The notes beneath the pieces are model-generated. The model did not search any database. It saw only the letters and a program-made list of their open reading frames with translations, and had not been told where the DNA came from. The position numbers and the translations under genes were made by a program. Below are positions 1 to 64,000 of a DNA stretch of 64,000 nt, piece after piece (position 1 is the stretch's first letter; the number at the start of each line of letters is the position of its first letter). This DNA comes from Dermatophagoides farinae (Eukaryota; Arthropoda; Arachnida; Sarcoptiformes; Pyroglyphidae), in assembly GCF_024713945.1 (NCBI RefSeq), contig NW_027461517.1, positions 1-64,000 of the forward strand, in the 5' to 3' direction.

Positions 1-36
1 ACCCTAAACCCCTAAACCCTAAGTCCCTAAACCCTA
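1..36. repeat. Telomeric CCCTAAA repeats at chromosome end
   Basis: About five head-to-tail copies of CCCTAAA (TTTAGGG on the G strand) with small irregularities (an extra C, and one aagtccc unit). They stop at about base 36. Location at base 1, followed by non-coding AT-rich sequence, fits a true chromosome end. The repeat type is shared by plants, many alveolates and other protists, so it does not fix the lineage. Confidence 0.9.
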
Positions 37-985
37 GCTCGTTTAAATAATACAAATCATAATGTATAAAAACTTAATATTATTTTCTCACATAAACAAG
101 AGTCAATTGAATTAAAGATCGTAGTTTATTAAAAATCAAATATCGCTAGTAATTACATTATTAAATGAACAAGAATTTAGCACTTTATAATATAGCTAAT
201 TTAATTAAAGAAAAATCGAAATGCAACGATGAAACCTCAAAACCTAATTCATAACTAACATTTGTTATTTTATTACTGAGTAATACAATGTAAATTATAT
301 TGACATCACGTTAAGAAGTTTACGCTATATCTTTGTTAACTTTTTATTCATTTTTAAATTTATTCCACTATCGAGTTATAAGCTTGTTATATAAATGTTA
401 CCAAAAAAATAAATTATAATTGTTAAATTATATAATTAATAATAGGTTAAAGTTAATCAAAAATTTATCAGATAAAAGTTTAAAATTAAGTAATATTGTT
501 CGACCTATCATAACAATAAAATAATTATGCACAGTTATAAAATTTTAACTTACTTTATGTGCTAACATGACGTTGTTTGTCTAACGTTTGATACATTCTA
601 TTATTATGATGATGTTCGTTTAACTTTTTTAGATTAAAAATATAAGTTGTAAAAATTAAATATATAACGACATTCAATAATAAAAAGTTGTTATAGATAT
701 GTCAAATGTTTTGAGAAAAATATCCTTCTAAGTTTTAGACCAATGTAAAAAAAAAATTTCATTTCGAAAGTGGCTAACTTTAATATTCGTTTTGACATCG
801 AATACAAAATAGTTATGTTGAATAGTCGAGTGAGGTAAAATTTTGCGTGCCCAAATATTCATGATAACTTAAACTACAATCATATTCTAAACTATATATT
901 ATTTAACAATATTATATTTATTGTCAATAAAATGTAAATATCAATCAATGAAGATGATAATAAAAAAAATTTTAACTTGTAGAAA
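37..985. other. Subtelomeric spacer without genes
   Basis: Roughly 950 bases of very AT-rich sequence with stops in all frames. I see no coding segment, no RNA gene and no tandem satellite beyond the terminal repeats. The absence of any subtelomeric repeat family or surface-protein gene before the first housekeeping gene is itself notable. Confidence 0.7.
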
Positions 986-2689
986 TTACATGAAACCTTG
1001 ACGATCATCAGCTTCATCCCAATGTCCTTGGTTTGGAAACTTCGGACCACCTGAAGGTTTACTCATTATTATTTGGTTAATTTTGAGCAAGTTAACTGTA
1101 GTGTGTGTAGCGAGCGTAAAAATAGATTGTTTAACTAACAAGTTATCGTATACACTAAAACACAAAGCTGGAGACAAACTTTTGTTATCTAGAATATACT
1201 CTTTAGAAATATCTCGTAATATTTGATCTGAAAACGATAAATCTAAACCTAAGTTACTCATTTTATCTGATTTGTTAGCTTTAGTCATGTTCTCAATTAA
1301 AACGTACTTATTTATGTTAGAGTTATTAGCCATTATTTCACAAACTTTGAATATTGCATCAGCGTAGCTTGTAACTATATATTTTTCAACACTCGTCAGC
1401 GATGCGGAGTAATTTTTAAGAAAGTCAACAAGTTGTAACTCAATAGCACAAGCTCCGTATGTGTATAATGGTTTAGCCATAAACAACTTATATGCTTGAA
1501 TACCTGTAGAAATAGCGCGTTCAAATTCGTCTTGTAAAAGACCGGATGAGCCACGTATTACAATTGTTTGTATATTATTTTCTAAGGGAATAATACTGGT
1601 AAATAGTGTGTTTGAAATTTCTTCGACAGAGATCGACTTTACTTGAATAAATTCTTCTTTCTCTGGTCTGTTTCGGTGTTGGATAATTGGAATATTAAGA
1701 GCTTTTGATATTCTTTGCATTTCAAATTTTGAGTGTGTTTGTAGTGCCAGAATGTTGTTTTGAGATAAATAGTGTTTTGTCATCGGCTTTAATGAACCGC
1801 CAAACAAAATCGCATTTATCCCCATACTGGAATACTTTTCAACTAAATCAGAGTAGTATTGTTCTTCAGTGGTAGGGTAATTCAATATATCATTTGACGA
1901 GTTTAACACTACTGTAGAGGCTGTTTCCATATCGGCTTTATCGATTGAACCACCTAATATAATGATATTAGCGTCCTTTAACGACTGAACCTGAGTTAAA
2001 GGTTTAGCGTTAATGATGATTCCCTTATGGATGGTTGAATCTAGCACGCTGCCTCCATCTTGTTTTACAACTCTTATCGATGATGAACTGACTGGAATGC
2101 TGTTACGTTTGCAATATTCGATGCAATCGAATATTAAGTTTGTAACGTGGTTAAGTTCGTCTCCATCTGTTAAAAAAGAACTTATATTTGTTGCTATGTG
2201 TGATTTTGTGAATTCAAGACTTTTGACTGAGTTTTCTTCTAAATTAGCTAATATAAGGTTTAATATATTGATTAAACTTTGAGTTAGAGAATTGATTGAG
2301 ATCCCAATATCTATCAATTCACGTGAACCCGCCAGCAATTCTCTGATCAATAACAACAGTTCGCCAGATCCAGAGCCGAATTCCAGTTGTTGGGCTAGTA
2401 TTGATTCTTTCACTATTTTCAACGCAGGATGCATTATTTCAAGTTCTGAAAAAATAGTAGGTACGGAACAAGTTAGGTTTCTTTTATTAATGTGATTAGT
2501 AACAAGCTTTTTCGCTGCGCAAGGGCCGAACGAAGAAAAAAACGGCTTAATGAATTTAGTTACATTGTTAATATTTTGAAGTACCGTGTTGTCATCTTCA
2601 TCAAAATATTGATAGCCGCTTTTTAAATAATTATTGATTCCAGATCTAGCAAAAAACTAAGCATAATTTAATATTTGTAAACTCACCAT
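986..2689 (-). CDS. CCT8: T-complex protein 1 subunit theta (CCT8)
   Basis: Subunit of the cytosolic TRiC/CCT chaperonin that folds actin, tubulin and WD-repeat proteins. The long exon (2656-986) covers the equatorial, intermediate and apical regions; the C-terminal motif QIIMSKPSGGPK is typical of theta. The usual N-terminal part is recovered by extending the frame upstream: FGPCAAKKLVTNHI aligns with the family's FGPNGMNKMVINHL segment. This requires a 30-base intron (2657-2686) directly after the start ATG (2689-2687), giving about 557 residues, close to the family's 548. The family's TNDAATIL segment reads LTCSVPTIF and GDGT reads GSGSG, so the nucleotide-binding residues are diverged and ATPase activity may be weak. 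It is the first gene after the telomere. Confidence 0.9.
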
Positions 2690-2819
2690 TTACAGGTTTG
2701 GTCAATAATTCTTTTAGTACTATACTAGAAAAGATTTATTTTATTTGCTAGAAATATTTCAAAAACATTATTAAAATATTCTTATTTCAGCAGTTTTTAT
2801 TAAATGCAAATCACTGTAA

Positions 2820-3071
2820 ATGACTGTATTAAAAAAAGGAGATATTGTTAAAGCAAGAGTTTTAGAAATTAGATTTAACGATGCCTATTGTGAAATTTTA
2901 AATTCAGATTATGAAGAAGTTTTAAACTGCATTGCGCTTTATAAACTTAAAAATCCAAATATCAGTATAGGTAGCAATTCAGTTAATGAACCGCTCATGC
3001 CTGGATGTGTATTTGACGCCACGGTCGAATCGATCTCATCAACTAATTATATTATTTTAAAAAAACTGTAA
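2820..3071 (+). CDS. Possible exosome cap subunit Csl4 (S1-domain fragment)
   Basis: An 83-residue protein starting KKGDIVKARVLEI and ending in a segment (PGCVFDATVESIS) that resembles the second half of the S1 domain of Csl4/EXOSC1, where RPGDIVRAKVISL is found. Csl4 caps the RNA exosome. The protein is much shorter than Csl4 (about 195 residues); the N-terminal domain and the zinc-ribbon are missing, and an in-frame stop lies just before the ATG. Either it is a minimal S1 protein or further exons are unrecognised. It is divergent from CCT8 with a 130-base gap. Confidence 0.4.
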   Translation: MTVLKKGDIVKARVLEIRFNDAYCEILNSDYEEVLNCIALYKLKNPNISIGSNSVNEPLMPGCVFDATVESISSTNYIILKKL

Positions 3072-3191
3072 ATAATTTAAATTCATTTATATTAATTATT
3101 CAATTATTGGAATATAAGTGCCAATGAGCGGTAATTTTCTTCTTTAATAGTCGAATGAATTTGTTGGATTTTTCTCTATTTTTGTTTTAAA

Positions 3192-6100
3192 ATGAATTCA
3201 GGTTCTGAGTTATCAGCTGTTATTGAACGCTACATTCAAAGTGAAAGTGAAAACTCTAATGAGTTGATTAATTATCTAAACCGAATTGAATGGAATCTTG
3301 ACATTTTTATTTGTTTACTTGACTATGTTTCGAAAATAAAGCAGGTCTCGAAACTTATGCTTTTGATTAAACTCATCGAGGTAGCTACGAAAAAGTAAGT
3401 TTGTAATTTACAATATTTTTAGCTTAACTAAGCAAAGTGACGAGATTGTCCAGCGATTAAAATTATTTTTGCAAGCTAATGTTAGGTCGTTTGGGGTCAA
3501 GTTGTTTCAAATGCAAGAAACTTTATGTGATTCTTTGGTTCGCTGCTTTATTTTAGCTCTTATAGAATATATACATCGAACTAAAGATATCGCGACTTTG
3601 AAAGTTTTTTTTGAGGAACTTAAGTCTAACTCAATAGATGGTTTATTAGTAGCTTTGCTGATGTTAAAGAATTTGTCTGAAACTATTTTTCTTAACAATA
3701 GTGAAAAAGAATCTATGTTTTCGTTTAGTTTAGCAATGACTCTGGATCTACAGAATATGATCCTCCATAGTGTAATAGACGTTTTAAATCAATACTTTAT
3801 GCTTTTTTTTACCGAGCTTTCTCTGGACGTGTCCATGCAACTTTTGAAGGAAATTTTAGAAACTTTGAACTATTGCTTTGTGGATTTCAAGACATTAAAG
3901 TTTTCTAAAGATAATCACAAAAAATTTTCATATGACTACCAAGCAAAAAACATGTTCAAATCAATCGTTGAAAGCAAATTACTAACTTATTTATCTTTGT
4001 CACTTCAAAAAATTTTTCAGTATTTTTCGAAAACGTCTGAGCTAACATTTCGATGTATAAGTTTGATTTTTTCTCTTTTAGCAACTTTCACCTGTATACC
4101 AAGTAAAAGTTTTAAAGACAAGGTCATAAGAGAGAAATTTATTGTGACCATTACGAATACGGTATATTTTTTTCTCATAAATTATTTTACTGAACTTTAT
4201 GCCAGGCTTTCAACAAATAAAAGACTAGGATTTTTTGAAATTCACTATGAAAACTTTTGTCAGGAACTCAATAAATATGCAAGCTTAGGAATACATTCGA
4301 GCCTTATTTTTGAACATTTATCGAACTTCGATGTTTTTAGCAGTTTTATTAACTTTGTTCAATGCTTTTTTTATGGTATCAACATGACTGAAATACGAAC
4401 AATATTTTTTTCTCAAGAAATACTCAAGATTGACGAACTGAACTTTGATAGTAGACAAACCAATATAATAAAACTGTTTGAAGGATTAGTTCAAGCCTTA
4501 GGGTTGAGAATTTTTTCTACTGTGTTTGTTAATTCCTTTACTCATCTTCAGCAGTTATCCTATTTAGAAAAAGCAAGCTTTTTCAGAAATACTCAGTATA
4601 TGCTTGAAATAATTTCCATGCTTTACAAAAACAAAACTAATGTAGGATTTATTAAATCTTCTACGAGTCTCTCTAAATTGTTTATGGAACTTCTTTATTA
4701 CTTCACTTTCTACTTTATTTCAGCTGCGCAATTTGATACTTTTAAATTAAACAGTATTATCAATGAAATTCCCAAAAAAAGTAATAACTTGAATTTAATG
4801 ACAGATCCAGCGGTCTCTGAACGATCTGCTTCATTCAAAGAATACTTAATGTATCTTTTAAGATACAACGCTGTATTCATTCCAGATTTTTTGTTCGATG
4901 AAGATGTTTCATTTTTCGCTGAGTTAAACTCCGAAAAAATCGATTCTGGAATAAATGACATAACTTTCTGCTTATTTCCGCTCACTTCAATTCTTGTGTC
5001 TAAATTTATTATCGATCTTTGGGATGTTTTGATTTTTCAAGAAGAATTCAATCGAACTAATTCGACCGTTATCAAACATTATTCAATGAACGGAATCTTT
5101 TTGCTTAACACATGTTTTTTTTCAAGCTGCAATTCAAAACTTATTTTCAGCTTTAATTCAATGGTTTTACTCAAAGTTTCACATTTAGAACTGTTCCCTA
5201 AATATTTAACAAATGAATCTGATCAAATTAAACTTTCGTCGTATTTCGATCGACTGAAACTTATTTTCAAAGTTGTATTCGACGAAATGATGAAAATAAA
5301 ATCGCAATTTAGTAGATTATCGGCTACTGAAGTTTCGGCAGATAAAGATAATATTCGCTTCTCCACTACAATTTATTTAGATGTAGTTCGTAATTTGTCA
5401 TTTGCTATGGAACTTAATAACTTTTTCAATTCGAATCAATCTATAGGCGACACTTTTTTGCAGCAGTTCATTCGCTTTATTATTCTACTGTACTTTAAGT
5501 CTTTTACTCATGAATTCACTCGCAATAATTTAGAAAGTTTAAAGGATACATTGAATTATTGTTTAATTTCCGCAAATAACCAAAGAAATAGTATATTATC
5601 TCTTATTCAAAATGATTTGAGCACTGAATTACTTAAATCCGGTATCTTGAATACGATTAAAGATATTGACCCAAAAAACACTACTCTTTGTTTTTTGCCT
5701 AGTTTTGTTCCTTTTGTTATTCCAAAAATCAGTGATATGCATCAACTATCCAAGACTTGTTTATCAATATTTGCTAACGTTTATGCAAGGATGGAATCGA
5801 TTTTTAGAATGACATTTAGTTCGAAAAGTGAGACTGATATGCAAGCCGTCATCGTAAATAACAAACAGTTTATTACTGATTGTGCTTTGTTTTTAAAGAA
5901 TTTATTAAATAATGTCAAAACTCTGGAGTTGTGGAACGAAATTTTTGTTTTCTTAAAAGAAGTGTTAAATGATGGTGTTCAAAGAATAAATCTACTTTTT
6001 ACCTTTATAAATTATTTAATTCAAAGTGGAAACTACAAAACCGCTTGCGAGATTTTAAACTTTATTCTCGAGCTTCTTGTGCTTTCAAAGCGAAAACTTT

Positions 6101-7167
6101 CTGCATTGTTCTACTTAAAGACTATATTAAATGAAAAACATTTCATTATCGGTTCTTACTTGAGTTTGTGGGAGTCTGGTATTTCTAATATCTTAAATTC
6201 ATTCGGTAATTTGATTGCTTCCACAGTATATAAGCGACAACAAACTAATATATCAGAAGATGCTATAATGCGCGAAAATCTTTTTATTTTGGACTACGTA
6301 CAGCATAGTATGGAGTCACTGATTTTAAACACCAAGATTTTACTTTTGTTTAAAGATAAAACTCCATGTAGGGATTATTCATATCGAATTGATGTATTTG
6401 CTAATTTTGTTTACAATAAATACTTTGAATTCCTAAACGTCATAATGAGGTTTGATCGAAATTTACCAGCGACTATTGATGTAAATTTCATTCATCATTT
6501 TAACCTAAATAGTGAATGTCTATATTGTGAAAGCATTTATTCGTCTCACACAGCATCCAACCAGTTATTCTTCTACGACACATTTAATACTTCATTATTC
6601 AACTGTCTTGCTATTTTTATCAAGACTAAATTCCATACTATTTGTTGCATAGACAAAGTAGCATTGTATCAAATCTTAAATATTTGCACTGCTAAATCGG
6701 TTTCACCGATAGAAACTGAACGAGAACTTGCAATTCAATGCTTAGCTGGTAGTTTGTTTCAAATCATGTTTATTCTTTGTGGTCGTGGTTTAGAATCTGT
6801 TTGTAATTGCATATCAGTGACAAGTCGCGAAGAAACTGTGAAATTAATTCATTCAGAGTTTGCTGTTAATCCACCAGCTGATAAGTCGAATAAAAATTTA
6901 TTTAAAAGGATATTGGTTCAGCTAAGCGATGCTATAAGAGAAGATAAAATTAAGTTAAATTATAATGTCACAGACATTTTTTGTAGTGTGTATAAAATCA
7001 GCAGATATTTCTACACTGAGCAACAGATTCAAGAATTTCAGACGCAAGATTCTTTAACTGATCTATTTTTTAAAATAATTATTAATCACCAATGTGAACC
7101 ATATGAAGCGCTAGTTAATAATGTTTTTTTAGCAGCATTGACAAAGTATTTATCTATTGTAGTTTGA
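3192..7167 (+). CDS. Large HEAT-like helical protein, possibly an exportin (XPO4/XPO7 class)
   Basis: Two exons, 3192-3394 and 3423-7167, separated by a 28-base GTAAGT...TTTAG intron; the join reads ATKNLTKQSDEI and continues without a stop to TGA. The protein of about 1,310 residues is nearly all amphipathic helix with no low-complexity tails, no membrane segment and no catalytic motif. The first 200 residues (short helical pairs, then a helix around ILETLNYCFVDFK) recall the region of exportin-4/7 that ends in a LSWNF/LTFDF segment. Those receptors carry cargo through nuclear pores with Ran-GTP. The resemblance is by pattern only; another karyopherin or an unrelated HEAT-repeat scaffold is possible. 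Confidence 0.4.
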
Positions 7168-7270
7168 GGATCAATTTTTTTAATTTTTGTATCTATCCAA
7201 ACAATTTTGCTTGCAATAAATTACGAAAAATTTTTAAATAATTTTTAAAAAATTATTTGTGAATGGTACG

Positions 7271-9601
7271 ATGGAAATTGACAATGTTTTTTCAAATGGA
7301 GATGTAAATCATGTTAATGGTAAACTGCTTCCTAAATTGATAGGATTTTATTCAAGTTTAAATATAACTTTAACCTGTTTAAACAATAATACAGCAAATA
7401 GTATACATAAAGCTATACTTAAATTTTTAAGTAAATTTAACTTGGATTTAGCATTAATTTTTAAGTTCGAAAAAGACTTTAACACTTTAGAGAATAAAAA
7501 TTACATTAACGAGTTTTTTAGCGAGTTTACTCAAGATCAGTTCACACCTAACGAGAAAGTCACTCTAATAAACGCACTAATTAAAATCTATTTCAGCCTG
7601 ATTACCTACAGTACACTGCCAGAGATTAAATTAAATATAAAAATTAATCAAATTATAAGTGTGCTTAAAACTTTGAATTACTCTAAAAATAATAAAAATA
7701 ACAACGACACCAATAAATTGTTTGCTAGACTGACAACTCAAAAATGCCAAATCATTTTTTGTGAAGACTATATTTATGTATATCGTAGTTCGCAAAAAAT
7801 TTTGAACGAGCTGGCTAATTTGTCGATCAACACAGTTTTTAACGAAATACTAACTAAAGATTCAAGCGATTACATTTTTTTAAAAAAAAACTGTGATGAG
7901 TTTTTAATTGAACTAGTCAAATTTAATTGTATAGTTGGCGAAAGTTATGATTTGTTTGTTGAAAAATTAATAAATGAGTTGGAAGCTTATTTGGATGATG
8001 AAAACGATAATTCCAGAAATGAAAAGCTAATTAATTTGTTAGGCTTGAGGCATAACTTGACGTTACATACTAATTTCCTTCTTAATAACACGATAGTCAA
8101 TATAATGCCTATAGAAACCAAATTAGAAAACCCAACTGTGATTTCGTTATCAATTAAACATAATTCGTGTTTTTTCGACCCTACAATCAGTTGTTTTCTT
8201 GATAATTTGAAACGAATTTCTCAATTGAGTTTTTTTGTCTCTATAAACGTAGACCTGAAACCGGAAGACATATACAAAACTATGTTATTCAGAAAGGAAT
8301 CGATTTACCAAAATGCTGAATCTGTAATTTCGTCTAAAACGTCAAGTAAGCTTATTCAAGACGTTGCTATGTGGTACAAACTATGTTTTGTTAAAAAGCT
8401 CAATAGTTTCAAGTTTAACAATTTATCTCTTTCTTACAAAATGAAAAAAATGCGCGAAAATCTTGTTGATTCTAGTAAATATGAACCAAATTCAGCAGTT
8501 TCTTTTGTGATTGTCTCCACTCCCGTTGGCAAAACCTTGCTACGGAAATCTGTGAACCGTAAAAGTATCAACTGCCAAGCTTCTTCTTTTGACGATCCAG
8601 GTGAAAGTGAAGCTAATGCATTACTGCAGCAGATTTTAGCTCTGAACACAGTGGAAATTCTTGACAAAAAAATATTGACGCTGGGTAGCAACAGAAATCG
8701 TTATGAGGGAAAAGGTATATGTCTTTCAGCGCTTTTTTACTTGCTGAATTTTAAGCCTGACTCATTGCGAATCGAGACTTTTAAACATACATCTCAGTCT
8801 AGCAGGTTTTTACGTCAGATAGTCGAGTACGATTTGATAGTTATCAGTGATTACATTTACGAAGATTACGAAGACTTCTTCTATACATATTTTTCTTCAG
8901 ATTCACCACAATTAAAAAACGTACTGGAAGTATTCGAATTTCTTGTCTGGATCATAAATCTACGAACAGAAGATGAAGTTGTGCAGAAGGTTCGCACGTT
9001 TCAATGGTTGGTAGACATCAACCAATTTGTTAGCAGTAGTTCAGCTTTGAAAGAGGTATTTTCTGCCAAGCTTCCCAACTTGTGGCTTGTCGACGAGCCC
9101 GAAGATTCACCCTATCACAGCGAATTGCATCTGTATACCACAGCTAAAATGTTTCTTCCTGCGAACAACAAAGCTTACATTATTCCTCTTACCACAAAAC
9201 ATCAAACACGCATAGCGGATAAGGCAAAGGAATTATATCCTGTACTTTATCCAGACTCGTGCACATGTGTCCGTTTATTATGTTCAGCAACAATGAATTT
9301 AATATACGACAAAACTCTAATCAAAACGCTGCCTAAAGGCTCATTCGTAGTTGCAGTCATGCCAAAAATAATTTCGTATCACGACGCAAATATAGATTTC
9401 AAGTCGTTTTTAACGAAAGAAGTTTATATGAACATTACTGACGAACTAATGGAGGATTACAATTATTTAAAACAATCAAATGTTAGATTTGTTTCGTACA
9501 AATGGCTTGAAGAAAGTTACATTTCCGGTGTTATGGTGCCAATAAATAATTATATTGTTAAATACAACGCAGATAAACTAATGTGGATGATAAGTTCTTA
9601 A
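7271..9601 (+). CDS. BRCT-domain protein of unknown type
   Basis: A 776-residue protein. The start is placed at the first ATG (7271), 12 bases inside the open frame. The clearest feature is a C-terminal BRCT domain, ending VRFVSYKWLEESYISG followed by MVPINNYIV, the classic tryptophan-containing last BRCT helix. An earlier region (about residues 500-560, VEILDKKILTLGS through a predicted helix and YDLIVISDYIY) could be another BRCT, as in tandem-BRCT DNA-repair proteins such as DNA ligase IV. I looked for a ligase KxDG motif and found none. BRCT domains usually bind phosphoproteins in DNA damage response. The family is unassigned. The gene is 90 bases downstream of the exportin-like gene on the same strand. 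Confidence 0.6.
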   Translation: MEIDNVFSNGDVNHVNGKLLPKLIGFYSSLNITLTCLNNNTANSIHKAILKFLSKFNLDLALIFKFEKDFNTLENKNYINEFFSEFTQDQFTPNEKVTLINALIKIYFSLITYSTLPEIKLNIKINQIISVLKTLNYSKNNKNNNDTNKLFARLTTQKCQIIFCEDYIYVYRSSQKILNELANLSINTVFNEILTKDSSDYIFLKKNCDEFLIELVKFNCIVGESYDLFVEKLINELEAYLDDENDNSRNEKLINLLGLRHNLTLHTNFLLNNTIVNIMPIETKLENPTVISLSIKHNSCFFDPTISCFLDNLKRISQLSFFVSINVDLKPEDIYKTMLFRKESIYQNAESVISSKTSSKLIQDVAMWYKLCFVKKLNSFKFNNLSLSYKMKKMRENLVDSSKYEPNSAVSFVIVSTPVGKTLLRKSVNRKSINCQASSFDDPGESEANALLQQILALNTVEILDKKILTLGSNRNRYEGKGICLSALFYLLNFKPDSLRIETFKHTSQSSRFLRQIVEYDLIVISDYIYEDYEDFFYTYFSSDSPQLKNVLEVFEFLVWIINLRTEDEVVQKVRTFQWLVDINQFVSSSSALKEVFSAKLPNLWLVDEPEDSPYHSELHLYTTAKMFLPANNKAYIIPLTTKHQTRIADKAKELYPVLYPDSCTCVRLLCSATMNLIYDKTLIKTLPKGSFVVAVMPKIISYHDANIDFKSFLTKEVYMNITDELMEDYNYLKQSNVRFVSYKWLEESYISGVMVPINNYIVKYNADKLMWMISS

Positions 9602-9832
9602 ATAATATTATTCATTGTGGGTTTATAAAATTATGTGTTCATTGCGTTTGACTCAAATTAAAATCAATAATATTATTATTTTAAAATTTCAAAAATAGTT
9701 AGTTTCGAACTGCTTTGGAATGAAATCAAAGCTTACATTTATTATAGTCCATTAGCTAACATCGGATAAAAATAATACTTAATTTATATTTGATTTTAGC
9801 GCGAAGTAGTTCTATAAACATAGTGTTTACCG

Positions 9833-10450
9833 ATGAAACTAGTGTCAATATTAATTTTTAACTGCCAAGAAGATTCTACTGGTGAAGTAAAAGCTCACCT
9901 ATTGTACAAACACGTAGATCTGTCCAGTTTCAGTTTTTTTATTCGTTCAAGTTTGAACCAAATCGTATTGTTTCACTCTAGGCTAATATGCGCCCGCATC
10001 GAAGCACAAAAAAGAGTTAGTGTGAACTGTGATCATGGAGTCACCTGCCATGCATTTAAACATATGAGTGGTTTGGCTGCTAGTGTGATAGCGAGCCAGG
10101 ATTATCCGGAAGAAGCTGCGTTTTCACTTTTGAACAGGGTGCTAAACAGCTTTATTTCAAAATATCCCATCCACATAATAACACAAAAAAAAACGGACGT
10201 TGAGTTAGACTTTGTAGAAGGAGCTGCCCTGTTAAATAAATTCCAAAACCCAATGGAAGCTGACACCACGCTTCAAATAAAAGGTCTGATTGACGAAGTT
10301 CAAGATGACTTAAGAGTGGCTCTAGACAATATTCTCAAAAGAGGCGAAACAATCGATTCACTAGTGTCTAAAACAAATGATTTGAGTGCTGCTTGTGAAA
10401 AATTTTATCGCAAAGCGAAATCACAAAATCAATGCTGCAAATGGTATTGA
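9833..10450 (+). CDS. YKT6: YKT6 v-SNARE
   Basis: A 205-residue protein with the YKT6 plan: N-terminal longin domain (residues 1-130), then an R-SNARE helix (about 140-195, LIDEVQDDLRVALDNILKRGETIDSLVSKT with the central arginine in KRGE), and a C-terminal double cysteine with no transmembrane segment. YKT6 acts in ER-Golgi, endosomal, vacuolar and autophagic membrane fusion and is held to membranes by lipid on the two cysteines. The tail reads CCKWY; the spacing matches the CCAIM tail of the human protein, so the farnesylation box would be CKWY, an unusual one. Start ATG follows a non-coding leader; no intron needed. Confidence 0.92.
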   Translation: MKLVSILIFNCQEDSTGEVKAHLLYKHVDLSSFSFFIRSSLNQIVLFHSRLICARIEAQKRVSVNCDHGVTCHAFKHMSGLAASVIASQDYPEEAAFSLLNRVLNSFISKYPIHIITQKKTDVELDFVEGAALLNKFQNPMEADTTLQIKGLIDEVQDDLRVALDNILKRGETIDSLVSKTNDLSAACEKFYRKAKSQNQCCKWY

Positions 10451-10563
10451 TGTTTGTGAATTCACAATGCGACGTAACATGTATTTTCTGGATCTGTTGA
10501 ATCCTCATACTGCTTGAATTCGTCGATTTGAAACATTCTGATAAATTTTTGAGGATAAGAAAC

Positions 10564-11679
10564 TTACTTTAATAAAAAATAACAAAATGTCAGCGTCATG
10601 CTTGCACAGATATATTGGATAAAAGCGGCTTGTTTGTTGTAAAAATTATGCATAATTCCTGACAGAATGTTCTGAATGCAGATAGACAATAAAAACGATA
10701 ACATTATCTTTAGCAGCACAGCTTTTTTAGAAATAAAACTGTATTCTGTGGACAGAAGATGCACAAACAACGAAGCAGCTAAAAGAATCGTCATTAACAA
10801 TCGTAAATACTTAAAAGTACTGGAACAGGGACTTATTGATTCAGCAAAGTTCATGAGTAAACTATGCGAGTCGTGGTCTCCTTCTTTTACAATCATTTCG
10901 AAGTCTTTGAGCCTGTTCTTGTCATACAGTTCTAGTCGAACAGTCTGTTCGAGCAGTCCAAATTTATCCCAAGTTTTACTCTTGCTTTGTAAACCAATAG
11001 CGCTAATATGTGTCGCTTTATTAGTGTAAAAGGAAATTCGTACATCTCCTAAAGCGGGATTTAGAGGGTCACCGGAGTAAATGTAGCGGTCGTTGATATT
11101 CGCAACGGTTTTGTTTAGATCTTGAAATAAGCTTGAGTTAACAGACTGTCCCGAACCCAAAGCGAGTTCTACCGGTTTACGGGTTTTTAGTATTCGTAAA
11201 ATACCGTCGTTCACTGTAAACTGGCCTGCCTTCACGGATTTCGAGTATTTTCTTCCATACATAGGCAGGTATGGAATATAATATTGTGATTTGAACGACT
11301 TGGGAACGTGTGAAAGCCATGTTGCTGCTTTGGAATTTTTCGTCAAAGGCAAGTAAATTTCCACTTCAGTCTCGAGGAAAAGACCTTCAAACGGCGAAAG
11401 AAACTCGGCGTATTCTTTCGGGATCTTGAACTTTGAATTATAAGTCAGTAAACAGTCAATATGGACCAATTTCCCTTCATTTTGCGGTTCAGGCGAACAT
11501 GACGAATTCACAACGTACTTTTTTATTGTTAGTACACGGCGATATATTTGTGTTTTGTAAGAGTGAAGAAACACTAATTTTATGAATAAGACCAAAGTGA
11601 TGAAATATAAAATCTTTCTTCCATATTTATTAGCTTTAGACTCATGGCTTGACATTTCAGTGATGGTACATTTCTCCAT
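10564..11679 (-). CDS. TMEM43: TMEM43/LUMA family membrane protein
   Basis: A 371-residue protein counted from the first ATG (11679). Membrane segment near residues 23-42, a long lumenal region, then three or four hydrophobic segments at the C-terminus (from about residue 295), as in TMEM43. Family signatures are present: EGLFLETEVEIY and GDPLNPALGDVRISF, the latter matching the family's GDPHNPSVGDVRVSF. TMEM43 sits in the ER and inner nuclear membrane and interacts with LEM proteins and lamins in animals; its biochemical role is unsettled. Convergent with YKT6 with about 110 bases between stops. Confidence 0.85.
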   Translation of the reverse strand: MEKCTITEMSSHESKANKYGRKILYFITLVLFIKLVFLHSYKTQIYRRVLTIKKYVVNSSCSPEPQNEGKLVHIDCLLTYNSKFKIPKEYAEFLSPFEGLFLETEVEIYLPLTKNSKAATWLSHVPKSFKSQYYIPYLPMYGRKYSKSVKAGQFTVNDGILRILKTRKPVELALGSGQSVNSSLFQDLNKTVANINDRYIYSGDPLNPALGDVRISFYTNKATHISAIGLQSKSKTWDKFGLLEQTVRLELYDKNRLKDFEMIVKEGDHDSHSLLMNFAESISPCSSTFKYLRLLMTILLAASLFVHLLSTEYSFISKKAVLLKIMLSFLLSICIQNILSGIMHNFYNKQAAFIQYICASMTLTFCYFLLK

Positions 11680-11786
11680 TGCTTGGTGGTGCACAACTCA
11701 GTTAAAAAATAATTCTGTACACTTGTACAATTCAAAGTAAAACAAATTATTGTCACAACTTAGTTTGAATTTAATTCATGTGTCAT

Positions 11787-12563
11787 TTATTTTTTAAGTA
11801 AGTTCATATAGCGCTGAATTGAGGAACTGCCGTAACATTTGTCATAGCCCACAGTATTATATTCAGCCGTATTCAAATATTGACAGTCACTTTCAGAGTA
11901 TTCTGAATTATCGTTTTCGCCCGCCAACCGTTTTTTGTACGACTCAATTTCATCGTATATTTTGTATTTCGTTTCGAACATTTGCTCAAAGTATTCAACG
12001 TTGAGTTCGACGTCTTGAAAAATGATGTATCCCTGAAGCTGAGCAACGCACTGTTTTTTGTAATAAATAATGATAGTAGGTACATTTTTGTCTGAAAAAT
12101 TAGGGACTATCACGTCGCAAATACCTTTGCAAAACTTGACCTCTCTGTGTTTTTTCGCCAGAACAGCGAAGATCTCGTTGATTTGTACACACATTGGCTG
12201 CGAATCTTTGTACAAGTGCAACACGACAAAGTGTTCTTCGCTAGCTTGAGTTACTTCTTTCATATAAGTATCGTAGGAGATTTCATACACTTCGCCAAAC
12301 TTCTGTCGTTGTTTGTAAAGTTGTAACTGGCGAGAGCGTTTCAGTTTGTACTCTTCGACAAAGGGATCGTCTGTCTGCTCGTATAGCTCTGTCAATTCCG
12401 CGATTGTTTTAAACTCTAACGGGTCTAACTCTTCGATACGTTCTTGTAACTCATTACAAAGTTCTTCTTGTTTAGGTTCGGCGACGTAAGGATCGTAATT
12501 CCCATGTTTGATTTGCTGCTCGTCCCATTCGGTTGTATAATTAATTGGATGTGTCGAACTCAT
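11787..12563 (-). CDS. PDCL3: Phosducin-like protein 2/3 (PDCL3)
   Basis: A 258-residue thioredoxin-fold protein. The ATG at 12563 gives MSSTHPINYTTEWD, where TEW plus a downstream KHG matches the N-terminal TEWNDILRKKG helix of PhLP2/3. The fold segment contains FGEVYEIS, HFVVLHLYKDSQPMC and VPTIIIYY, close to the family's FGEVLEIS, WVILHLYKQGIPLC and LPTVFVYL. These proteins are co-chaperones of the CCT chaperonin for actin and tubulin, so it should work with CCT8 encoded near the telomere. There is no thioredoxin CxxC. The C-terminus carries an acidic extension not seen in the human protein. Confidence 0.88.
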   Translation of the reverse strand: MSSTHPINYTTEWDEQQIKHGNYDPYVAEPKQEELCNELQERIEELDPLEFKTIAELTELYEQTDDPFVEEYKLKRSRQLQLYKQRQKFGEVYEISYDTYMKEVTQASEEHFVVLHLYKDSQPMCVQINEIFAVLAKKHREVKFCKGICDVIVPNFSDKNVPTIIIYYKKQCVAQLQGYIIFQDVELNVEYFEQMFETKYKIYDEIESYKKRLAGENDNSEYSESDCQYLNTAEYNTVGYDKCYGSSSIQRYMNLLKK

Positions 12564-12687
12564 TACATTTCCAGTAAATTTAATTCTAATGAAATATTTA
12601 TTTTGCACCTAAACAATATTTTAACATTAATTTTCATACTTGACATGATAAATCTGCTTTAATCGCATAGTTTGATCTGAATTTCAT

Positions 12688-14430
12688 TTAAATGTATAGG
12701 CCACCTATAAACGCTGTGTTGCATTTATCACAGAAATAGTTTACCTCTTTAGTGCAATAATTCTCGCTGAAATAACATTTATAAACGCAAGTGTGTTTGT
12801 ACATCGACTTCACATCAAACGGAATCAAGTTATTTGTCACATTATCTAATATACTAGCGTAAGTGTTGTTTGAAGAATTTTTTACAGTGAACTAATAATA
12901 TTTTTTTTAACTACTTACCACGTTGGCGTTGGCATCTTTCACATAATGACTAGTAGCATAAAATTTGTCGCTAGTTTGTTTCTTTGCACATTCTGAAATA
13001 ACCCCGTTAAAACGGCATGGTAAAGCAGGTATTGGATCAAATTCTTCCGTCCAATTATTTGATTGCACGTTTTTCTGATACCATTGCGTTAGCTTAGCAT
13101 CAAAACACTTTGGGGCAGCAAACGATTCAACTGATACAACACAGTCAGCGCAATACGCTTTGAAAAATATACTAAGCACTTTGCTAATAGCAGCTCCTAA
13201 GCTGTGTCCGCTCAGATTAATTTTTGGCTGCTTACATTGTGAAAAAATTTCAGTTTTCAAGTAGTTGAAATAATTTCTTGCAAGTAAAAACCAACCGTGG
13301 TGTACTTTTCCTAAGTGTTTTTTGTCTATGCTGTAAAAATCAATAAGATCCATTTGTAGATTAATTATCCACTCATTTATCGTGCCACGAAATAACATTA
13401 AAAATTCACATTCATTCTTTCGGTTTCGTAAAAGCTGGCCGATGGGTAAGACGCTAGTGTGAGGAATTGATAGATAAAGAACTGTAATACTTTCCCATCC
13501 AGGCAAAGTCTGTGGCAAATAACGCGTTGGATCACAGTTGTGAAAATGAATCGAGTAATAATACAATATGTAAATGGCTCTAATTAACCAGTATCGTCTG
13601 TTTCCTTGTTCTAACTCGAGTTTATTCATAAATGTTGGAAAACTGATGTGTAACGCTGTATTTTTAATGTTTTGTACTATCAAATTGTTATTAGATCGTA
13701 CATTACATGATAAATCTTTGTTAATATGATTTGCATTTTGACAAGTTATGAAGTTTTTTTGCGGCTGCAAAGAACAGTGCAAAAAATGTCTCAGAAATTT
13801 CCAGAAATAACATTTTGTTTCATCCTTGAAATCAATGCGGCTACAAAAGTAGTCTCCAATATTGTGAATTTTTTTCTCGGTATCATTAACGCTAGATGTC
13901 AAAATTAGCTTGATAATTTCAAGAATATTAGTTCGATCAAGAAAATATTTTATTGTTTGCGTCATTTCGGCAAAGTCAGTAACTCTTGCACTTGTATCAT
14001 AATCGTTCAGAAAAGGAACAAATGTGGAAATTTCTGTCCATGATTCATTCATATGCTTTGTGCCATAAGTCAAGTTATTAATAAACTTTAATATATTATT
14101 AATGACTCGTCTAGCTTCGAAATCTTCTTTTGCAAACAAATTAGGTTCATTCTTAGTAAAATAACTCTGAAAATTTTTTTTTTTTTGAAAATCAATTCTT
14201 TCTGAGCTAATTTTAGATATTTTAGTTGAAATAGCATTTACCAAAGCACTGTGAACTTGGAATAAGTTATTATTAAAGTCAAATGCGTATCTGACAGCTT
14301 CATCAATATTTGAAACAATAGAAATGTGACATACTGGCAACGGCTCAATATACTTTTTTTCAAAATTGTAATAGTATTGTTTTATACGGCATTCAGAAAG
14401 TTTGAGCCAAAGATAAATTAAGCCAATCAT
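12688..14430 (-). CDS. Lipase class 3 with a cysteine-rich C-terminal exon
   Basis: Two exons, 14430-12919 and 12891-12688, with a 27-base intron (12892-12918, GTAAGT...TTATTAG). The first gives an alpha/beta hydrolase: LMLFRGT with HHGW nearby (oxyanion region), the nucleophile elbow SGHSLGAA (Ser about 410), EFDPIP (Asp about 465) and ATSHYV (His about 495), a full class 3 lipase triad. The N-terminus is hydrophobic (LIYLWLKL), a possible signal or anchor. Exon 2 adds about 67 residues rich in cysteine, ending NYFCDKCNTAF. Total about 571 residues. Substrate is probably a mono- or diacylglycerol; secreted or vacuolar location is likely. Only 6 bases separate its start from the HOP2 stop. 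Confidence 0.85.
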
Positions 14431-14436
14431 TTGATT

Positions 14437-15068
14437 TTAAGTACACATGTGTGTGTATGAAACTTTCCGCTCGTTAATAATTTTTTCATACTTTCGCTTC
14501 AATTTGTCGTAATTATTCCATAGTCGCGATCTTGTTATACTTTCTTTGATTTGTTTATCTAAAAATCATCTATTTTGTGACTTACCTGACTTATAACCTT
14601 TAGCTAGAAGCTCATTTTTGATTTTCTTGAATTCGTTTAAATTAATTTTCAACTTTTGATATTGACAACTAAAATAGTACGATTGACTATTTCTCAATTT
14701 TCGTATAATGCTTTTCTCTTTTATCTCTTTTAGCTTTAGGGTATTATATTCTTCTTCCAATTTTTGTAGCACTTCTAGCTGCTGATTGATATCATCATTA
14801 GGATTATCTTGCGGCATTGGATAATATACAACAGTTTTTCTGTAACACTGTACACTTTTTGCACTTACCCTGAACTCCAAATTCTAACTTTATTTTTTGC
14901 AGCTAAATTATTTAAACTGTCTTGTATTAATTTTTTCGAATGAGCATGATGCAAATTATCGTATATATTTTGTACGTTATAAGGTCGTTGCTAAATGTAG
15001 ATTAATGTAATTATTTGGATCCTTACTTGCTTATTGATATATTCAAGTAAAATATTTTCTATAGACAT
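14437..15068 (-). CDS. PSMC3IP: HOP2 / PSMC3IP meiotic recombination factor
   Basis: Four exons: 15068-15027, 14990-14869, 14839-14586, 14558-14437, separated by introns of 36, 29 and 27 bases, all GTAAG...AG. The joined protein of about 165-170 residues begins MSIENILLEYINKQQRPYNV and has the HOP2 winged-helix: RPYNVQNIYDNL, LIQDSLNNLAAKNKVR, then GKTVVYYP, matching human RPYSSQDVFGNL, VVKTLEQLAQQGKI and GKQKIYF. A coiled coil follows and the short last exon ends with SRLWNNYDKLKRKYEKI, like the family's EWRKRKRM helix. With MND1, HOP2 stimulates DMC1/RAD51 strand invasion in meiosis. Splice phases agree at all three junctions, so the model is firm. Confidence 0.88.
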
Positions 15069-15271
15069 TGTGTTTATAAACGCAAATTATGCAAGATTAT
15101 ATAAAAAATGGAATGTGTGAGCAAGCAGTTCATATTAAACTTGTAAATCTAATTAATAGCTATTTTGCGCTGAATAAAAATGTTCTGTCGTATTAAAAAA
15201 AAAAAACTAATAAAATTATTGCGGTTAAACTGATTAATAGCACTACCGTTTGACTCTTAGTCTCCGCAAAT

Positions 15272-16198
15272 ATGTCGACTTTTATTGCTACTGGTTCTAA
15301 GAACCCTAAAAAACAAAGCTATTTCCAAAAGCTTGGTGAATTGGTCAACAACAGCGATGATATTCTCATCGCCAACATTGACAACGTTGGTTCCCGCCAA
15401 CTCGCCGAAGTTAGATACGCGCTAAGAGGTATCGCTGACGTTGTGTTAGGTAAAAACACTATGATGAAATCCTGCATTAAGCGTGTTTTAACTGAAAAGC
15501 CAGAATACCAGAAATTGATTGACATCCTTCAAGGTAATATCGGTCTTATTTTCTGTTATGAAGACGTTGCTCAAATCAAGAAAATCATTTCTAACTTCAG
15601 AGCTCCAGCTCCAGCAAGACAGGGTATCATTGCCCCATGCGATGTATACGTTCCTCCTGGACCAACTGGTATGGATCCTGGTCAAACCTCTTTTTTTCAG
15701 TCTTTAAGTATCCCAACCAAGATTGTCAAAGGTCAAATCGAAATTCTCAATGAAATTTATTTGATCAAGGCTGGTGAAAAGGTTAACGCTTCTCAAGCAA
15801 CTCTTCTTGATAAGCTTAACATCAGGCCATTCTCTTACGGAGTTGAATGTACTACTGTCTATGACAAAGGTACTATCTATCCAGCTTCCGTCCTTGATAT
15901 TGGTGAAAAAGAAATATCTGAATCTCTTACCAGCGTTGTCAGCAAACTCACTGCTATTTCTATGTCTTGCAGTCTTGTCAACGAGCTTTCATTGCCCCAC
16001 ACTTTGACTACTGTTATGAGAGAAACCTTGGCTTTGGCTTGTGCTTGTGAAATCGAATGTGAAGAACTCAATCAGCTCAAGAATGCTGCTGCTGCCACTG
16101 TTGTGGCTGCAGCCCCAGCTGTTGTTGAATCTAAGGCTGCTGAACCTGAGCCAGAATCAGAATCTGACGACGATATGGGCTTTGGTCTGTTTGATTAA
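15272..16198 (+). CDS. RPLP0: 60S acidic ribosomal protein P0 (uL10)
   Basis: A 308-residue protein with the P0 plan: N-terminal uL10 domain that binds 28S rRNA at the GTPase stalk (LVNNSDDILIANIDNVGSRQ, then LRGIADVVLGKNTMMK), the helical spine for P1/P2 dimers, an Ala-rich hinge, and the universal stalk tail ending SDDDMGFGLFD. That tail recruits elongation factors. The gene has no intron and uses more C-ending codons than its neighbours, as expected of a highly expressed gene. The ATG lies in ATATGTCG, and a long A-run and pyrimidine tract precede it. Confidence 0.98.
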   Translation: MSTFIATGSKNPKKQSYFQKLGELVNNSDDILIANIDNVGSRQLAEVRYALRGIADVVLGKNTMMKSCIKRVLTEKPEYQKLIDILQGNIGLIFCYEDVAQIKKIISNFRAPAPARQGIIAPCDVYVPPGPTGMDPGQTSFFQSLSIPTKIVKGQIEILNEIYLIKAGEKVNASQATLLDKLNIRPFSYGVECTTVYDKGTIYPASVLDIGEKEISESLTSVVSKLTAISMSCSLVNELSLPHTLTTVMRETLALACACEIECEELNQLKNAAAATVVAAAPAVVESKAAEPEPESESDDDMGFGLFD

Positions 16199-16716
16199 TT
16201 ATAGCTTTATTATTCATACATTTAACTTAGCTATGCTAGTTTTCACTTTAATTTTATAACTTATCTGTTTTTGTTCTTTATAAAATTTTAAATTTTAAAT
16301 TAAAGAATACATAAACGTTTTATAGCTTGAATGACTAGTTTCATGCCTATCATACTTTTTTAACAGTTAGCCTATTGGGGTTTTCCTTTAAATTAAAGAT
16401 AAAATTTATTATTTCTCAGCATTTAATTAATTATTTAGTAGTATTTCTGTAGAATTACTGAGTATTTTTCAATAACTAATTTAGATTTTAAAAAATTTTT
16501 TTGTATGTGATAAATTAATGATGGCTCTGAGTCAGACTATAAGTACTATGATTAAGTTTGATAATAGGTAATGTATAACTACAGAGAGTTTAAAGTTTAT
16601 GTTAACATATAACATAATTTACTTGTTGTTCAATCATAAACAATTTAGATTTTATTAAGGCCTAGTTTAGTAAACACAATATTTTTTTCTTTTTGAAAGT
16701 TTTTTATATTTTTATC
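16199..16716. other. Non-coding spacer between RPLP0 and the ASNSD1-like gene
   Basis: About 520 AT-rich bases holding the RPLP0 3' end and the upstream region of the next gene. No protein-coding frame. Around 16515-16570 there is a C-box-like ATGATGG followed by CTGA and a second ATGATT, which loosely recalls a box C/D snoRNA, but I cannot support a terminal stem or a guide. Confidence 0.4.
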
Positions 16717-18378
16717 ATGAAGCTGGAATTTCTTCAAAACCCTAAATATCAAAAGCGTATAGACGATAATATATTTTTATACTCATTGACTGATTTAGAA
16801 GATTCAAGTTTCTTAAGAAATGAAATCAACAATGTCCATAAAATACTAGGATTCACGCCGTTGTTACCTTATCTACTATGTTTGTTTGACAGAGATAATT
16901 TAATTGAATTTCATGTTTCAACAGGTCTCGTTGGTTTGCATGGAATCTATCTCAAGATTGATGAATTCGAAAAAAATATTTCAATTTCTTTTTGTTGTAA
17001 CTCTTTTTCGGAACCTACAGTGATCGAGCCTCGCAAGATTTATTCTTATTGTTTTCGAGAAGAAAAAGCAAAACTAGACATTATTAATTTATCAATTGAA
17101 CTGAACAGAGTTTCATACAAACATTCTGTCGACTATTTATATGATTTATTTTTAAAACGTTTTGAATTGCATCTGGCAAATCAAGACCAAGTTAACATAT
17201 TGTTTAGTGGTGGTATTGACAGTTCTATAATGACATTAGCAACTTTAACACTGAATAAATCTGTAACATTGTTTAACACAAGCTTTGATGAATTTGCTAG
17301 TCCTGATATTTTAACCTCTCTTTCAATTTTTTGGGAACTGAAATTAAAATTTCCTGAATCAAATCTGAATTTGGTTTTCAACGTGGTAACTCCAGAATTG
17401 ATAGAGCAAACCTTACCGAAAGTTAAAAAAATTATCCAGCCTTATGCAAGTGATCTAGATAATTCAATAAGCTTAGCTATTTATCACGCTTTATCATTGA
17501 AAGGATTCAAAATTAATTCAATTGATCAAGTAAAGGCTATTACAAATTGTAATGAACTAAGCGATTTGAAAAATATATTACAACAAGTCGGATTTCTTTA
17601 CAGTGAAACCTCTCATTTCACTGTACCTGGTAATAGTAATGGTAATAACGCGAAAACAGTCTCTGTAAATAACGAGCTTGATCTTTGTTTGTTATGCAAG
17701 CGCTTGAAAACCAAACGGAATTGTCACCACAGATTATGTGGAATTTGCTGTAGAGCTTCAGCTGCTAACGATACATCTTATAGATGTAGAGCACATAGGT
17801 GTGGATTTAAATTTATTCAGAAAACCGTCAATGAGACTATTTCTTACTTTAATATCAATTGGAATTCAATAAAGCATACGTTAGAATATGTTTCATATGC
17901 AAATGTCCCAGGTATAATTTTGGTGGGGAGTGGAGCTGACGAATTATTTGGAGGATACGCTAGGTTTAAGACCGTTTACTTGAAAGACGGTTTGAGCGGT
18001 TGGCGAAACGAAGTTGACAACGATTTCTACAACTTATGGAAGCGAAATTTATTTAGGGATTTTACTATTTTAGCAGATAGAGTTAAAGAAAATTTTAGCG
18101 ACATTTTTTCCCAAAGTGTTTATTATCCGTTCCTCGATGAGTACATTGTAAATTTTGCCTTGTCCTTGGACAATACAACATTATTTAATGGTTTTAATTG
18201 TAAATTCATTGCGTCATCGGATCAAAAACTCATTGTTGAAAAACCTGTTCTTAGAGAACTTTGTTATTCTAAATTTAACTTATGTATCCCTTCACTTTTA
18301 AAAAAACGTGCAATTCAGTTTGGTTCTCGTTCAAGTAAACAGACAGACTTTAATGATAATAACGTTGTGCCAAATTAA
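16717..18378 (+). CDS. ASNSD1-like asparagine synthetase-domain protein with a cysteine-rich insert
   Basis: A 553-residue protein from the ATG at 16717 (an in-frame stop lies further upstream). The synthetase half has the ATP pyrophosphatase loop ILFSGGIDSS (about residue 165), a second-half VGSGADELFGGYARF, and YPFLDEYIVNF plus KKRAIQFGSR; the last two match ASNSD1 rather than classic ASNS. Between them is an insert of about 130 residues holding CLLCKRLKTKRNCHHRLCG then ICC, a later C and CxAHxC, a zinc-finger pattern. The N-terminal glutaminase domain is diverged and lacks the MCGI catalytic cysteine, so glutamine-dependent amidation is doubtful. An unseen upstream exon could supply it. 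Function unknown; ASNSD1 proteins are poorly characterised. Confidence 0.8.
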   Translation: MKLEFLQNPKYQKRIDDNIFLYSLTDLEDSSFLRNEINNVHKILGFTPLLPYLLCLFDRDNLIEFHVSTGLVGLHGIYLKIDEFEKNISISFCCNSFSEPTVIEPRKIYSYCFREEKAKLDIINLSIELNRVSYKHSVDYLYDLFLKRFELHLANQDQVNILFSGGIDSSIMTLATLTLNKSVTLFNTSFDEFASPDILTSLSIFWELKLKFPESNLNLVFNVVTPELIEQTLPKVKKIIQPYASDLDNSISLAIYHALSLKGFKINSIDQVKAITNCNELSDLKNILQQVGFLYSETSHFTVPGNSNGNNAKTVSVNNELDLCLLCKRLKTKRNCHHRLCGICCRASAANDTSYRCRAHRCGFKFIQKTVNETISYFNINWNSIKHTLEYVSYANVPGIILVGSGADELFGGYARFKTVYLKDGLSGWRNEVDNDFYNLWKRNLFRDFTILADRVKENFSDIFSQSVYYPFLDEYIVNFALSLDNTTLFNGFNCKFIASSDQKLIVEKPVLRELCYSKFNLCIPSLLKKRAIQFGSRSSKQTDFNDNNVVPN

Positions 18379-18486
18379 TGCGATCTGTCTAATATTAATT
18401 AAACTGTGTGGGTTTTTCAATATTATGTCTCAATTCTAGAAAATCAAAAAGTCTTTACACAATCAGATTAAAATCAAATTTATTTA

Positions 18487-19422
18487 ATGTTAAAAACCTA
18501 CATTGAAAATAAGCTTAATCCACCGACAGAAAGTCAGTCAAGTCATAGCACCGAAAACAAATTCTTGTTTACAGTTGATTATGAGAATGACTTGCTGCAA
18601 GGGGGTTCGACTCCTTCGACAGCCGCTATGTCATCTCCTTTGGAGTTAAAAACACACTTTGCCGAACTCGCAAACGTTGAAGACTATTTCGCCGAAATAG
18701 AATCTAAGTTTAACGTTGCATCGCGAACTTCTTTAGGTTGGTTTAGCACAGAGTATTTGTCTTGTCAAAACGGTTTTGACCCGTTTGATATTTTAGATTT
18801 ATATAGAAATTTTCTGTATTTGAGATCGTTGCGCTTCCAAGTGGACTATTCAAACGATAAAGAAGATAAAATAGTATGCGACTTGATTGAAGATATACTT
18901 GCAATCATTCTTAAGCAGCCATTTGGAGAAGTCTTGCTGAAGCTAAGTATGATTAAAGACAATTGTAAACAAATTTGGTACGTTTTTTACGAACTGGCAG
19001 ACATTATTCAGTCGAACCCTGCTTATATCTATACTTCGCTTCTAATTTCATTTTTGTTCCCTTGCTTACCGCTGTTCAATGGAGTTAAAAACGAGAGCAA
19101 TAAATTGTTTTGCCGTCAGAGTATCGTGCGAATTCGCAAAACTATAAATGCAAGATTTAATACTTTTTTCGACGCGTTGAACTTTTACGCTACAGAGTCT
19201 AATGCATCTAATTTTATAAAAGAAAAAAAAATCTCGGATCAAGTTATAATTGTCAAAGATAAAACCCTGTTAATAAGTCCTTTTCTTCTAATGAATTTAA
19301 TTGAAAACCAGCGAAAAGAAGGAAAATTCATTAAAGTAACAGTAATACGAGAAAATAAAATTAATTCGGGTCATATTTTGGTCAACCGAGCCAACGACAA
19401 AAAAAAGTGTGACTACAAATAA
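18487..19422 (+). CDS. Unknown soluble helical protein
   Basis: A 311-residue protein I do not recognise. The first 55 residues are polar and probably disordered (Ser/Thr/Gln-rich), followed by a helical region from FAELANVEDYFAEIESKF onward, with hydrophobic but not membrane-like helices near FGEVLLKLSMIKDNC and YTSLLISFLFPCLPL. The C-terminus is basic (KEGKFIKVTVIRENKI). It is 108 bases downstream of the ASNSD1-like gene and about 100 bases before NOP2 on the same strand. Codon use is like its neighbours, so it is a real gene, not a shadow. No catalytic motif seen. Confidence 0.6.
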   Translation: MLKTYIENKLNPPTESQSSHSTENKFLFTVDYENDLLQGGSTPSTAAMSSPLELKTHFAELANVEDYFAEIESKFNVASRTSLGWFSTEYLSCQNGFDPFDILDLYRNFLYLRSLRFQVDYSNDKEDKIVCDLIEDILAIILKQPFGEVLLKLSMIKDNCKQIWYVFYELADIIQSNPAYIYTSLLISFLFPCLPLFNGVKNESNKLFCRQSIVRIRKTINARFNTFFDALNFYATESNASNFIKEKKISDQVIIVKDKTLLISPFLLMNLIENQRKEGKFIKVTVIRENKINSGHILVNRANDKKKCDYK

Positions 19423-19520
19423 ACAAAGAAATTATTATTTATACTTAAATGGAAAAATATTTTGGAGGTAAAATTTTCGCTGCTTTGTTTTGGCGAGTAA
19501 AAAATGTATAGTATCCAGTG

Positions 19521-20927
19521 ATGAATACGAAAAAATTTAAGTCATCAACTAATATAGAAACTATTTCTTGCGAGGTAAAATCAAGCACAGAACCCAAAGT
19601 TTCGTTAAATTTACAATCCATACTTGAAAATGAGTCGAACGTCGAGTCCAGCAATTCTGAAGACAGCTTGGACGTTTCGAACTCAGACTTGGAATTGTCT
19701 GACGAAACAAACAATGACAAAAATGAACAGTACTATTCACTAAGCGATGAAGAAGGAAGCAACGCGGAAGAAGACGTATCTGAAGATAATAACGTCGTAG
19801 AGTATTCTCTCGACGCGTTACCAGATGATAGAGACGTGCTACTAGAGTATATACACTCTTTGGTTGAATTAACAGGTAAACACGCTGATCAAGAAGCTCG
19901 AAAAGGGTTTTCTCGCAAGCAGTTAATGCAGCAGCTTAGCACGGCTCTCGGTAAATACTTTTGCTATAATATGGAAATGATAAATTATTTTTTGTCTATT
20001 TTTTCGACAAAAGATACCTTAGAATTTCTGTTGGTTAACGACGCTCCTAGACCATTAGTCATCCGATGTAACAGAATTCGCACCAGACGAAAAGATTTGG
20101 CCAAACGCCTGATTTCTAGAGGATGCCAAGTCGACGTATTAGGAGACTGGTCCAAAACCGGTTTGCTCGTCACTGATTCCACGGTTCCTGTGGGTGCTAC
20201 GCCTGAGTATTTGGCGGGTCATTATATGATCATGGCTGCTTCATCATTCCTGCCTGTTTTAGCGCTAGATGCTCAAAAAAACGAGCATATTCTTGAAATG
20301 GCTGCTGCTCCAGGAGGTAAATCGACTTTTATTGCTGAAATGATGGAAAACACAGGTATTTTGGTTGCAAACGATTTAAACAAAAAAAGATTAAATGCTT
20401 TGTTATCTAATATTCATCGACTCGGTGTGCGAAACGCTATCGTGACGAACGAAGACGGAAGAAAGTTAAAAGAATATTTTCCAATCAAGTTCGATCGGGT
20501 TTTGCTTGATGCTCCGTGTTCTGGATCAGGAGTTTTCTCCAAAGATCCAGAAGCCCGTATCAAAAAATCTTTGGCAGATTTCCAAAAGATGAGTACTCTG
20601 CAAAAAGAACTTTTGCTCAGCGCAATCGATTTGACAAATGCAAACTCCCCTAAAGGAGGCATTATAGTCTACTCTACATGTAGTATTGCTGTAGAAGAAA
20701 ACGAAGCCGTGATTGACTACGCTCTGCGTAAGCGTAATATTAAACTGCTTGAAATTGATTTCCCCGGCACACCTGGTTTTACGAGGTACAAGGACAAGAA
20801 ATTTCATCCTTCGTTGAAGAACGCCCGTAGAGTTTATCCACACAAAAACGGGATGGACGGTTTTTTTTTTGTAAAAATAAAAAAACTTGACAACTCGATC
20901 TCAAAATCTGCTAAATCAGACAATTAG
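19521..20927 (+). CDS. NOP2: NOP2/NSUN1 25S-28S rRNA cytosine-C5 methyltransferase
   Basis: A 468-residue nucleolar methyltransferase; the ATG at 19521 is chosen over an in-frame GTG one codon upstream. An acidic Ser/Glu/Asp-rich N-terminus (to about residue 95) precedes the catalytic domain. Motifs in order: RTRRKDLAKRLISRG, the SAM loop LEMAAAPGGKST (about 258-269), DAPCSGSG (about 329, motif IV cysteine) and YSTCSI (about 383, motif VI catalytic cysteine). ENEAVIDYALRKR and GMDGFFF complete the RsmB/NOP2 fold. NOP2 methylates large-subunit rRNA and is needed for 60S assembly. The basic C-terminal extension of larger homologues is short here. Confidence 0.95.
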   Translation: MNTKKFKSSTNIETISCEVKSSTEPKVSLNLQSILENESNVESSNSEDSLDVSNSDLELSDETNNDKNEQYYSLSDEEGSNAEEDVSEDNNVVEYSLDALPDDRDVLLEYIHSLVELTGKHADQEARKGFSRKQLMQQLSTALGKYFCYNMEMINYFLSIFSTKDTLEFLLVNDAPRPLVIRCNRIRTRRKDLAKRLISRGCQVDVLGDWSKTGLLVTDSTVPVGATPEYLAGHYMIMAASSFLPVLALDAQKNEHILEMAAAPGGKSTFIAEMMENTGILVANDLNKKRLNALLSNIHRLGVRNAIVTNEDGRKLKEYFPIKFDRVLLDAPCSGSGVFSKDPEARIKKSLADFQKMSTLQKELLLSAIDLTNANSPKGGIIVYSTCSIAVEENEAVIDYALRKRNIKLLEIDFPGTPGFTRYKDKKFHPSLKNARRVYPHKNGMDGFFFVKIKKLDNSISKSAKSDN

Positions 20928-21193
20928 TTTGGTGAACGCAAATAGTATGTGTCTGTTGAACCTTTGAGTTCTTTTATCAACTTTTATTAAAACACTGAGT
21001 GATTATGTGTATTTTAGCTGATCAATATCATTCTTCGTTGTTTGCAATGCATATTATTAGTAAGGAAAATTAGTAAATTTATTTTATTTTTTCTTAAATA
21101 ACAGTTTAGCTTAATACGTATTTAGTTAAGCAATGTAACATAAAGTTTTTAAACTCTCTCAACAAAGTTTTAGTCAACGCGTATTAAGTGAAG

Positions 21194-21511
21194 ATGCAGC
21201 CTGGTCAAAAACCAATTCAAAGCACCAACATCAACGCTGTTGATAGCTATTTCAAATCGTACGTTGAAGATTTAGTAACTAAGATTGTCCAATCGTCTAA
21301 CTCAAACGAACACATAAACAAAATGTCTGTTGATGTGTTGAGCCAACTTGTTTTTTTAATGGTCAATAATACAGTAATTGAATACGCCAGCTTGCTTGAT
21401 ACATTTAGTCAGTCTGGATCAGATGAATACAAGTTTGACTTCGATATATACGAAACACTTCACCAAAATATCGATAGTATTTTGCAGAATATATTAAAGC
21501 TTGATAAATAA
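21194..21511 (+). CDS. Small helical protein, possible histone fold
   Basis: A 105-residue protein from the ATG at 21194. Helix pattern is short helix (VDSYFKSYVEDLVTKIV), loop, long helix (MSVDVLSQLVFLMVNNTVIE then YASLLDTF), loop, helix (YETLHQNIDSILQNI). That order and spacing resemble a histone fold such as CENP-S/MHF1, whose second helix reads FSKQTIAAISELTFRQ. No diagnostic residues allow a firm call, and a TAF or an unrelated three-helix protein are alternatives. Convergent with the next gene with 3 bases between stops. Confidence 0.45.
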   Translation: MQPGQKPIQSTNINAVDSYFKSYVEDLVTKIVQSSNSNEHINKMSVDVLSQLVFLMVNNTVIEYASLLDTFSQSGSDEYKFDFDIYETLHQNIDSILQNILKLDK

Positions 21512-21514
21512 GAA

Positions 21515-22474
21515 TCAGTCTGATAAGTAGGAATTTGCGTCCGATAAATCAGAGTCTGATAAGTCTGAATCAGCTGACTCTAAGTTTTTTGACATGTGTT
21601 CACTGTCGTCAAGTTCTCGTCGTCGTTTATTTTCACCAAAACTCATCGCGTCTGGATGAAGATCGTTCACATCATCGTCAGAGTCAGAATAAAATTCCTC
21701 TGAGTTCTCTTCGTCACTCTCAAGCTTTTCTTTAGCTAAAGCTTCCGATAACAGACGTTTCTTCAAGTTTTCTTTGTAAGAACTTATAATCTTGTTTTCT
21801 TGCTTTTGCGTTGGAGCTTTCAAGCAGCGGTCTGCCTCAAATAAGTCTTCACTAAAATCTTGATTAACGAGCAGAGCACTTTTCGCGTTCGTTCGGTACA
21901 TGTGACTGTTCACCATGCGTTCGATGTGCCCAACTGCATCTTTACGAGTTGCAGAGGTCGTGCTAGGAATAAACTGCAGCTCTTCCTTTAGCATGTCGAA
22001 CTCGTTATCAAGCTCGTCAAGTTCTTGCTGTTCAGCAGCTCTTTCTTGTTTTTTGAGTAATTTCGCATTTTTGGAGTTTTTGATGATTTCGTTGAGCCGC
22101 TCTGTTCTAGACAATTTTTTGCTTTTGTCATCTGTTGCAAAGTTTAATGTTGTAAGTTTTTCTGTATATTCTTGTTCAATGTTATCTTCAGAGTCGGAGT
22201 GGTTGTCGTTGAACATTGCTTCATCAATCATTTCAATTTCGCTCTCTGAATCTTCCAAATCATATTTTCGTTTGTTTATATGATATTTCGCATTAGAAAT
22301 CGATAACGAATCGTTGCTTCGTCGCTGAGTACCTTTGATAATGCTGCTCAACACATCAGGTTTACCACTTAAGGAGTGAGAAGTCTTTTTATTTGTCTTT
22401 TTTACTGGCTGATTTTGTCCTAATACCCTATGCCCAATGTAATTTTTTTTTGCAGTTTTTTTAGTTCTTTTCAT
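21515..22474 (-). CDS. Short NOP14-like nucleolar protein
   Basis: A 319-residue charged protein. The segment KKLSRTERLNEIIKNSKNAK followed by a long basic/acidic helix (ERAAEQQELDELDNEFDML) resembles the KSRKELIEELIAKSKQEK region of NOP14, a 90S pre-ribosome factor for 18S rRNA maturation. Basic N-terminus, acidic patches and a Ser/Asp repeat tail (SDLSDSDLSD) suit a nucleolar protein. NOP14 is normally 800-900 residues, with a large helical C-terminal domain that is absent here; no downstream exon fits, because the next stop is 3 bases away. It may be a shortened NOP14 or a different acidic nucleolar protein. Confidence 0.45.
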   Translation of the reverse strand: MKRTKKTAKKNYIGHRVLGQNQPVKKTNKKTSHSLSGKPDVLSSIIKGTQRRSNDSLSISNAKYHINKRKYDLEDSESEIEMIDEAMFNDNHSDSEDNIEQEYTEKLTTLNFATDDKSKKLSRTERLNEIIKNSKNAKLLKKQERAAEQQELDELDNEFDMLKEELQFIPSTTSATRKDAVGHIERMVNSHMYRTNAKSALLVNQDFSEDLFEADRCLKAPTQKQENKIISSYKENLKKRLLSEALAKEKLESDEENSEEFYSDSDDDVNDLHPDAMSFGENKRRRELDDSEHMSKNLESADSDLSDSDLSDANSYLSD

Positions 22475-22670
22475 CGGCGATATGGATGAAGAAATAGAAC
22501 TCTAATGCTTTGAAATTTCTTAAAATATTACCTTAATTGTGGGTAATTAAAGAACAATTTTAAACGGAATTAGAAAATAATCTTTGCGCTTTTTCGCTTC
22601 AACAAAAATAATTTACTTACGTTTAAATTGTAGCTATTAATCGACTTATATTTCTTGCTGAACTAACCAT

Positions 22671-23142
22671 ATGACTGAAAAGGGCGATTTAATTAAATCC
22701 AAAATCTTGGATTGCGTTCGCGACGCCGGCTACGAAATGATATATGAAGACGCACTGGATTATTTGACAAACATGTTAAAAATTAAGTTTTTCAAAAATA
22801 TATTTTTTAGGCGAAGTTGTGAAAATCTTGCAAAGATCTAAATACATTGTTTCGTCGAATGACACAACAGTCATAACGAAAGCGATTGTCGTTCGAGCTG
22901 TCTACGACCGTACTTTGCACAAAAATTATTCGCCTTTTTTATCGCGTGAAGTAAGTTTATACGTGGGCCATCGATTTACCTTAAATGAACCAGCGCGTCT
23001 CATTTAAAAGTTGCATCGTCCAGAAAAAAATTTTTTTTAGTCTGAATCATTGATTAAATACGCATCAGTCAATTTCCAACCTTTGCCCAAGTACCCAAGT
23101 GATTCAACAGGTCTGATCCTGCCGCCAAATTCGATAAAATAA
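22671..23142 (+). CDS. TAF9: TAF9 histone-fold subunit of TFIID/SAGA (splice junction unresolved)
   Basis: Three exons. Exon 1 (ATG 22671) encodes KGDLIKSKILDCVRDAGYEM then IYEDALDYLTN, histone-fold helix 1 and start of helix 2. Exon 2 (from about 22811 to 22950) encodes EVVKILQRSKYIVSSND and helix 3. Exon 3 (23041-23142) encodes SLIKYASVNFQPLPKYPSDS ending LPPNSIK, matching the TAF9 hallmark of FLLDIA, N, PLP and a proline-rich LPP segment. Intron 2 (22951-23040) is 90 bases with a GTAAGT donor, in phase. Intron 1 ends TTTTTTAG at 22810, but both GT donors (22775, 22787) are one base out of phase. Either splicing is non-canonical, or there is a one-base error or mutation. TAF9 pairs with TAF6. 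Confidence 0.75.
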
Positions 23143-23223
23143 AGATAAATATTTTAAAGTAACAAAAAAATGAAGCACGATTTCTTTATACCAATTGCAT
23201 GCTGTTTGTTTCATAATTAAAAG

Positions 23224-23814
23224 ATGAAGAAGGAGGAGAAAAATATTCAAATGACTGATAACGACAGTTATCGAGAATCTATCAATGTTACGTTGCCTCC
23301 AAACGTAAAAACTACGGTGCACCAACAAGACGGTGTTGAATTTAAACAAGTTTTCAAAAAAAGTGAAGAGCAGGATTCCAGTTCCAAAACAACAGTGATT
23401 TTCGATCCTGAAGAATTCGAGCTTGTCGAATTAGAAGACAGCAAAAACTTTCACGTCCGTACTATCAATCTGGACAAGTACCTGCCAGAAATTGTCAAAG
23501 TTAAAATACCAGCGACAATTCATGAACAAGAAATTATCCCTATCGTTATAAACGAAGTTATAACTGAAATCGAGGATCCCAACAACGTCGTTTACCAAGA
23601 TGAAGTACTAATTGTTCCTTATCTGGAATATAATTGCTTGGAAGACCCGCGGTTCATCCATGAAAGCTCCAAACTCGTAAATTGTGAACGCTTGCCGTAC
23701 GACGAAAAAAACGAAGATATTGAGCAGTTTATTCCTTTCATGAACATTAACCACGCAAAAAAAGAAATCTCGTTGCGTTCTGTGCTACCGTCCATTACGT
23801 TTGAAACAAAGTGA
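23224..23814 (+). CDS. Unknown acidic protein
   Basis: A 196-residue acidic protein that I do not recognise. The ATG at 23224 precedes a Lys/Glu-rich start (KKEEKNIQ), a central part rich in beta-forming residues (TTVIFDPEEFELVELEDSKN, then NLDKYLPEIVKVKIPATI) and a C-terminus with IPFMNINHAKKEISLRSVLP. No membrane segment, no cysteine pattern, no known motif. It is 81 bases after the TAF9 stop and convergent with RPL29. Codon use is ordinary for the window, so it is likely expressed. Confidence 0.55.
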   Translation: MKKEEKNIQMTDNDSYRESINVTLPPNVKTTVHQQDGVEFKQVFKKSEEQDSSSKTTVIFDPEEFELVELEDSKNFHVRTINLDKYLPEIVKVKIPATIHEQEIIPIVINEVITEIEDPNNVVYQDEVLIVPYLEYNCLEDPRFIHESSKLVNCERLPYDEKNEDIEQFIPFMNINHAKKEISLRSVLPSITFETK

Positions 23815-23891
23815 AAATATTCATTTACAAATTATACATGAAAGCTACACAATTTTATTTATCGTACGTTAACTAAAGTTATCGGAGTGTT

Positions 23892-24119
23892 TTACTCTTC
23901 AGATTGCTCTTCTCGGGCAGCTCTAAGGCCAGCTCTCGAGTATCGGAGGTTACGAAGGTATTTTGGGCACATTCCCTTTTGAGAAGATTTTCTGTGCTTC
24001 GAGCTTAGCTTGGCCTTTTTGATACCGTTTCGGTGATCTTTTCGGTTCTAAAAAAATATAAACGCCTTTTTGGTTCGACTTACTTGGTTGTGATTAGAAG
24101 AATTCTTACTCTTTGCCAT
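23892..24119 (-). CDS. RPL29: 60S ribosomal protein L29 (eL29)
   Basis: A small spliced gene: exon 1 24119-24084 (MAKSKNSSNHNQ), a 36-base intron (24048-24083, GTAAGT...TTTTTAG), exon 2 24047-23892 starting NRKDHRNGIKKAKLSS. The join reproduces the eL29 signature: MAKSKN, HNQ, then R..HRNGIKK, and later KYLRNLRYSR where the family has KFLRNMRFAK. The protein is about 63 residues, very basic, with a short acidic end (EEQSEE). It binds 28S rRNA on the large subunit. Easily missed because the coding exons are short. Divergent from nothing nearby; its stop is about 75 bases from the stop of the acidic protein gene. Confidence 0.93.
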
Positions 24120-24254
24120 GATTTAATATTTGTGCTAAATGCTAAATAAATTATTTCACTATTTTTTTGTTTTGTTTCAACTTTTTATTTGCGGAAAAAT
24201 TGATTAAAACTATAATTTTAAATTGATGACAAACGTGGCCGTTCGAGACATTCC

Positions 24255-26519
24255 TTACTCAGAATCGCTCGAATCACTTGAGTCGGAATCAGTGGAAATT
24301 TTAGATTTCGTTTTTTTTTGCTTTATTTTTTCTTGTTTAACTTTTTTTTCGTTTAGACGTTCCTGATCTGCACTGGCCAAACGTTTTTTAATGGTTTGTA
24401 AATAGTCGTCCCGTGATTTAACAGATTCAGCATTGCCTTTCGCAAGTTTAGCCATTCCTTCAAAAGTGGACGGATCAATCTCTTCGTCATCACTGTCAAA
24501 AAACTTGTGTTCAGTTTTTACCAAACTGGCCGCGCCTTTTAATGAAGCGGTACCGTCAGTTCGAATTCGTAACCGTTGTTTTCTTAGTGCTCTGTTTATT
24601 AGAGATTGTTTTTCTTCATTTAGGCTATCCAGGGTTTCTGGTAATTCAGTATCCGTCCTATTAGAACGTTTTTTGTTTTCCGTATTCTGTTTCTGCGAGC
24701 TGTGCACGGATTTGACCTCAACACTGTCCGTAACAGCGCCCTGTACAACCCTTTCATCGTCCTCGTCGATAAAATCGTCAATAGCCACTTGTAATTTGGC
24801 CTTTAACTTCTTTTCTTTTTTCCTCTCGTCTTGTTGTTTAACGTTTTCGATATACATATTTTTTTTCTTAATTTTGGACTCACTCTCTATGTACTGATTG
24901 TCTTGCACTGCTACATCGCTAGAAGCTTCGAGTTTGAGAGCCAAGTTTATCGCTGGCTTAAGTTTCAAAATATCCGGAGGACTGAGCAAACCTAGAGAAA
25001 GTGCAAATTCGTTTAACTGGTCTAAAACATTTTGAATTTTAAACACAGATTTGTCAGTGTTCAAACAGTAAGACTTGATGTAAGTGGTGATAAACTTGTC
25101 AGTGAGCAATCTTACTTCGTTGTTGTGAGCCTGTAAAGCACGCAATTTAGACGCTACGCCAGATAATTGTTTAAGTTTAGGATAGTATTTTTGGATATTT
25201 ATTTGGTATTCTTTAATATAGTCCACAAATCGCATTTCAGACTCAAGTAAAAATAAATACGAAATTCCGGTCGCGTCACATCCTCGACCGGTTCGTCCGG
25301 ACCTATGAATATAAGTCTTTACGTTTTCTGGACAATCGTAATGAATGACATTGTCAACCGCAGGGAAATCAATACCACGTCCAATCAAATCTGTTGTAAA
25401 TAGTACGGCAGTATTTGGCTTATTTTTAAAATCCTCAAAGATTTCGATTCGTGTCGTTTGACTTTGGTTTCCGTGAATGTGATAAAGTCTACTTCCTATT
25501 TTGAGTTTTGAAAAAGCTTCAAACACAAACCTTACTTGTTTAATCGTCGTGAAAAAAACAATGATTTTGTTTGTCGAATACTTGGTAAGCAAAGAATACA
25601 GCAAATTGATCTTATCTTGTAATCCAACAACGCAGTAGTAATGCTTGATTTTGCTTCCTAACTCGTTCGTGTCGTTTGAATCCTTAAGTGCGGCAACAGA
25701 AATGCTTTTTGTAGCTCCTTCGCGACAAAAGATTTTAGTCAGCGCGCTGACTGATCCTCGCATTGTTGCGCTAAAAAAAAGATTTTGTCGCCTGGATTTG
25801 TCTGGCAACACGTTAACAATGTTCTTTATATTGTCTATAAAAGAGTATTCGATCATTTTGTCAGCTTCATCACAAACTAAAAACGCCAAGTTATCTGTGC
25901 ATAAATTGACACAATTTTCTAGATGATACAACACTCTACCAGGTGTACCAACTAAAATCCCAATAGAGGATAAAACTGCATTTTCGTACTTGCTGCGTTT
26001 TCCTCCAAAAGCGAGCATCAAGCTGATTTCGAAGCACGTGAATTGCTTGAACGAAGAAAAAATTTGAAATGCTAATTCTCTTGTAGGAGTAATAATCAAA
26101 GCAAAAAGACCATCTAGTTTTATCCATTGTTTAAGGTACGATTGATCTAAAATCGGAATGATGAAACATAGAGTTTTTCCACTTCCAGTTGGGGCTTCAC
26201 AAATTATATCAAACCCTTTTAAAGAGTAAGGTAAGCTCATAGATTGCACTGGTGTCATGTATTGGTAGTTCGATAACCCTTTCATGCAATATTCTGACAA
26301 AGGGAGGTCGTCAAATTTGTACTTCTCATTAATCTCATTTTTTTTAGCTGAGTCTTCGTTTTGGTTTAAAAATTTCTTAGGAACAAAGGTGCCATTTATG
26401 GACGGAAGTTCGGTTTCATAACGCTTTAAAAGTGTTTCTCGCTCCAGCTGAGCTGCAGCAAAAGTTTTTTTGGTTTTTTTTTCAGGCTTAGCTTGACTTC
26501 TTCGTTCTTTACGATTCAT
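24255..26519 (-). CDS. DDX10: DEAD-box RNA helicase DDX10/Dbp4
   Basis: A 754-residue helicase with all motifs: Q-motif region (FDDLPLSEYCMKGL), Walker A APTGSGKT (109-116), PTREL, TPGR, DEAD (217-220), SAT (250-252), then in the second RecA domain RGIDFP and HRSGRTGRG. C-terminal to the core, the segment VRLLTDKFITTYIKSYCLNT and LNEFALSLGLLSPPDI matches the Dbp4/DDX10 motif of SYVRSVYL and EYALSLGL, which separates it from other DEAD proteins. A charged Lys/Glu and Ser/Asp-rich tail follows (SDSSDSSDSE). Dbp4 releases U14 and U3 snoRNAs during 18S rRNA processing in the nucleolus. Confidence 0.93.
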   Translation of the reverse strand: MNRKERRSQAKPEKKTKKTFAAAQLERETLLKRYETELPSINGTFVPKKFLNQNEDSAKKNEINEKYKFDDLPLSEYCMKGLSNYQYMTPVQSMSLPYSLKGFDIICEAPTGSGKTLCFIIPILDQSYLKQWIKLDGLFALIITPTRELAFQIFSSFKQFTCFEISLMLAFGGKRSKYENAVLSSIGILVGTPGRVLYHLENCVNLCTDNLAFLVCDEADKMIEYSFIDNIKNIVNVLPDKSRRQNLFFSATMRGSVSALTKIFCREGATKSISVAALKDSNDTNELGSKIKHYYCVVGLQDKINLLYSLLTKYSTNKIIVFFTTIKQVRFVFEAFSKLKIGSRLYHIHGNQSQTTRIEIFEDFKNKPNTAVLFTTDLIGRGIDFPAVDNVIHYDCPENVKTYIHRSGRTGRGCDATGISYLFLLESEMRFVDYIKEYQINIQKYYPKLKQLSGVASKLRALQAHNNEVRLLTDKFITTYIKSYCLNTDKSVFKIQNVLDQLNEFALSLGLLSPPDILKLKPAINLALKLEASSDVAVQDNQYIESESKIKKKNMYIENVKQQDERKKEKKLKAKLQVAIDDFIDEDDERVVQGAVTDSVEVKSVHSSQKQNTENKKRSNRTDTELPETLDSLNEEKQSLINRALRKQRLRIRTDGTASLKGAASLVKTEHKFFDSDDEEIDPSTFEGMAKLAKGNAESVKSRDDYLQTIKKRLASADQERLNEKKVKQEKIKQKKTKSKISTDSDSSDSSDSE

Positions 26520-26675
26520 AAAAACCTACTACGATATTCACGGTCGGCACTAATTTAGAGAATTTTTAAACTTAATAATTACTACTACTTTGCCTTATTC
26601 CAACCTGTAATAATAATTATTATAAAATTTTGTTCTGCAAAAGATTCGAATTGTTTAAACCTAACTGCCAACCTA

Positions 26676-27977
26676 ATGCGAGTAAAAAATAATAGTGAGT
26701 CTGACGACCTATTTTTACGAATAAAGTTTTGGTTTTACCCAGACTGGCAAAGGGTCGGTGTGCAGTTCAGTAAAGACTGTAATAAATCTAGAGACATATT
26801 TTTAAAGCTTCTGAAAAAAACCTTACTAACAATCAAAAAAGATTTAATAATCTTTGAAGTAATTAATCAAAATGAAAATTGTTACTGCATTGATTATAAG
26901 GATGCACTGCATTATAAGGCACAAGCCATGATTTGTGTTGGAAGCTATTGTAAATGTAAAACTGATAGAGTTCCAACACTAATACTGAGTCAGCAGATTT
27001 TCACTAATTTTATTGATGAAAAGATGAATATCTCTATGCCGCGAAACAAATTCGAGACTGATGACGAAACATTGATTCTCGTTTATGGCATAGAAACCGA
27101 TAATGTAACGATCTCAAACAGCTTTAAATCACAAATAAGAAAATATGTCGAATTTAACGACGAATGTAGAATCGTTTCCTTTAACATGTTGTTAAAACAA
27201 CATTCAATTCAACAAATTATTGAAGGTTTTAATTGCATTTTTATATTTTTCGATGAAACGACGCTTGATCTAGAGCGTGAATTAGCGTGTAATTGGATTT
27301 CTCACATCACTGGCCTGGCTTTAGTTTATTATAAATTTAATGCTGACGTCTATTCGTCGATTGATTCTAAAGTTTCTCTTGCAGTGAAACGATATCCATT
27401 AATAGATAAATTAAGTACGCAACGAAGAGTTTATATCATAATTTCAGATTTTCCAGATAAAAGTCAAGTTTCTCTCGCTAAAACTATCAAAAACGTATTA
27501 AGAACTAATGGTATTGCTGCTATAATAATAACTATGAGTATAGTAACAGAAGCAAAGTTGGACAATTTTGAATCTGCTGAGTCATTTGTGGTAATTAGTT
27601 GTGATTATCAATTGCTTTATCATTTGAAAAATTTTAAAAATCAAAGAAGAATACTTTATAGTCCGATTGAGTTATTAATTTTTCTAAACTTGATAGAATA
27701 TTCGCCAACCTTGAATTTGACAACTTCTATGTGCGTAGAGGATATACTGAAACAATATCTAGAAGCTAACCCTGTTGCTGAATTGGTTGAGTCACAAAAA
27801 GAAATTCAAAAAACATCTGATGCTACTCTTGCTATAACTGGTCATAATGAATTGGTTTTGAATAAGTCTAGATCATTTCAAGGGGTGAGTTACAACACTC
27901 CTGAGGAATACAGAAATGAACAGTTTACCATTTATCAAGGTTTTATCGGTATTGCTGCTCAGTATAACCACGAGTAG
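26676..27977 (+). CDS. DPH2: Diphthamide biosynthesis protein 2 (DPH2)
   Basis: A 433-residue protein of the DPH1/DPH2 radical-SAM-like family. The three-domain pattern shows in NCYCIDYKDALHYKAQAMIC and CVGSYC (first domain), RRVYIIISDFPDKSQVSLAK and FVVISCDYQLLYHLKNFK then RILYSPIELLIFLNLI (third domain, where the family has CP and TPFELEIALN), and the C-terminal FQGVSYNT...YQGFIGIAAQY, matching the FQGLE...EGRSGIA motif. DPH1-DPH2 makes the 3-amino-carboxypropyl transfer to eEF2 histidine, the first step to diphthamide. The sequence keeps several but not clearly all of the iron-sulfur cysteines, in line with a DPH2 supporting role. Confidence 0.78.
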   Translation: MRVKNNSESDDLFLRIKFWFYPDWQRVGVQFSKDCNKSRDIFLKLLKKTLLTIKKDLIIFEVINQNENCYCIDYKDALHYKAQAMICVGSYCKCKTDRVPTLILSQQIFTNFIDEKMNISMPRNKFETDDETLILVYGIETDNVTISNSFKSQIRKYVEFNDECRIVSFNMLLKQHSIQQIIEGFNCIFIFFDETTLDLERELACNWISHITGLALVYYKFNADVYSSIDSKVSLAVKRYPLIDKLSTQRRVYIIISDFPDKSQVSLAKTIKNVLRTNGIAAIIITMSIVTEAKLDNFESAESFVVISCDYQLLYHLKNFKNQRRILYSPIELLIFLNLIEYSPTLNLTTSMCVEDILKQYLEANPVAELVESQKEIQKTSDATLAITGHNELVLNKSRSFQGVSYNTPEEYRNEQFTIYQGFIGIAAQYNHE

Positions 27978-28060
27978 ATAATAAACAATTCAAAAATAAT
28001 CTTTTTTTTTATAAAACTTTTTTAGAATTTTTATTGGCTTTTGCGGCGCATAAAGCATTC

Positions 28061-29536
28061 ATGAATGCCACAAGAATAAAAGTGACAATACCAAGCTTGG
28101 AAACATTCTATTGCGAATTCAATTGCATTGTAGAGGTATTAAATGGATCAGTAGACGTGTTCGGTTCTAAGCTTCGAATAGGACAAAAGTCAAAGCTTGA
28201 CAATATTTACAAAGTATCGGTTCCAATTACCAATTTGAAGACTTCTGATGCAGAAATCTTGTTAAAAAAAATAAATGAATTTCCTGTTTCAACGCCAAAA
28301 TTGATTGTTTTAAATGTATTTTCTGAATACCATAATATTTGGCAAAAAATAAAACAACAAAATTTCCACTCAGTAGTTGTTTCAGGAGCATCGAACTCAG
28401 GAAAGAGTACTCTGGCAAGGTGGTTAATCAACAAGTATTGTTCAGTTTTTAAGGCTTGTTTATTAATTGATTTAGATTCAGGACAGCCTGCTTGGGGACT
28501 GGTAGAATGCTTCAATGTAGCTCTATTTACGACTGGATTTCATTCTTATTTAAATACCACAATTTGTGCTGAACATCCACTTTTGTTATCACAGTCTATA
28601 AGATCGCGCGATTTATCGATCTGGAAAAACATTTTAGAGGGTCTAAATGCGTGTTTAAACTTTAGCAGGAAAATTCAACAATCCAGCAAAGATGTTATTC
28701 CTATTATTGTTAATTTTCCAGGCTATGACGAAAATATAGCGTCAAAGACACTACTTACTTTGTATAATTCACTAAGCTATGCATTAATCGTGAGGATTAT
28801 TCCAGAATTAGAAAAAGTAAACGAAACAGACAGCGATAACAAAACTGTTAAAAACACCAAAATCAGATATAATCGAGAAGTAAATCGCTACCCTTACAAT
28901 AAAATGGATCCAGATCAACTTTTTACCTTCTTCAGTGAGTTGGGCCTAAAAACCAAAAGTGATAAATCTTTAGTGCCAGCTTGTGCATTTGTAAATCACT
29001 TGTTCTCTAACGACTGTTTTTTATCGTTGGTCAATATTCAAGATTACAAAAGTTTATTGACACATATGTGCGATGCATCTGTCGCTTTTTCACTCGCAAA
29101 TATTAGATTTCTAACTAATTTACATGAATTTAAATGCAATTCTAAAGCTGAACTACTAAATGCTAAGCTGCTTTTCAATTCTCAGTACGCTTATCTTTTA
29201 ACTGCAGACCTCAACGTTCTGTGCTCTTGCTACATAATCGATATCGATGCTGATTTGAGTCTAGTCTATTTATATCTTTCTAAAAATATAGATTTTTCCT
29301 TGTGTGTTTTTATTGCGCCAATTAAAAATAAAAAAAGCGAATATAATCGTTTTCCAACTTTGTATAACTTATTCAAACAGCCTCAATTGAAGACTTCTCA
29401 AGCTTGTACCATACAAACTGAATATGAATTTGCTCATATTTCTAGTTTAGAAAGCCAAACAGATAAAAACAAGAAAACCAACAATTTGTGGAACACCACC
29501 ACAATTCGATCTATCCCTCGCTCGTCACAAAAATAA
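28061..29536 (+). CDS. Polynucleotide 5'-kinase NOL9/Grc3-like
   Basis: A 491-residue protein from the ATG at 28061 (the open frame extends 27 bases upstream without ATG). A beta-rich N-terminal domain precedes a P-loop: VVVSGASNSGKSTLARWLIN (Walker A about 109-117) and LLIDLDSGQPAWG, where Clp1/Grc3 kinases have DLDxGQ. In NOL9/Grc3 the DLD.GQPE segment and TG motifs define an RNA 5' kinase that works with Las1 on ITS2 in rRNA processing. The family's PPG after GQPE is missing (GQPAWGLVE here), so this is diverged. Clp1 is the alternative, less likely given the long C-terminal part. It follows DPH2 on the same strand by 80 bases. Confidence 0.65.
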   Translation: MNATRIKVTIPSLETFYCEFNCIVEVLNGSVDVFGSKLRIGQKSKLDNIYKVSVPITNLKTSDAEILLKKINEFPVSTPKLIVLNVFSEYHNIWQKIKQQNFHSVVVSGASNSGKSTLARWLINKYCSVFKACLLIDLDSGQPAWGLVECFNVALFTTGFHSYLNTTICAEHPLLLSQSIRSRDLSIWKNILEGLNACLNFSRKIQQSSKDVIPIIVNFPGYDENIASKTLLTLYNSLSYALIVRIIPELEKVNETDSDNKTVKNTKIRYNREVNRYPYNKMDPDQLFTFFSELGLKTKSDKSLVPACAFVNHLFSNDCFLSLVNIQDYKSLLTHMCDASVAFSLANIRFLTNLHEFKCNSKAELLNAKLLFNSQYAYLLTADLNVLCSCYIIDIDADLSLVYLYLSKNIDFSLCVFIAPIKNKKSEYNRFPTLYNLFKQPQLKTSQACTIQTEYEFAHISSLESQTDKNKKTNNLWNTTTIRSIPRSSQK

Positions 29537-29648
29537 ATAGGTTCTAATAAATAAATAATTATTTCTATTTTATTGCTCCGCAAAATAATTTTGGAAAAAA
29601 ATAAAAGAAAATAATAATGCTAACAAGCTAATTATAGTTAGTTTTTCG

Positions 29649-32600
29649 ATGAGTCGCAGCAATTTATCAAAAATTTTTAATAAGTATGTCGACATAGAGG
29701 AAAAATGTGAAGTACATCCAATAAACGAGTTGATCGCAGACGTATTAGCTTGCATATCGGATGAAAAAGATTCTATTAAAACCAAATTAATGAAACTTTC
29801 TTCACAACCGTTTAAACCAAGTGACGTAAAAAAATTTGCCGCTGATTTTTGTCTGTTGCTGGATGAAGCTACGTTGTATTTCGCAGATCAAAACTTATTA
29901 GAGTTACTTATATATTTTAAATCTGTGTTAGCTTCGAACTTCAAGCCTTTTCAGAGCAGACTCAACAAATGGATACCTACGATGTTTTTGCTAACAGGCC
30001 GTAACGACGCTGAATTCCAAAGTGTCGTAGATGGTATACTCAACGCTCTTTATTTCAAAATACATCCAGAAGAAATTCAATTGTTGTTTCCTTTCATCAT
30101 TACTAAGTTAAAATACACTTATAAAATTATAACTACAAACAAAATCGAAGGCGAAGTAACATATGAATTAACAAATTTTTTAAATTGTTTAGGTAATGTT
30201 ATCGATTCTTCTTATTTTGCCAGCCGAGAATTGTGGAGTACCAATTCTGATTATGAGGTTCTGGTTAAAACTGTTTTTGATTATATAATTGCAGCCAAAA
30301 ACAAAAACGAGCACCTTATTATCACTTTTTGCAAATATCTTTCTCGTTCTGTTAACAGTATCGCAATTTTGGCACCGAATATTATAAACCATGCCACCAA
30401 AAACCTTCTCTTCCTCAGGCCTCATTACACTATAGATGACGTTTATGGAATATCAATTTTGCTGAAAACTGACAACGAAGTTCTCAAAGAGAAAATCGTA
30501 CAAGGACATAAAACCATTTTAAACAAATTGATCGATCTGATTCACAATTACAAAACTGACTTTTGCATTTACAGAGTCGAAGAAACTGTGGATCTACTAG
30601 TATATTTTTATTCACACTTCAATTTTTCACTAGATTGGAACATGATAATAAAGAGATTATCTAATTTGTACCCTTCCACGTACATTCACGACATTAAATA
30701 CCTCTGGAAATGCTTACTAAAGTTAATGGATGTTTTAGTTGACGATCGACCTACGTTTAACAAGTTTGTCACGTATTTTATTTCTTTTGTTGGCCATCAG
30801 AAACCAGCTTACGAAATAACAGCAACTTCTTCAATCATAATAAAAAGTTCTACCATGGTTTTTGGTTCGCTGGAAAGTTTGCTAGATTTTTTGTTTTATC
30901 GTATTGACAACGAATTCTTAATTATGTACTTTGCAAAAGTTGAACCTAGTATCGTTAATATTGATTTTGTGAAAGATATTGAATCAGTTTACCAATCGAT
31001 TGCGGGAACAGGCGATAATAAAATTAACTTAAACTGCATGGTTTCTGGCTGAACTTATTTGTTACGTTTTAAATAAAATGGAAAAAAAAGATCAAGATAC
31101 CGCTCTGAATAATGCTCTCTTTATGATAAATAAATTAGAACTCAAAAACTTAATTGTTTTTATCTACAGCACCAGAAAGTCTTTTGTTTCTAAAATTTTG
31201 TTGAATAATGATAAGATTAAAACATTTACTAACTTAGAACGCTTTAATAATTTAAGCTGTCAATTAATGGTTGAGATATTTACTTACGTCGCTGAAGAAA
31301 ATTCATATTTCCAGACGGCTGCGAAACATTTTGTCAATGATAGATTAAGCAAAAATGATTTTTTCGACGATGTTAGATTCCATCTGTTCCGATTCGAAAA
31401 ATGCAGATTTAATTTCGAATCCAAAAGTCGCTGAGTTATTATTTTTAACAAACTAGATTTAGAAGATATTTTGGAATTGTTGGCTTTTGAACAATGTTCG
31501 CCGCCGATCCACAAAAATTACTACTGCATGGCTAACCAATTGCTTGATAATTTTTTCAAATTCAACTTGTAAAGGTGAATTCCAGAAAATATATCGAAAC
31601 TGTTGCTTTATTTAAAAAGTATTCGGGTAAATTTGGTTCTGGATACGATCAGTTACGCAAATCTGTTATAGATCCGTTGGTCAGTAGACCAAAATTTGTT
31701 GCTTAATGATGTTATTGAGTCTGACTTGATTTTCGACGAGTCAATATTGAAGTCGCTTTTGTCACATATAACCAAACCGATTATGATATTAACGATAAAT
31801 ACACCAAAAAGTTTTCTTTTGCAAAAACGCTTAACGGTTTAAGTGAAGAGTACAATTTAGAATCAATCACCGACTTTTTTATTTGTCACAGTCAGCAACT
31901 AAACTTGACTGAAAACTGTTAAATTTATTAATTGTCATCTAATTAGCGAAAAGTCAAAACAACGATAAAATTCCTTTCCTTGTTTACGTAGTTCATGCTC
32001 GCACGAACTTACTTATTTTGCATTTTAAAGTCCTCCAGCTTGTCAGTGAAAACAACTGATCAAGATTGTCAAAAAACAAACCAGCCATACAAAACGACAC
32101 GTTATCAAATCTAATTAACAATTTTAGAACAGTTTTCCAATTCCATCAAACATAAAGCAGCAGTTGATCTTTCAACTTTTAAGAATCAGTTAGTTATTTT
32201 TTTTCCGATTCAAATTAAAACCTTTAAACAACTCAGATTTTGACTTTTTAATAATGAACGTTTTGGCCAGCTATCTCAATCAGCAGAAACGTTATGTGGC
32301 TACTCAAGACGCTCAGGAAGTTGTATTTGCTGTTGTCGAATTTCTATTCAATGCATTCCGACAGCATGTCCTTATCAGAACGTGTTAATTCAGTCATCAC
32401 ACAAAGTTAGTAGTAACTACGGAACTAGCTCACATATCGCTCGACTCGATTATTTACTCTTGTGTTTCACTTATTTTTCTCAACTAACAGATGACACAGA
32501 TGATTGTGGTGAAGAGTCATCACTAGTTTCACTCTTCTCCCAACCTTCTTTTAGAGTTTCCATACAGGGACTTGACAATTTCGCATCTTTCTCCTTTCGT

Positions 32601-33562
32601 AGATTCCAAAACTAATGTATACAGCAGATCCCTTAATAAATCTCACGTTGCATTCTCTTTTTAATACGTCCAGTGATATGTGTGAATATTTTTTCAAACG
32701 CTACTGAGCTAAATTTTCATCGAAGACTTATTTAATAAACAATGTCGACCAAAGCTTGATTTCTTACATAAAACTTCTCTGACTCAGAATCCCCTGTGTA
32801 CAAGTACGTTAAATACTGTATACAAAACGGCTCAAGTGTAATCAATTTTTCTCACTACGTCGTTTCCCGGCCTTGTAATAGAAATATGCAAACAAATAAC
32901 AGTTAACCACGCTACTCTAGATAGAATTTATTCTCAATTTGTGACCACGTTATTTAAATCTCTCGAACAGTTTGCCACTTATTCATTATTCGTTATTTCC
33001 GTCAAAAAAAGTTTCTTCTTCAGGAAAGTTTGAAATGTTGTTTATGGTCAAAAGACAAAGATGAGCAACCTCACAAGTTTTTCTTGACTATTCAGGTTTT
33101 TCAAAAAATCTGTCGAGTTTTTTGCCACATAGATCTTTCTTTATCAGGTTCTCTTTTAACTCAGCTAAAAATTCAAGATTTCCAGAAGAATTTGCTCCAG
33201 CAACTCAACTCTAAAATAAATATTCAGGCAAAACGATGTTATCAAAATCTTCTTTAATCTCAAAAACCAACTATCATTTATTATTGAAAACTATCTAGAC
33301 TGCAAGAATCACTGGTAGCTCAAGTTTCCAACACTAGAGAATGTTCCATCTGTTTCTTACACAACACATAACAAGTCAGTGTTATGCAACTCTCAGTTGT
33401 GCATACTGCTACATGTTTTTTCACTCTGAATGCATTGAAAAATGGTTTAAATCTTGCAATAACACGCAATGTCCGTCTTGCCGGTCTTCATTCTATGATC
33501 AATGGCGCCCTGTTAACAAAAAAAGTTTTTGTTTAATTGTAAACTTAAAAGGATTTGTTTAA
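29649..33562 (+). pseudogene. LTN1: Frameshifted Listerin (LTN1/RKR1) E3 ligase gene
   Basis: An intact 467-residue helical N-terminal part (29649-31052) is followed by coding that jumps frame repeatedly: 31052 to the frame containing MEKKDQDTALNNALF at 31078, then LDLEDILELLAFEQCSPP near 31455, then KYIETVALFKKYSGKFGS near 31590, DVIESDLIFDES near 31705, FDFLIMNVLASYLNQQK near 32250. At the end is a RING: ECSICF (33339-33356) in one frame and CAYCYMFFHSECIEKWF then CPSCRSSFYDQW in another. That order and the final RING match Listerin, the ribosome-quality-control ligase that ubiquitinates stalled nascent chains. At least seven frame changes. Pseudogene or badly called sequence; see findings. 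Confidence 0.7.
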
Positions 33563-33706
33563 TAAAACTTAATAATCAGTAGTTAATTATTATGTGTCTA
33601 AATTATTCATGATAAAATAAAATCGAAAAATCCGATCGGAAAATAATTCCGTTTTTTCTTGGCTAAACTAAAACGCAACTTTGTAACTCGTTTTAAATAA
33701 AAGAAT

Positions 33707-36700
33707 ATGAGTTTTATTGAATCTAAATTTAGAATTTTTCCGTTTCATTGTAATAGTTGTGAAGAAAAAAGTTAAAAAGTTCTCTCCGTGATGCTCCTGG
33801 CATTTTAGGAATTAAAACCTTCATTATTACTTAGTGAAGTTACTGTTTCACATTTAAGTTTAATAACTCACGGCGATATTGCTTGTTACCTATTAGCTTC
33901 TGATTTTTCAGTCGAACTGTTGGAATCTCAGGAACGAAAATCAGACGATCCTTACTTAAAAATAATGAAAGAAAACACCATAGAAAGTTCTTTGCAAAAC
34001 ACAAGTTTGATTGTAGTGAAAGTGAAAGCGAGCTCGATGTTGCTCAACTAGAAAAAAATTACAGAAATAGCAAAAATTATTTCTTAACTGAAAAACCTTA
34101 TTTTATTTACGTTAAAAAAAAGGAAAAGCTCGTTGAAGCCACTGAACTCCTACCTACCCAGTTAATGAAAGAACAAGAATTAGTACGATAGAATCTTTAT
34201 ATATCTTCTTTCAAAAGTGGTTTTTTTATTTATCAGTGCGCTAAAGTACGTTTTTGTTTACGTAGTTCAATCGATCAAAAACATAAAATCAATTTTTTAT
34301 TATAGTGGAGACAATGAACTGCTTAATATCGTTCATGCGATAAAAACGAAGTTTTTCCCCTAACTTAATCAAAACTACTGACTATATGTTTTTTAAAGAT
34401 GAATTAGTTATCGAATTAAAAAAAATTAATAATACACGACAACGAGCTGAAATACTCAGAAAAATTCAAGAAATCGGTTTAGAATTTTACAATTATAGTT
34501 TTGAGTTGAAAAACAGCTCATTTGTTATTGATAATGCTAAAAATCAACTTCGTAAGTCTCTTACAGAAATTATAACCAGTTTTGCTCTCGTTATTTTTTG
34601 TGTCTTCAAAAGGATACAATACATCGTGTTTTGCGTTATCAATCAAACTCATATCTCTATTTAGACTTTTGGTTTTTTCAAAAACTACTTTAGCGGCAGA
34701 ACATTTAATTAATTTGAGTAACGACCTAGTTCTTAGCGAGTTTGTTACTACAATATTCAGCACGATAGTATTATTAACTGTCACAACTTTACAACTTATC
34801 AAACTATACAGAGCTTCAAAGTCTTCAATACAATCATACGTTCCTGACAAAAATATGTATAATTTTTTTGGTTACTTGATCTTGTACATCACAAGTTGGT
34901 TCACCTATTTCAATTCTTTTTCGAGAGAAAAAATCAGTACTTACTTATTAAATTACAACGATTACGTAAAAACTGGAAATCTGACAGCTATCATTGAATC
35001 AATGCACTCTTACTATGAGTTGAGTCAATATTATATTAGGAAAGTCAATTTCAGCATTGATCAGAGGTATAACAGTTTTTCAACCATATTGCTGTTATTT
35101 ACAACGTTTAAACTAGGAGATGTGCTTTTGGCTGTTATAAAAAAGTATCAAACAGACCGGTTAGAAGGACATTTTAATAGCAAATCTAAATATCATATTG
35201 TGAACGCTTGCCATTCTCAAATCAGCAAGTTGAGTCTTGAAGAAATGAAAAATAAATTCTACAATGAGGACTCACTTTTTAGTATTTCTAACAGTGTGGT
35301 TACTGCCAAACATTATTTGACTGTGGATGATTTAGTTTGGATTAGTAATAACACAATTATACCCGCTGAATGCGAAGTCATTCTTTGCGATACAGACGCT
35401 AGAGTCGAGTACAAGGAAATAAACGGAGATATAATTAGAAATTACGTTATTTGCCAAGGAAAATTATCTGCAGGGGGCATTTTATACTGCTTTAAAGCCC
35501 GTTTTGGTTAAGATTGTATCAGAAGTTTCTGAGTCAAAATATTATCTGATGGAACAAGCGCTCTTTAATGTTATTCGAAACAACAATAACACAAAAATTT
35601 ACAACACATTAAAATTATACACAAACTATTTGAATTTTTTGATTGCGATCACAATTTCCGTCATTTTCTTTACGATAAGTTGTTACTTACTTATCAGTTC
35701 AATCACAGGCACTAGTGACACTTCTGTTACTAGGAACCATACTGACTTTTACTTTTTATTATTTAAGTTCATCAATCTAACGTTGATACTTTGCCCTTGT
35801 GCTTTAAACTTAACGCTCCCAAGTTTGTATTTGTTATTTATTATTAAAGCATACAAACGACACATAATTATTAATAATCCGTGCGTGATCGAAAAGATTC
35901 CGCAAATAAACGCTATTTATTTTGACAAGACCGGAACTTTAGATGATGGTAATATTTCAGTCTCCAACTTTGAAATCTACAAGCACACCGTAATTAACAT
36001 CACTGAAGAAGACATTCATATGATTTTGTTTTCTATTGAGCACGACGAAACCAACCCTTATGGAATCGCAATTAAAAACTTTGCTCGTAAGCACTTGAAT
36101 TCAGATAAAAACCGTCTGCCTGTTATATACAGTGAAGACGCTGTGGGTGGAAAATATGTGGAATTAGGATTAAATCAACTTCCCCAAGCTTTTTACGTAG
36201 GAAACATCACTCTTTGTCGATACTATAACTTTTCCACGGACTGTTATAACGACAGAAGTGAAAATGCTATTAGCTTATTTAATTATAAAGGACAGCCAAT
36301 AGCTATTTTTGACTTCCAAAGCGTAGTTCCAAATGATTCTATCGACGTCCTTCAAAGGTTATATATTAACTATCAATTAAATTTAATTTCAGGTTCGTCT
36401 GAGCCTTGCAATTCATCGGTAGCCAATTATTTTACAAATTTATACTATAATTTGGTCCCAAATGAAAAACAGAAATTAATAAAAGAAGAACAAGAAAGAA
36501 AAAACTCTATAGTTCTGATGATTGGAGACAGTTACAACGACGCTTACGCAATTTCACAAGCAGACGTTGGTGTAGTTTACGGCTTATCATCTTACGTTAC
36601 AACAAAAACTGCAGACGTCATTTTTGCAGCTAAATCTTTATCTTTATTGTTTGACTTGTTGAATTTAGCGCAAGCTTACTGCAACAGCACTAAGTTCACT

Positions 36701-37003
36701 ATTTTTCTCAGCATGATCTACAATATCATAGTTATCTTGCTGATTTTGACCATAAAAGAAAGTACTATGGAACTCACTTTTACCTCGAGTGCTGTTATGT
36801 TGATTTTTGGACTGACGAATTTTGTTTTATCGGAATGTGTTTTCTATTTAACTCTCTACTATAAGGATCAGTTACGAGGAAGAAGATTTATTGATCAGAA
36901 TTATAAAAGAACGTTAAAACTATTTAGTTCTTTTCAAAATTGGATTCTAAATTCAACAGAAAAAAAAAAGCATTTCACTTATACTAATATAGAGATTACG
37001 TAA
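33707..37003 (+). pseudogene. Frameshifted copper-type P1B ATPase
   Basis: The ATG at 33707 starts an N-terminal heavy-metal domain (FPFHCNSCEEK, then in another frame LRDAPGILGIKTF, then VTVSHLSLITHGDIACYLLA); two more frame changes (near 34040 and 34600-34680) lead to transmembrane helices and the actuator domain (to about 35490), where another one-base shift joins to an intact 499-residue part (35504-37003): LCPCALN (metal site), FDKTGTLDDG (phosphorylated Asp) and GDSYNDA. Copper ATPases move Cu+ into the Golgi or out of the cell. Key residues are changed: TGE reads NGD, the HP motif reads NP, GDGxND reads GDSYND, and CPCALG reads CPCALN. This suggests loss of transport. Confidence 0.75.
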
Positions 37004-37061
37004 GCACAAATCTCTCCACCTAATATTTTAAATTATTATTAAATTATTTCTTAAAGCAGAG

Positions 37062-37268
37062 ATGGTAAATGTTAAAACCTTTCTCGAAGCAGTAGCACCA
37101 GAAAACGCTAAAGCCTATGATCAGTACAATTCAATACATACAAATCCAGAAATATCTCAACTTGGAAAAGGTGGAAGCATTTTTGTTTTAGTCACATACT
37201 TCTCTTGGCTAATCTACTCCGTAATTGTTTTAGTAACGCTTTTAGTTTTGTTCGCGCGAAAAAATTAA
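37062..37268 (+). CDS. Small tail-anchored-like membrane protein
   Basis: A 68-residue protein with a soluble N-terminus (VNVKTFLEAVAPENAKAYDQ) and one hydrophobic segment, about residues 40-65 (IFVLVTYFSWLIYSVIVLVT), ending in LFARKN. The basic end after the membrane segment is typical of small single-pass ER or mitochondrial membrane proteins. I do not recognise the family. It is 59 bases downstream of the P-type ATPase and its stop codon overlaps the stop of the ferlin gene on the other strand by 4 bases. Confidence 0.55.
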   Translation: MVNVKTFLEAVAPENAKAYDQYNSIHTNPEISQLGKGGSIFVLVTYFSWLIYSVIVLVTLLVLFARKN

Positions 37269-40200
37269 GTGAACAGCCACTTCAACACCAGAATCAAAAA
37301 CACCAGCACAAAAAATACGATCGTAATATTCTTCACCAGCAAGAAACCCGAACTCGAGAAAAGGTCTTTAGAAAAAAAATGCTTGAATGTTTCAAAGAAG
37401 TTCGTGCTCTTTCCAGCAGGCTTCTCCAAATACGGATCTCTGTTTGGTTCTGAGCGACCTTCACCAACTGGATGCGACTTTTTCCAGAGAAGAGTCACGA
37501 TGTCAGCTTCTAAGTCAACTTGAGCGTGGTATTCATGAGATTTAAAGTTGTTCAACTTATAGCCTAGCTGTTTGCGATACAAAAATTTTAGCTTGTGTTT
37601 AGCGTTAAACCTGATTTTGCTCCACTCTTTTCGTAACTGAAACTCTTGTTCTGACACTAATTCGTTACAAATAATGGCGCTGGTAGCCCAGACCTGAGCT
37701 TTTAAGAGGTAGTTTTTATGAGTGAAATCAAAAGTAAACAAAAATCGCCAGTTTATGACAAACTTGTTTGCTACACAGTCTGACGACGATTCTGATCCTT
37801 TCCACTGCTCTTTACCGTCGTCCAAGTTAATGAGGACCATCTTGACATAGACAGACTTCAGTTTGTCTTTAAGACTATTCGAAATTGTGATAGAATGCAC
37901 GGCGACTCGCAATTCGCAAACACGAGTTTTAATCATGGAAATCGGTTTAAATTCAAATACTCTGCTTTCTTCTGGAGTTAGTAAATTTAAATTGTACGTT
38001 AACTTCCCATACGATTGCGGACTGATTACGCCAGCGTTTTTTTCGTCATTTGCGCAATACACGTCACTGACTACTACGTCTCGAGACTTAGACCGATTCT
38101 TCCGCCAACTATCGTTGTTCCATAAAGACAAAAGATCAATGTTCAATGACGAATGCATTGCAGGATGGTTGCTTGGCAGTTTTGTAATGTTTTTCAGCAG
38201 CGTATCGTGGCGCAAAACGTTTACTTGCAATAACGGGTTTTTGAAAATATTTACAATCGTTTCAAAACTAACGAAAAACTGCGGATAGTTTTGAATTGTA
38301 CTTCGCTGCAAATAAACGTCAAAACATTCATTGGCGTTTTCTGGCACGTTCGACAGTAATTGCTTATTGAACGATTTTGTGTCTTTCCAATATTTTTTCA
38401 ATTCATCTATGTATGTGACTTTGCCAAAACGAAGCACTAAAGACCAGTAGTTGGCAGCTTTTTTATCTGAAATGTTTAACGTATCTTCATATTGTAACAG
38501 TGAATAAATCTTTATGCGAACGACGACATAGGACTGCGCCAAGCTACGCGTAATGAAGCTGTGATATTTTTTTTCGAACTTGGCGTCAGTGCTTGCTGAG
38601 TCTATTGACAAAGCAGAAACTAAATATAAATAACCTACTACTTTGTTTATGTTGTCTTTTGTCTGTTCCAGAATCGGAAGCAATATAAGATTTTCGTCTT
38701 CGTAATTACTATTTAAAAGCTTGGTTTTGTTGTCAGGCAACTTATCATCGATTGCGTAGTTTACGTACTGTTCAGCATTCTCTGATGACGTTATCCAATC
38801 GTAATTGAGCATTATTTGGAAAACGTCCGCAGGCATGTTGCTTATAAGTTTTTCATTGGCGGGGTTTTCCCATTGTGAAAAATTATTTACTTTTATGTCG
38901 TGATAACTGCCAAAAGTGTTTTTAATGTAGTTTTGCACGAAAAACAAATTGTTAGCTACGTTTTCCCGAAAAGAAATTTTTTTGTCAAATATTGGGTTCT
39001 GATGGTCAACAATGTTGAAAATAATATCGGAATAAGCAGCGCAAATCTTGACGTTTAGCTGCGAATTCAAGCTCAGTCGCGTATAATAACTTTTACTATT
39101 AGATTTGAAATTAAAATTCATGAAGTTTTGCAAAAACAACGAGCTGTGTAAATTGGCATGATAGCTAATGATCTGATCTGAATAGAGCTCAGGCGGAATC
39201 AGTTGAAACTGATTCGTCATGAACAACAAATTGTTCGGCGAAATAAACCACGCAGATGAAGTATTATTCGCAGAAAATTTACCTGTTACTTCTATCAAAA
39301 AGTTTTTAGTTTCGTCTATTTTATTTGGTAACCAGGCTACGTTGGCTATCAACAGTTTTCCGTAATAAGTATTAGTTTTCGAAATGCTAAGAAGGTTAGG
39401 TACAGCGGATGAACTCGACTTTAATTGGATGACCGACAAAAACATCTTAGTCGAAACCTGTGAAAATTCGTGCTTCAACTCAATCCAGAAAGGGCATCCT
39501 TTTGTTAAAAGTAAAACGTGAGCAATGTTCAGTGAGGTTGAACAAATCACAGCATTCTCTTCGTCGACTATGTAGATAAATGCTTCGTCGTTCAGAGACA
39601 TGAGTTTGAAAAGTTCCGCGTTTAGTATTAGCCTAATGTCGAAATCTCCAAGCGAACTGCATTTTATCATTTCGGATTTAACTTCCGCACCCATGAAGCT
39701 GATAACTATATATGTATTTAAAGGGTAAAGATTTGAAATCTGTAGCACGTCGACCAGCTGCAATATGTTGAAAAGTAAAATCACCGGCACTATTGGTATG
39801 TTTTCTGTTATTGTTTCAGAATAATCGTAATACTCATCTTCCGTCAGTCGAGAAAACTTCAATAAAGCGCGACAATTACATTCGTCGCTGTAAGTTTCTG
39901 TCGTACAAACACGATTCATGCTGTACCACTTGGGCTCGTTCATTTCTATTTCACCTTGTAACAATGAATTAAGCCTAAAAGACCGAAAAAAAGTCAACAA
40001 AGCTTTCTCTTTACTCGTGCTCTTAAATGCAGCTGAGAAAAACAGTTCTAAATTATCTGTAATCGGCAAGTCACTTTTAAGCTTAACTTCGAGATTTCTG
40101 TTTAAAAACGTTTTACTATTATATTCGCATGACTCAAAAGAGACATGTTTGACATTTTCACAAAGAGCAGCTTCTAAATCAAGCTTGAACGTTTTTTTTC

Positions 40201-41389
40201 TTGCCAATTTGCGAGAAAGAATATTAAGCATGTAGACCGAAATTACGATATATGTCGTTTCTATATTACTTACAGGTTGAATTTCAGTCGAACAGGCTGT
40301 ACGTTGCAAATATTTAATCAGGTCAGTACTGGAAGAACTTATTTCTAATTGCCCAACGTATATTAACGGCATAGAAGTTTCAATTTCAAAATCACCTTTC
40401 AAGATTTTTTTGGCTCGCGATAAATCTTGTTTTGTACAATAAACGTGAACGTACAACGGTTCCAATTCAGATTTTATAAGCTCAAACACTGAAAACCTTA
40501 AGTTGGTAAATGTGAAAGCAGACGCTTTTGTTGGTTTGAATATAACTGTAAGCAATCCTAAAGAAGTATTATTGTAATAAATACCGTTTAAAACAATTTC
40601 TTTCGTCCAATGTAAAGTTTTACCAAATGGCGTAAATAGCGATCGAGCCGACTTGCCGTCGAAACTCACTTGAATGCTGCATTTAAACGCACGTTCTGAC
40701 GAAATGATGTTTTCAAAAAACAGATCACTGATTTTGAAATTATGTACGTTAATTGTCAAAGTTTCCAGATACAACGAATTCATTGAGTGAAAGCCTATTA
40801 GATCGTCGTTAATATTTTCAGAATCATTCTCAATGTTATTCAACTGGTTTTGCTTATTTTCTAAGTGGTCCAATATTTTAAAACCAGCTGTCAAATATCC
40901 CACTGTGGTCGACGACTCGTTCTTCAAAACTAAGTGTTTAGTCTGGTCCTGATTTTCAGTCAAAATATCACAAAGCAAAACTTTCATCGATCCAATAATC
41001 TTAGTTTCAAAGGTGTTGGTATGTAATAAATAAAATGTTATTTCCTTGGACAGAAATTGCGATGATGTAACGATTTTATCGTTTTCCTGGGTGTAATTTA
41101 AATAGTTGATTTTTTCTTGCTTGCTCAGCTCGAAATAGTACTGTTTGTTGTATCTAGCGGATCTGCAACGGTATCTGACTGGCGTTTGCTGTTCAATCGT
41201 ATTGAAAACTATATTCACGCTCAAGTTGGGCGTTTTATCGCTCGACCAGTACTTGGCAAACGACGTTATGGAGGAAATAAGGGACGAATCCGAGTTTTTC
41301 CCTTTTCCTAAAGTGGAATCGATTGGCCAAACAACGTCATGTACCGAGTAAACTGTTACTACGATGAAGAGTTTGTCATCCAGTTCCAT
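37265..41389 (-). CDS. Ferlin-family C2-domain membrane protein
   Basis: A 1,374-residue protein whose end is ferlin-like: NWRFLFTFDF (family FNWRFVFPFDY), then a segment with HPVGEGRSEPNRDPYLEKP (about residue 1305; family VGLGRNEPNPLPEPNRPD), a basic stretch and a single C-terminal membrane segment (about 1354-1373, ITIVFFVLVFLILVLKWLF). The body has several beta-rich C2-like segments, including the N-terminal KLFIVVTVYSVHDVVWPI. Ferlins act in calcium-controlled vesicle fusion and membrane repair. It is shorter than animal ferlins (about 2,000 residues), with fewer C2 domains; the calcium-binding aspartates are not obvious, so some C2 domains may not bind calcium. Intronless. Confidence 0.8.
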   Translation of the reverse strand: MELDDKLFIVVTVYSVHDVVWPIDSTLGKGKNSDSSLISSITSFAKYWSSDKTPNLSVNIVFNTIEQQTPVRYRCRSARYNKQYYFELSKQEKINYLNYTQENDKIVTSSQFLSKEITFYLLHTNTFETKIIGSMKVLLCDILTENQDQTKHLVLKNESSTTVGYLTAGFKILDHLENKQNQLNNIENDSENINDDLIGFHSMNSLYLETLTINVHNFKISDLFFENIISSERAFKCSIQVSFDGKSARSLFTPFGKTLHWTKEIVLNGIYYNNTSLGLLTVIFKPTKASAFTFTNLRFSVFELIKSELEPLYVHVYCTKQDLSRAKKILKGDFEIETSMPLIYVGQLEISSSSTDLIKYLQRTACSTEIQPVSNIETTYIVISVYMLNILSRKLARKKTFKLDLEAALCENVKHVSFESCEYNSKTFLNRNLEVKLKSDLPITDNLELFFSAAFKSTSKEKALLTFFRSFRLNSLLQGEIEMNEPKWYSMNRVCTTETYSDECNCRALLKFSRLTEDEYYDYSETITENIPIVPVILLFNILQLVDVLQISNLYPLNTYIVISFMGAEVKSEMIKCSSLGDFDIRLILNAELFKLMSLNDEAFIYIVDEENAVICSTSLNIAHVLLLTKGCPFWIELKHEFSQVSTKMFLSVIQLKSSSSAVPNLLSISKTNTYYGKLLIANVAWLPNKIDETKNFLIEVTGKFSANNTSSAWFISPNNLLFMTNQFQLIPPELYSDQIISYHANLHSSLFLQNFMNFNFKSNSKSYYTRLSLNSQLNVKICAAYSDIIFNIVDHQNPIFDKKISFRENVANNLFFVQNYIKNTFGSYHDIKVNNFSQWENPANEKLISNMPADVFQIMLNYDWITSSENAEQYVNYAIDDKLPDNKTKLLNSNYEDENLILLPILEQTKDNINKVVGYLYLVSALSIDSASTDAKFEKKYHSFITRSLAQSYVVVRIKIYSLLQYEDTLNISDKKAANYWSLVLRFGKVTYIDELKKYWKDTKSFNKQLLSNVPENANECFDVYLQRSTIQNYPQFFVSFETIVNIFKNPLLQVNVLRHDTLLKNITKLPSNHPAMHSSLNIDLLSLWNNDSWRKNRSKSRDVVVSDVYCANDEKNAGVISPQSYGKLTYNLNLLTPEESRVFEFKPISMIKTRVCELRVAVHSITISNSLKDKLKSVYVKMVLINLDDGKEQWKGSESSSDCVANKFVINWRFLFTFDFTHKNYLLKAQVWATSAIICNELVSEQEFQLRKEWSKIRFNAKHKLKFLYRKQLGYKLNNFKSHEYHAQVDLEADIVTLLWKKSHPVGEGRSEPNRDPYLEKPAGKSTNFFETFKHFFSKDLFSSSGFLLVKNITIVFFVLVFLILVLKWLFT

Positions 41390-41758
41390 TTTTTATGACA
41401 TTTTGGTCTCTCAAATAATAAAGCTACAAAAATATGAAAATTTAAATCTAAAAATAATTAAAAAGTCTAAAAGAAACTCGTCTCACAATCCATGCGATCG
41501 CATTTTTATCGAGTATTTTAGAAACTTCAAAGTGTATTAATCAGTATGCACGCGCAAAATCTGTTGACTGAAGTTATGGTAAGGTAAAAACAAGTGAAAC
41601 TGACGTAACTACGAGGTTTGGAATGCCGTGCACAAAGCAATACTTGTTCAGTTGCCGTTCGAAGCGGCAGTTACCATAAATAACCTATTTTTATTTAAAC
41701 AACAGATTCGCTATTTTCAAAATTTTTCAGCACCATATTAAAACAACTTTAGAGTTCA
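41390..41758. other. Spacer between ferlin start and cyclin stop
   Basis: About 370 bases. It contains the promoter side of the ferlin gene and the 3' side of the cyclin gene. Slightly less AT-rich around 41590-41660, but frames are short and I found no splice-consistent coding segment or RNA gene. Confidence 0.5.
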
Positions 41759-42772
41759 TCACCGCCATTCCTGGCAACCCCATTCAGGATAAATCTGAGT
41801 TAGTATGTGAGAGTCGTGTGGTTTGTTTCTCAACAAGCAAGATAAAACTCGAGTAGCCGGCTGTAAACTTTTGATGTTAAACCCTGTGTAACTTTGCAAC
41901 TTTAGTGGAATAATCTCGTACCGTTTAACCGTTTTATTTGCATTTATAATTTTAATTGAAAGAACAAGAGCCGCCATGCCGGTCATACTAGGCGGAAAAT
42001 TCAAGCACCCCTGTTTGCTGGTAGAGGAAAACGTAAACATTGCAAGTAAGTAATGTCCAAGGTTTGTGTATTCTTCAGCTATGTCAGCTGGCCAGCCTCC
42101 TATTTTTATGTAGTGATCAAAGTACTGTATCGCCAAGGGAATGTCCATTCTGTTATTTAGAATGGATAAAAGTTCATTTTCCACTACTTTCAAATTTTTC
42201 TCATCTCGATCTATATCCCAAGCTTCAAAAAGAGGAAACAGCTGCCACATTTGACTAATATACCAAAGCGTGTCAGGGCGTTCTTCGAATTTAACCGCTA
42301 TTCGAAGTGCGCTAACTATCACCAAAGCAAACCAGTTTCGAGTAAGCAAGGTTACACGCTTTTCGCTCAGAACGCGGTTCACGATTCCAACAGCAATGTG
42401 GACAGTTATTGGAGAAATACGGTGAGATATGGTCGACCGCCAGTAAGAAGCGATCGACTTCACTCGCAACAACTCCCAACCCGTGTTCCAAAAAAACATT
42501 ACCAATGGCTTCATGCTCCGCTCCCGCTGAACATTGTAATAATACCAACATGATGCATAATTTTTTTCATCAATGCGACAACTTACTTTCAGCTTCTTCT
42601 GAACTTGTAGATCCTTCTCAGACAACGGCTGCTGAAAAATAAGTCTTAATAACTCATCTCGACTCTGCAAATTTAGTTTTTTGTTCTCGTTTTCTGACAA
42701 GCAAATTACACTACTTTCTTTTGTTTCACTTTCACATCCGCCTGTACTTTTTGATACTATGAGTTTTGACAT
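41759..42772 (-). CDS. Cyclin-box protein
   Basis: A 337-residue protein from the ATG at 42772 (the frame extends 21 bases upstream from a TTG). It has a cyclin fold: first box ITVHIAVGIVNRVLSEKRV with ALRIAVKFEERPD (family AxxLAxKxEE) and NELLSILNN, second box ITPL-type IAEEYTNLGHYLLAMFTF and FPPSMTGMAALVLSIKII (family FPPSxIAAAAxxLA). The N-terminal 70 residues are polar. This suits an A/B-type or related cyclin that activates a CDK; I see no destruction box and cannot assign the class. Some codon changes at box positions show high divergence. The intergenic side to the EF-hand gene is over 500 bases, long for this window. Confidence 0.7.
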   Translation of the reverse strand: MSKLIVSKSTGGCESETKESSVICLSENENKKLNLQSRDELLRLIFQQPLSEKDLQVQKKLKVSCRIDEKNYASCWYYYNVQRERSMKPLVMFFWNTGWELLRVKSIASYWRSTISHRISPITVHIAVGIVNRVLSEKRVTLLTRNWFALVIVSALRIAVKFEERPDTLWYISQMWQLFPLFEAWDIDRDEKNLKVVENELLSILNNRMDIPLAIQYFDHYIKIGGWPADIAEEYTNLGHYLLAMFTFSSTSKQGCLNFPPSMTGMAALVLSIKIINANKTVKRYEIIPLKLQSYTGFNIKSLQPATRVLSCLLRNKPHDSHILTQIYPEWGCQEWR

Positions 42773-43312
42773 GTCCAAATATCCAACAGCCAAATATTAT
42801 TAGTACTAGTAGTTAGTATTTGTTAACTATACAAAAACACATATATAGTTTAGAAAGATTTGTATTGTTTCCAAAGAATCACAAACAGAAACAAAACTAG
42901 AAAGCTTGTAATTCGCGGCTTATTAATGATACAAGAATCTATTATCTAAATAATTCTTCTTAAATAATTATTTCTAATTATCTCACAAAAAATCACAATT
43001 TAGCTAAACACTCTTCTCTTCACAAATAAAATACTTTTATTTAGTAACATGAAGTGCGACAACAAAAAAAATTATCACAACAATTTTTATAACAAAATAA
43101 TCTGCTTGGGCTAATCGTTTCGTTTTTCGTTTTTTTGAAGTTGGCGTTGCAATTTTATAATCGGTCGCAAGACTCTCAATGTTTATACGGTTTTTCCAAA
43201 TGTATTTTTACGGTATAATAAAAAAGAATGAATATAAAATTAGGAATTTTTTGAACAAACGAGATCTGTTTAATTTTTAGTTTGTGAAGTTAGGTATCGG
43301 ATCTTAAGTGAC
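42773..43312. other. Non-coding spacer with a possible small membrane-protein frame
   Basis: About 540 bases. On the minus strand, 43195-43037 reads a frame with a basic segment (SKKRKTKRLAQADYF) followed by a hydrophobic stretch (VIKIVVIIFFVVALHV) and a stop, like the end of a small tail-anchored ER protein. There is no in-frame ATG before an upstream stop, so it is not called as a gene. Confidence 0.35.
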
Positions 43313-43762
43313 ATGTTCGACGCAGCGAAATTGACAAACGTCCCCGTGAATAAACTTTTTGACATTTTTAAGGCTCAGAATGACGGAAAGATAAACTTGA
43401 TCGAGCTAAAAGCAGTGTTGGAGTGTTTGCATTGTTCTGTATCCCTGGACGATTTGCTTATGTTGTTGCAAACCAACGATAAAACGTATCGCGTTGATTA
43501 TCCTACTTTCAAAGCCATTATTGAATCCTGCGTTGCGAAAACATCGAAGCTCGACGCTTACGAACGAGTTTTCCGACTGTTTTGCGGACCCAATGGGGGC
43601 TTCACGCTCGAAATGTTGCAAAAACTTGTAGACGATCTCAATGAAAATATTAGCTTCGAAGAATTAAATGAAATGTTCGGCATTGCCGATAAAAACGGAG
43701 ACGGGGTCATCACGTTTGACGAGTACACGGAGCTACTCGAATACATGAGTCTCGATTGGTAA
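43313..43762 (+). CDS. EF-hand protein of the calmodulin/centrin/troponin C type
   Basis: A 149-residue protein with four EF-hand-like repeats, the length of calmodulin. Only the last loop is canonical: DKNGDGVITFDE (126-137), with all calcium-ligand positions. The first (QNDGKINLIEL, about 22-31) and third (CGPNGGFTLEML) loops lack key aspartates, and the second is degenerate. It is not calmodulin itself, since true calmodulin has four good loops; it fits a diverged light-chain or centrin-like calcium sensor. The gene is convergent with the choline-phosphate cytidylyltransferase gene, with 19 bases between stops. Confidence 0.75.
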   Translation: MFDAAKLTNVPVNKLFDIFKAQNDGKINLIELKAVLECLHCSVSLDDLLMLLQTNDKTYRVDYPTFKAIIESCVAKTSKLDAYERVFRLFCGPNGGFTLEMLQKLVDDLNENISFEELNEMFGIADKNGDGVITFDEYTELLEYMSLDW

Positions 43763-43781
43763 AGCCAACGCCGTTCCAAGA

Positions 43782-45144
<1,363 letters not shown>

Positions 45145-45951
45145 TCAAGTAGTAACGTTTTCTCGCCCTTGGGATTCAGTCTTTTTGCCGTACCGACAAG
45201 GTGCTAATAAACATGTTTTGATGGGTTTGACTAGTTTCGTAGAATTTAACGCTTTCTGAAAAAAAAAACAAACAAAAAACGCATTTTGTTGAGTTTCATT
45301 GATTAATTTATAGCCGTTAGCTGTTATGGTCTTTGTAAAGTTGGCCTTTTTTTCCAATCTAGAAACCGGTTCTGCTATAATTAAATAGCCGTCCTTCTTC
45401 AAAAGACGATGGGCAGAAGAGATATAATCTGGCCAGTCCTTGCACATCAAACTCAGACTAAAAATAACGACATCAGCGCTTTCTTCTTCGAACTCAGATA
45501 AGTCTGTGATGTTCCGTCTGATAAAGCCGCCTTCAGTTATAACGTCTTCAACGCTTTTGTGAATTGGAACGTCTATAAGCAAATCTTCGAAGTCTCCGAA
45601 GTCGATTGAAATAACTTTATGAATGTTTTTTAAATTTTTGTACATATCGCACGTGCCACAACCAAGATCAAACACAGTTAAAGGTTTGGACTGAGTTTTC
45701 AAAAAAGCGCAGATTTCGTCCACTGGGTGTTTAGGCCAGCTGGCAACTTGTTTCTGGTAATTTTTGTGATAACATTTGCTGTATTCAATTTTTTTGTTAT
45801 TTTCAAGTTCGACGAGAAAGTCTTTGCTGGACAGTGTGTAAAGTTTGTTATTAATGTAACGAAATATTCCAGAATCGAGGTTTAATTTTTTTTTTTCCTG
45901 AAGTTTAACGTTGTTTCTCTTCAGTTTATTCTTACTTATGCTGAGATTCAT
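45145..45951 (-). CDS. RRP8: RRP8-type ribosomal RNA methyltransferase
   Basis: A 268-residue SAM methyltransferase. Family motifs in order: GIFRYINNKLYTL (family ARFRYINEQLY), YHKNYQKQVASWPKHPVDEI (family YHRGFQSQVKKWPLQPVD), the SAM loop VFDLGCGTCD (93-102), VVIFSLSLMCKDWPDYI (family VAVFCLSLMGTNI), and YLIIAEP. The end LLAPCRYGKK matches the family's QLQPCLYKRR. RRP8 makes m1A in 25S/28S rRNA in the nucleolus; the animal homologue is nucleomethylin. The protein is short (yeast Rrp8 is 392 residues), with little of the disordered N-terminus. A short C-terminal extension (TESQGRENVTT) follows the conserved end. Confidence 0.88.
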   Translation of the reverse strand: MNLSISKNKLKRNNVKLQEKKKLNLDSGIFRYINNKLYTLSSKDFLVELENNKKIEYSKCYHKNYQKQVASWPKHPVDEICAFLKTQSKPLTVFDLGCGTCDMYKNLKNIHKVISIDFGDFEDLLIDVPIHKSVEDVITEGGFIRRNITDLSEFEEESADVVIFSLSLMCKDWPDYISSAHRLLKKDGYLIIAEPVSRLEKKANFTKTITANGYKLINETQQNAFFVCFFFQKALNSTKLVKPIKTCLLAPCRYGKKTESQGRENVTT

Positions 45952-46529
45952 AAAATTATTTCAATAATTTTTTAAGGAGTTTTCTAATTCCAAAAAACAA
46001 TCGCTAGGCATCCCCAACATAAAAAAACCAAAAACAAGTTTTTAGCGACCTTCAAGTTTACTTTCAGCTAACCAATGGTCGTCTAAAAAGTAGTAAAAAT
46101 TTTTTTAACACAAAAGCAATTTTACATAGTGAATTCATACGAACATGAATCGAATCGAAAACATAGTAGATTAAAAAGAAATAAACCGTGAATAAATTCA
46201 TACGGGCTAACAATTTCTAAGCTTATTGCTGTGAAGCAACACTGACTTATTTTGAAAAACAGCCACGTTCACTTGTAGTTTGCACCGGCGTAAATATCTC
46301 AATTTTGTAAAGAGCTAAATTAATTATTTCAACGCTGTAATTATAAAATGAAAAAAAAGTAATTAGTAAAAAATTTATTCAGCTGACCAAGCCCAGATGG
46401 GTTGAGAAGCTGACTCCCATTAAGCGTTTGTGGAAAGTGAAAACCTAATATTTTTAATTTAAATATTTATATTTATTTTTTTAAAGTTTTGTCTATTGTT
46501 TATAAGGTTTTTATTTGTATATCATCGAG
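45952..46529. other. Spacer upstream of RPS16 with a GC-richer island
   Basis: About 580 bases. Most of it is AT-rich without coding. The island 46383-46448, just after a TTTATTCAG acceptor-like site, reads LTKPRWVEKLTPIKRLWKVK then T and a stop in G/C-richer codons, as in the ribosomal genes of this window. It also contains a short CCC-GGG hairpin (CCAAGCCCAGATGGGTTG). It may be a terminal exon or a small structured RNA. No donor in phase was found upstream. Confidence 0.35.
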
Positions 46530-46958
46530 ATGATTGATAAGAGAGTACAAACTTTTGGTCGCAAGCGAAACGCCATTGCCGTTGCTCAGGTAACAGAAGG
46601 AAAAGGTTTAATTAGAGTAAACGGAAAACAACTCGAGCTATTTGAACCATGTGAGTTAAGAACTAAAGTGTTCGAACCTCTTCTTGTGGTTGGAACCGAC
46701 ATGTACAGCGACATCGACGTCAGAATCAAAGTTCGAGGCGGAGGACAAGTCTCCCAAGTGTACGCCGTGCGCCAAGCAATAGCTCGGGCTGTTGTCGCAT
46801 GGCATCAAAAATACGTATGCGAATCGTCTAAACTAATGTTGAAAGAAGCCTTCTTAAAGTTTGACCGTTCCATTCTCGTAAGCGACCCAAGACGTTGCGA
46901 ACCCAAACAATTCGGAGGTCGTGGTGCTCGCGCCCGAAGACAAAAGTCTTACCGTTAA
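46530..46958 (+). CDS. RPS16: 40S ribosomal protein S16 (uS9)
   Basis: A 142-residue protein from the ATG at 46530 (MIDKRVQTFGRKRNAIAVAQ). The uS9 family features are all present: FGRKR, VNGKQLELFEP, GGGQVSQVYAVRQAIARAVV, and the end RILVSDPRRCEPKQFGG with GARARRQKSYR, the basic tail that reaches the P-site tRNA. Human S16 has 146 residues. uS9 is a small-subunit head protein. Codon use is G/C-richer than the neighbours. About 80 bases before it lies a possible exon or RNA island. Convergent with RPB5, about 100 bases apart. Confidence 0.97.
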   Translation: MIDKRVQTFGRKRNAIAVAQVTEGKGLIRVNGKQLELFEPCELRTKVFEPLLVVGTDMYSDIDVRIKVRGGGQVSQVYAVRQAIARAVVAWHQKYVCESSKLMLKEAFLKFDRSILVSDPRRCEPKQFGGRGARARRQKSYR

Positions 46959-47061
46959 GCTTTTTGTTGTATACTTTTTTATTTTGTGTAATAGGAGTAA
47001 ATATTATAGTCTTATATGACGTGTTGCACATCTTTGTTAAAGAGTGTACATAAAGAATAAA

Positions 47062-47682
47062 TTATACACATAGTCGATACGTTATATATTTTCCTGCAGA
47101 CTCGCTTGGACGAATAATTTTAACAATGTCACCGCGGCGCAAACCCAGATATCGCGCGACTGCGTCTGTTGTACAGATACGGGGGAGGTGGATATCGGAT
47201 ATTTTGTATTGCTTTAATACTGCTTCTTTTTCATTTTCATTGAGCTTGATGTGCTTGGGAACGAGTTCGTGCTTAGTGATGTTGACAAGTAACTCAGATT
47301 CCAAAAAAAACTCGATGTGAAAATTCGGAAGAAGGTCCTTAATTGTGTTGACTGCGAACGAAGTCAATGGCTGCTGACCAATGAGTATGGTGTAGTTTAT
47401 ACTACGCTCTTCCATTTGATCGACAAGCACCTTGATGGGTTTGACGCCTATTTTTTTTGTCTCGTCTGTGAAATACACGAAAATCTTCGAATTGGGTTCG
47501 TCTTTGTGAATCCCTAAAATAGAAAACGCAGAGCGTTGGTAGTTGAGCTCCGCGAAACGCTTTGAAAAGTTTTCATATGACTCGTTTCGTTCTTCATTTG
47601 ACACGATATAGCCGCGGTCTTGAAGCAATTCGAAACAAGTGTTTCTACACCTCCAAAGATTCTTAGCTACATCTTCAGTCAT
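47062..47682 (-). CDS. POLR2E: RNA polymerase I/II/III subunit RPB5 (RPABC1)
   Basis: A 206-residue protein with an N-terminal jaw domain (MTEDVAKNLWRCRNTCFELL, QDRGY) and the universally conserved C-terminal assembly domain: ELLVNITKHELVPKHIKLNE, LPRICTTDAVARYLGLRRGD and VKIIRPSESAGKYITYR. The C-terminal half matches the archaeal RpoH-like domain. RPB5 is shared by all three nuclear RNA polymerases and contacts downstream DNA. Length is as usual (210 residues). Divergent from the PI synthase gene by 211 bases, so they may share a promoter region. Confidence 0.97.
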   Translation of the reverse strand: MTEDVAKNLWRCRNTCFELLQDRGYIVSNEERNESYENFSKRFAELNYQRSAFSILGIHKDEPNSKIFVYFTDETKKIGVKPIKVLVDQMEERSINYTILIGQQPLTSFAVNTIKDLLPNFHIEFFLESELLVNITKHELVPKHIKLNENEKEAVLKQYKISDIHLPRICTTDAVARYLGLRRGDIVKIIRPSESAGKYITYRLCV

Positions 47683-47893
47683 ATTGAAGCTAGACCAAAA
47701 TTATTCTAAATTTACAAAGCTCTAAAGTCGATAATTGTTTTCTTAACTCGAATATTTTGGCGAAATATTTTAATTTCTTATTCCAAATAAAACCTAAAAA
47801 AATACAGATAATTTTAATTTAAGTACATTTTTGCGCAAAACTAAATAAATAAAAAATTATTAATTGTAACTTCAACTTTAAGTGTAACGATCA

Positions 47894-48559
47894 ATGCCGA
47901 GCAAAAACAAAATTAATCCAATTTATTTCTACCCATGCAATTTACTGGGATATGGACGATTCATTTTGATTATCTTATTTTTACTAAGTGTTCAATGGCG
48001 TGCCCGCGTTCAGGCTGTTGTCTTCTATGTAATCAGTCAGGTCTTAGACGCAGTGGACGGGATTCTTGCGCGAAAATACAATCAATCTACCAAATTTGGA
48101 GCCACTCTTGATATGATTGTAGATCGACATTCAACTTTTTCTCTTTACATACTATTGAGTATTGCATATCCAAAATATTTTTTTATCATTTCAATATTGG
48201 GAGGACTAGACGTATTCAGTCATTGGGTGTATTCGCACGCCCAACTAAGCAACAACAAAACAACACACAAAGTAACAGACTCTAATAACCCGTTGCTCAA
48301 CTGGTACTACAAGTATAAAATATTAATTATGTTTGCACATCTTTCTTACGAGGTATATCTTTTACTTCTCTGTCTTTACCCTACTGAATTCTCAATGGTC
48401 TATCAGCCGTTTAAATTCCTAAAACAGATTTTAGCAGCCGGGAGCCTAATTAAAATAGTAAGTTTTATTTCGAATCACTTGTTTCAGTTTACCAACGCGA
48501 GTCAACTCGTAGAAGGTTATAGAATTCTTGCTACTTTAGAGCAAAAGAAGGCTATTTAA
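47894..48559 (+). CDS. PIS1: CDP-diacylglycerol-inositol 3-phosphatidyltransferase (PI synthase)
   Basis: A 221-residue membrane enzyme. The CDP-alcohol phosphotransferase motif is complete: DAVDGILARKYN then F-G-ATL-D-MIV-D (D52, D55, G56, A59, R60, G69, D73, D77), with four to six membrane helices around it. Start MPSKNKINPIYFYPCNLLGY and GYGRF are typical of PIS1/CDIPT (NxxGYxR), which makes phosphatidylinositol from CDP-DAG and inositol in the ER. The SHW and KVTD/NPLLNWYY segments fit CDIPT. Convergent overlap: its last 8 bases overlap the RPN6 gene's stop region (48552-48559). Confidence 0.9.
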   Translation: MPSKNKINPIYFYPCNLLGYGRFILIILFLLSVQWRARVQAVVFYVISQVLDAVDGILARKYNQSTKFGATLDMIVDRHSTFSLYILLSIAYPKYFFIISILGGLDVFSHWVYSHAQLSNNKTTHKVTDSNNPLLNWYYKYKILIMFAHLSYEVYLLLLCLYPTEFSMVYQPFKFLKQILAAGSLIKIVSFISNHLFQFTNASQLVEGYRILATLEQKKAI

Positions 48560-49844
48560 GCAAATCACAGTATTTAAGCAATTTATTAGCAACTTGAGAC
48601 AAGTTTTCACAAATTTGGTTTGACTTATATATTTCTTCTGACTCTACGGTAGCTTTGTACTGAATTAAAACACCGAGACTTTCATCAAGAATGCCGTTTA
48701 TTTTTCCATCAATAATCATTTTTTCCAATTGAGTCGAAACAACAGAGACCGGTAAACTAATTTTTTGAGCAATGAAATTCAACTGCAAGTGACTGTAAGC
48801 ATACACAATGTCCATGATTGAATTGTCCACGACTGATTCATAATTTTTTTCCAAGTGGTAAACAATTGTTTGCTCGTCTTTTAATGAAAAGTTAGGATCT
48901 TGAATAACTTCACGGTACTTGTTAATATCTTTTGACATGTAAGCATTGATAAGATTGAGCATTCCTTTAATACGGCTATCGTCAACTAACTTCAAACAAA
49001 AGTTGCTCTTCATTATTCGTGCCAAATTATCTACATCGTCAGAAAGCATAAAACAAAGTAGCATATACATCAAAGCTTGAGTTCCATTTTCTATGTTGTT
49101 CAAACTCTCAGCAATATCAAATGCTTCTTGCAAATAAGGAACTGCGGTTCGGTAGTCGGAAACATCTGCTTGCAAAATACCTGACAGTAATTCTATTTTA
49201 AACTGAAGTTCAAGGGGGGTATTGATGCTACTAGCCACGGTTTTTGCATTGGTCAAAAACGAAACGGCCTGGCTCACGTTATTAATAATGATTCCTAAGC
49301 TGCATTGAGTTAAATATAAATCCAATAATAGTAACTTATCTTCAGATTTTTGCACGTAACTAATCAAAGTAGAAATACTTGAATAAGCTTTGTCAAATTG
49401 TTTAAAATTAATCATTACCTGGATCAGTTTGAATTCTATTCGATATTGTAAAAATTCAAAACGTAACTCTTTACACCACTTAATAATGATTTCACATAGC
49501 TCCATTATTTTCTCACCGGTTTGATCGATACGGTGACAATAGCCAATGACCATTGACAAAATCTGATAAATTCTAGCCTTCGGTAAATTCACAAAGAAAG
49601 GCTTGATTAACTCCAACAGCGGAACGAACTCGGGTAAATTTAACTCGCTACACAAGATCTCACAATAATTTTTAATATTTTCCTCCAGTTCATTAATGTA
49701 CTCATGTTTTAAATTGGTCAAATCACCATTTGTGACAATTCTATTTTGTTTGCTTAGACATTCTACCAGTTTATTTCTTCTTTCTTGAATTGCTTCATCA
49801 ATATCTTGCTTTAAAAAATCTAAAATAGCTACTTTAGTTGGCAT
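48552..49844 (-). CDS. PSMD11: 26S proteasome lid subunit RPN6 (PSMD11)
   Basis: A 430-residue helical solenoid with a PCI domain at the C-terminus. Matching segments: LYLTQCSLGIIINNVSQAVS, ELLSGILQADVSDYRTAVPY with LQEAFDIAESLN, ALMYMLLCFMLSDDVDNLA, and in the PCI IVYAYSHLQLNFIAQKISLP with MIIDGKINGILDESLGVLI; family PSMD11 reads IEPFSRVQIEHISSLIKLS and MILDKKFHGILDQGEGVLI. RPN6 braces the lid against the 20S core and is needed for assembly. Size matches (422 in human). No introns. Overlaps the PI synthase gene at the 3' end by 8 bases. Confidence 0.92.
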   Translation of the reverse strand: MPTKVAILDFLKQDIDEAIQERRNKLVECLSKQNRIVTNGDLTNLKHEYINELEENIKNYCEILCSELNLPEFVPLLELIKPFFVNLPKARIYQILSMVIGYCHRIDQTGEKIMELCEIIIKWCKELRFEFLQYRIEFKLIQVMINFKQFDKAYSSISTLISYVQKSEDKLLLLDLYLTQCSLGIIINNVSQAVSFLTNAKTVASSINTPLELQFKIELLSGILQADVSDYRTAVPYLQEAFDIAESLNNIENGTQALMYMLLCFMLSDDVDNLARIMKSNFCLKLVDDSRIKGMLNLINAYMSKDINKYREVIQDPNFSLKDEQTIVYHLEKNYESVVDNSIMDIVYAYSHLQLNFIAQKISLPVSVVSTQLEKMIIDGKINGILDESLGVLIQYKATVESEEIYKSNQICENLSQVANKLLKYCDLLK

Positions 49845-50048
49845 TTATTCAGTTTTTCCAGTTTATTTAACCCTCAATTTGTTTTACTAACGAATAGTTT
49901 AAATATAAATTCGTCAAATACTTTTTTCAGCAATAAAAATCAATTTAATCTATAATAGTTAATTTAATTATTTACCGATATATGGCATTTGAATTATTTA
50001 AACGTTGTATGACGTACAAAATTTCATACTAGACCTTGAATTAACTAT

Positions 50049-51722
50049 TTATACAGCAGGAATCAGTGTACGACAGGTTGGACATTGTAGTTTTAATTCT
50101 AACCATTTGTATAAGCAATGCTTATGGAAAATATGATTGCAAGGCGTGTACACCAAAGGTGGCTTATTTTCTGTTAAATAGCTCACGCAAATCACACATA
50201 TTTCATTTGAAAGATCTGCTGGAATTTTTTTTTTTTCTTGGGCAATAAGGAACTGTTTCTCATAGTTATACGTAATATTAAAGTACTTTTCGCTTAAAAT
50301 CCTGTCCAAAAAAATTCTTGAATTCACGTATCGCTGAGCTAAAGTAATTAAGATTGTAACTATCAATATAGATATAAAAATCGAATAAAGAGAAGTATAT
50401 TTAGCTTCGGTAAAAGTCAATATTCCAGCTCGATAAAGTTCCTTAACGTCTTTATTATAAAAATATTGAACTTTGTTCACAAAGCCGAAATATTTTTTTT
50501 GTTCAACTGGCATTTCAGCCTCAACTATCATTCTGCTCATTATTTTCGAAACAGAAGACGGTAAAAAATTTGACCAAAGTAACGTTGGAACTAAAAAAAT
50601 TGAGAAACACGACGCTAGCATGAATTTCATGCCAAACGGTGGTTTTTTCCCAAAATAAATGCTATTATATATCTGTGGTAAATAAGCAAAAGCACCTAAC
50701 AGTAAAAAATATGAATTGTTTGAAGATAATAACTGCGTTAACACAACAGACATAATAATAGCTATAGAATAACGTTTTGTTATTAAAGTAAATCTTTCAG
50801 TGATAAATTCACCGTGATTCGTTCGCAAATCATATTTTAATTGCTCGTATAATACCATTAGTAGTAGCCTGAAATACAAACAAAATTGTACCAAAAAATA
50901 CAAGATAACGATTCCATTCACAACGTTTAGTTGATCCATTTTGCGTAAGTTTAACAAGTAAAAACTCTCGCACAGCAACTGCCATAGTAGAATAGAAATG
51001 GAGATACTAGAAAATTGGTATAACATTACAGGTTGTGTATGGTATAATGTGTAAACTGTCCCTATACAAATTAGAACAAAACGCAGAAAAAAAACCAATG
51101 ACACTAGTATTTCTTCAATAATTGAAATTGATCGTGGTATTTTACGCAGAGCAAATGTTAAGGTAGAATTAGGCGCGAAGTTCAGTTCAGTACATCCAGA
51201 AGGAAAGTTCATTATACCAACTGCTTGTGGGGGCTCTTCAAATTTCTTTTCATAGAACAATGACTCTCCGGTTAAATTACTATCTAATTGAATCAGGTTT
51301 GACAAATGTCTTAATGACCCATTAATTTTACATTTTGAAAAGTTTTGATTTTTCAAAAAAAAATTCGCCGCCGTTAATGGACCAAAAACATCAAACAGAA
51401 TGAATTGACGGTTTCTTTTATCAAAGGTAACGTTTCCTTGTCGGAAAATAGAACTGCCATAATTGGATTTTGTCAATTGAAACCATAGGACTTGATTATT
51501 AGGAGATATATTTTTATTACTATCTACGTTATGGTAAAAACCTATATACTCTCCCTGTATATGCTTATGAACATTTTCATTTATATTACAAGGCAGAACT
51601 GAGCGGGAGACAACTTTGTTGCCGAAAATTGTATTCACGCTGTTAAAATCTGTCACAGAACAAACTGCTGAATTTAGCAGTAACGATAAAAGCCCTATTT
51701 TAACGGCAATAAGCATAGCCAT
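50049..51722 (-). CDS. TUL1/FLY1-like membrane RING-H2 E3 ubiquitin ligase
   Basis: A 557-residue protein from the ATG at 51722 (an in-frame GTG is one codon upstream). N-terminal signal peptide (about 1-22, LIAVKIGLLSLLLNSAVCS), a lumenal beta-rich domain with N-glycosylation sites, then seven or so membrane helices, and a cytosolic C-terminal RING-H2: CVICV, CNHIFHKHCLYKWL and LQCPTCRTLIP. The spacing and KWL..K..CPTCR match Tul1 (yeast Dsc E3 complex) and plant FLY1. These ligases ubiquitinate Golgi or endosomal membrane proteins. It is the second ligase in the window beside the decayed Listerin. Very AT-rich codons. Confidence 0.85.
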   Translation of the reverse strand: MAMLIAVKIGLLSLLLNSAVCSVTDFNSVNTIFGNKVVSRSVLPCNINENVHKHIQGEYIGFYHNVDSNKNISPNNQVLWFQLTKSNYGSSIFRQGNVTFDKRNRQFILFDVFGPLTAANFFLKNQNFSKCKINGSLRHLSNLIQLDSNLTGESLFYEKKFEEPPQAVGIMNFPSGCTELNFAPNSTLTFALRKIPRSISIIEEILVSLVFFLRFVLICIGTVYTLYHTQPVMLYQFSSISISILLWQLLCESFYLLNLRKMDQLNVVNGIVILYFLVQFCLYFRLLLMVLYEQLKYDLRTNHGEFITERFTLITKRYSIAIIMSVVLTQLLSSNNSYFLLLGAFAYLPQIYNSIYFGKKPPFGMKFMLASCFSIFLVPTLLWSNFLPSSVSKIMSRMIVEAEMPVEQKKYFGFVNKVQYFYNKDVKELYRAGILTFTEAKYTSLYSIFISILIVTILITLAQRYVNSRIFLDRILSEKYFNITYNYEKQFLIAQEKKKIPADLSNEICVICVSYLTENKPPLVYTPCNHIFHKHCLYKWLELKLQCPTCRTLIPAV

Positions 51723-51891
51723 CACATTGGATCGAGATCAAGATTTTAACTAATCAAAAAAGAAATATAGAAATAATTAAAGTTAGTTCTACGGTTAAAA
51801 ATAAGCTATTTAAGACGTTCAAGAATAAATAATTAATTCTGAAAATTTACTTATGTAAGACAAAAAGATGTAAATAAAATAATTAACAAAG

Positions 51892-52164
51892 TTAATCAAT
51901 GGAGGAGTAAAATTTGTTCGGCAAAACGACAAATTCGTCATTGACATTAACTAATCTGTTGACGGAACTTTCTTTTTCTACCAATTTAACGTTCATTTTT
52001 GAATTTATAATGATTTCAGCGATTTCATTGTTTTTTTCCTGAGCGAAACTATGTTAAAAGCTACTTACCACAACTTCTATAGATTTTATCATGTCGTGTT
52101 TCAAAGCAAAGCCGGGAATGGAAATGTAAAAATAATCAGAGTGCGCTGTTTCATGATTGGTCAT
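51892..52164 (-). CDS. Small two-exon protein, unknown
   Basis: Exon 1 52164-52069 (MTNHETAHSDYFYISIPGF), a 30-base intron (52039-52068, GTAAGT...GCTCAG), exon 2 52038-51892, starting EKNNEIAEIIINSK and ending NKFYSSID. The joined frame encodes about 80 residues without stops; the consensus intron and G/C-richer codons support it. No known motif; the amphipathic pattern suggests a compact alpha/beta domain. It is divergent from RPF2, with 81 bases between starts. It was found only by splicing, so other such small genes may exist in the window. Confidence 0.65.
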
Positions 52165-52245
52165 TAGTAGTTTTTTGCCATATAAATTACAAAAGAATAT
52201 TTACGGTTTTTTAAAAAAAATCCTCATATTAAATAGCATTCATAT

Positions 52246-53187
52246 ATGGTGGAAAAAATACAAAAGAAACAAGCAAAAACATTGGGGAAACCCATTCCTG
52301 CATCAGTTTCTGACTCTGTGTTAAAAACCATATTAAGTCCTTCAAAAAGAAGCCAAAAACGAAAACATAATGTTCCATTAGTACCAACGGTGCATGAAGC
52401 TCCAAAGAAAATATTTATAACAAGAGGGCATGCGGGTAACGAAAAGTCGATCGAATTGTTGCGAAATCTTCATCTGCTGTTAAGCCCCTTTTCTTTGTTA
52501 AACTCTAAAGTAAACTTCAAAAGCCTCGTCAATGTAAGGGAAGACAAGTCTGAACTGTTATCAATTGCAAACAAAAAAAGTTGTCCAATTGTACTGATAA
52601 CTTCTTCGACCAAAAAACATCCATTGAGGTTAATTATAAGCCGAACCTACAACAATGATCTTTATGATTATCATGAACTCGACGTTACCAAATTTTCTCC
52701 ATTAACGAGCTCAGCCGCAAACATGCCTATTTACGGATCCAAACCACTTCTCATTTTCATTGGTAGCGAATGGGAAATTAACGAAGAAAACTTATGTTTG
52801 CAAAATGCACTTGCAGATCTGTTCCATAAAACTGACTTAAAGAAAATAAATTTACAAAACATAGATTCATTGATTGCTTGTATTAGTTACATGGAAAACG
52901 GGATTTCAATGTTTGAAATTGTTCATTACAAAATAAAACTCACTGCTTCTGCAAACGAAAGCGATCCGCAGGTAGACATTTATCGCACCAATTTTCATCT
53001 TGTGTTCAAACGAATTTCAAGTGAAATACCACCTAAACAAGTCATGAAACTCGCTCAAAAGATCCCAGATGAGTTATTCAAAAAAGGCAAAACGAACCAA
53101 TTTAGTGACGACATGCAACGAACATTTACTAAATTGCACATTACAAAAGAAAACGGCTCTAAAATGTTGCTGAAGCATGGACACTGA
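52246..53187 (+). CDS. RPF2: Ribosome production factor 2 (RPF2, Brix domain)
   Basis: A 313-residue Brix protein. Segments matching the family: NLHLLLSPFSLLNSK (family YALKKPYGVLYKKK), LVNVREDKSELLSIANKKSC with PIVLITSSTKKHPLRLIISR (family CSLFMFGSHNKKRPNNLVIGR), MPIYGSKPLLIFIGSEW, IVHYKIKL and DIYRTNFHLVFKR. RPF2 with RRS1 loads the 5S RNP (5S rRNA, uL18, uL5) onto pre-60S particles in the nucleolus. A basic start (KKQAKTLGKPIP, PSKRSQKRKH) is a likely nuclear signal. The C-terminus is near the family size (306 in human). Confidence 0.92.
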   Translation: MVEKIQKKQAKTLGKPIPASVSDSVLKTILSPSKRSQKRKHNVPLVPTVHEAPKKIFITRGHAGNEKSIELLRNLHLLLSPFSLLNSKVNFKSLVNVREDKSELLSIANKKSCPIVLITSSTKKHPLRLIISRTYNNDLYDYHELDVTKFSPLTSSAANMPIYGSKPLLIFIGSEWEINEENLCLQNALADLFHKTDLKKINLQNIDSLIACISYMENGISMFEIVHYKIKLTASANESDPQVDIYRTNFHLVFKRISSEIPPKQVMKLAQKIPDELFKKGKTNQFSDDMQRTFTKLHITKENGSKMLLKHGH

Positions 53188-53307
53188 TTATTTAATTAAT
53201 ATTACACAAATAATATAATGTAAACACTGCCGGTATCAACTTTATACACACTTACTACACACTTAAAGTATTATAAAGCAGAAAAATATACGATCTTATA
53301 AAATACA

Positions 53308-54345
53308 ATGACAACTGAGATTGAACAAAAGAACGCACCGCCAAATATATTGTTGCTAGCTTTCACAATTATCGCATATAGCACGATTAGTATTGCTATT
53401 GTTTACTACAACCATGGTTTTTTTACTACTGGGTTTAGATATCCAGTATTTATTTCTTGGTGGCAACAAATTTTCGGAACTGTTGGATTTTTGATTTTAG
53501 CAAATCTTGCAAGAGTAATTCCTTCTTTGAAAAAGCCTTTCCCTGTTACAAGCTTAAATCTTAAAACTTGCATTAAACTTATTCCACTGGCACTAACATT
53601 TGTTCTTTTCATTGCGGCTTCCAATACTTGTCTTCAATACACATTGATCACAACTTATCTAGTAGCTAGGTCATGTACTTTATTATTTGTTTTGATTTTG
53701 TCTTACTTGATGTTGAAAAAGAAAGAATCACTATTAACCATAGTTTCTTGTCTAATCATGGTTGCCGGATTTGCCGTCAATTCTCTAGACCCATCCACTT
53801 TGTCGTTCATCGGACTTGTTTGTGGATGCATTTCCAGTTTCTTCCAAGCTCTTTACAATGTCATTATTAAGAAATTTTTGGGTTATGTCAACAACGACAG
53901 TCAAGTTCTTTTGCTGTACAATATGGCACTTTCTTCTGTTCTCTTTATACCAGTTGTTTTGCTTTGTGAGGGAGTTACGCCATTTAAGTTGGCCGTATCA
54001 CAAGATCAAAACCTATATGCCATTTGGACAGGTATTGCTATAAGTGGTTTGCTGAGTACAAGCATGAATATGTTCCAATATTTGCTCATTCGCTTAACCA
54101 ATCCACTAGCATCTAATATTATTGGTTTGATGAAATCTTTGCTTCAAACTATCGGTGGGTTCGTCATTTATAGAGATCCCATGACACCAAACAGTATCGC
54201 AGGAATCACTTTATCATTACTAGGAAGTGGCATATACTGTTTCTGTAAAAACAGAGATTACTTCGCTGACAGAAAAAAGCGACAGCTTGAAGAACCTACC
54301 ATTCCGGCTTATGAAAAGCCACGTTCTATCGAACAAAAAGTTTAA
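53308..54345 (+). CDS. SLC35-family nucleotide-sugar transporter, GDP-fucose type
   Basis: A 345-residue protein with about ten membrane helices (DMT superfamily). It matches SLC35C1 (GDP-fucose) best: IPLALTFVLFIAASNTCLQY with VARSCTLLFVLILSYLMLKK (family LPLSVVFIGMITFNNLCL and GRSLTTVFNVLLSYLLLKQ), then YNVIIKKFLGYVNNDSQV and LLLYNMALSSVLFIPVVLLC, and LTNPLASNIIGLMKSLLQTI. It should bring a GDP-sugar into the Golgi or ER lumen for glycosylation; the substrate is inferred, and GDP-mannose is an alternative. A charged C-terminal tail follows. No introns. Confidence 0.75.
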   Translation: MTTEIEQKNAPPNILLLAFTIIAYSTISIAIVYYNHGFFTTGFRYPVFISWWQQIFGTVGFLILANLARVIPSLKKPFPVTSLNLKTCIKLIPLALTFVLFIAASNTCLQYTLITTYLVARSCTLLFVLILSYLMLKKKESLLTIVSCLIMVAGFAVNSLDPSTLSFIGLVCGCISSFFQALYNVIIKKFLGYVNNDSQVLLLYNMALSSVLFIPVVLLCEGVTPFKLAVSQDQNLYAIWTGIAISGLLSTSMNMFQYLLIRLTNPLASNIIGLMKSLLQTIGGFVIYRDPMTPNSIAGITLSLLGSGIYCFCKNRDYFADRKKRQLEEPTIPAYEKPRSIEQKV

Positions 54346-54354
54346 ATCCGTTTT

Positions 54355-54972
54355 TTATCTATCTTTCAAAACTTTATTTTCATAAAATGGTTTAAACACC
54401 AATTCGTCATTTTCATTGTTTAATAAACTGTCAATAAATTCGTTCACGTTAAAAACTGACGAGTTGTGATTTTGGTTAACATTAGATGAGTTGTATAAAA
54501 ATATTTCTTTATCCTCAATGCGCTTCTTGGTTTCTTCCGTAAATTCGGTTAAAACGTTGATAGGACGTACAGGATGGGGTATCAGGGTTGGCATACTGGA
54601 TTCTGGCACTTTGGACTCGATAAATTTGACGAGTTTGTAGCAAGTCTCCGTATCAGTCTCATTGAAATTGATGTGTTTCGTTACGATAAAACTACTCACA
54701 AGCCTGCTGATTACTTTAACCCAAATGTCAAAATCTACTTCGCCCATTGACACAATTTTTAGCAGCGAATCCTGAAAGCTCAACCGTGTTTGGTCATTTA
54801 AAAAAAAAAAAGACACAATGATTTTTAGCTTTATGGCGGACGAGTAGTAGTTGAACTTATGCTTGATAGTTTCAACAATATTTTCGTTGAGCAACAAACC
54901 TGCTTCTTCAGCGCCCCATTCTTTAGATAATGCTTCGAAATACTTACAGTAATCTTTTTCTGCTACATTCAT
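54355..54972 (-). CDS. NELFA: Negative elongation factor A (NELF-A)
   Basis: A 205-residue protein from the ATG at 54972 (the open frame runs 54 bases further without ATG). The N-terminal domain matches NELF-A: LSKEWGAEEAGLLLNENIVE, YYSSAIKLKIIVSFFFLNDQ, LLKIVSMGEVDFDIWVKVI; family LTAAVIDNIRLCFHGLSSAV, KLKLLLGTLHL and MEIIQLASLDSDPWVLMVA. NELF-A with NELF-B, -C and -E pauses RNA polymerase II. The protein is far shorter than human NELF-A (528 residues), ending after the N-terminal domain plus a short linker. Convergent with the transporter gene, only 9 bases from its stop. Confidence 0.75.
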   Translation of the reverse strand: MNVAEKDYCKYFEALSKEWGAEEAGLLLNENIVETIKHKFNYYSSAIKLKIIVSFFFLNDQTRLSFQDSLLKIVSMGEVDFDIWVKVISRLVSSFIVTKHINFNETDTETCYKLVKFIESKVPESSMPTLIPHPVRPINVLTEFTEETKKRIEDKEIFLYNSSNVNQNHNSSVFNVNEFIDSLLNNENDELVFKPFYENKVLKDR

Positions 54973-55066
54973 TAAGCCAACATGCCGCTTTGGTATTATT
55001 TGGTTCGTTCGAGATTGAAAAAACAATAATTAAAATATTTTTGAAAATGATATTCGCTTTAAAAAT

Positions 55067-56431
55067 CTAACTGTCTGCGTCAACGAGCTTTGTAGCGCTA
55101 AGAATAAAACCTCCTCCCAGCTTCCCAATAATGTTCATTTCAGGGTGGCTAGATCCTTTTTGCAGAGTCATTGTACGCGAAATGAACTCTTCGAATTTAG
55201 AGTTAGCCCAAGTTCTGCGATTGGTTTTGATATAAGAATGCAAATCAATCAATGGATTCATGGTGTATGAATACAGAACTAATCTGCCTCCGGGTTTCAG
55301 TATTCGAGTAGCTAGTAAGTAAAGCGTGTTGACGAGCTTTGCTACTTCAACAATATCATTGCTTGCGAACAGTAAATTATTAATAGTCGCGACAAAAGAA
55401 TCTATTTGACGTTCTGAAAGTTCTAAAAAAACATTTTTCCTTGTCTCAAGTTTCATTTGATGCAACTTCATTTCGTACTCTCGTGGAGAACTCACAGATA
55501 TATTTGCACTTGCGTCGGATACCGGGGAGCAGCCTTTTGACAATGAAGGACAGAAGTATTCACTGTACTTCACTCTGTAAAAATCTTCGTTGAAATCGTC
55601 TTGAATTGCGTCGATCAGCATGCGTAACGGGATGATCGTTAGTGGCGCTGACAAGCTACGAGCCATATTTGCTTGATCCACTAAGTAGTGGCTAGTACCT
55701 TTTGTCTGGCCAATATGCATGCATCTACCACTACCTCCTAGACGCAAAAGCGCTGAATAAGTTAAAAGGCCAAGCGTCTGATCAAACACCGCGATGTTGG
55801 AACCGAACTTAATGTCTGCTTCATTCAGCAACGCACCTAAATATTCAGCCTTTAGCCCATTGAGTTTCGAAGCTCCTGAAAAACACTTTTGAAATAACAA
55901 GGCGTTGCACGGATAAATTCCTAATAGCAACATGTGTCGCTGCAGTTTTCGTTTTATATATTTACGTTTCCCAGCGATAGACATAGCCTGAAAGTTGGAA
56001 CTGTTTTTGCAAATTATTTCGAGCAACTCGCATATGTTTATGCCATCTGCTTTCAGCTCGTCTATTACTAAATTTACATCTGTTTTCTCTACATTTTCAG
56101 TTTCGCAGTCACTCTCTTCAGACTTCGCTTCTTTTTTTTCGTCTGCATCATTATCACCATTATTTTCAGTCAGACTACAGTTCAAACGCACTAATATATA
56201 GTCTATGAAGATTTCTATGGAAGTTCTCTTAAATCTCCTCCATTGGTTAGCCTGGTCTATCCCTATGGTAGCCCCGTACGGCAACCCAATTAAGAAATTA
56301 ACAGGAATATTAATTAAAGCCGAATAGCTGACAAAAGGCTTCTCTAAAGTTGTCGAAACCGAGAGAAGACGAAACGAATCATTAGATAAGTCTTTAATCA
56401 ATATTTTATCTCCATCTTTAATATGACTCAT
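55067..56431 (-). CDS. TRMT6: tRNA m1A58 methyltransferase non-catalytic subunit TRMT6
   Basis: A 455-residue protein from the ATG at 56431 (the frame continues 60 bases upstream from a TTG). Family features: VIDELKADGINICELLEIIC (family DDIKALKDKGIKGEEIVQQL), the K-rich KRKYIKRKLQRHM, IAVFDQTLGLLTYSALLRLG and G-S-GRCMHIG (degenerate SAM-binding region), and the end SSHPEMNIIGKLGGGFILSA (family RSHPKLLMSGGGGYLLSG). TRMT6 supports catalytic TRMT61A in making m1A58 in tRNA, including initiator tRNA. Large acidic insert near residues 85-110. The GxGxG loop of the catalytic partner is absent, as expected for the TRMT6 paralogue. Confidence 0.9.
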   Translation of the reverse strand: MSHIKDGDKILIKDLSNDSFRLLSVSTTLEKPFVSYSALINIPVNFLIGLPYGATIGIDQANQWRRFKRTSIEIFIDYILVRLNCSLTENNGDNDADEKKEAKSEESDCETENVEKTDVNLVIDELKADGINICELLEIICKNSSNFQAMSIAGKRKYIKRKLQRHMLLLGIYPCNALLFQKCFSGASKLNGLKAEYLGALLNEADIKFGSNIAVFDQTLGLLTYSALLRLGGSGRCMHIGQTKGTSHYLVDQANMARSLSAPLTIIPLRMLIDAIQDDFNEDFYRVKYSEYFCPSLSKGCSPVSDASANISVSSPREYEMKLHQMKLETRKNVFLELSERQIDSFVATINNLLFASNDIVEVAKLVNTLYLLATRILKPGGRLVLYSYTMNPLIDLHSYIKTNRRTWANSKFEEFISRTMTLQKGSSHPEMNIIGKLGGGFILSATKLVDADS

Positions 56432-56554
56432 ATCATATATTATTTTTGTTAATTCCGGATTTTTCAATATTAAATACAAAACTTTAGCCAAATAGAACTA
56501 AACTTTGCTTGATGTGACAAATATTTTATATTGAGTTCTTAGTTAATATACTAC

Positions 56555-57280
56555 ATGGTACGTTTGGTTCTGAGTCATTTTTAGTTTACTACTGGAAATT
56601 TTCGAATTGATGGTCGAAACAGAGACGAAATTCGGCCAATTAAAGCTTCTATTTGCGATTTAAACATTTGCAACAATTCTCTGTACAATTCTTCAAGTAC
56701 TATTTTTTTTCAGCTGGGCTCGACAAAACTGCTCACTTCGTGTTTTGTTGGAAAAGGAGAAAAAATTTCTGTCAAAATCAACAACGCTCCATTTTCAGCT
56801 GAGACTCGAGCTTTGTCAGTGAGCCACGACAAAAAATATTTAGCGTACGAAAAGTGTATAGAAGACACAGTTAAAGCAGTACTCATAAACAAGGCTGTGT
56901 ATATAGAGATTCAAGTGTTAATTTTGACAAATAATGGCGGTATCCTTTCAGCTGCGTTGAACTCGAGCGTACTGGCCATTATTCACTGTGGCATTGCAAT
57001 TTCTGACACGCCAGTGAGTCTTTCTATCGGAATGTACAAAGAAGAATTCATTGTCGATCCGTCCGCAGAAGAGGTAGAAGCCTGCACTGTTTTGATAACC
57101 TGTACAAACTTGTATTTAAACAAGAAATTAGCGAGTTTACACATTGAAAAGCGCACAGATGCAAAAAGACTCAATGAGATTATAACACTCACTAAGTCGC
57201 TTTGTGAAACCGAGATTTACCCTTTAATGAGAGAATGCATTCTAGCTTCTTGCTCGTTGAAGTCCCAATTCGCATTGTAG
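56555..57280 (+). CDS. Exosome core RNase PH-like subunit (RRP46/RRP41 type)
   Basis: Two exons: the start ATG alone (56555-56557) and 56585-57280, with a 27-base intron (56558-56584, GTACGT...TTTTTAG). The protein of 232 residues begins MFTTGNFRIDGRNRDEIRPI, the family's RxDGR..ELR start, followed by LGSTKLLTSCFVG (family GxTxVLxxVYGP), YIEIQVLILTNNGGILSAAL (family DIxVQVLQADGG) and IVDPSAEEVEA (RRP46 DPTAEQ). Length matches (235-245). The ring subunits hold RNA for the Rrp44/Rrp6 nucleases and are themselves inactive. RRP46 fits the C-terminal half and RRP41 the start; I cannot decide. Starts beside TRMT6 divergently. Confidence 0.82.
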
Positions 57281-57478
57281 CTCAACGACGCAATTTAAAA
57301 GATATTCTTAATTGTTTTTATTTTTTATCGCTAAACGCTATTATTTCTCTAAGCAAACTTATTCGATTGTAAAATAATTGTTAGATTATATTAAGCCATA
57401 TTTTAAAAAATTTTCCTTCTCGTCTAAACTATTTTTTTACATTACGGAGAGACAGTTAAAATAGGCGTATTTAACTGT

Positions 57479-58702
57479 ATGGACCCTAACACCAGAACTG
57501 TATGGCAGAGAAACATGCCTCTGCTCTACGAGCAGTATGAATGTGGAATTTTGTGTTTGCCCACTCTCAGTTCTTGTTTCCTAAATAACCTGCACCGCCC
57601 CGAGTTTTCTGAAACATCGAGTATTGTGGCTATTTCCACGCTGCTGCCGTACAAACAAAGCAGTATTACTTTGTACCACATTGATCCCTCAGAAGAAATG
57701 AATTCGATAAACAAGCAATTCGTCACTTTCAACGATGGTTTTGGCTTTACAAATTCCAACAAAGAACTCGACAAATACACAGAAGTCAATAACGAAATTC
57801 ACAAAATACGTCAATCTGTAGTCGCTCCAAACTTGCTAGCTGCTGCAACGGCAAATGGAGTAACACGTTTGTTCGAAATTACCGAGAGTAATACTCTTAA
57901 TCTGGCTTGTTCGCTCGCTGGACACTCCAAAGAGGTTTGGGGACTTGCTTGGAGCAGTCTCGCTAATAGACTTCTGACTTCTGGTGATGATGGCAACATT
58001 TTTGTATGGGACATCAACGATTACTCGATTTACAATTCCAATGACGCCAAGATGTTGCCAACAAAAAAATGTTCGTACAAAAACTTAACGTTGATTCAAG
58101 CTATAGAAGCTAGCAAGGAACATCCTGACGTATTTTTCACGGGAGACGACAACTCGAACCTACTATTGTGGGATTTGAGGACTCCGGATCCGAACGCTCT
58201 CGGTTTCCCGCTTCATTATGAATCTTCGAAACAGAGTTTCAACTCTATTTCAAACAATCAATTCAGGCCTTACTTGCTAGCAACCGGCGGCTCTAATTTG
58301 GAAATAGACGTAATTGACATACGCATGCCCAATTTTCCGTTAACGCAATTTGAAGGACACTTAAACAGCATCAACTCGATCGAGTGGAACCCATTGAATG
58401 AAAACTTGCTGGCATCCGCTTCGCTAGACAACAAAATATTAATATGGGATTTAAGCCTCAATGGAGCTGAAACTTTGCTCGAGGCGAACGATGACGAAAA
58501 TTCAGACACTCTGATATTTACACACTTGGGCCACATAATGCCTGTTCAAGACCTAAATTGGTCTAACTCGCTCAAAAATCCAAACGCTATCACTAGCGTC
58601 GATGACAGCGGTGTTTGGACATACTGGATGCCGCAAAGTCAAATATTACTTAGAGAATCTGAATATTATGACCATCTCGAATTCGAAAACGATGATTCTT
58701 AA
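57479..58702 (+). CDS. RBBP4/MSI1-like WD40 histone-binding protein
   Basis: A 407-residue WD40 propeller. The N-terminal VWQRNMPLLYEQYE resembles WKKNTPFLYDLVM, the histone-H4-binding helix of RBBP4/7. At least four clear blades: LAGHSKEVWGLAWSSLANRL then LLTSGDDGNIFVWDI; VFFTGDDNSNLLLWDLRT; FEGHLNSINSIEWNPLNENL then LASASLDNKILIWDL; and LGHIMPVQDLNWS. The end is acidic (HLEFENDDS). RBBP4/MSI1 serves CAF-1, NuRD and PRC2-type complexes. The sequence is diverged and other WD proteins are possible. It is followed by the 1.1-kb gene-poor stretch. Confidence 0.65.
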   Translation: MDPNTRTVWQRNMPLLYEQYECGILCLPTLSSCFLNNLHRPEFSETSSIVAISTLLPYKQSSITLYHIDPSEEMNSINKQFVTFNDGFGFTNSNKELDKYTEVNNEIHKIRQSVVAPNLLAAATANGVTRLFEITESNTLNLACSLAGHSKEVWGLAWSSLANRLLTSGDDGNIFVWDINDYSIYNSNDAKMLPTKKCSYKNLTLIQAIEASKEHPDVFFTGDDNSNLLLWDLRTPDPNALGFPLHYESSKQSFNSISNNQFRPYLLATGGSNLEIDVIDIRMPNFPLTQFEGHLNSINSIEWNPLNENLLASASLDNKILIWDLSLNGAETLLEANDDENSDTLIFTHLGHIMPVQDLNWSNSLKNPNAITSVDDSGVWTYWMPQSQILLRESEYYDHLEFENDDS

Positions 58703-59790
58703 TCTGTTTGGCAAACATATTTGTGTATCAACTACGTGGTTGACTACAATATTTTCGTTTCAGTTGTTCTAACACTATCACGATCTTATTACAGTAAAGT
58801 AGGCTAGCTAAAGATTATAAATTTAAGGGTTTGAACAAAATCAATGCGTTTAAATTTTAATTCATTATATGCTATTTTGCAAACTTAAGAGTGGATAATG
58901 CCGTAAAACTTTAGCACGTTCTACAAACAATGACAATTTTCAAGTGCTGCTTTTCAATTCACATCGGTTGTTAAAACGTTGGGTTTCAATAAACAGAACA
59001 CGAACTTAGCACAAACTAATAGTTCTTTTTCTAGTTAATAACACCAATGATTTTTGACTGCGATATTAGTTATTAAAATAATTCTTAAGCATATTTAGTG
59101 TTTTGCGCATTTTAATTGCTAACATAAAACAATCTATAAAGTTCTATCGTTATCAAATACTATAGTTACTAATAATAAAACCAACGTTACGGTCGATTTA
59201 CTTCTCGCCAACTTTTCAATTTGAGTTTTGTTTGTTATAAAAAAAATTCGAAACTGATGATTAATCCCAAAACAAATATTTTTCGTCACATAATTAGTTT
59301 TATAGCTACCACCATTTTTGATCGTAATACACAGATGACATACAACCAAACCGTCACAGAGCTTACCTTCAAACTTTAATAAGACATAAGAATTAATTTC
59401 AAGATTAAATCAATTTACTGCTGTTTTATTTTAAAGCACACCAGTTCTTCGACCGAAATTGTACATAATTAATCAGTTAAAAAAATATTACACATCTGGT
59501 AGAAAACTGGTTTCTTGGAAAACAAACGATGCTTTGCACATTTGAACTCATTATACGAAATTTATCATCTAAATCTAGTTAAACTGACGACTCCTATAGA
59601 TGTTTTATTTAGTCAATTTTTAATGATAAACAGATCAAACTATAAAAAAAGCTTTGTCAAAAAATTTATTTCGGTCGAACTACTTAAAAAATGACAATAT
59701 ACTTAAAACTTATTTCAACCGCTCAAATAGTGTCAGGCCAATATTTTAAATCGAAAAGAAATATGTACAATGAAAAAAAATAAGTAACAG
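58703..59790. other. 1.1-kb gene-poor stretch
   Basis: The longest empty interval in the window, AT-rich. A minus-strand frame (59433-59149) reads FEGKLCDGLVVCHLCITIKN and continues to a stop, with two C-x2-C-like cysteines, but lacks an in-frame ATG. It could be a decayed gene or a chance frame. No repeat, tRNA or transposon terminal structure was seen. Confidence 0.45.
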
Positions 59791-60282
59791 TTAAATAACT
59801 TTATTCAACAACTCGAGATTGATCAAAAACTCCCAGATGCAAATTATAATACATTTAACGTATCTGGGGTCGATTTCTGCAAGTATAAACATACCATGCA
59901 TGGTACAAAAATTGATATCACCTTTTTCGATGTCGTATTTTGCGTTCACAAATACAATCATCGGAAAAATATAGCAAACCTCAAAATTGTTGTTGTAAAT
60001 AAACATAAAATTTTGCGTGTCAGTACCGTCAATTTTTACATATACGTTCTTTTTCTTGTTTTTCAAAAAACAACTGAAGCCATAGCTCAGTTCTCTCCAA
60101 GCTATGTTGTAGTTGATTTGCTTGAGCAAGTCAGACAAAGAAAAGGAACACCCGTCAGGATGCCACACTGTCGACTGAAGCTGACTAATTAAATATTTAT
60201 CACCAATAATGTCTTGAAAATTAACATTGTCATAGTTTAGGTTTGAATAGTTGTATGAACCTCTAGAATGTTTTTCATACAT
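59791..60282 (-). CDS. Unknown 163-residue protein
   Basis: An AT-rich gene for a Tyr/Asn/Ile-rich protein starting MYEKHSRGSYNYSNLNYDNV. The middle (SLSDLLKQINYNIAWRELSY) is amphipathic and the last part is hydrophobic (CIIICIWEFLINLELL) but not clearly a membrane segment. No known motif. It lies 66 bases downstream of another unknown on the same strand; both have similar amino-acid use and both end in a hydrophobic helix, so an ancient tandem duplication is possible, but I see no convincing alignment. Confidence 0.4.
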   Translation of the reverse strand: MYEKHSRGSYNYSNLNYDNVNFQDIIGDKYLISQLQSTVWHPDGCSFSLSDLLKQINYNIAWRELSYGFSCFLKNKKKNVYVKIDGTDTQNFMFIYNNNFEVCYIFPMIVFVNAKYDIEKGDINFCTMHGMFILAEIDPRYVKCIIICIWEFLINLELLNKVI

Positions 60283-60348
60283 ATATCAAATTTGGATACA
60301 AATATTAAAATAATTTAGCGAATATTAATTCTAATTATCTGACCATTC

Positions 60349-61272
60349 CTAATTACTTTGTTCGGAAAGTGTTACCTTTTTTTCAATCGACTTGATCGAA
60401 TTTATCATCATTACATTAATCGCTTCTTTCAAGTTCTTGACTGTGTTTTCACTGATGTATAAATCAATTAAATAATTTAAAAGAGTAAAAAAAAATGATC
60501 GATGAGTTAAATTAAAGTAAAGATAACCGGAAAAATAAATTTTATTATTTTCAGCCTGACTAATAGTCACGACTCCGTGCGAGTGGAAATATTCATTGAA
60601 GTAATCAGGAATTGAAATCTTGTTCTCTTTATCTAAGGCTTTAAGTTGTTCCCGTGACACGCTTTTGTGAAACACTTGATAAGCGTTACTTCTGTGATCG
60701 TAAATCATTTTTACTTCCAAATAAAAAACCGACAATGAACGGGTAAGATAATTTTTAAACGTATAACAGAGTATAGAGTGGTTTTCCCCTAGCGGCAACA
60801 CCAATTCCCCCGACTGCAGTCCACTAAAAGTAATCAGTCTTTTACTCATCCAATCCATTGCACACTCAGGATGCAGCGGAACACGGGAAAAACTTTTTGC
60901 ATTAACGTCGTCGAATATTGCGTCTATTGTAATATAATATTCTGACGAATTTAGCAATTCATTACCATTTGCTTTTACTACCGATAAACAGAAGCCAGGA
61001 ATATTCTTCCTTATTTCGGTAACATTTTTCCTGTTCGTCGGAATAGAAAAATAAACACCTGATAACTCCAACTGTTTCTTAGTGGCAACAATTTCGTCAA
61101 CAGGATTTTTGCCTTCATAATTATTGAGATACGTGAATTTATTTTTCTTAGGTCTTAAACAGTGAAGTTCTAAGAGCCATGGCTTGTGTGGCGATAAAAA
61201 AAAAAGTTCTCCACCATATCCATTAGAACTGAAAACTTCAATGACGTTAGATGTGAAAAATTTTTCATTCAT
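60349..61272 (-). CDS. Unknown 307-residue protein
   Basis: A 307-residue protein that I do not recognise. It has beta-rich segments (LFFLSPHKPWLLELHCLRPK; ELVLPLGENHSILCYTFKNY) and a C-terminal helix (TVKNLKEAINVMMINSIKSI). No signal peptide, no membrane segment, no motif. Very AT-rich. The upstream interval is 670 bases, long for this genome. Lineage-specific gene is the likely reading; a rapidly diverged member of a known family cannot be excluded. Confidence 0.5.
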   Translation of the reverse strand: MNEKFFTSNVIEVFSSNGYGGELFFLSPHKPWLLELHCLRPKKNKFTYLNNYEGKNPVDEIVATKKQLELSGVYFSIPTNRKNVTEIRKNIPGFCLSVVKANGNELLNSSEYYITIDAIFDDVNAKSFSRVPLHPECAMDWMSKRLITFSGLQSGELVLPLGENHSILCYTFKNYLTRSLSVFYLEVKMIYDHRSNAYQVFHKSVSREQLKALDKENKISIPDYFNEYFHSHGVVTISQAENNKIYFSGYLYFNLTHRSFFFTLLNYLIDLYISENTVKNLKEAINVMMINSIKSIEKKVTLSEQSN

Positions 61273-61947
61273 CGAATAAAATGAATTGTTTTTTGAAAAA
61301 CTATGTTATGTGGTTATTTATATTATTTATTTTTCAAAAAACACTATTTGTTACAATAACACTCACAAAAATTAAAACCTTTTTTTGCACTAATAGAATT
61401 TAAAATATTAAACTCGATAGTGCTATTTTCACGTTAAGATATGTTTTAATACACAAATCTGTACGAAACCAAGGTTTAAATATAATGTCTACATGAATAT
61501 CAACTAACTATCTATTAAACTAAAGAATTTTAAAAATGAAACTAAATTTAACATGTATTGTTTATCTTGTATGATGTAAAACTATTGCCATTTATATACA
61601 TATTACTTCAAATAATTTATCGTCAAACTATATTTTAGTTTTCTTAAAAATTTTTAATTACAAATTTAATTTCAATGTGTTTATTTTTATGAACAATCAA
61701 TAATGTTTTTTGAATTTGACTTAGAAACTATTATAAAGAATATCATATAATTTATCAACATGAAAGACTAAAAGATCTATTAAAGATTTGTACGTATTAC
61801 GGTTTAAATTGAACAAGTACCAGAATTGCGTTTAAGCAAATTTAATATTATTAAAAATTAATTAAAATTTGAAAGTGTTAATTTTCAATTAATTTGGCTT
61901 TTATGAACGACGATAAAACTTATTGATCAACACTTTATTAAAAAAAA
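61273..61947. other. AT-rich spacer
   Basis: About 670 bases of mostly A and T with no open frame of note, between divergent genes (minus-strand unknown and plus-strand small protein). It must contain both promoters. No structured RNA recognised. Confidence 0.5.
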
Positions 61948-62259
61948 ATGCTTAAAAAAATCAGTTACTTTTTACTTTACGGAATAAAATTAATTGAGAC
62001 AATCAACCCAAATCAGGATAGTGTAGAGCAACAAAAATACTACTCAAATGACGAAGATGAAAAGCTATTTTTAAATTTAAGCAATGATCAACGAAATTTA
62101 CTTTTGCACAGCGTCCAAAATGAAGTAAACATATGGTTAGAAAGATTTGTAAAAACTCAGGATTTTAATACTCTTTGGATATATAGTGCTTTTGACAATA
62201 TTTGTAAATTGAAATCGAAAAATCTAAAGTATGACAGACTGTCACAACAATGCAAATAA
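61948..62259 (+). CDS. Small unknown protein upstream of CWC22
   Basis: A 103-residue protein starting MLKKISYFLLYGIKLIETIN, with an acidic middle (YYSNDEDEKLFLNLSNDQRN) and a helical second half (LLHSVQNEVNIWLERFVKTQ). The N-terminal stretch is weakly hydrophobic. It ends 84 bases before the CWC22 start on the same strand. I found no family. An in-frame stop separates the two, so it is not part of CWC22 unless spliced; I saw no donor that would join them in phase. Confidence 0.45.
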   Translation: MLKKISYFLLYGIKLIETINPNQDSVEQQKYYSNDEDEKLFLNLSNDQRNLLLHSVQNEVNIWLERFVKTQDFNTLWIYSAFDNICKLKSKNLKYDRLSQQCK

Positions 62260-62342
62260 AAAGTTATCAATAAATCAAAAAAAATTATTTTTGCTTTGGA
62301 GCAAGGCAATAAACTAAAAAAAAAATAATTTTATTATTTGCA

Positions 62343-63821
62343 ATGCTGAACGACGAAAATGAAGAACAGAAATTAGAAACAGAAGAAGTTATAACGAGAA
62401 TTAATGGCTTGCTTGATAATTTGACGATCTCGAAATTTGAAGAGATATTAAAGCTGTTACTAGAGATAAACATGTTTCTCTATGAGCAAGTCTTCTCGAA
62501 ATGCGTAGTTGATAAGGTATGCTCTGATAATAACGATTTGTTTTTGTTTACCGCTTTAACAACTTCTGTATTAGCAAGATTTGAATGTGATTATACAACA
62601 ATACTTAAATTACTGCTACACGAATTTGTTAAATATCAAGATAAAAAGAACTGTTTCAAACTTAGCGTTATTACAAAGCTATTAAATTTGTTCTACTTAT
62701 GGAACGTAGTTGACGACGAATTCATTCTGTGTTTCTACAAGTATTTGTTCAAACTCGATAATATTGATAGTGTTTATTTATTGGCGTTATCTTTCTCATT
62801 AGTAGGATATAAATTAGAATATGCGTCAAAACCTAGTTTAGATAAATTTTTCAACAGATTAAAAAAAGCTTTGCAATGCACAAGTTTAAAACCGTTACAT
62901 AAAAACAAGATTGAGCAATTGCATAAAGATCGTCGTTCAAATTATAGTAAACAAAAAACACACGTACAAAAATATTTTGAGCTCTGCAATCCAGATGATA
63001 TCGCACCGGTCAACGTGAAATTCTCGCTATTGATGGAAGAAGTTAAAAAAGGAAATGTTTTGAAATTAATGAATGTGAGTCGTGAAACTAAAATGTTGTT
63101 TGAGAAAAAATTTGAAGAAATTTCAAATACTTTTTTTGAAAGTGAGTCAGAACCCGAAGAAAGTAATGAACATGTTGAGAACGTTGGAGAGCTGGAGTTA
63201 GCTAAACGCAACGAAAAACAGTTGCAAGGAAAACTTGAACTAAAAAAGCAGGTTTATTTGATACAAATGTCATCGGCGAATTCTAATGAAGCTGTACATA
63301 AGATACTAGGAATAAGACCAAAGGATGAAGATTTGACCATAGTTGCGGAAATGATATTAAATTGTTGTGCAAAAGAAAGAGGATTTAACAAATTTTACGC
63401 ATTAGAGTCCTTAGGCTTGATAAAATCGATAAGAAACTTTTCTAAAGTATTGTCTGATTTGTTGTCAACTATATATGTTAACTGCGAAAACTACGAACGA
63501 TCCAACTTAAGAAATTTAGCAAAATTTTTTGGAATGCTACTTGCGTTAAACGCACTCGAATGGAGTTCTATTCGCATTATTCGACTAGAAAATGACGCTA
63601 CGTCAACTTCGTCGAGATATTTTCTGCAATATTTACTAGAAATGATTGTGGAAACGGCTGGAAAAGAAAAAACAAAAGAACTGATGTTCTGTGAGCAGCA
63701 TAGAGGAGTAACTCTATCGACTATTTACATATGTGAGTCAGACGAAAAAAAGCAGTTCTGTCGAAAGTTCTTGTCCGTTATAGGACTGGGCGAAATATTG
63801 CCCAGCCAGGAAGAATTCTGA
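62343..63821 (+). CDS. CWC22: Pre-mRNA-splicing factor CWC22 (MIF4G/MA3)
   Basis: A 492-residue protein: N-terminal MIF4G domain (about 10-190) with a helix pair near EEVITRINGLLDNLTISKFE and SVITKLLNLFYLWNVVDDEF, an acidic linker (SESEPEESNEHVEN), and C-terminal MA3 domain. The MA3 matches CWC22 strongly: LKKQVYLIQMSSANSNEAVH, MILNCCAKERGFNKFYALES (family MILDCCAQQRTYEKFFGL), LRNLAKFFGMLLALNALEWS, and FCRKFLSVIGLGEI (family INFFTSIGLGGL). CWC22 escorts eIF4A3 into the spliceosome to place exon-junction complexes, so splicing machinery is kept although introns here are few and tiny. The N-terminal and C-terminal Arg/Ser-rich tails of animal CWC22 are absent. Confidence 0.88.
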   Translation: MLNDENEEQKLETEEVITRINGLLDNLTISKFEEILKLLLEINMFLYEQVFSKCVVDKVCSDNNDLFLFTALTTSVLARFECDYTTILKLLLHEFVKYQDKKNCFKLSVITKLLNLFYLWNVVDDEFILCFYKYLFKLDNIDSVYLLALSFSLVGYKLEYASKPSLDKFFNRLKKALQCTSLKPLHKNKIEQLHKDRRSNYSKQKTHVQKYFELCNPDDIAPVNVKFSLLMEEVKKGNVLKLMNVSRETKMLFEKKFEEISNTFFESESEPEESNEHVENVGELELAKRNEKQLQGKLELKKQVYLIQMSSANSNEAVHKILGIRPKDEDLTIVAEMILNCCAKERGFNKFYALESLGLIKSIRNFSKVLSDLLSTIYVNCENYERSNLRNLAKFFGMLLALNALEWSSIRIIRLENDATSTSSRYFLQYLLEMIVETAGKEKTKELMFCEQHRGVTLSTIYICESDEKKQFCRKFLSVIGLGEILPSQEEF

Positions 63822-63834
63822 TTGGTATTTTAAA

Positions 63835-64000
63835 CTAAGCATCTGTTAGGTCTGGAGTCCAGATGTTGAAAGATTCAGACCCGGTGCTGATGATGGTTTG
63901 TGGGATGTAAGGGTGGTACATGGCTGAGGCCAACTCAACTTGGCCACAGTGTTCAAACAACAGTTGGTCAGGTACACCTTCTACAACAGCGTCAGCATCG
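63835..64000 (-). CDS. GRWD1: GRWD1/Rrb1 WD40 protein, 3' end (runs off window)
   Basis: The last 54 codons and TAG stop of a minus-strand gene that continues beyond base 64000. The frame reads EGVPDQLLFEHCGQVELASA then MYHPYIPQTIISTGSESFNI and WTPDLTDA. It resembles the final blade of GRWD1/Rrb1: LPQQLLFVHQGETELKELHW, HPQCPGLLVSTALSGFTIF. Rrb1 is the dedicated chaperone of ribosomal protein uL3. RBBP4-type proteins share this end, but the VP-QLLF-H-G-E-EL pattern favours GRWD1. The codons are strikingly G/C-richer than the CWC22 gene 13 bases away. Confidence 0.7.
   Translation of the reverse strand, partial: DADAVVEGVPDQLLFEHCGQVELASAMYHPYIPQTIISTGSESFNIWTPDLTDA

Follow-up and report, generated by a model that had tools for sequence, protein, structure and literature searches.

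Here we report that a patch of roughly 4.4 kb, dense in apparent frameshifts and spanning two neighbouring genes on a small contig of the Dermatophagoides farinae assembly, is very probably an assembly artefact, a segment of residual long-read consensus error in a contig foreign to the mite. Under this reading, about 4.4 kb of leftover error, chiefly small insertions and deletions, would overlie two normally intact genes. The patch itself is thus most likely ordinary, an artefact rather than biology, and the foreign contigs are the more useful by-product of the analysis.

The window, meaning the whole stretch of DNA analysed, comprises bases 1–64000 of contig C14 (482,807 bp) in a D. farinae assembly of 62,435,336 bp and 22 contigs. 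Its GC content is roughly 33%, and it is packed with eukaryotic genes on both strands, mostly single long open frames. A 28-base intron (GTAAGT...TAG) lies at positions 3395–3422, and GTAAGT-like donors recur next to model shifts in C14 loci, notably below 0.9 kb in sampled locus L017. The contig opens with degenerate CCCTAAA telomere-like repeats (1–38), and on this basis the start of C14 is probably at a chromosome end or close to one; a pattern of nearly three exact CCCTAAA repeats was absent everywhere in an assembly search.

The upstream gene of the pair is listerin-like (Table 1). Its first 467 residues match no PDB chain at E values up to 10 and just two Pfam entries, both at chance level, so that the listerin name depends on the RING finger. 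The larger piece of this domain matches Pfam zf-RING_2 (E = 9.3e-5, under the family's curated cut-off), and its top PDB matches, both weak, are the listerin chains 3j92 (E = 3.2e-4) and 8aaf (E = 7.1e-4). Read by eye in a three-frame translation, the first zinc-ligand pair (ECSIC) is out of frame with the remaining RING, and the zinc ligands are retained on either side of the frame break. No second copy was found in the assembly, either of the patch region in a DNA search or of the listerin-like gene in a search with its 5′ protein. The downstream gene, a copper P-type ATPase, changes frame repeatedly and is then open to its end. The best PDB match of its 3′ half is the copper efflux ATPase 3rfu (E = 1.1e-20), and Pfam assigns Hydrolase (E = 2.9e-8), with an E1-E2_ATPase match under the cut-off. 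The same half contains, by eye in three-frame translation, the sequences CPC and DKTGT, the membrane motif and the phosphorylation site of copper P1B ATPases. Both gene names of the original prediction therefore hold, that of listerin through a weak first match in the PDB.

Table 1 Features of the two genes and the frameshift-dense patch (window coordinates)
Feature	Position	Strand	Evidence
Listerin-like gene, intact 5′ part	29649..31040	+	Open frame, 0 inferred shifts
Listerin-like gene, frameshift-dense part	31041..33560	+	21 inferred shifts
RING finger, first zinc-ligand pair (ECSIC)	33339..33356	+	By-eye motif, three-frame translation
RING finger, remainder	33365..33559	+	Pfam zf-RING_2 and PDB listerin chains
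Copper P-type ATPase, broken 5′ half (gene begins near 33,707)	33707..35485	+	7 inferred shifts
Possible 28-base intron GTAAGT...AG	34552..34579	+	Sole + strand GTAAGT within patch; speculative
Copper P-type ATPase, intact 3′ half	35504..37003	+	CPC and DKTGT motifs, PDB, Pfam

We located frame changes with a codon-position Markov model fitted to long open frames taken from C14 but not from the patch. When forced to treat the patch as coding, the model's best path contains 28 frame changes between about 31,041 and about 35,485, near-balanced in sign (15 insertion-like and 13 deletion-like), a number that exceeds the ten or more originally predicted. The count is model-dependent. A version that allows non-coding states leaves a large share of the patch as non-coding and finds 2 patch shifts with the shift probability set to 1e-5, 3 with 1e-4 and 11 with 1e-3, and 2 to 4 shifts in the window outside the patch; a separate estimate for the listerin patch alone, with the rate fitted, gives about 47 expected shifts. 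The true number for the patch may be nearer 40, because in simulations with indels alone at 0.010 per base the model recovered a mean of 25.5 events where about 43 were expected in 4.3 kb.

The shifts are sharply confined, and their limits lie within the two genes rather than at gene boundaries. A segmented run placed 20 and 6 shifts in the broken listerin-like and ATPase parts, respectively, and none, from any of three starting frames, in the first 1.39 kb of the former or the last 1.5 kb of the latter. Density is 3–5 shifts per 500 bp across 31.0–33.5 kb, followed by 2, 3, 1 and 1, and thus changes within genes, indifferent to their borders. If 28 shifts fell evenly over the 7,201 coding bases of the two genes, the probability of all lying in the patch's 4,294 would be 5e-7, or about 1e-5 by hand arithmetic once the patch limits are treated as defined by the events themselves. 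The original prediction of a listerin gene intact to about 31,040, an ATPase intact after about 35,500, borders that ignore gene limits and codons still recognisable in between agrees with these positions and with the persistence of the codon signal and the RING ligands.

Because the 13 other window genes, which have no shifts, had been selected as long open frames, their zero is partly by construction. The free model applied to 20 further loci (drawn from C14, C15, C16, C17, C18, C19, C20 and C21) and to the window is a fairer control, although loci L010–L019 and the window were also in the training data and 4 kb of L010 falls inside the window. At its most permissive setting, this model gave 30 shifts in 133,597 coding bases over the 20 loci and 4 in 47,291 in the window outside the patch, a total of 34 in 180,888, for which the same-setting patch figure is 11. 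Among the other sampled small-contig stretches (about 217 kb modelled, window included) we found no patch of equal density; the nearest is locus L017, with 10 shifts in 10 kb, five of them adjoining donor-like motifs. Sixteen of the 34 outside shifts lie within 60 bases of GTAAG, GTACG or GTATG (two pairs share one donor, and two match GTACG alone) and may be introns; the other 18 do not, and some of these are probably model error.

The original prediction had offered shared decay of the two genes, a low-quality consensus and programmed frameshifting as possible readings. The second is best supported, and the first and third are disfavoured. Decay, in which two real pseudogenes degenerated jointly in the lineage once the need for them was lost, is unlikely. 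The deposited sequence does have broken frames, and gene loss is typical of compact parasites, but decay would be expected to affect whole genes and to bring in nonsense substitutions, neither of which is plainly visible. The 5′ part of the listerin-like gene and the 3′ part of the ATPase are free of shifts: the chance of 1,392 shift-free bases before the 21 listerin-like shifts is about 1e-4, and that of the 1.5-kb shift-free ATPase end after 7 shifts is about 0.013. The flanking control genes, chosen as long open frames, are likewise free of shifts.

We compared damage with and without substitutions in simulations of 30 runs per setting, scoring the fraction of runs with at most one close pair of opposite shifts; the observed patch has one such pair within 40 bases, near 33.77–33.81 kb, which could reflect nonsense substitutions and to that extent suits decay. 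With indels alone at 0.010 per base, 50% of runs had at most one close pair, and at the same rate 33% did so with either one or two substitutions per indel. With five substitutions per indel, the fraction fell from 27% at an indel rate of 0.005 (22 events) to 17% at 0.007 (28 events) and 10% at 0.010 (35 events); the first of these values shows that decay can reproduce the scarcity of close pairs in a minority of runs. With eight, it fell from 20% to 10% and 0% over the same three rates (24, 32 and 39 events). Event-matched decay runs thus mostly yield more close pairs than the patch, a comparison of modest power, and the result favours, by a factor of a few, indel-dominated damage with few nonsense substitutions. 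Coding log-odds were non-discriminating as a test for substitutions, being unchanged by simulated ones.

Less probable still, at long odds, is that the deposited bases are right and record a recent, local burst of small indels, for example from error-prone repair, that would have struck 4.4 kb of two housekeeping genes and spared the flanks.

Residual consensus error accounts more readily for the form of the damage. Thin long-read depth, or a segment skipped by polishing, would retain raw errors and would start and stop regardless of gene limits. Some observations count against this reading: low-rate (0.005) decay runs fit somewhat better than higher-rate ones, homopolymers are not enriched, the other sampled small-contig stretches show no comparable patch, and polishing would have had to fail over 4.4 kb of DNA that occurs once in the assembly. 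The predicted concentration of indels in A/T runs did not appear, as shifts lie no closer to homopolymers than random patch positions do, in a test weakened by uncertain shift positions; such concentration is a non-obligatory trait of PacBio subread errors.

The provenance of the contig bears on the same question. The published D. farinae assembly is described as 62.43 Mb in 21 scaffolds with an N50 of 7.12 Mb, its pseudochromosomes ranging from 9,172,953 bp down to 3,348,946 bp (PMC11074847). The deposited contigs include C1 at 9,170,000 bp, C4 at 7,117,990 bp and C10 at 3,348,946 bp, the last identical in length to the smallest pseudochromosome, as well as C22 at 14,266 bp, of which a sampled stretch resembles, by eye, animal mitochondrial nad5. 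The same source lists mitochondrial records of 14,266 bp (an earlier one) and 14,320 bp (its own) (PMC11074847). We take the deposited assembly to be this one or a deposited version of it, the two mismatches (C1 and the mitochondrial contig) being small. The reads are PacBio Sequel subreads with a mean length of 7,442 bp; FALCON, WTDBG2 and Flye assemblies were combined by Quickmerge and polished with Illumina reads by NextPolish and Pilon; and microbial contigs were filtered by BLAST against microbial RefSeq at an E value of 1e-50 (PMC11074847). A divergent eukaryote could slip past such a filter.

Two further explanations are very doubtful. One would attribute the patch to many short introns misread by the frame model as shifts. 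Short GTAAGT introns do exist in this organism, as at 3395–3422, and the donor-like motifs beside nearly half of the outside-patch shifts lend the idea some substance, but the + strand of the patch holds one GTAAGT and four motifs in total among the three kinds tested, against 28 shifts. Donor motifs are therefore too scarce for introns to be the cause, and the speculative intron in Table 1 could explain one shift. The other is also an artefact, arising through long-read dropout at GA- or TC-rich sequence of the kind known for HiFi reads, where GA-rich sequence is affected (PMC9186530). In two 500-base segments of the patch, TC/CT rises to 0.164 and 0.172, where the mean is 0.113, but 11 of the 359 other segments are equally high, so the richness is not distinctive, and the reads behind the matched assembly were PacBio Sequel subreads, HiFi going unmentioned in the available part of its report (PMC11074847).

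Programmed frameshifting or insertion–deletion RNA editing that yields full-length proteins would suit a codon signal and RING ligands that carry on past the shifts, but it is scarcely credible for 28 successive shifts in both directions and in contexts that look dissimilar by eye, when the 13 other window genes (selected as long open frames) have none and donor-less shifts elsewhere number 18 in 181 kb; we know of no nuclear system that edits in such a manner.

The sequences point to a second organism. By its uL10 gene and its codon use, C14 is a contig of a eukaryote other than the mite, probably sequenced along with the house dust mites. A uL10 gene on C14 is 44% identical to a separate uL10 on large contig C3; the C3 protein has 8q87 as its top PDB chain (447 bits) with human-type chains next, and the C14 protein has 7olc (260 bits) with yeast-type chains next, animal and fungal chains, respectively. 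The codon-use distance from C14 is 0.072 to sampled frames of C17, C19, C20 and C21 and 0.203 to sampled frames of six large contigs. For the foreign-origin check, 1.5 kb was sampled from each of C11, C12, C15, C16, C18, C19 and C21, C13 being unsampled. By log-ratio, the longest sampled frame is C14-like over mite for C11, C12 and C15–C21, weakly in C11 and C15; frames of C7, C9 and C10 are mite-like, and the mite uL10 is neutral. Contigs C11–C21, up to 3.59 Mb, thus appear to be small, gene-dense contigs of a different, fast-evolving eukaryote.

In a search for rRNA of this cobiont, the exact universal core motif turned up in the assembly at five places, all on C1, C4, C5 and C8, and a microsporidian SSU model scored 5 of 1,723 candidates, identical to these five loci. 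Pfam scans gave conserved eukaryotic families and no lineage marker. Among the matches listed from the literature on microsporidia and gregarines of mites, Dermatophagoides included, no title or abstract opening describes the organism, which does not prove it unpublished. As separate observations, C12 carries an alternative oxidase gene (sampled locus L035:227-1138; Pfam AOX, E = 2.8e-84) with C14-like codon use, and an assembly-wide search for IF-2B (eIF2B-type) reported seven matches on C2, C4 and C10 and none on C11–C21.

Genes broken by the patch risk being misread as gene loss. More usefully, the mite reference appears to include as much as about 3.59 Mb from a compact eukaryote that had gone unrecognised. 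Such sequence could distort counts of genes, the search for allergens and inferences of horizontal transfer, while contigs C11–C21 are a resource for study of the cobiont eukaryote.

Comparison with known systems places the two genes and their damage in context. The listerin-like protein resembles the listerin/Ltn1 E3 ubiquitin ligase in its C-terminal RING piece, for which listerin chains are the best, if weak, matches, and differs in a very divergent N-terminal region. The ATPase shares the CPC and DKTGT motifs with copper-transporting P1B-type ATPases, which are its top PDB matches, whereas its N-terminal half is unreadable as a single frame. Residual indel errors in long-read consensus are a known class of defect that truncates predicted proteins; the patch is like them in being indel-dominated, local and blind to gene borders with the coding signal preserved, and differs in occupying one 4.4-kb stretch without homopolymer enrichment.
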